A stretch of DNA of 36,435 bases from an uncultured Ureaplasma sp. (lineage in GTDB: Bacteria; Bacillota_I; Bacilli_A; Mycoplasmatales; Mycoplasmoidaceae), in the NCBI GenBank assembly GCA_947039545.1, contig CAMQZA010000005.1:1-36435 (forward strand). Direction: 5' to 3'. A program made the position numbers and the translations under genes. Under the pieces are notes generated by a model. The model did not search any database and was not told the DNA's origin. It saw only the letters and a program-made list of their open reading frames with translations. How positions within the stretch are numbered: the stretch's first letter is position 1; every line of letters begins with the position of its first letter. Below are positions 1-36,435 of this stretch, in pieces.

Positions 1-1311
1 ATTTGGATCAACTTTCATAACAATATAATTCTCAGTAGGATTATCTCTAAAAGAATAAAGTATTCTTTCATATCCGCTATTCTGCATATATATTAATAAT
101 TCATTATCAGGATTAGGAATTGAATTTTCAAAATTAATAATTGGATACATGTAATTAGGAGTAATACCAGTACCTAATATTAAAAAAACCATACCATCTA
201 TTAAAATTTTATTTTTAGTAGGAATTGTTTCTATGAAAGTTTCAAAATTTTCTTGAGATGCTAAATTAGAACTTGAAGTCCCAATTTTTTCTTGTTCATT
301 TAAAATATTTAAGTATTGGCTATGCAATTCTGAGGGTAATACTTCTTTTTTAAGATTTTTTAATGAATAATCAGGAATAATAGCACTTAAATTAGAAAAA
401 TTTTCATAATAACCAATAGTAGGAAATGGAACTCCTGCTATTGAATCCCTAAAATTAAAATTAATCTTAAATTCTAAATTTGATGGAGGATTATAAAAAG
501 CTGGACTTGCAGGATCAATATTACTAGGGTTAATTCAAGATTCAAAATTATTTAGAAACTTTTTTAAATCCATATCAGAAGAGATTAAACCTATTGTAGT
601 TGATACTTCAGCTAATTTTTGTGGAGTATAAGTTTGTCAAACTTTAATATCAGAATCAATTGTAGGGTTAGGTATTACAGCATTTAATGCTACATATATT
701 TTATTGGCTGTAGTATTGATACCATTTTGAGTTCATTTAGAATTAGCAATAATATTCAAAAATTTCTTTCTCATATTTGATGGTGATTCAGGAGCGTTAG
801 GATCACCAGGAATAAGATTTCAACTTGCTTTATCTAATATATCTTTAAAATCAATTTCAGATAAAGATGGTAAATTATTACCAGTATTAATAACTAATTT
901 ATTAACTTCATCGGTTGGATTTGATTCAATTGCTTTATATAAAATATTATTACTATTATTACCAATTTCTAAAGCTCTTGATTTATTAAATTCAACATTA
1001 TTGATTAAAAGTGGGAATTCAACCTTTAATCAAAGTAAGAATTCTTCTTCATTTCTTTTTTTAGCAGCTTCACCATTTAAAATATTACCGGTTTCTTTAT
1101 CAGTATAAGTTGATGAGTATCGTTCATAAATAGTAATATTATTTAAGTTTCCGTCTTTAATTAAAGTGTTATAAGAGTTAGATAAATTTTGAGAAAGAAA
1201 CGTAGTAGACGTAAAGATTGAAAGGGAAAGTGTTAATAAAAAAGTTAAACCTATCAGTCAAATTTTTTTATTAAAAATATATCTAAAAATACTTTTAAAA
1301 AGATTTATCAA
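1..1311 (-). CDS. FtsX/MacB-like large ABC transporter permease, N-terminal part (runs off window)
   Basis: The gene is open for 437 codons from a TTG at 1309-1311 to the left edge with no stop, so it is partial at the 3' end. The TTG start is supported by an AAGG about 8 nt upstream; no ATG is available nearby. The protein begins with a short basic cytoplasmic stretch and one strong membrane helix (about residues 18-40), followed by a long hydrophilic, Asn/Ser/Pro-rich and presumably extracellular domain. That is the layout of the very large mycoplasma permeases of the MG064/MG468 type, which carry FtsX domains further downstream. No FtsX domain is visible in this fragment, so the family is inferred from the N-terminal layout. 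It is divergent from pstS. It could instead be another single-anchor surface protein. Confidence 0.5.
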
Positions 1312-1356
1312 AATATGCCTTAATTAATTTTTATAAAATTAAAATATTATGTTATT

Positions 1357-1364
1357 TATATATT
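1357..1364 (+). promoter_or_regulatory. Putative -10 region of the pst operon, leaderless start
   Basis: A TATATATT stretch ends 8 nt before the pstS ATG at 1373, and there is no Shine-Dalgarno sequence between them. The same geometry is seen at uvrC. A start of transcription 6-8 nt after the -10 would fall at the start codon. No clear -35 is seen. Confidence 0.35.
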
Positions 1365-1372
1365 AACAAAAT

Positions 1373-2545
1373 ATGAATAAAGTTATTAGGTTTTTAAAGC
1401 AAATAAAAAGTAACAGCAAAATAATTGCTATTAGTTTTTTTGGAGTTGTTGGTATATCTACAATAATTTTAACCAGTGTTAACTTCACTGGTATAAGTAT
1501 TATTACTGCTGCTGGTTCAAGTTCTATTTTCCCTTTAATGAATGCTATGGCTAATCTTTATTCAGCAATAGAACCTTCAACTGAAATAATGGTTGAATCA
1601 GGTGGTAGTGGTGCTGGTTTAACTGCAGCTTCTAGATTATCTAAAGATATTGGTAATGTTACTGGAACTGTAACAACAAAAAAAGTAGGCGCTCCTGAAA
1701 TAGGAATCCTAGGTTCTCCTAATTATCAACCTGCTATTGAACAAGGAAGCTGAGCTAATTGAGAAGCTAATGAAATGAAAACAATTACAATTGGATGAGA
1801 TGCTATTGGAATTGTATATAAACCTTTAAATCCTGATGTTAATTTAAATATTGATCAAAATAATATTCTTAAACTTTTTGAAACTTTTACTGGCTATAAA
1901 ACACATAAGATGTCTGATTTAACTAATAATATAGCTGATGATGTTTCACCAAATGGAGAAGCAAAAATTTTAACACCTTTTTCAAGAACTGGTGGATATG
2001 AAGCTTCTGGGACTGCTAGTAATTTTTCTAAAAATACTAATTTAAACCCAAATACACCTCCAGAAATTGAAGAAATTTTAAGAACTGGTGCTTATTTAAA
2101 TAATGTAATAGCAACTCCTGAATCAAACGTAGAGGCTTGAAAACAATTTAGTTTAAGTGGTAAGGACAATACAATGATTTATCTTTCATCATATTTTATT
2201 TTAGCTAATGAACAATTTATCAAAGATAGTGGTTTTAAAATTGCTACATATAATGGTGTTGAATTAGCAAAACAAAATATAACTAAAACTTATAATTGAT
2301 TTACATCAGCTAATGCAATTGTAAGTACTAAAGGGATACAAAATTCAAATACTCCTTTAAAAAGATTTATTGATTGAATTATAATGGATGGTGAAGAAAT
2401 AAATAAAGGTATTCCTCATTGAATTAGATTAACACCTGATCAAATAAATAGTATGAAAAATGCTGCAGGTGAATTTTGAGTTAGTGATTATGCACTTGTT
2501 AGAGAAATTGGCGATCAAAATAGAGGGTATGGTGCGATAGTTTAG
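1373..2545 (+). CDS. pstS: Phosphate-binding protein PstS of the phosphate ABC transporter
   Basis: This 390-residue protein is the extracellular phosphate receptor of the PstSCAB importer. It has one N-terminal hydrophobic segment (about residues 17-45), then the family's phosphate-binding signatures: AAGSSSIFPL near residue 46 and ESGGSGAG near residue 75, with an Arg/Thr-rich loop (FSRTGGYEASG) near residue 206. In-frame TGA codons are Trp. It is the first gene of pstS-pstCA-pstB-phoU, with the next start 1 nt after its stop. There is no cysteine near the N-terminus, so unlike most Gram-positive-type PstS it is not a recognisable lipoprotein; the hydrophobic segment is either an uncleaved anchor or a conventional signal peptide. 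Identity is secure from motifs plus operon. Confidence 0.93.
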
Positions 2546-2546
2546 T

Positions 2547-4748
2547 ATGTTAAATTTTAGGCGTCAAAATGTTATTGATAAAAAATCACAATCAGATAAA
2601 GTTATTAATAAGAAATTAAAATCAGATAAAATTGGAAAAATAACATCTGTTACTATCTCTTGATTTTTAGCAGTGATTTTTTTAGCTATTATTGGTTTTA
2701 TTGTTTTTTCTTCAATTGAAGGTTTTAAAGCATATGGATGAAGTATCTTTGGGAGTCTTGATTTTAACTTGGCTTCTCAACAAGGTTCGGTTTGATATCC
2801 ATTAGCAATTACATTATTAGTAACGATTGGTGCAATTATTATAGCCAGTCCTATTGGAATTAAAACTGCCACCTTTATTCATTTTAGATTAAATAAAAAA
2901 TATCAAAAAAGGGCAAGAATTGTTATTTCAACATTAAGTGGAATTCCATCAGTTATTTTTGGGATATTTGCATATAACTCCCTTTGGTTTGTAACTAAAA
3001 TATTTGGTGCTACAACACCATATACTATTTTAAATGCAATGATCATGTTAGCTTTTATGATTTTACCAACAATTATTAGTTTGACAATAAATTCATATCA
3101 AGGTATTTCAAACAATTTAATAACAGGTCCAACTGCTCTTGGTCTTACTAAAACAGCAGCAATCTACAAAGTATATAGAAAAGAAGCTACTTCTGGAATT
3201 ATTGTTGCAATAATTATTGCAACAGGTAGAGCTATTGGTGAAACTATGGCTTTATCAATGATTCTTTCTGCTGATAATTATAATGCTCTTGGAGATTCAA
3301 ATATTTTCCTTTCAGCATTTAAACCTCTAGCTGTTATTATTTCAAGTTATATGTTTTCAGAAACTTCATCACCTGCATTAAGAGGGATATTATATGTTTT
3401 TGCTATTATTCTATTAATTATAATTTTGATCATTAATGCTTTAGTAATGTTTGTTACTTCAAAAAGAAATGTTTATAAAAATACAAGATGAACTCGGTTT
3501 GAAAGAAAAATAGGAGAAGTCTTCCTCTATTTCCCTAATTTATTTTCAATGGCATTTGAAAGAATCATGTATAAAAATTCAAAGAATTTTGATTATCAAA
3601 ATGAATCATCTGTGAATTTCTATATAAGTGATAGAATTGTTAATCATAAATTAATAAATCTTTATAGTTTTAAAAAATTAGCACTTGAATGAATTTCTGT
3701 TACAATTTCTTTTTCATTTTTAATATGAATAATTGGCGATATCTTAATTAAAGGTGGAAATGTTATTTTTGTTAATGCAGGTGGTTTTTCTACTATCTTC
3801 CAATACACAAGAGATACAACAGGATTAGCTATTATTAATACTATTATTATTATTATTGTTAGTTTATTAGTAGCACTACCAATTGCGTTCTTTGTAGCTT
3901 TATATCTAAATGAGTTTTCAAAAGATGGTAAATCTAAAAAAGCAATATTATTCTTTAATGATTCTTTAAGTTCAGCCCCAAGTATTATTTATGGGATGTT
4001 TGGTTTAGCCTTCTTTATTGAACTATTAGGTTTAACATCTTCTGGAACAATGGGTAGATCTTTATTAGCTGGAGCTTTAACTATTGCCTTAGTTATAATC
4101 CCAACTTTAGTTAGAACATTTGAACAAGCATTAAAAAAAGTTCCTATGAATTTAAGACATAATGCTTATTCTTTAGGTTGTGGAAAAATGGAAACTATTT
4201 GAAAAATAGTTATTCCGTTTGCTTATACTAGTATAAGTTCTTCAATAATCTTAGCAATTGGTCGGATAATGGCTGAAACAGCCCCATTATTCTTAACAGC
4301 TGGTTTATCATCAATTTCAACTATTGGTTTATTAAATCCAGGTCAAACTTTAACAACAAGAATTTATGCTCAAATTTTTTCAAACAATTTAAGCGGAGCA
4401 AATGATATTAGTTATGAATGTGCATTTGTAGCTTTCATTATTATTTTAGCAATAATCTATATTGGATATGGAATCATTCCAATATATAAAGATTGAAAAC
4501 AAGTATTAATTTATAAAATAAAAGAACATAAAAGTTTGGGATCAAGTTTTGATAAAATACCATTAGATATTTATTACAAACAAATTATTAATAAAACTCT
4601 TTATTTAACTTATGAACAAGCTGATAATCTTAAATTAAATCGTTTTATTAATATTGCAATAAAATATAATAAAAAAATTCTTAGAATAAAATATATTGAT
4701 AATTTAAAAATGGAACAATTAGTAGAAAGGAAACTCTATGAAAAATAA
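2547..4748 (+). CDS. pstCA: Fused phosphate ABC permease PstC-PstA
   Basis: This 733-residue membrane protein holds both permease subunits of the phosphate importer in one chain. The first half (about residues 25-315) resembles PstC: several membrane helices and the coupling segment around TGRAIGETMALSM. The second half (about 370-650) resembles PstA: LSSAPSIIYGMFGLAFF and a second coupling segment, AIGRIMAETAPLFLTAG. The halves are joined by a hydrophilic linker of about 60 residues. A lysine-rich C-terminal tail of roughly 80 residues follows the last helix. The start is the ATG directly after the pstS stop. Fused PstC/PstA proteins are known in mycoplasmas (the MG411 type), so this is a lineage trait, not a frameshift. 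Its ATPase partner is the next gene. Confidence 0.9.
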
Positions 4749-5715
4749 TGATAATAATGTTTTTAATATTGAAAAAATAGAAAAGAGTTTTTCTGAACTT
4801 TTAGACAGTGAACTGTTTAATTTTATTGAAACTTTAAATTGAAACCAAAAGATAATTTATAAAATAAAAATGTCTTCTGAACAAAAACAAAATTATAAAG
4901 AATATAGTGATTTAATCAAAACTAATATTGAAAATAAAAAAGAAGATTTTAACGAATCAAATATTATTGAAGTAGAAAATTTAAATCTTTGATATAAAAA
5001 TGGTGATCATCAAGCCCTTTTTGATATTAATGTTAATATTGAAAAAAATAAAGTTACTTCTTTAATCGGTCCTAGTGGATGTGGAAAATCTACTTTTATT
5101 AAATGTTTAAATAGAATGAATGATTTAATTTTAGGTTGTAGTGAAACTGGAAACATATATTTTGAATCTGTAAATATCAAATCAAAAAAACTCCACTTAA
5201 TTTCATTAAGAACAAAAATTGGAATGGTTTTTCAAAGTCCTGTTCCTTTTGAAATGAGTATTTATGAGAATGTTGCTTTTGGACCTAAATCACATGGAAT
5301 AAAAGATAAAGAGACATTAGATAAAATTGTTGAAGATTCACTAATTAACGCTGCTTTATGAAATGAAGTAAAAGGTGATTTAAATGCACCAGCAACTGGA
5401 CTTAGTGGTGGTCAACAACAAAGATTATGTATTGCTAGAACAATAGCTTTACAACCAACTATTATTTTAATGGATGAACCTACTTCAGCACTTGATCCTA
5501 TTGCTACTTCTAAAATAGAAAAACTTATTTTAGAATTAAGAAAGAAATTTACAGTAATAATAGTAACTCACTCAATGGCACAAGCTCAAAGAATAAGTGA
5601 CAATACTATTTTCTTCTTTGAAGGAAGAGTTATTGAATCAGGTAAAACCAAAGATGTTTTTATTTCTCCAAAAGAGAAAAAAACATATGATTATATTAAT
5701 GGAAAGATAGGTTAA
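4738..5715 (+). CDS. pstB: Phosphate ABC transporter ATP-binding protein PstB
   Basis: This 325-residue ATPase powers phosphate import with PstCA. Walker A is GPSGCGKST (about residue 113), the Q-loop is [12 protein letters not shown], the ABC signature is LSGGQQQR (about 222), Walker B is [11 protein letters not shown] (about 243) and the switch His is in VTHSMAQ. The phrase [14 protein letters not shown] is typical of PstB. The ATG overlaps the end of pstCA by 11 nt and has a GAAAGGA Shine-Dalgarno inside pstCA, so translation is probably coupled. An N-terminal extension of about 80 residues, rich in Glu, Lys and Asn, precedes the ATPase domain; its role is not evident. Confidence 0.95.
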
Positions 5716-5720
5716 TACTA

Positions 5721-6368
5721 ATGGCTAATTATTTATTACTAAAAGAAAGTGAACGAGATATCTTAGATAATCTAAAAGTTTATTTTTCAAAAACTATTGA
5801 TTCTTATAAATATCTTTATGAATCATCAACTAACGAAACTAGTGATGATGACATTTATGAAAAAATAAAATCAATGAATAAAAAATCTTTTAGAAGATCT
5901 GAAGATATTTTATTTGAATCTACTTGATTAATCCAAAAGCATCAACCTAAAACAAAACACTTAAGAATATTTATTGCAATAATTTATTCTATTAAAGATC
6001 TTGAAAGAATAAATACTTATATTTATAAATATACTCGGTTCAGTATTAAAAAATCAAAGAGTTTTGAAGATGTAAAATTCAAAGATTTCTTTTTACAATT
6101 TTTAGATTTAATAATTCAAACAATGGATAGTATTTTTAAAGTTTTTGAAAAATTTGATTTTCCTGAAATGCTTGAAGAATCTGAAGAAATCTTCAAAAAA
6201 TTCTTAATTAAATATGATGCTATATTTTTCAATTTTATTGATTATATTCACACTAATAAGGAAATAGATACTGTTGAAATTTCTAAAGCTGTTATTATTG
6301 CTAAAAACTTTGATAGAACAATCGATCATTGTATGAATATTATTGAATCTTTTTCATATATTGAATAA
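5721..6368 (+). CDS. phoU: PhoU-type regulator of phosphate uptake
   Basis: This 215-residue, all-alpha, charged protein is last in the pst operon, 5 nt after the pstB stop. PhoU proteins bind metal at two three-helix bundles and restrain the Pst transporter; in organisms with PhoR/PhoB they also link it to signalling. The sequence contains two related helical halves (about residues 1-100 and 115-210), the second ending with the helix AKNFDRTIDHCMNIIESF, matching the PhoU pattern of E/D-x-x-x-D residues and 'DH..NI' near the C-terminus. Identification rests on position and helix pattern more than on strict motifs. It is followed at once by a terminator hairpin. Confidence 0.85.
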
Positions 6369-6374
6369 AAATAT

Positions 6375-8033
6375 TTAACCTAATTTTACTTTCTCAGAAA
6401 GAATTTGAACATTAGGTTTTTTATTTTTTATATGTCTTTCTTTTAAGAAAGCGGTTTGACTAATTGAATATTGACCAACAGTCATTAGTATAATCATATA
6501 TATTTGACTAAATTCACCAACTAGATATGGATCTACAGTTGTAAGACCAATATTACCAAAACTTGATGTAACCATAAATACTGATGTTGTTCAATCTTGA
6601 TTATTAATTGTATGAATATCATATGATGTTAAAATTATTGTTCCAAAACCAACTAATATAACCCCTGAAAGAACAACAATAAAAGAATTTTGAACATTAT
6701 GTCTATCTATTGTTTTTCTAAAAGCAGAAACATCATTATGTCCTCTAAATTTAGAATAGATAGTAATCAAACAAATACTTAGTGTTGTTGTTCTAATCCC
6801 TCCTGATGTTGATGAAGGAGAACCACCAATAAACATTAAAATAATAAATATTCATTTTGTTGAGGAATTAATATTATTTGTTTCGAAAGTAGAAAATCCA
6901 GATGATCTAACACTCATTGATTGGAAAATAATATTGATTGTTTTATCAAAATAATTATTAAAAGAATTAGTGTTATTTCATAATAGATTACTACCTCCTC
7001 CAAAACTTGTTGTTTCTGAAATTAATATTAATGGTATTGAAATAAGAGTTATGATAGTATAACTCGACATTGATAGTTTTGAAAAAAGAGATATTTTATG
7101 ATTTAGATTTTTCTCTAATACATATCTACTTCTTGATTCATCTTTATTAAGAGTTTTATAAATCTTTCTTTTTACTTTAAATTTCTTTAAAAAATCATAA
7201 ACAATTGGAATACCAATTCCACCAATAATAAACTGAACCATTGTCATTATTAGAAAAATTGTATTAACTCCATTTCTATATGGAGCTAATGATGAATTAC
7301 TAATAATATTTAATCCTGCATTATTCATTGATGAAACTGAATGAAAAAACCCTGCAAAGAATGATTTATCTGCAGCTCCATATAAATTGATATGTGATGT
7401 TGTTTCAACATAAAAACCATCTACAAAATTTCCTTCAAAAGCTGGAATTAATAAAAATCATAATGAATAGAATATTCCAAAAATAATCTCAATAATAAAA
7501 ACTCAAATAGAATATTTAATTAATATTTTTATATTCTCATTATCATCTTCATTATCATCTTTTTTAAATTGGGCTAAAAGTGAACTTTGAGGTTTGATTA
7601 ATTGGGCGTATTTATAATTAAATAATCTAAATAGAATAAATATAAAAAATAATACACCAAACCCTCCTAGCTGAATAAAAAGCATAATAACAAGTTTACC
7701 AAAGGTAGAGAATATTTGATTGGTATCACCAATAATAAGTCCTGTTGTAGTTACTGTACTAAAAGCAGTAAACATAGCATCTAAAAAATCATACTGAAAA
7801 AGTTTACCATTAAGATCAAAATGATATGCATTATTAAAATAATCAACATAACCATTTTTAGTAAAGCTTTCAAAAGAAATTGGTAAATAAAGACATATTG
7901 TTAAAATAATAATTAGCAATGCAAAAATTCTAAACATTTTCCCACTTAATGTTTTACCAAAAAGTAAATGTTTAAAATCATCTTTTGATAAATTTTTAAA
8001 TTTGGTTTTAATACTTTTTATTTGATTTTTCAT
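6375..8033 (-). CDS. ktrB: Potassium uptake channel subunit KtrB/TrkH
   Basis: This 552-residue membrane protein is the ion-conducting subunit of a Ktr/Trk K+ (Na+-coupled) uptake system. It shows the four M1-P-M2 repeats of the superfamily. The four filter loops are visible with their conserved Gly: TVTTTGLIIGD (about residue 95), SMNNAGLNIIS (about 237), SVRSSGFST (about 380) and SFGNIGLTTVDP near residue 490. The third-to-fourth repeat boundary contains the typical GGSPSSTSGGIRTTT. The ATG has a strong AGGAGG-type ribosome site 8 nt upstream. The regulatory KtrA/TrkA subunit that normally gates this channel is not adjacent. It is transcribed after dnaK but separated from it by a terminator. 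Confidence 0.92.
6377..6428 (+). terminator. Terminator of the pst operon, lying inside the 3' end of ktrB
   Basis: AACCTAAT (6377-6384) pairs with ATTAGGTT (6411-6418), enclosing a smaller stem CTTTCT/AGAAAG (6389-6401), followed by a T-rich tract. It begins 8 nt after the phoU stop. The whole element lies within the last codons of the convergent ktrB. Confidence 0.7.
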
Positions 8034-8072
8034 TAGTATTAAAACCTCCTTTTATTTTTATAATTTTACAAC

Positions 8073-8108
8073 AAAAAAGAGTCAATTTTAAAATTGACTC
8101 TTTTTTTG
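8073..8108 (-). terminator. Perfect palindromic terminator downstream of dnaK
   Basis: AGAGTCAATT / AATTGACTCT around a TTAA loop, flanked by A and T tracts on both sides, between the dnaK stop and the ktrB ribosome site. On the - strand it ends in a T run and would terminate dnaK. Confidence 0.8.
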
Positions 8109-8128
8109 TTTATTTTTATTAATTAAAA

Positions 8129-9874
<1,746 letters not shown>

Positions 9875-9934
9875 CTAATAACAAAAAATTATATTTAAAA
9901 TATACCACTTTTTTTCTAAATTGGAAACATTGAC

Positions 9935-9940
9935 TATAAT
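9935..9940 (+). promoter_or_regulatory. -10 box of uvrC, leaderless geometry
   Basis: A perfect TATAAT ends 8 nt before the uvrC ATG at 9949. No ribosome-binding site fits in the gap. The -35 region is weak. Confidence 0.5.
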
Positions 9941-9948
9941 AAATTATT

Positions 9949-11730
9949 ATGAATGTATTAGAAAAAATAAAATTAATCCCAGAAAAGCCTGGTTGTTATT
10001 TATGAAAAGACAAGAATCAAAACATTTTATACATAGGTAAATCAAAGAATCTTTTAAAAAGAACAAAGCAATATTTTGATAAATCACACAATGGAAGAAT
10101 AACAAAGTTGGTAAGAAATATTGCTGATGTTGATTATATTGTTGTTAAGAATGAAAATGAAGCTTTGATTTTAGAAAACAATTTAATTAATAAACACAAA
10201 CCAAAATATAATATTCTTTTGAAGGACAGTTCTAATTATCCTTATATAATGGTTAGTAACGAAACTCATCCTAGAATAAAATATACTCATAGGTATATAA
10301 AAAATAGTGGAACGTATTATGGTCCGTTCGCAACAAAAGATAATAACATTTATGAGATATATAAATTTCTAGAAAGAATTATCCCTTTTAGAAAATGTAA
10401 TCCAATACCTAAAAAAACTTGTATCTACTATGATATGAATAGATGTCTTGGTCCTTGTATTAATAAAATAGGCAAAGAAGATTATGATGTTTTAAAAAAT
10501 AACATTCATGATATTTTCAATAAAAAGGCAGTTAATATAATTAATGATCTGAAAAAGAAAGAATTAAATGCTTCAGATAATGAAGATTTCCTTGATGCTA
10601 AAAAATATTTAGACCTTCAAATAGGTTTGAAATCAATTATTGATAATCAAAATGTTCAATTCAACAATCGAGATGATATTGATATTATTTCCTTTTTAGT
10701 TGATGATGATACTATTTCTATTTATATCTTCAATTTTATTAATGGTTTTTTAATTAATAAACATAATCATATTTCAAAAATATATTCTGAAATTAATGAA
10801 GCTTTAATAAGTTATCTAATGCAATACTACTCAACTAATAAAGTTCCTAAGAAAATCTATATTAATATTGATTCAGATGAATTGGATAATTTATCTGAAG
10901 TATTGAATACAAAAATAATAGCTGCTAAAAAAGGTAAGTACTTTGATTTAATAAACCAAGGTTTAATAAATGCTAAGGATGATTTAAAAGTTAATAAAAC
11001 AAAATATTTAATAGAATATGACAAAACAATTAAAGCTGTTGATGATTTAGCTCGACTTATTAATATTGATTCAGCTAATAGAATTGAAGCATTTGATAAT
11101 TCAAATTTATTTTTATCAACACCAGTTAGTGCTGTTGTTGTTTGTGAAAATGGAAAATTTAATAAATCAAAATATCGAAAATTTAATTTAACAAGCGAAG
11201 AAAACAAGTCTGATTATCAATATATGTATGAAGTTATTAAAAGAAGATATTCTAGACAAATTAAAAATAACCAATTATTACCTGAACTTATTATTGTTGA
11301 TGGCGGAAAAATTCAAGTAAGTGCTGCTAATTTAGCTTTAAGTGAACTTAATTTAACTTCTCAAATAGCAGTTATAGGATTAAAGAAAAATAGCAAACAT
11401 AAAACTCATTCAATTATTGATGCTAATTTTAATGAAATTGAACTAGATAACAAAACAAATGTTTATTGATTCTTAAGTAATATACAAGAAGAGATACATC
11501 GTTTTGTAATTAATTTCTTTAGAACTAAACGAAATAAATCTTTATTTGTTAGTTTATTAGATGGTGTTAAAGGAATTGGAAGTGTTACTAAAAATAAAAT
11601 ATTAACTATCTATCCTAATATTTTAGAAATAGATAATGTTGATGTTAAAATACTTTGCCAAATAATGCCTGAAAAAATTGCTATTGAATTAAAGGATAAA
11701 ATTAAAAACTATTTAAAAGAAAGTAACTAA
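9949..11730 (+). CDS. uvrC: Excinuclease ABC subunit C (UvrC)
   Basis: This 593-residue nuclease makes the dual incisions in nucleotide excision repair with UvrA and UvrB. The N-terminal GIY-YIG domain is seen in PGCYLWKDKNQNILYIGKSK, where a TGA codon gives the Trp. The Cys-rich link CIYYDMNRCLGPCI follows at about residue 160, then the UvrB-interacting helical region, the RNase H-like nuclease core (FDNSNLF and LIIVDGGKIQV carry its acidic residues), and C-terminal helix-hairpin-helix motifs near LLDGVKGIGSVTKNKIL. The length is normal. The ATG was chosen because it begins the conserved GIY-YIG domain just after a TATAAT box. It ends immediately next to the stop of the convergent gene. Confidence 0.95.
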
Positions 11731-12654
11731 TTATTCATTTAATAATAAATAACTAATTGCAATTGATGAAATTAAATCATCTATTGTATTTGATCTTGAT
11801 GTTAATATAAATGGGAAAGTTAAACCTATTACTAATCCAGCAAAGATTGCATTCGAAAAATGAACAAGTGATTTAATTAATATATTGCCACTTTCAATAT
11901 CATTGACTAAAAGAATATTAGCTTTACCAGCTACTATATCTTTATTATTTTTTATTTCTTTACTTTTCTTATTAAGAGCAATATCAAATTGCATTGGACC
12001 TGAAACATAACAATTCTTGATTTCATTATTTTCATTCATTATTTTTAATTTATCAGCATCTATTGTTGAATTCATTTTTTCATAAATTTTGTCTTTAGCA
12101 CAAAGACAAGCTACATATGGTTTCTTATTTTCAATCTTATTATATAAATAGACAGCGTTATTAATGATTGATTTTTTTTGATTTAGCGTTGGTGCAATAT
12201 TCATTGCTCCATCTGTGATTAAATAAAATTGTTCTCAATCCTTATTAAATAGAACAGCGACATGACTTATAAAGTCTTTTTCAATAAATCTATATTCTTT
12301 TTTTAAAATAAATTTTAAAATATCTGAACTCTCAATTATTCCTTTTAGTAAAATATCAGCTTTCTTCTCTTTTAGTAGATTCATTGAAACTAGTAGTGAA
12401 TCTAAATCATCTTTTGTTTCGTAAAATTTATTATCATCAAGTTTAAAATCAATATTAGGAATAGCTGAATTAATTTTCTCTTTATTTCCAACAATTAAAT
12501 AATCAACTAAATTTAAATTAATAAATTTTTCTAAAGCTTTAAAATAATTCTCATTATATGGATTAATAATCAATATGATTGGAGTTCTATTTATTTTTCT
12601 ATTAAGAGCTTTTTCAATAAAAAACTCATTATTAATAATTTTTTGATTATCCAT
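11731..12654 (-). CDS. Phosphate acyltransferase, phosphotransbutyrylase (Ptb) type
   Basis: This 307-residue enzyme belongs to the phosphate acetyl/butyryl-transferase family, which exchanges CoA for phosphate on a short acyl group so that a kinase can make ATP. Regions matching the Ptb branch include LLKGIIESSDILKFILKKEYR (residues about 100-120), YVSGPMQFDIAL, and the C-terminal signature AGKANILLVNDIESGNIL...SLVHFSNAIFAGLVIG...ILTSRSN. It is shorter at the N-terminus than typical Pta. No butyrate or acetate kinase gene is adjacent. The ATG at 12654 fits the family's start; the upstream region has no strong Shine-Dalgarno. Its stop codon abuts that of uvrC. The actual acyl substrate cannot be read from the sequence. 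Confidence 0.8.
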
Positions 12655-12805
12655 AAAAGTTCCGAACTAAAATATTAATTAAATTATAACTTCTAATGTT
12701 TTTTCTTTATATGAAATATTTATAAATAAATACAATAAATATCTTTTAATCTAATTTTATTTATAAAATTAGAGAGTAAATAAATTATTATTTTACAAAA
12801 CATAT

Positions 12806-12880
12806 GGTGCGGTAGCCAAGTCTATAAAGGCGATAAATCTTTTTTTATGATCATTAGTGAAAATCTAATCTGCACCTCCA
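12806..12880 (+). ncRNA. tRNA-like RNA gene related to tRNA-Cys, with aberrant loops
   Basis: The 75-nt element folds as a cloverleaf. Acceptor: 12806-12812 with 12870-12876 (7 bp, one G-T). D stem: GCC 12815-12817 with GGC 12829-12831. Anticodon-like stem: ATAAA 12833-12837 with TTTAT 12844-12848. T stem: ATTAG 12853-12857 with CTAAT 12865-12869. The 3' end TCCA is encoded and has U73 like tRNA-Cys. Odd points: the apical loop is only 6 nt (TCTTTT) and carries no normal anticodon; the D loop lacks the GG pair; the T loop is TGAAAAT without TTC. The D-arm context AGCCAAGT and the 3' TCCA match the tRNA-Cys gene 100 bp downstream. It may be a non-decoding tRNA-like RNA or an unusual pseudogene. 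Confidence 0.6.
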
Positions 12881-12895
12881 TTTTAAAAATAAATT

Positions 12896-12946
12896 AAAAA
12901 ATAGTAGTTAAATCTTTTTAAAAAGTTTAATTGCTATTTTTTTTGT
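12896..12946 (+). terminator. Terminator after the tRNA-like gene
   Basis: A stem of about 17 bp with two G-T wobbles (AAAAATAGTAGTTAAA against TTTAATTGCTATTTTT) encloses a small CTTT/AAAG hairpin and is followed by a run of T. It separates the tRNA-like gene from tRNA-Cys and suggests a separate short transcript. Confidence 0.65.
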
Positions 12947-12984
12947 ATATTATTAATATAATAAAAATATTATCTTTTATATGT

Positions 12985-13058
12985 GGCGCCATAGCCAAGT
13001 GGTAAGGCCGTAGACTGCAACTCTGCTACCGTCAGTTCGAATCTGACTGGCGCCTCCA
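12985..13058 (+). tRNA. tRNA-Cys (GCA)
   Basis: 74 nt, canonical cloverleaf: acceptor GGCGCCA with TGGCGCC, anticodon loop CTGCAAC, T loop TTCGAAT, discriminator U, CCA encoded. A TATAAT sits at 12957-12962, upstream. It is the intact counterpart of the aberrant element at 12806. Confidence 0.97.
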
Positions 13059-13063
13059 TATTT

Positions 13064-13140
13064 GTATCCTTAGCTCAATTGGATAGAGCATCTGACTACG
13101 GATCAGAAGGTTGGGGGTTCGACTCCTCTAGGGTACGCCA
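13064..13140 (+). tRNA. tRNA-Arg (ACG)
   Basis: 77 nt with acceptor GTATCCT/AGGGTAC, anticodon stem-loop CTGACTACGGATCAG giving ACG, T loop TTCGACT and encoded CCA. It follows tRNA-Cys by 5 nt and is probably cotranscribed with it. Confidence 0.95.
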
Positions 13141-13150
13141 ATTTTTATTC

Positions 13151-13197
13151 AATCTTTTTTTATTTTAAAACAAAATATAAGAAAAGATTTTTTTTAT
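13151..13197 (+). terminator. Probable terminator after tRNA-Cys/Arg
   Basis: AATCTTTT (13151-13158) pairs with AAAAGATT (13182-13189) across a long AT-rich loop and is followed by a T run. The long loop makes this only moderately convincing. Confidence 0.45.
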
Positions 13198-13238
13198 AAA
13201 AAGTATATTTTATCAGAAAATAGACAAAATAAATTCGG

Positions 13239-13279
13239 TAATAATTATATATTATTTTCAAAATAATATATAATTATTA
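13239..13279. repeat. Near-perfect 20-bp inverted repeat in the tRNA cluster
   Basis: A 20-nt arm of A and T (13239-13258) is repeated in reverse complement (13260-13279) with a single C between, so a cruciform or long hairpin can form. No T run follows directly, so it is not an ordinary terminator. It lies between tRNA-Arg and the promoter of the tRNA-Pro operon. Its role is unknown. Confidence 0.75.
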
Positions 13280-13290
13280 TGTTATAAAAA

Positions 13291-13317
13291 TTGATTATAT
13301 AAAAGCGTTTTTATAAT
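13291..13317 (+). promoter_or_regulatory. Promoter of the tRNA-Pro operon
   Basis: TTGATT (13291-13296) and TATAAT (13312-13317) with a 15-nt spacer. The expected transcription start falls at or just at the 5' end of tRNA-Pro (13323). The short spacer lowers confidence in the -35. Confidence 0.5.
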
Positions 13318-13322
13318 TAAAA

Positions 13323-13399
13323 CGGGAAGTAGCACAGCTTGGTAGTGCACCTGGTTTGGGACCAGGGGGTCGCAGGTTCGAATCCTGTCTTCCCGACCA
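13323..13399 (+). tRNA. tRNA-Pro (TGG)
   Basis: 77 nt with acceptor CGGGAAG/CTTCCCG, anticodon loop TTTGGGA giving TGG, T loop TTCGAAT and encoded CCA. It is the first of a run of seven closely spaced tRNA genes. Confidence 0.97.
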
Positions 13400-13404
13400 T
13401 TTTT

Positions 13405-13481
13405 GGCTAGATAGCTCAGTTGGTTAGAGCGATCGGTTCATACCCGGTAGGTCCAGAGTTCGACTCTCTGTCTAGCCACCA
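13405..13481 (+). tRNA. tRNA-Met (CAT), probably elongator
   Basis: 77 nt with acceptor GGCTAGA/TCTAGCC and anticodon CAT in loop TTCATAC. The fully paired acceptor excludes the initiator. Of the two non-initiator CAT tRNAs here, this one better resembles elongator Met; sequence alone does not prove it. Confidence 0.85.
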
Positions 13482-13486
13482 ATAAG

Positions 13487-13564
13487 GCTTCTGTAGCTCA
13501 ATTTGGTTAGAGCCCCCGACTCATAATCGGTCGGTTACAGGTTCGAGTCCTGTCAGAAGCACCA
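13487..13564 (+). tRNA. CAT-anticodon tRNA, probably tRNA-Ile2 (lysidine-modified)
   Basis: 78 nt with acceptor GCTTCTG/CAGAAGC, anticodon loop CTCATAA, T loop TTCGAGT and encoded ACCA. Three CAT tRNAs in one cluster normally mean Met, Ile2 and initiator Met. The D loop is one base longer than usual (AATTTGGTT). Assignment to Ile2 needs TilS to modify C34. Confidence 0.75.
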
Positions 13565-13596
13565 ATTTGCTTTACAAAAATAAAAAAAATTAATTA

Positions 13597-13605
13597 TGTT
13601 ATAAT
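13597..13605 (+). promoter_or_regulatory. Extended -10 promoter before tRNA-Ser
   Basis: TGTTATAAT (a TG-n-TATAAT extended -10) ends 13 nt before the tRNA-Ser gene, in a 54-nt AT-rich gap. It suggests an internal promoter for the Ser-fMet-Asp-Phe group. Confidence 0.5.
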
Positions 13606-13618
13606 TAATTTGAATGCT

Positions 13619-13711
13619 GGAGGATTACCCAAGTCCGGTTGAAGGGATCGGTCTTGAAAACCGAAAGGTGGGGCAACCTGCGCGGGGGTTCGAATCCCTC
13701 ATCCTCCGCCA
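13619..13711 (+). tRNA. tRNA-Ser (TGA)
   Basis: 93 nt with the long variable arm of serine tRNAs (GGTGGGGCAACCTGCGC region), acceptor GGAGGAT/ATCCTCC, anticodon TGA in loop CTTGAAA, encoded CCA. Confidence 0.96.
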
Positions 13712-13718
13712 TTTTTAT

Positions 13719-13796
13719 CGCGGAATAGAGCAGCTCGGTTAGCTCGTCAGGCTCATAACCTGAAGGTCGGAGGTTCAAATCCTTCTTCCGCAACCA
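13719..13796 (+). tRNA. Initiator tRNA-fMet (CAT)
   Basis: Acceptor CGCGGAA faces TTCCGCA, leaving the C1-A72 mismatch that marks the bacterial initiator. Anticodon loop CTCATAA and encoded CCA. The three G-C pairs usual above the initiator anticodon loop are here TCAGG/CCTGA, so only partly kept. Confidence 0.93.
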
Positions 13797-13798
13797 TT

Positions 13799-13874
13799 GG
13801 TTCTGTAGTGTACTGGTTAACATGCCTCTCTGTCACAGAGGAGATTGCGGGTTCGACTCCCGTCAGGACCGCCA
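13799..13874 (+). tRNA. tRNA-Asp (GTC)
   Basis: 76 nt with acceptor GGTTCTG/CAGGACC, anticodon loop CTGTCAC giving GTC, T loop TTCGACT, discriminator G and encoded CCA. Two nucleotides after initiator tRNA. Confidence 0.97.
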
Positions 13875-13877
13875 TAT

Positions 13878-13953
13878 GGCTCTGTAGCTCAGTCGGTAGA
13901 GCAACAGACTGAAAATCTGTGTGTCGGGAGTTCAATTCTCCCCGGAGCCACCA
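13878..13953 (+). tRNA. tRNA-Phe (GAA)
   Basis: 76 nt with acceptor GGCTCTG/CGGAGCC, anticodon loop CTGAAAA giving GAA, T loop TTCAATT and encoded CCA. Last gene of the cluster, just before a terminator. Confidence 0.97.
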
Positions 13954-13973
13954 TTAAAAATATAAATAGATAT

Positions 13974-14010
13974 AAAAAAAGATTTGAATTACATTCAAAT
14001 CTTTTTTTAT
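13974..14010. terminator. Bidirectional terminator between the tRNA operon and the pot-dapF operon
   Basis: GATTTGAAT (13981-13989), loop TAC, ATTCAAATC (13993-14001), with a 7-A tract before and a T tract after. It can stop transcription from both sides: tRNA-Phe (+) and the DapF-like gene (-). Confidence 0.85.
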
Positions 14011-14021
14011 TTTATCAATTA

Positions 14022-14852
14022 CTATAATTTAGTAATATCTATTTCTCCACTATAAACAAATTGAGCTGGACCTTGCATAAAATAGCTATCGCCTTTTTTC
14101 TCAATAGTTAATTTACCAAGCGCTTGATGGATATTGATAGCACCTTTTGTTAAGTTCTTAATATTACTTAAAGCAGCAACAGCGCAACTACCAGTACCAC
14201 ATGCAAGAGTTATTCCTATTCCTCTTTCTCATGTTTTAAGTTCGATATTATTTTCATCAATAACTTTAGCAAAATTAAAATTAGCGTCACTTGGAAATAA
14301 ACTAGGAATATTTAGTTCATCTACAACTTCATAAATTATTTTATCATCTAGTTCATTAACAAAAATAACTACATGAGCTGGACCAAAATTAACAGCTGAA
14401 TATTCAAACTCAAATCCAGATTTTAATTTATGTTTAACATCAAATATTTTTTCTAAATCACTTATTGCTGGAATGTTTTTAGGTGTTCAATCAAATGTTT
14501 GCATATTAACTTCAACAACAAACGGATCTTTTGAAATAATATTAATAATTTTTAAACCATCATCAGTTAAAATTTCGATTTGATCCTTTTCATATCCTTG
14601 TCTTTTAAAGAAATATGATAAACATCTAATAGCATTACCACACATTTTATCTCTATAACCACTAGGGTCAATAAAAGTCATTTGATGTGGATTAGTTTTA
14701 GTTCCTGCAATAACAAGACCATCACTTCCAATTCCTGTAAATCTATTACAAATTTTAACAGCTAGTTTTTCAAGATTTTCATTTTCATCTAATTCTTTGT
14801 AATCAACGATAACAAAATCATTTCCTAAACCATGGTATTTTTCAAATTTCAT
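14022..14852 (-). CDS. DapF-family racemase/epimerase (diaminopimelate epimerase-like)
   Basis: This 276-residue protein has the PLP-independent two-cysteine fold of diaminopimelate epimerase. The N-terminal HGLGNDFV motif, the first catalytic Cys in MCGN (about residue 72) and the second in ERGIGITLACGTGS (about residue 224) are present, so it should be active on an amino acid alpha-carbon. The region before the first Cys, where DapF usually reads N-x-D-G-S and binds the substrate carboxylate, reads IDPSGYRDK with one extra residue. The gene starts 32 nt after the potD stop, with a GAGGAAA ribosome site, and is the last gene before a shared terminator, so it is likely in the polyamine operon. 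Wall-less bacteria need no diaminopimelate for murein; lysine synthesis or another racemase role is possible. Confidence 0.85.
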
Positions 14853-14884
14853 AATTTTCCTCTTTTATATCTAATAATTATATT

Positions 14885-16144
14885 CTATATATTATCTTTA
14901 AAATATGTTGAATATGTGTAAAATAAATTAGATTTAACCATTTTTGAAATTGGATTTTCTAATTGAGATTTTTTAATATTTTCAATTAGAAATATTTCTT
15001 TTGCTAACTTATCTACAGGTAATGTAAGATCAAAATAATTTGCAAGAACATAATCATATAATTCTTTATTTGTTGGTGTATAAGTAACATAATCAAAGTT
15101 TTGATATGCTAATGTATCTTCAATTACTTGAGTACCTGTAGTTATTGGAAAATTAACTTCTTTAATAACATCATATGATTTATCTAGTTTCTCGCCTACT
15201 ACTTCATTATCAATTGCCACAATTTCAACAGCTACAACACTGTTTTTAGGTTTAACAATATGAAAATCTCCTTCAGGTATTTCAACTCCAGAATCTCCAC
15301 CATATGCTGCAAAAAAAGCATCACCATTATACAATAATGCACCCATAGCTTGTCTATCAGCTAGAGCATTTAAAACAACATTTGAATCAGATTTAAGTTG
15401 GAAATTTCTTTTGCCCATTGGTGCAAGAATATCAATTAAATGTTTATAAGTTGTTGTTAACTCTGAAATAGAAGCATTAGGTTGGGGGTTAAGATTTGTA
15501 GAATTTGTTTCAATTAATCTTGGAATAGAATATAAAGTTCTTTCATCATCAATTGCTCATAATAAAGGTTGTCTTGAATTTTGAATAGTAGCATTAAAAC
15601 GTGGTTCTCTTGAAACAATATCTAATGTTGTTTTTCAATTAATATCTAGTGCATGCAATGCTGGTATCTTTGGACCACGATATGCAAACACAAAATCTTG
15701 TGCAAAATAAGGAACTCCATAATCTAATAAATTTATTGGTTCATTAGTTTTATCTGTAAAACTAGTCATAGCAATTACTGTTTCAGGTGTAAAAAGTGTT
15801 TTAGCTTCTTCAGAATTAGTAACGCCTGGAATATTAAATTTATTTCAATCCATTTTTTGAATAAGATTATCTTCAATTAATGAAACAGCTTCATAACCAC
15901 TTGGTGTTACTATTTCCACTTCATTATTTTTTAATAATTGATATATTTGATCATTTGTTGGATATGAGATAAAATCTACACCATACTTTTCATTTAAAGC
16001 AATTTCAACATCAGGAGACATATATGATTCAAAATTAGAATAAATAAAACTACTACCTCCTGATACAGAAACACAAGATGCCAAAAATGGTGTCATTGCT
16101 AATATTGGTAAAAGAGCAAGAGCGAATTTACTGACTTTTTTCAT
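14885..16144 (-). CDS. potD: Polyamine-binding lipoprotein PotD
   Basis: This protein of about 419 residues is the extracellular receptor of the spermidine/putrescine importer. It has a basic start, a hydrophobic signal and a lipobox ending in FLASC, so Cys about 24 should be lipidated. The mature part begins with a short strand (IYSNFESYMSPDVEIALNEK) as in PotD, followed by YPTNDQIYQLLKNNEVEIVTPSGYE, the family's first-lobe pattern. The ATG at 16144 was preferred to an upstream GTG because AGGAG lies 5 nt before it. It overlaps the end of potC by 17 nt. The substrate is inferred from the operon; the pocket residues were not checked. Confidence 0.88.
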
Positions 16145-17000
16145 AACCACTCCTAATTGAATTATTATATTTAAACATTTTTTTACTACTCGTATTTTTA
16201 TTGATTTTTTTAGCTTTAAAAATACTAATAATTATAATTACAACGATAGTCGTTAAAACAACTAATGCTCCAAAAGTAACTGCTCACATTTTTATTCCTT
16301 TAGCCATTGAAAAAATGTCAATAGAAATTGTTGTTATTCTTCCGTTTATTAAACTTGAAATAATGAAATCATCAAAGCTTATTGAGAAGATAATAGCGCC
16401 TGCTGCTATTATTGATGGTAATAGATAAGGAATTATTACTTTAAAGAAAGTTTGAATTTGATTATATCCAAGATCATTTGATGCATAAATTAAATTATTA
16501 TTCATCTTAATCATTCTTGGATAAATTGTTATCATTCCATAAGGAACTGAAAAAGATATATGAGCTAAAATTAAAGTAGTAAAACCAAAATCAAATCCTA
16601 TTGCAATTCAAGTAACACTGAACAATAATAATAAACTAACTCCATTAATAATGTCTGGTGTAACTACACTTACTTTTGATAAAAAAATTGATGAACTTCT
16701 ATAAACTTTTGCAGCATGTCATAAACCAAAACAAGCAAGTGTTGATATTATTAATGAAATTGGTGTTACGACAATTGCTATTATTAATGAATTTAAAAGT
16801 GAGGTTACAAAATCAGAATTATTGACTAAATCTGTGAAATTATTTCCTCCATTTCAAATGAAATCATTATCAATATTACCTTTATCTGAAGCATTTGTGA
16901 ATGAAAGAAAGATAATAAAAACCAAAGGAATATAGATGATAAAGATAATAATTAGAATATATCATTGTCTTAATCAAGATAAAAAGTTATTGTTTTTCAT
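16128..17000 (-). CDS. potC: Polyamine ABC transporter permease PotC
   Basis: This 290-residue membrane protein has six predicted helices. It carries the permease coupling (EAA) segment ASNDLGYNQIQTFFKVIIPY at about residues 170-190 and the PotC-type ISFDDFIISSLINGR just after. The first helix is IIIFIIYIPLVFIIFLSFT. The ATG at 17000 has GGAG 7 nt upstream, inside the end of potB, which it overlaps by 14 nt. A Lys/Ser-rich C-terminal tail of about 30 residues follows the last helix. It pairs with PotB to form the pore. Confidence 0.9.
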
Positions 17001-17874
17001 TGATTTTCTCCGTTCTTTTTGAACTTGATTTTTTAATCATTTTATAAACTTTAGGAGTTAATATATAAATCCCATACATTCCAAGAATAATTAAACCAAT
17101 AGTTAAACTTAAAACTGAAACTCTTGCTAGTGCAATATCACTATTATTAGCATTACCAGCACTACCTTCAATAATTCCTCCAATTAAGGTTCCATCATTA
17201 TTATTATTTAAAAATGCTGAAACTGCTACTGATGTTAAAGAAGGTAAATATACTAAAGTAATCCCTGCTATTAATGCATGTTTAGTATAAGGTAAAATTA
17301 CTTTGAAAAAAGTTGTAACAAAATTACGACCTAGATCTCTTGATGCATAAACTAAATTTTTAGGTAATGATTCAAGTGAATTATATAAAGGCATCATCAT
17401 AAAAGGTAAGTAAATATAAACTAAACCGATAATTGTGAATATATCACCATAAGTAGAATTACCTGCACCATTTATCGTGTCAAATAAAGTTTTTAATCCA
17501 ATTAATTTAATTAATAAACTACTTCAAATAGGAGCTGTAACTATTAACATTACTACTGATTTATAAATTTTATTTTTTGACATCGATAAAAAATAACAAA
17601 ATGGATATGCTATAAGAATACAAATTAAAGTAGAAGCCAAAGAAATATAAATTGAACGTAATATTTTCATCATAACTGAACTATTTAAAATTTCTCAATT
17701 ATCTTCAATACTTCCAGCTGAAGTTGGCAAAAAAGCATATGTGATAATAATAATTAATGGAATTATAATAAATAGAAGTGTTAAAAGAAAAAAAGGAATA
17801 GCTAAAAGTAATTTTTTATTCATTTTAAAATTTTTAAAAATATCAGATGATTTTAATTCTTTATTACTTATCAT
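16987..17874 (-). CDS. potB: Polyamine ABC transporter permease PotB
   Basis: This 295-residue membrane protein has six predicted helices and the coupling segment ASRDLGRNFVTTFFKVILPY near residues 178-197. The first helix (LLLAIPFFLLTLLFIIIPL) and the following periplasmic-side loop match PotB. The ATG at 17874 overlaps the end of potA by 11 nt. A charged Lys/Ser tail ends the protein. Together with PotC it forms the translocation path fed by PotD. Confidence 0.9.
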
Positions 17875-19459
17875 TTTTTACTCTTTCAATTAAATGCATA
17901 TCTTCGATATCTCATTTAAGACCTATTTCAGAATTCATTTCAGCTCTATTAATACCTTCAACAGATAGTTTTTTATTACCACTTATACAATCAATATCTC
18001 ATAACAAACCTTTATAAGTCATATCTGTAATAAGAGCATTTATATATCCTTCATCTTTAGAAATAACATCAAAATCTTCAGGTCTAATCATTACATCAAC
18101 TAAGTCACCAACATTAAATTCATATTCAGGTAAATAATCTATAACTTTATCTAAAATTTTAACTTTATTATTTTCTAAAATTTTACCTTCAAAGAAATTA
18201 GCTTTTCCTATGAATTTTGCAGCTCACTTATTAATTGGATAATCATAGATTTCATTAGGTGTACCGACTTGTTCTATTTCACCATTATTCATAACAACAA
18301 CTTTATCAGAAAGACTTAAAGCTTCTTCTTGATCATGTGTTACTAGAATGAAAGTAATATTTAATTCTTTATGAAGTCTTTTTAATTCTGTTTGTAATTG
18401 TTTTCTAACTTGAGCATCAAGTGCTGATAGAGGTTCATCTAATAATAAAATTTCAGGTTCAATCACAATACTTCTAGCTAAAGCTACTCTTTGTTGCATT
18501 CCACCAGAAAGTTCATGTGGAAAAAGATTTCCTTTATTTTTTAAACCAACAAGAGCAATAACTTTATTAGCTCTCTCATTGATTTCTTTTTTATTAAGTT
18601 TTCTTGTAATATGTTTTTTTTCAAATTTTTCTTTTGCAGTATTAGGATAATTTTCTCAATAAGAAATATCATAATCAATATATGAAAGTTCATAATTCAA
18701 ATTGTCATATTTTTTATCAATTAATTGCTTTGAAAAAAAATTCTTAGTTAAATTATTAATTTCTTTTTCGATTTCATTCATATCATTTGATGTTGTATCT
18801 AAAGATATTTTTAATCTTAATGAAAGAAAAATATTATTAATATTGTTATTTATCTTATTTTTTAATGATTGTTTAGAAACAAAATCATCACCATATTTAT
18901 CATAAAGTTTTTGCTCTAAAACTTCAATTTCATCTCAAAATTGATCTATTCTCATATCTTTGATTTTTAATCATTCTGGTTTTTTAGAATATTCTTTTTC
19001 AACATCAATAATTTCTTTTTCTAAATTTTGTGTTTTATCTTTAACCATTTTAATTTTTTTACTAGCTACTTTTTGAGCATCTAAGAAAATTTTATCAGCT
19101 TCATCATATAACTTATCTGAGATATTTTCATTATCAGTTCTCATTACTTTAAGACCGTATTCAATATTTTGTTTAACAGTCATATTAGGAAAAAGAGCAT
19201 AGTCTTGAAAAACAGTAGATGTTGGTCTATCATGGACTGGCATGTTTTTAATATCTATTTTTTGATATAAAATTTTTCCTTTAGTTGGGACTTCGAACCC
19301 CGCTAACATTTTTAGCATAGTAGTTTTTCCACAACCACTAGGACCTAATAATGTTACAAATTCACCTTTTTTAATTTGTAAATTAAAGTTTTTAACAGCG
19401 ACAAACCCGTTATCAAAAACTTTATTAATGTTGATTAAATCAAGAATATTTTTTTTCAC
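17864..19459 (-). CDS. potA: Polyamine ABC transporter ATPase PotA with a large coiled-coil insertion
   Basis: This 531-residue ATPase drives the PotBC permease. Walker A is GPSGCGKTT (about residue 38) and the Q-loop is [14 protein letters not shown] (about 85). The ABC signature ELSGGMQQR comes only at about residue 312, then Walker [15 protein letters not shown] and switch VTHDQEEA. The distance from Q-loop to signature is near 220 residues; in ordinary PotA it is about 50. The excess is a Lys/Glu/Ile-rich, heptad-like segment (about residues 115-285), predicted coiled coil. The C-terminal regulatory TOBE-like part follows [11 protein letters not shown]. The start is a GTG with AGAGGT upstream. 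Long PotA proteins are known in mycoplasmas (MG042 type). Confidence 0.9.
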
Positions 19460-19486
19460 TTTTTACTTACCTCTTGTTTTTTAAAA

Positions 19487-19523
19487 TAAAAAAAATAGGT
19501 AAACTTTTGTTTATCTATTTTTA
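19487..19523 (-). terminator. Terminator between trxA and potA
   Basis: On the - strand AATAGATAAAC, loop AAAA, GTTTACCTATT (one G-T pair) followed by a T run. It lies just after the trxA stop and just before the potA ribosome site, so potA needs its own promoter or read-through. Confidence 0.75.
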
Positions 19524-19554
19524 AAGTATTTTGAAATTTTTAATTAATATTTGA

Positions 19555-19869
19555 TTAAGAATCTAATTCGTCTATTTTTTGTAATAATTTTTCTTTTTGG
19601 ATATAACCACGAGATTCATCTATGATTTTTCCATTTTTAAAAAACTTAAGTGTAGGAACACTTGTAACATTATATTCTTCTGCTAATTCTTGCATTTCAT
19701 CAATATCAATTTTTATAATTTTAACTTCAGTTCTTTCTGAAGCAATACTTTGAAGAACAGGGGCAAGCATTTTACAAGGTCCACATCATAATGCGTGAAA
19801 ATCTACAACTACTAAGTTATCAGTATCAATTGTTTTTAAAAATTCATCTTTTGATTTAATATCTATCAT
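19555..19869 (-). CDS. trxA: Thioredoxin
   Basis: This 104-residue protein reduces disulfides in the cytoplasm with thioredoxin reductase. The active site is WCGPCK at about residues 29-34, where Trp is encoded by TGA, and the cis-Pro motif VTSVPTLKFFKNG is at about residue 70. Length is standard. The ATG at 19869 is preceded by AAGGA at a suitable distance. It follows topA by 44 nt on the same strand and ends at a terminator, so the two may share a transcript. Confidence 0.97.
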
Positions 19870-19913
19870 ATTTTGTCCTTACTAAATTTAATAAATTTAT
19901 TATATATCAATAT

Positions 19914-22004
19914 TTATTTTTTTGATTTTTTTTCTTTTATTTCTTTTTTATCTTCTTTGTCATTTGGAATAACAATATTTTTAATAAATCTACATTTAGG
20001 AAAAGAACTACATGCAATAAATTCACTTGACTTTGCTTTTGCGCTTTTCTTTTTTCTAATTACTAATTTAGAACCACAATCAGGACATAACTCTCCTGTT
20101 TCAACTAAAGGTTCAACTTTAGGAGCATTTGGTGATTGTTCAATGTATTTACAACTAGTTTTAGAAAAACCACTACATCCAATAAATTCACTTTGATTAT
20201 ATTTGTTAACTCTAACTACTAATCTTTCTCCACAAAGTGGACAAACTCTACCTTCAACATAATTAGGTTCAACTTTTTCAATTAATTTATCAGCTTCTAT
20301 TAATTCTTCTTTTAACTTTTCATTAAAAACTTCCATGAAAGTTGTTCAATTAAGTTGACCAGTTGATATTTTATCTAAATCATTTTCCATTTCAACAGTA
20401 AATTTTTTAGAAACTATATCTTTAAATCCTTTTAAAAGATTAGTGATAACTAAAACACCTTTATCAGTTGGACTTAAACCATTTGTATCATTAATAACAT
20501 ATCCTCTAGATTGAACTATACCAACCATTGATGAATAAGTAGAAGGTCTACCAACTCCAGCTTCTTTTAAAGCTTTTACTAAACTACCCTCGTTATATAA
20601 TGCAGGTGGTTCTGTTGTATGAATATTAACAACTGGAGTTTTTTCAATACTTGAAAGTTTATCTCCGATTTTTAAGTAACTTAGATCAATTACATTTTCA
20701 GTTTTACTAGTGTCATAATATGGCAAAATATGATAACCTAAAAATTTATTTTTAGTATATTTTGTATAAAACTTGTGATCATTGTTTTTAAAACGAACTA
20801 CATTGTTAATAAAAATAGGTGGATTCATTAAACTTGAAGTTGTTCTTGTTCAAATTAACTTATATAGAGTAATTAGATCCTTAGCATCTTTTTCAGTCAT
20901 ATGTTTTGATAAATAAGCTGGTTCAATGTTAATATCAATTGGTCTAATAGCCTCATGCGCATCTTGAATTTTAAGATCTTTAACTTTTGAAGTTGATTCT
21001 TTAGTTGAAGTTAAAACAAATTCATTACCAAATTTATCTTCAATATATTTCTTTGTTGAATCAATAAAACTAGAGTTCATTCTATTAGAATCTGTTCTTG
21101 GATATGAAATAAGAGCTATTTGTTCGTTATTAATTTTCACACCTTCAAATAGTTTTTGAGATAAGAAAGTTGTTTTAGATGCTTTTCATCCGTACTTAGA
21201 ATATGCAGCTGTTAATAAAGTATCAGTTGAATAAGGTAAAAGTTTTTTAGATGTTTTAAAAGTTGGGTCATCAATTTTATAAACTTCAAATTGTTTATTT
21301 AATTCACTTGAAATCTTATTAGCTTCATTTTCATTAGCAAATCTAATTTCAGTTGTTGAAGATGAAACAAAAGGTTCAAATTTTCCATTAATTTCTCTTA
21401 AGAAGATTTCAATATTATTCTCAAGAATAGTATTAATAGTTCATCAATTTGATTTAACAAATTTTTCTCTCTCAAGAAAACGTTCAACAATAAATAATAA
21501 AGCAACAGATTGAACTCTACCAGCTGATTTAGCTTTTAATTTTCTTTGAACTACATTAGATAAACTATATCCTACCATTCTATCAAGTAGTCTTCTACTT
21601 CATTGAGAATAAACAAGATTCATATCAATATCTCTTGGATTATTAATTGCCTCATTAACAGCATTATTAGTAATTTCATTGAATGTTATTCTTTGACACT
21701 TTACTTTATCTTCATCATTTAGAATATCAAATAGATGTCAAGAAATAGCTTCTCCCTCACGATCAGGGTCAGTTGCTAAATAAACTTTTGCATAGCTTTT
21801 AACTTTTTTGTTTATTTCTTTTATTAACTCAGGATTAGTAGATTTTCATTTCGGAATTCATGTTTTAGTATCGCAACCAAAACCTCTTTTATCCAGTTCT
21901 CTAATATGACCGCTTGATGCTATTACTTCATAAGCATCACCAACATATTTTTTTATTGATTTAATTTTGTTTTTCGACTCAACAATGATTAAATTTTTAT
22001 CCAT
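19914..22004 (-). CDS. topA: DNA topoisomerase I
   Basis: This 696-residue type IA topoisomerase relaxes negative supercoils. The N-terminal TOPRIM domain shows IIVESKNKI and the acidic DPDREGEA motif (about residue 82). The catalytic Tyr lies in ALISYPRTDSNR (about residue 301). Two zinc-ribbon modules at the C-terminus carry CPLC...C...C and CPDC...C...C sets (about residues 585-680), followed by a Lys-rich tail. The ATG at 22004 has AGGGAG about 10 nt upstream. It is divergent from dnaB-dnaI; a TTGCTA and TATTTA pair 17 nt apart upstream could be its promoter. Confidence 0.96.
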
Positions 22005-22329
22005 TAAAAATTCTCCCTAAAATATCTCTATAAAAAAATAATTTACATTAATATAAATACAATAGATTTATTCTATTAGCAATTAAAAAAATAAAATAAG
22101 TGATAAAAAGTTAAAAAAACATTAAAATATGTGGAAAATATCAAAAATTTATCAACATTTTGTGGATAACAGTGAAAATTACCAAAATAAAAACATTATT
22201 GATGTTTATAAGAAAAAAATATTAGTGGGAAAAGAAATTTATGAAAAAAACTTCTTTATAAAACTAAAAAAGAGAGAGAAAATAATACTAAAATTATTTA
22301 GATTGTCTCAAAGTTTGAAAGGAGGAAAT
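22005..22329. other. Divergent intergenic region between topA and dnaB-dnaI
   Basis: 325 bp, very AT-rich. It holds the topA leader on one side and, on the other, a cluster of DnaA-box-like sites and the dnaB ribosome site. A reading frame in ph with dnaB is open back to an ATG at 22129, but its codons are poor in family-like sequence and it overlaps the DnaA boxes, so it is treated as non-coding. Confidence 0.6.
22130..22169. promoter_or_regulatory. Cluster of three DnaA-box-like sites upstream of dnaB
   Basis: TGTGGAAAA (22130-22138, complement of TTTTCCACA), TTATCAACA (22149-22157) and TGTGGATAA (22161-22169, complement of the consensus TTATCCACA). The last is a perfect match and I saw no other in the window. 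Centres are about 19 and 12 bp apart. Confidence 0.6.
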
Positions 22330-23466
22330 ATGATTGAAATGAAATACCGTATTATTAAAAATATTGATTTTATTTTTAATAATTTTTTGTTCAATCATAT
22401 CTATTCTCCAATTATTAAAAATGATGCGGTTCTACTTTATAATTTTCTGATTACTGATTATGATGTTAGTAACAAAATTAATATTTCTATTAATAAGATT
22501 AGTGATCTTAATAAATTTTTAAACTTTACTGAAAACCAATTCTCAACATCTAAAAAAATTCTAGAAGCTATGGGTTTGATTTCTTCTTATATTGACACAA
22601 CAAAATATGATACTTATCATATAAAAATTAATAATTTCAAAACTTGAAATGATTTTAAAAAAGACCCTAAAAAACTTTTGCTTTTGAAAAATGCTGTTGG
22701 AAGTAGTAATTTTGATAAAGTTAAATATGCTTTTGAAAAAAATGATTTTCATTTATCTTTATTAACAAATGTTAATTCTACTTTTGAATCAGTTTTTGGA
22801 AATTTAGATATCAATAATATTAATAATGTAGACTTCAATCATATTTATGATTCGTTATTAAAAATGACTAATAAATTAATTGTTATTAGTGATGAAGATA
22901 AAAAGATAATTGAGTACAACTTTAGAACATATGATTTAACTTATAATGAAATTATTAAAGTTATTCACTCATCAATATTTTTTGATTCAAAACAATACTT
23001 GATTGATAAATACCAACTTAATAATAATTTCTTGAGTTTAATAGAACCATCTAGTCAATTAAAAATAAATACTATTGTTGCAATTAATAGAAATTCTAAA
23101 ATTTTTAATGAATCATTTGATTTAAAAGGAAATGAACATATACTTGAAGACTATAAAAAGTATAATAGCGAACAATATCTTTCTCTACTTCAAAAACAAG
23201 CTATTGATCAATCAGATAAATTAATAATAAATTCTTTAAGAAAGAAATTTAATTTACCTGATTATCTAATCAATGTTCTTTTGGATTTTGTAATATATAA
23301 AAACAAAGGTAAAATTATTTTTGATTATATTGCAAAAATTGCTAATACAATTAATAGATTGAATATTACAACAGTTGAAGAAACTGTAAAACATTTAAAT
23401 TTATCAATGTTAAGTCAAAACAATAATATTTCTATAAAGATTAATAATGAATTGGATTGAGATTAA
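22330..23466 (+). CDS. dnaB: Replication initiation/membrane attachment protein DnaB (DnaD-like family)
   Basis: This 378-residue protein resembles Bacillus-type DnaB, which with DnaD and DnaI loads the replicative helicase at the origin (it is not the helicase itself). The N-terminal winged-helix part matches the pattern YRIIKNIDF...LYSPIIKNDAVLLYNFL-like helices. The C-terminal DnaB_2/DnaD domain is seen in KKFNLPDYLINVLLDFVIYK followed by FDYIAKIANTINRLNITTVEET (about residues 310-360). The ATG at 22330 has an excellent AAAGGAGG ribosome site; an upstream in-frame ATG at 22129 has none. The gene reads through a late TGA (Trp) to a TAA, 5 nt before dnaI. Confidence 0.82.
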
Positions 23467-23471
23467 AAAAT

Positions 23472-24410
23472 ATGGAAAAAAAGAAATATAAAAATATCAA
23501 TACTGATATTGAAATCTATAAAGAAGAAGCTTATGAAAAATATAAGGATCATCCTGAAGTTCTAAAATTAGAATGTAATGCAGATATTATAAAAAAAGGT
23601 ATTTTTGATATTAAAAGAGCAATTGAGACTAATGATATTTGTAATAATGATTTAGAGAGTCAAGAATGTAAAATTAACAATTATCATAGTAATATTGAGT
23701 TGAATAAAAATAATATAATTTCTGTTTCACTATCTTTGTGTCCAAAACTAGTAAAAAATCCAGACAATATCTTAAAAAAATATATTGTCTTCTCAAATAT
23801 TAATAATGAAAAATATGCTGATTTTTTTGAAAAAGATAATATCTTTGATCAAGATGACCCTGCTAGACAAAAAATAATTAAAAAAATTATTAATATGAAA
23901 AAATTGAAAGATAAAAATGGATTTTATCTTTCAGGAAACTTTGGAAGCGGAAAAACTTATATTCTTTCTTCTTTAATTAATTCATTAGCTAAACAAGAAA
24001 AAACTACTGCTTTTGTTAATTTAACTGATTTATTTGATTTTTTTAAAACTGCTATAACAAAAAAAGATCCTAATTTAGATTATGAAATAATTAAAATTCA
24101 AGATGATTTAAAAACTGTTGATTATTTAGTAATTGATGGAATGGGAAATGAATCATTTAGTAAATGAACTCATTTCTCTATATTACTTTCAATTTTGCAA
24201 CATCGATTAGATTACGATATGATAACTATTTTTTCATCTAATATGAAATTTGATGAATTAAAAAAATATTACTTAAATAGTTGTTATTCTAAATATGGAG
24301 AAACAGGAAGTTTAAAAACCTTCATGGATAGAATAAAAGTTTTATCATTTGATGATAATTTTCAAATGGGTAGTAAAGATTATAGAAGCAATAAAAAAAC
24401 ATATAGTTAA
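23472..24410 (+). CDS. dnaI: Helicase loader DnaI (AAA+ ATPase)
   Basis: This 312-residue AAA+ protein is predicted to load the replicative helicase. Walker A is SGNFGSGKTY (about residue 158), Walker B is DYLVIDGMGNE (about residue 217), sensor 1 is in TIFSSN (about 256) and an arginine finger candidate is in FMDRI. An N-terminal domain of about 120 residues has scattered Cys/His (LECNAD, CKINNYH, LSLCPKL) where DnaI has a zinc-binding region. It starts 5 nt after dnaB, so the pair is an operon. The strong terminator overlaps its last codons. Confidence 0.88.
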
Positions 24411-24436
24411 TCAAATTAACTATATGTTTTTTGTTT
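24396..24436 (+). terminator. Terminator of dnaB-dnaI overlapping the dnaI stop
   Basis: A 16-bp perfect stem (24396-24411 with 24415-24430, loop CAA) followed by TTTTTTG and T-rich sequence. The left arm includes the last codons and the TAA of dnaI. Confidence 0.88.
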
Positions 24437-24445
24437 TATGTAAAA

Positions 24446-24522
24446 TGGCGCGCCTGAAGAGATTCGAACTCCTGACCGCACGCTTAGAAGGCGTGTGCTC
24501 TATCCAACTGAGCTACAGGCGC
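24446..24522 (-). tRNA. tRNA-Arg (TCT)
   Basis: 77 nt on the - strand: acceptor GCGCCTG/CAGGCGC, anticodon loop CTTCTAA giving TCT, T loop TTCGAAT, encoded CCA. A TATAAT lies upstream (- strand) within a 20-bp palindrome at 24523-24542. Reads AGA codons, which dominate arginine use here. Confidence 0.96.
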
Positions 24523-24586
24523 AATTGATTATAAATAATCAATTTAATTATATAAGAAAAACATATTTTTTATAATCTTATAAAGA

Positions 24587-25222
24587 TTATTTTTCTTTTA
24601 TCTTATTAATTAAATTATTAATCTTCTCTTCTAATTCATTTTTAGGTTCTTTAATTAGTATATGACAGTGACGACATTTAGCTGAATATTTTTCAATATC
24701 ACCAATAACAATAACAGGATCATCTGTTAAAGCTACTTTATTATCAGTCATTCTTTGGCTTCTATTAGCATTATTATAACAACTAGTACAAACTGCTGTT
24801 AATTTTGTAATTCTCTCAGCATAAGGCAAAATATTTTTAATTGTTTCAAAAGGTTCACCTCTAAAATCTAAATCAAGGCCAGAAACAATAACATTAATAT
24901 TCATATCAGCTAATTTATTAGCAACTAAGTAAAGATCAGTATCTAAAAATTGCGCCTCATCTATAGCTATTAAATGAGGTATATCTTTTTGTTTTGATAA
25001 GTATTCTAAAATATCTATTGATTTATTAATAGATATTGCATCTCTTTCTGAGTTATTTCTGGAAATAATTTTATTTGTAGTTCTTGTATCAGTATTAGGT
25101 TTAAAAACTAAATACTGAATTTTTGCATAAGAAGCTCTATTTAATCTTCTTAATAATTCATCTGTTTTTCCAGCAAACATTGGCCCGCAAATAACTTCTA
25201 TTATTGATTGTTTATTTTCCAT
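24587..25222 (-). CDS. tdk: Thymidine kinase
   Basis: This 211-residue enzyme salvages thymidine to dTMP, an essential route in mollicutes lacking de novo nucleotide synthesis. The P-loop is GPMFAGKTDE (about residue 13), Walker B is LIAIDEAQFLD (about 84-94) with the catalytic Glu, and the zinc-binding lasso has CTSC and CRHC pairs (about residues 144 and 183). A short hairpin overlaps its stop. The ribosome site is weak (AGAGA). It lies 25 nt after ychF on the same strand. Confidence 0.96.
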   Translation of the reverse strand: MENKQSIIEVICGPMFAGKTDELLRRLNRASYAKIQYLVFKPNTDTRTTNKIISRNNSERDAISINKSIDILEYLSKQKDIPHLIAIDEAQFLDTDLYLVANKLADMNINVIVSGLDLDFRGEPFETIKNILPYAERITKLTAVCTSCYNNANRSQRMTDNKVALTDDPVIVIGDIEKYSAKCRHCHILIKEPKNELEEKINNLINKIKEK

Positions 25223-25247
25223 TGATGTCTCTTTTTAAAAAATTTAT

Positions 25248-26348
25248 TTAGACATTAAATCTAAAATCACAAATATCTCCGTCTTGGACAATATATTTTT
25301 TACCTTCAAGTCTTAATTTTCCTAAAGACTTTATTTTATTTTCATCTTTATGTTCAATCATATCTTCATAAGAGATAACAGCAGCTTTAATAAAACCTCT
25401 TTCAAAGTCAGTATGGATAATACCTGCTGTTTGAGGTGCTGTTGAGCCATTTTGAAATTGTCATGCTCTTATTTCTTTTTTTCCGCATGTAAAAAAAGTT
25501 GATAAATTCAACATTTTGAATGAAGATATAATAATATTTTCAAGTCCAGAATATTCAATATTATATTCTGATAGAAAATTTTTCTTTTCTTCATCTGAGA
25601 ATTCAGAAATTTCAAATTCTAATTTTGCTGAAATTGGGATAATTTCAATATTTCTTTCATCAGCATACTTTTTTAAATTAAGATAATTTTGATTAGCTTC
25701 TAAATTAATTAATGATTCATCATCAACATTAGCGATAAAAATAAAAGGTTTTAAAGTAATTAAATTAAATGATTTTAGAAAAATTAATTCATTTTCATTT
25801 AAACTTAAATTACTAACAAATTCACTATTTTCAAGTTGTTTAATAACTCTTTCTAAAAGAGAATATTCTTCTAAAGCAACTTTATCACCACTTAATGCAG
25901 ATTTTTTAATTCTTAAAAATCTCTTCATAACTATTTCTAAATCTGAAATAATTAGTTCTAAATTAATAATTTCAAGATCTCTAATTGGATCAACTGAATT
26001 TTCAACATGATTGATGTCTAGATTATCAAAACATCTAATTACGTGACAAATAGAATCAACTTCTCTAATATTTTGAAGAAATTTATTTCCAAGACCTTCA
26101 CCTTTTGAAGCACCTTTTACAAGACCAGCAATATCAACAAATTTAAAAGATTCATAAACAACTTTTTCAGGGTTAAAAATTTCAGCTAATTTTTCAAGTC
26201 TTTTATCAGGGATATATACAATTCCAATATTAGGATCAATTGTAGCAAATGGATAATTTGCTGCTTCTACATTTGAATTAGTAATAGCATTAAATAATGT
26301 TGATTTTCCAACATTTGGTAATCCTATTATTCCAGTTGATAAACTCAT
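25248..26348 (-). CDS. ychF: Ribosome-binding GTPase/ATPase YchF
   Basis: This 366-residue Obg-related P-loop protein binds ribosomes and prefers ATP in characterised members. G1 is [10 protein letters not shown]3 is [20 protein letters not shown] and the fourth motif is NVDDES, replacing NKxD as in YchF. The C-terminal TGS-like domain shows [19 protein letters not shown]. Apparent truncation at 25461 is an in-frame TGA (Trp). AAGGAA lies 9 nt before the ATG. It is between fba and tdk in a run of same-strand genes. Confidence 0.96.
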
Positions 26349-26374
26349 TTTAAAAATTCCTTAAATTAATATAA

Positions 26375-27259
26375 TTAAATTGCTTTATTAAAAGAACCGA
26401 ATAATTTAAATTTTTCAATACATTTTTCTTTTATAGCTTCTGTACCTGGTTTTAAAATCATTCTAGGATCATAACCCTTATTATTTAAATCAAGATCTTT
26501 TCCATCAATAATGTAATTTCTTATTGCATTAGAAAAAGCTAATTGACACTCTGTATTAACATTAATCTTACAAATACCAAGACTAATTGCTTTTTTAATC
26601 ATTTCATCATTGATACCAGTTCCACCATGTAAAACAAAAGGAATATTATTACATTTATCATTAAGTTCTTTTAATAAATCAAAATCTAAACCTTTTCAAT
26701 CATCAGGATAAAGACCATGAATTGAACCAACACCAATTGCTAGACAATCTATTTTTTGTTGAGACATTTCAATACATTCATCAACTGAAGATAATTCTCC
26801 ATTAGAACTAATTCCATCTTCGCTTCCGCCAATAGAACCGACTTCACATTCAATTGAAATATCTTTGTCTTTAATTAAATCAATTAATTCTTTTGTTTTT
26901 TTAAGATTATCTTGAAAATCTAAACTAGAACCATCAAACATAATCGATGAAAAACCTGCTTCAATAGCTTTTTTACATCCTTCAAAAGTTCCATGATCTA
27001 AATGTAAAACTACTGGAGTTTTTATATTTTTAAAATTAATAGTATTTATAACCATATCATAAACATTTTTAAAGCCATTATTGTATTTAATAGCTCCTTC
27101 AGATACTCCTAAAATAACAGGAGTATTAGTTTCACTACTAGCTTGAAGAGCAGCGTTAATTCATTCTAAATTATTAATATTAATATGAGCTATTGCATAA
27201 TGATTTTTTTTAGCTTCTTTTAGAATGTTTTTAATGTTTGATAATTTGATGGAATTCAT
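26375..27259 (-). CDS. fba: Fructose-bisphosphate aldolase, class II
   Basis: This 294-residue zinc aldolase splits fructose-1,6-bisphosphate in glycolysis, the main energy path in mycoplasmas. Visible motifs are VVLHLDHGT (substrate Asp and Zn His, about residue 83), ECEVGSIGG (Glu about 134), GVGSIHGLYP (Zn His about 178) and FVLHGGTG (Zn His about 205), then the phosphate-binding KINVNTE. The ATG follows the rpoE stop by 3 nt, with its GAGGAA ribosome site inside rpoE. Close linkage of rpoE and fba is common in Firmicutes. Confidence 0.96.
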
Positions 27260-27262
27260 ATT

Positions 27263-27628
27263 CTATTCCTCAGCTTCAGTACTTTCTGCAAGTAATGCTT
27301 TTTTTCTTTTGATTTCAACATAGTCATCATCAAAAACTTCTTCATCAATTTTAATAATTTGATTAATTTGTTTTTTATATTCAGAATAATTAATTCATTC
27401 TCTTAAAGAAAATTCTTTATCGTTATTTGATATCAAAACAAATCTATTATCTAATGCTAATTCTGTATAGAATTCGCCAATTATTTTGCTTGTTTTAGCT
27501 GAAGATATGTTATTTTTTTCAATTATTAATGCAAAAAATTCATCAAAATTAAATTTTTTCACATCTGATTTTTTTTCAAGAACAAGTTCATACACTTGAT
27601 CGATTAGTTTTAAAATATCTATTATCAT
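27263..27628 (-). CDS. rpoE: RNA polymerase delta subunit
   Basis: This 121-residue protein has the N-terminal HARE-HTH fold of the Firmicute delta factor: ILKLIDQVYELVLEKK, then FNFDEFF, the strand LDNRFVLISNNDKEFSLREW, and a C-terminal acidic stretch (IDEEVFDDDYVE). Delta speeds RNA polymerase recycling. The acidic tail is short here, ending in a mixed KRKKALLAESTEAEE. The ATG at 27628 was chosen for its fit with the family start; an upstream in-frame start at 27661 would overlap the previous gene. Confidence 0.85.
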
Positions 27629-27645
27629 TATTTTTCTTTCTATTT

Positions 27646-28881
27646 TTATTTTTTCAAACAAAAAATATTATCTATCGCAAATTCATCATTATCTAATTTT
27701 TTTAAAATATCACTATATTCAGTAATTGGTTTTAATGAATTATCAGTCTCGTTAAAAATCATAATATTATCTTTTTTAGAACTGTATAGAGTTTTTACAC
27801 TATATATAGTAGCAAAATAATATTTGATTTCTTCATCAGTTATTTTTTTACCAAAACCATTTATTATTTCTTTTAACAATTCTTCATTTTTCTCTTTGTC
27901 TTTTTGAATAGGTATTAACTCAAACTCAGAATCATTAATATAAGAATTAGATAATTTTTTTAAGATTTCATCATCTTCTTTTGAGATTGATTCAATTAAT
28001 TGACTTAAAGTAATATCAGTAAATTGAAGATAAAGATTAATATCTCATTTATCGATCCCATCATTTAAAAATGGTTCTAATAAGTACATCAATCTTTTTT
28101 CATCTTTAAAATTGAAACCAATTTTATTTAAATCATAAATTCTTTTAAACAATTTAATAACTAATGTTTCTTTTAAAACACCCATTTTATGTAAATATAT
28201 TTGTTTGAACATTGTTATTCTTGAATAAAGAACATTTTCAACGACGTTATATGCTTTTTTATCAAAACATATTTGATTATTTTTAACAAGAATTCATTTC
28301 ATTAAGATGGAATGGTCAACTCTACCATAGATAGCACCTGAAAAATAACTATCTCGCATTAAATAATCTAATCTATCAGCATCAATACCACTTGAAACTA
28401 TTTGATGTTTTCATGGTTCATCTGTTTTATTTTCAATAATTTGAATAATTAAATCAATATTAATATTATTTTTTTTTAAAATAGGATAAATTTGTCCTTC
28501 TTTATTTTCAATCATTCTAATAGTCATATCTTCATGATGAAAATTACCATTCATATAAAGTTCAAAAGAATGAGAAGATGGTCCGTGACCTATATCATGC
28601 AATAAACTTGCAGTTAAAATTGCTTTATATGTTTCATCATCAATTTCTTTTGATGACTTAATATTTTGAAGAAATAATCTTGCTAAATAAAAAACTCCTA
28701 AAGAGTGAATAAAACGATTATGTACAGCTGATGGAAATGCAAAATGACAAGTACCTAATTGAATAATATTTTTTAATCTCTTGAATTCACTAGTATTAAT
28801 AAGTTCAACAATTCATTTTTCAGAATCTGAAAATGAAATTTCTCCATAAATAGGATCTTTTATAAAATTAATATTTTTCAT
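27646..28881 (-). CDS. HD-domain phosphohydrolase (YwfO/SAMHD1-like)
   Basis: This 411-residue protein carries the HD metal site: [10 protein letters not shown] (first His about residue 52), [15 protein letters not shown] (His-Asp about 94) and [15 protein letters not shown] (Asp about 163), the pattern of YwfO-type and SAMHD1-like dNTP/nucleotide hydrolases. The N-terminus KDPIYGEI and [13 protein letters not shown] are also typical of this group. The C-terminal 150 residues are charged and unassigned. It sits 7 nt after gltX and 17 nt before rpoE. The substrate is not known; dNTPs are the likeliest. Confidence 0.85.
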
Positions 28882-28888
28882 AATTAAG

Positions 28889-31160
<2,272 letters not shown>

Positions 31161-31186
31161 TGTTAAAACCTCTTTTATTTTATAAA

Positions 31187-32017
31187 TTATACCACACTAT
31201 GATTTTTTAACTTTTCTAAAAGGTTTAATAGCTGTTGTGGACTTAATCTTTCAGCCCTAATCATCCTATCAATATTTAATTCATCTAAAATTTCTAGAAT
31301 TTTTTCTTTTTTATAATTAGAATTTAAATTATTAACAAGCGATTTTCTTTTACTACTAAAACATAATCTAAAGAATTTGCCAATTTCATTAAAATTATCA
31401 AAATGTTCATTAACTGAAATAGTAATAACTACTGATTGAATATTAGGTTCTGGATAAAATAATGATTTATCAACTAAGAATTCTTGTTTAACATTACTTA
31501 CTAAACTCAAAAGAGCAGTAAATCCATTATATTCTTTTGTTCCAACTGGAGCAGCTAGTCTATCAGCCATTTCCTTTTGGACCATAATTGTAATTTGTTT
31601 AACCTTATTAATATTTAATAAAATAAGAATAATTTTTGATGATATACTATAAGGTAAATTTGCAACAATCTTAATATCATCAGAATCAATTTCTTTAAAA
31701 AGATCATTCAAATCAATTGATAAAATATCATCATTAATAATTTTTAGATTTTCAACATCATGATATTTTTCTTTTAAAAAAGCATATAGTCTTTTATCAA
31801 GTTCAACAAGAAATAAGTTTTTTGTTTTTTTTATTAATTCTGAAGTTATAGCTCCAAGACCTGGTCCAATTTCAAGAACATAATCATTTTCTTTAATTCT
31901 TGAAACTTCTACAATACGTTTTTTAGTTTGATTACATAGAAGAAAATTCTGACCCATTTTTTTAGATGGGAAAAAATTTTCTTTTTTTAAAAAATTAATT
32001 GTTTCTTTTTTATTCAA
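31187..32017 (-). CDS. rsmA: 16S rRNA (adenine1518/1519-N6)-dimethyltransferase RsmA (KsgA)
   Basis: This 276-residue SAM-dependent enzyme dimethylates two adjacent adenines near the 3' end of 16S rRNA. Motif I is VLEIGPGLGAITSEL (about residue 47), the acidic motif is LVELDKRL, and the catalytic motif is NLPYSISSKI (about residue 121). The C-terminus FRLCFSSKRKSLVNNL is typical. The start is a TTG at 32015-32017, 2 nt after the yidC stop, with weak ribosome-site support; coupling to yidC is likely. Confidence 0.95.
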   Translation of the reverse strand: MNKKETINFLKKENFFPSKKMGQNFLLCNQTKKRIVEVSRIKENDYVLEIGPGLGAITSELIKKTKNLFLVELDKRLYAFLKEKYHDVENLKIINDDILSIDLNDLFKEIDSDDIKIVANLPYSISSKIILILLNINKVKQITIMVQKEMADRLAAPVGTKEYNGFTALLSLVSNVKQEFLVDKSLFYPEPNIQSVVITISVNEHFDNFNEIGKFFRLCFSSKRKSLVNNLNSNYKKEKILEILDELNIDRMIRAERLSPQQLLNLLEKLKNHSVV

Positions 32018-32019
32018 AA

Positions 32020-33171
32020 CTAAAGACCTAACTTACTTAATTTAGAACGAGCACCAGAACCTGATTCTCTTCTTTTTAATATAATTACATGGACTATATA
32101 TGATTGAAGCAATGAAAGTAATGAGTTAAAGAATCAGTAAACCCCAACACCTGTTGCTGTTGTTACGGTAATAACAGCCATGAAAATGGTGAATACATTT
32201 TGAACCATTTTTGTTTTCTTAAGTTGTTTATTATTAGCAACACCTACAGTTGAAGCGTTTTTATTTCTAGATTTCACTCATTTTTGAGGTAATTTTTGAG
32301 ATAAGACTTGTGAAGGTACTACTAATGCAATAAAGAATATATATGTTCATCCACCATTTGTGAATGATGAAAATATTTGTGAAATTGGAGAAAGAGATAA
32401 ATCTCAGATTCCAAATAAGAAAGAAGCTTTTAATGGTCTAACAATAGTAACTACTCTATATACAATTAAAAAGATGGGTAAGGTGATAAAAATTTGTTCA
32501 AAGGAAGCAAAAGGTTTTACATTATTCTTACGATAAAGATCTTGCATCTCCATTTGCTTTTTTTGTCTTCCTTGCATATCTGTTACATTTTTATATTTAG
32601 CATTGATTTCAGATACCCTGCCCTGGACCTCTGTCATCTTTTCAGTAGCAAAATTTGATTTAATTGAAATTGGAAAAGTAATTAATTTAATAATTAATAA
32701 TATTAAAAATATACCAACAAAAGCGTTTAATCCAGCAACTCATGCTCTAGTTGCATACATAAAATGTAATAACAACTGTGCAAAAGGTCATACAAAAAGA
32801 CCATAAAAAGGACCATATGCCATTGTAAAGTCTGAAAAGGGGTAGAGCATTTGACCTGATGGATTGGCTATTAGATCAAATAAATAATCACCAGTAACAC
32901 CTGGAGCAAAACCAATTTCAAGTCCACTACCTATAGTAGTACTAGTTTGAATTCAATATTCACCTAAACTTTGACCACATCCGTAAAGACCCATTGAAAA
33001 GAAGAATATATAAACTAAAATTTTAATTCATTTAAGAATTTCTTTTAAAACCTTATTTCTACCAGATTTTTTTTTATCAGCTGAGTCAAGTGCAGCAAAA
33101 TCAGGTAAAAGCATTTTTTTAAACGGTTCTAAACTGTCGTTATTTGATTTATTATTACCAAAATTAAACAT
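32020..33171 (-). CDS. yidC: Membrane protein insertase YidC/Oxa1
   Basis: This 383-residue insertase helps fold and insert membrane proteins with or without Sec. After about 48 cytoplasmic residues a helix ends in [13 protein letters not shown], a possible but shifted lipobox. The conserved core begins at [20 protein letters not shown], then [15 protein letters not shown], the charged hairpin [17 protein letters not shown], and [10 protein letters not shown]; the last helix region is [21 protein letters not shown] basic tail follows. It overlaps rnpA by 8 nt and is followed at once by rsmA. Confidence 0.95.
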
Positions 33172-33517
33172 TTTTGCCTATACTATTCTTTCTGTATACT
33201 TTTTTTAAAAGAAATAAAATTTCTTCTTCAATAGAACAATAACTAAGAGTCTTAGCTGTTGGTTTTGCTATCAAAACATAATCTAATAATAATAAAAAAT
33301 TATCATAATTACACAGAATATGATTTATTTGTCTTTTTAATAAGTTTCTATCAACAGCTCTTTTACTTACTTTCTTAGAAATAGTGATACCTATTTTATA
33401 AGAATTGGTTAAATTGCTTTCATAATATAAAACAAAATTTTTAGAATAAAATCTCTGGTTTCTTTTGATAATTTTTTGAAAATCTGAATTTTTTAAAAGT
33501 CTAAATTCCTTTTTCAT
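33164..33517 (-). CDS. rnpA: Ribonuclease P protein component
   Basis: This 117-residue basic protein is the protein subunit of RNase P, which trims the 5' ends of pre-tRNAs. The RNR motif is KKVSKRAVDRNLLKRQI (about residues 50-66), preceded by KIGITISKK. It starts 6 nt after rpmH with no clear ribosome site, consistent with coupled translation. Position between rpmH and yidC is the standard order. Confidence 0.96.
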   Translation of the reverse strand: MKKEFRLLKNSDFQKIIKRNQRFYSKNFVLYYESNLTNSYKIGITISKKVSKRAVDRNLLKRQINHILCNYDNFLLLLDYVLIAKPTAKTLSYCSIEEEILFLLKKVYRKNSIGKNV

Positions 33518-33523
33518 AGAAAA

Positions 33524-33670
33524 CTAATATTCGTCAGAAACAGTTAATTTTTTTCTTCCTTTAAGTCTTCTACGAGCAAGTTGGTTACGACCACCTGCTG
33601 TACTCATTTTTTCTCTAAAACCATGAACTTTTTTTCTTTTTCTGTTATTTGGTTGATACGTTCGTTGCAT
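33524..33670 (-). CDS. rpmH: 50S ribosomal protein L34
   Basis: This 48-residue protein has the L34 pattern [20 protein letters not shown] and [19 protein letters not shown]. Too short for usual ORF cut-offs but unmistakable. ATG at 33670, preceded by AGGTG 8 nt upstream. It is the first gene of the rpmH-rnpA-yidC-rsmA block and is divergent from dnaA across 129 bp. The final DEY is a small extension over the common length. Confidence 0.97.
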
Positions 33671-33799
33671 ATATTACACCTGCCATTTTTTTTTATAAAT
33701 ATAAAAATTACAATGTAATATTAACATAAATTTATTACATCTTGAAAATTAAACATCAAAAAAAAAATTTAATGTTTAATTTTGTTAAACTTAATACTA
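33671..33799. other. rpmH-dnaA intergenic region, candidate origin region without clear DnaA boxes
   Basis: 129 bp, almost only A and T. It contains a 13-bp palindrome ATTACAATGTAAT (33707-33719) and a 12-bp inverted repeat, AAAATTAAACAT (33745-33756) and ATGTTTAATTTT (33772-33783), separated by an A tract. No match to TTATCCACA or TTATCAACA was found. Either element might bind a regulator. Confidence 0.5.
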
Positions 33800-35167
33800 A
33801 TGAATAAGAAAAGTTTAACAAAAGTATGAGACGAAGTTATTAATGAACTTTGACAATATTTCGAAGAAAATCAACAAATTTATAATGACTGTATCAAGAC
33901 TTCTAAAATTAGTAGGATCAAAGATGAAAACATTTATATTGTAGTTTCTTCTATTTTTGCTAAATCTATTTTAACAAATGACTATCGTCAAATAATTAAT
34001 GATATTCTGAGTAGGAAAATGAATAGCAATTTTCAAATTCATTTTCTTTTAGAAAATGAAAACACTACTATCAAAAATAATAAAATTGAAAATATCTTTG
34101 ATAGAGATAATAGTTATGAAGATACTAATTTAATTGAAAATTATACTTTTGATAATTTCATTGTTGGTGAATTTAATAAACAATCATATACAGCTGTTGC
34201 TAGTTTTACTAAAGGTAAATTAGGTATCTTATATAATCCTTTAGTTATTTATGGTTCAACTGGTTTAGGTAAAACACATTTAATCAATGCTTTAGGAAAT
34301 TATTTCTATAAAAATTTTAAAGATAAAAAGATTATTTATGTTGATACTGAAAACTTTGTTAGAGAAGTTTTTGCTGCAATAAGTAAAGGTAGTACTTTTG
34401 TTGAAAGCCTAAAGAATAAATATGTTAGTTATGATTTATTATTAATGGATGATATCCAATATTTATCAGACAAATTTAAAACATGTGAAGTTTTCTTCAA
34501 TATTTTTAATTCAATGATTAAAAATAATAAACAAATTGTAATGACACTTGATAAACCTATTGAAAGTCTTGAAGGCTTTGAAGAAAGAATGATTAGTCGT
34601 TTCTCTTCTGGTTTAGTTTTAAAAATAAACACACCTGAAATAGAATCATTGAAAAAAATAGCTTTAATTAAAATCAATGAAAATGATGATGCTTTTGAAT
34701 ATACTGAAGAAGCTGTTTTGATGGTTATTAAACATTTTGATAATGATTTAAGAAAATTAATTGGGATTATTAATAGAATTAATTTTTATGCTATTCAATA
34801 TTTAAAAATAAATGAAATTATTGATATTAATTTCATTCAAAAATTTTTTGATGAAGAATTTGTTACTTTTGGTAATAAACAAAAACATTATAATATTAAT
34901 CCTGATCTTATAATTGAAATTATTTGTAAAAAATATAATTCTAAAGCAAGCATAATAAAATCAGCTTCTCGTTTAAAAGAAGTTACGATTGTAAGACATA
35001 TTTGTATGTATGTTTTAAGAGAAAAATTCCAAATGAGTTATAGTGAGATTGGTAAATATTTTAATAATAGAGACCATTCATCTGTAATGTCTGCAATTAA
35101 AAGAATTACAACTCTAATTCAAAAAGACGAAGGTCTTAAAAAATATATTGCTAACTTAATTAAATAG
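33800..35167 (+). CDS. dnaA: Chromosomal replication initiator DnaA
   Basis: This 455-residue AAA+ protein binds DnaA boxes and opens the origin. The N-terminal interaction domain (residues 1-75) is followed by a short linker, then YGSTGLGKTHLINALG (Walker A, about 151), LLLMDDIQYL (Walker B, about 213) and the sensor/arginine region GFEERMISRFSSG. Domain IV carries the DNA-binding helix-turn-helix with the DnaA signature RDHSSVMSAIKRI near residue 430. The ATG at 33800 was chosen because domain I begins there (KVWDEVINEL); a -10-like TAAACT ends 8 nt before it and no ribosome site is present. Its end overlaps the convergent exonuclease gene by 12 nt. Confidence 0.96.
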
Positions 35168-36022
35168 GTAGTGAATTCTATATTCTTCTATTATGCTAAT
35201 AATAGATTTAAGATCTTCATCTTTAATAATAAAAGAAACTATATTTTCATGTTCAAATAAATTAAGAACTATTCTTGACATTTCACGACATCTAAAAGCT
35301 TCATCTTTTCCACTTAATAATTTATTTTTAATATTTAATGAAACTTCTAAAGTATCTATTTGAGTATAAATATTGTCAATATTTTGATATTGATTCAATA
35401 ATTTAACACCTGTTTTTTCACCAATTCCAGCAACACCTTTTAATGAATCAGAAGAATCTCCAACTAGACCTTTAAATTCAACAATTTGTTCTGGTTTTAA
35501 ATTAAAAAATTGTTCTTGAAAATTATCATTATTATATTGCAAAATATCACTAACACCTCTTTTTAATAAATTAACATTTGTCTTTTCATTAACAAGTTGA
35601 AGCATATCTTTATCAGAACTATAAACTTCAACATCAATATTATTATTATTAAATAATTTACAAGCTGATCCAATCAAATCATCAGCTTCAAAGTTTTCTT
35701 TTGAAAGTGTTTTAAAGCCCATACCTTCAAAAATTTCTTTCATAGATAACATTTGTTTAATTAAATCATCAGGTGTAGCATTTCTATTACTTTTATAATT
35801 AACATCTGATTCATGTCTAAACGTTTTTTCACCATGGTCAAATGCTATTAAACAATATTTATAAAGATCTTTATCAAAGATTTTTTTAAACATTCTAAAA
35901 ATTGTAACTATTCCGTTATTAGGGACTAAATCTTTACTAATAGCATAATCATAATTATCTTTAGTAGCAAAATATGCTCTATAAAATAATGAATTACCAT
36001 CAATAATAATTGCTTTATTCAT
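35156..36022 (-). CDS. 5'-3' exonuclease (DNA polymerase I N-terminal domain type)
   Basis: This 288-residue flap/5'-nuclease is a stand-alone version of the PolA exonuclease domain, used to remove RNA primers. Metal-binding acids are visible in IIIDGNSLFYRAYF (Asp8), LIAFDHGEKTFRH, NFEADDLIGSA and SSDKDMLQLV. The helix-hairpin-helix is VEFKGLVGDSSDSLKGVAGIGEKTGVKLL (about residues 180-208). No polymerase domain follows, as in other mycoplasmas. AGGGAG lies 10 nt before the ATG. Confidence 0.94.
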   Translation of the reverse strand: MNKAIIIDGNSLFYRAYFATKDNYDYAISKDLVPNNGIVTIFRMFKKIFDKDLYKYCLIAFDHGEKTFRHESDVNYKSNRNATPDDLIKQMLSMKEIFEGMGFKTLSKENFEADDLIGSACKLFNNNNIDVEVYSSDKDMLQLVNEKTNVNLLKRGVSDILQYNNDNFQEQFFNLKPEQIVEFKGLVGDSSDSLKGVAGIGEKTGVKLLNQYQNIDNIYTQIDTLEVSLNIKNKLLSGKDEAFRCREMSRIVLNLFEHENIVSFIIKDEDLKSIISIIEEYRIHYLFN

Positions 36023-36281
36023 TGGTTTAAATCTCCCTAATAATATTGAAAGATACTAAATAAAATAGAATAGATTTTAAATATTATTGATATCAATATG
36101 AATACAATCAATATTACTATTATAACAATCAATAATTAATAAAATATTTGATTAATTATTTCTATATATATTCAATGAAATACATTTTTTTATATATCTA
36201 CTATTTTTCAAAATATGAAACATTTATTAAAATATTCAGTATTAAATAATCAGAAGTCAAAAACAGGTTAAAATATACTTT
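36023..36281. other. AT-rich divergent intergenic region
   Basis: 259 bp with no convincing gene. It has the ribosome site of the exonuclease gene on the left and a TAAAAT -10-like hexamer (36269-36274) 7 nt before the methyltransferase ATG on the right. Several short ATCAATA-type motifs recur (36088-36135) without a regular period. No DnaA box was seen. Confidence 0.5.

Positions 36282-36435
<154 letters not shown>

Follow-up and report, generated by a model that had tools for sequence, protein, structure and literature searches.

The window, the whole 36,435-nucleotide stretch of Ureaplasma DNA analyzed here, carries ten tRNA genes called by ARAGORN, nine of which sit in a cluster at positions 12985 to 13953 that opens with an intact tRNA-Cys gene (anticodon GCA; 12985 to 13058, forward strand). 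The gene order of this cluster, tRNA-Cys-Arg-Pro-Met(-Met)-Ser-Met-Asp-Phe, is maintained across genera of the family (L086 to L091 and L101). Ahead of the cluster and on the same strand, at 12806 to 12880, lies a tRNA-Cys-like RNA without an anticodon, which is not among the ten calls; its 72-nt cloverleaf body, counted through the discriminator U73, occupies 12806 to 12877 and is followed by an encoded CCA at 12878 to 12880. The gene upstream of this element is on the opposite strand and faces away from it, and that place is taken by a different gene in a sister species, the “uncultured Ureaplasma sp.” isolate ERR3140039_bin.4 (G003), where the element occupies the same site. The two sisters differ strongly in a phosphotransacetylase-like gene (PF01515; window 11731 to 12654; L069, 676 to 1599), which is 46% identical between them, compared with 85 to 98% for the other 19 neighbors that were aligned. 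G003 also has an extra gene of 580 aa, which we take to resemble a choline/carnitine acyltransferase, between the phosphotransacetylase-like gene and the element. Beyond the cluster, at 14022 to 14852, the window contains a diaminopimelate epimerase-like gene (PF01678), in the genome of a group without a cell wall.

Every one of the 20 pairs of a tRNA cloverleaf forms in the element, and both the coordinates and the four intact stems given in the original prediction, which was made by reading the sequence without database searches, turned out to be exact. The 5′ arm of the acceptor stem, GGTGCGG (12806 to 12812), makes seven of seven pairs with 12870 to 12876, one of them G-U, and is joined by TA to the D arm (12815 to 12831), in which the stem GCC/GGC closes the loop AAGTCTATAAA, with CT where GG would be. 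A single G leads to the arm at the anticodon position, ATAAA-TCTTTT-TTTAT (12833 to 12848), whose stem consists of A-U pairs throughout and whose loop contains no anticodon; members of Rfam family RF00005 have an anticodon loop of 7 nt and a defined anticodon, but in the element this loop has 6 nt in the window and 5 nt in G003. After GATC comes the T arm, ATTAG-TGAAAAT-CTAAT (12853 to 12869), which retains T54 and A58 and has G-A in place of T55-C56, and the RNA ends with the acceptor 3′ arm CTGCACC, U73, and CCA (12870 to 12880). The loop anomalies singled out at the outset, namely, an apical loop of 6 nt, a D loop without GG, and a T loop without TTC, are all present. Minimum-energy folding was dropped as a line of evidence: the single-sequence fold has unremarkable stability (z = −1.46), with the cloverleaf at −15.5 kcal/mol versus a minimum of −16.3 kcal/mol, and since folding energy is uninformative, the structure of the element rests on comparison.

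Searches of 351 bases with the Rfam model RF00005 left the element below the gathering threshold and unmatched even at E values of up to 10. A covariance model (R2) built on 24 tRNA-Cys genes of the family, with the element excluded from training, matches it across positions 1 to 75 at 49.7 bits (E of about 6e-9), and the G003 counterpart scores 53.0 bits under the same model. Judged by sequence homology, the element is a relative of tRNA-Cys over its full length. Its identity to tRNA-Cys genes is 57 to 66%, with the neighboring tRNA-Cys no closer than the others, and the element must therefore be old and not a fresh copy; a recent tandem duplication of that neighbor, to which it is just 57% identical, is ruled out. 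Two other origins of constraint or sequence were also rejected. Coding constraint is inconsistent with the lack of any open reading frame of 20 aa or more spanning the element and with a 1-nt indel inside it between the species, and an attachment-site remnant or mobile element is inconsistent with the lack of matches in plasmids, phages, or viral contigs.

The way in which the stems depart from those of ordinary tRNA-Cys speaks to how the sequence diverged. Compared with the tRNA-Cys at 12985, seven pairs of the element have changed on both sides, with no pair broken; the compensatory changes named in the original prediction, in the acceptor and T stems, are each there, and beyond them acceptor pair 6 has gone from C-G to G-U and two pairs of the anticodon stem have changed on both sides. 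When the comparison is extended to each of 21 tRNA-Cys genes, 4 to 8 stem pairs are changed on both sides and 0 of 20 are broken (P at most 5e-5), whereas random substitution of the same number of sites would break 6 to 10 pairs on average. Some of these changes could predate the loss of decoding, having accumulated while the RNA was an ordinary tRNA. The all-A/U stem ATAAA/TTTAT, however, has no counterpart among the 21 genes, which suggests that the stem at the anticodon position, at least, probably persisted beyond the loss of decoding.

The elbow of a standard tRNA is formed by the pairs G18-Psi55 and G19-C56 (PMC4810234). The aligned dinucleotides of the element, CT in the D loop and GA in the T loop, are complementary in the same register (C-G and U-A), a match that would arise accidentally at a fixed register about 1 time in 16 and is thus no more than a lead, and the core contacts U8-A14, G15-C48, and U54-A58 are all retained. 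The description of this RNA as one with missing elbow contacts is thus unsupported as it was put; the elbow may instead have been re-paired, with GG/UC replaced by CU/GA.

The element appears to form a transcription unit of its own. The sequence TATAAAAT (12762 to 12769, forward strand), which falls in a block shared with G003 and went unscored by the promoter scan, is plausibly the −10 element of its promoter. A 10-bp inverted repeat, TCTAATTTTA-TTTA-TAAAATTAGA (12750 to 12773), overlaps this site and is weaker in G003. Between the element and tRNA-Cys, at 12896 to 12944 on the forward strand, is an intrinsic terminator composed of an A/U-rich hairpin and eight T residues. The hairpin (12896 to 12942) has z scores of about −6 (−6.0) in the window and −5.5 in G003, and five pairs of its stem differ between the two, three of them on both sides, with all still pairing; the terminator suspected at the outset is, on this evidence, real. 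Consensus scans for promoters and terminators returned nothing at the site, the terminator scan demanding three G-C pairs, of which the hairpin has fewer. Because the upstream gene is divergent and differs between the two genomes, the terminator would serve the element alone.

Across the body of the element, 68 of the 68 positions compared are identical between the window and G003, and the sole differences affect position 26 and the apical loop (6 nt in the window, 5 nt in G003); change between the species is concentrated where the anticodon would have sat. Identity is 75% upstream of the element, 80% in the trailer, and 87 to 88% in the spacers between tRNAs, and four-fold degenerate sites of 20 neighboring genes are 83% identical. 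At identities of 0.80 to 0.88, the probability of finding all 68 positions unchanged is 3e-7 to 2e-4. Conservation of the element between species therefore exceeds neutral expectation, a result that rests on one species pair in which both genomes are incomplete drafts. The stem-breaking substitutions in relatives that would point to a pseudogene, according to the original prediction, do not occur in G003, the one relative with the element, in which the apical loop is what has changed. The argument that this is not simple decay is supported by the same genome, given its intact stems, unchanged body, and terminator pairing kept by compensatory changes.

The distribution of the element is narrow. 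Among the six genomes of the genus, it is present in that of the window (G000) and in G003; three others (G001, G004, and G005) have the tRNA-Cys-Arg-Pro-Met-Met-Ser cluster with no element before it, and the sixth (G002) is too incomplete to score. The search for relatives that had been suggested thus succeeded in G003 and drew a blank elsewhere, the model search, which covered 320 genomes in the order, yielding no copy beyond these two. A scan of 84,980 species for the sequence pattern returned G003 plus one match in Eubacterium (L114; 17.8 bits, E of 0.26), which we attribute to chance, and other weak matches within the genus, at most 20.5 bits, are unsupported.

We consider it reasonably likely that the element is a functional, lineage-specific, non-decoding small RNA derived from tRNA-Cys and maintained by selection. 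That it is a tRNA-like RNA with no usable anticodon, as first proposed, accords with an apical loop of 6 nt, or 5 in G003, on a body that is otherwise the same in both species. Its host genome, a draft of about 640 kb, is one from which useless genes are expected to be lost. Transcription would start at about 12770, and RNase P and RNase Z would trim the product as they do a tRNA. Unable to decode, the RNA would be retained for its acceptor/T/D half, and the loss of the anticodon, the altered elbow bases, and an outer T stem made entirely of A/U pairs (49-65, 50-64, and 51-63) would exclude it from EF-Tu and the ribosome. Among possible mechanisms, the one we favor, though only tentatively, is that the RNA offers an acceptor end of the tRNA type to an enzyme that binds tRNA outside the ribosome, such as CysRS, a maturation enzyme, or an aminoacyl transferase. 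The genome content includes a normal tRNA-Cys beside the element and a single full-length CysRS in each of the two genomes, which rules out a special CysRS paralog. To our knowledge, the bacterial tRNAs that have left translation all retain an anticodon. If the reading is true, an RNA that has everything but the anticodon would separate the functions of the tRNA 3′ end and elbow from decoding and reveal which tRNA-binding enzymes work without an anticodon. Standard tRNA finders overlook such RNAs, and more of them may hide beside ordinary tRNA genes.

Two alternatives, each of which we regard as unlikely, come nearest to this reading. The element could be a disused tRNA-Cys pseudogene that by chance has changed little since the species split: the anticodon and elbow consensus are gone, the three relatives of the same genus lack it, and pseudo-tRNAs are known in Mollicutes, one example being MPNt26 of Mycoplasma pneumoniae, which is dispensable in transposon screens (PMC12494982). 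Such a history, however, sits poorly with an invariant body amid flanks that are 75 to 88% identical, with zero broken pairs despite 4 to 8 double changes, and with a terminator whose pairing has been maintained through compensation. Doubtful to a similar degree is an uncharged decoy, an RNA that would bind a tRNA-interacting protein (CysRS, RNase P, RNase Z, or another) and thereby tune its supply for the adjacent tRNA-Cys. Retention of the acceptor stem, U73, CCA, and the T and D arms alongside loss of the anticodon fits this role, as does the placement of the element directly upstream of tRNA-Cys, although that position may merely reflect descent.

We give less credence to the idea that the element is the tRNA-like module of a larger base-pairing regulatory RNA composed of a leader, the tRNA-like part, a trailer, and the terminator, as proposed for the tRNA-Other of Bacillus cereus, which is produced within larger RNAs (PMC3399842). 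An unprocessed transcript would indeed include a leader of about 35 nt and a 62-nt trailer with the terminator, but both are far less conserved than the body, at 75% and 80% identity, respectively, which argues that the body is the working part.

Comparably improbable is a dedicated carrier of Cys outside the ribosome, to be charged by CysRS via U73 and relieved of its amino acid by a transferase of the LPG_synthase_C/MprF type. Cys identity requires U73 and the anticodon GCA, yet minihelices gain it from U73 alone (PMC9976931), and since the element has kept U73 and lost GCA, the other major determinant, CysRS could charge it with Cys, though probably just weakly. In the T stem, pairs 49-65 and 51-63 are not those of the neighboring tRNA-Cys, and the same two pairs are changed in the staphylococcal tRNA-Gly that escapes EF-Tu; such variants also occur in ordinary tRNA-Cys (A-U at 49-65 in the gene of G003, T-A at 51-63 in some relatives), so that they are suggestive only. 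Both genomes have one PF09924 protein near cysS, the single candidate for a tRNA-dependent transferase that came to light. The one in G000 is a 302-aa LPG_synthase_C protein (L189, 3546 to 4454, contig C10). A divergent gene lies between it and cysS, and the two do not share an operon. PF09924 occurs in 39 of 95 genomes of the family, including G001, G004, and G005, which are without the element, and this rules it out as a specific partner. More improbable still is the fuller version in which an anticodon-less Cys carrier, charged via U73 alone, would be handed to an MprF-like transferase and marked off from decoding tRNAs by its re-paired elbow (C-G and U-A for G-U and G-C). Finally, the possibility that the element is a tRNA that does decode, by way of an unusual anticodon loop, can be set aside almost entirely, for although a 4-bp stem in G003 leaves a 7-nt loop, ATTTATT, the same choice in the window leaves 8 nt, neither the length nor the sequence of the loop is conserved, and the genome's capacity to decode Cys is already complete.

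A non-decoding RNA descended from tRNA-Cys has partial parallels among known systems. The peptidoglycan tRNA-Gly of Staphylococcus aureus have left translation with their anticodon retained; GlyRS charges them, and they supply FemX/A/B. The parallel with them, drawn in the original prediction, is fair in that T-stem pairs 49-65 and 51-63 are changed (the staphylococcal changes are listed in PMC9976931) and the D and T loops are altered in both; it is only partial in that those tRNAs keep anticodons and are charged, and in that they serve a Fem pathway, whereas no match to a Fem-type transferase (FemAB; PF02388) was found in G000 or G003 and mycoplasma-type cells are wall-less. The tRNA-Other of B. 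cereus (PMC3399842) is likewise a tRNA-like RNA outside translation, with low chargeability (which is only predicted here), a presence in few related species, and a terminator downstream, but it keeps a Trp anticodon (CCA) and belongs to a transcript of over 1 kb, unlike the element, with no anticodon loop and a predicted transcript of about 170 nt. The pseudo-tRNA-Ser MPNt26 of M. pneumoniae is, like the element, a Mollicute tRNA copy rejected by ARAGORN; it differs in its close match to the parent tRNA (about 90% identity) and in being dispensable (PMC12494982), whereas the element is 57 to 66% identical to any tRNA-Cys and conserved between species. As for tmRNA, the element has no coding part, no G3-U70 identity for Ala, an ordinary 5-bp arm at the anticodon position, and no ARAGORN call, but it resembles tmRNA in combining an acceptor/D/T half with the loss of the anticodon.
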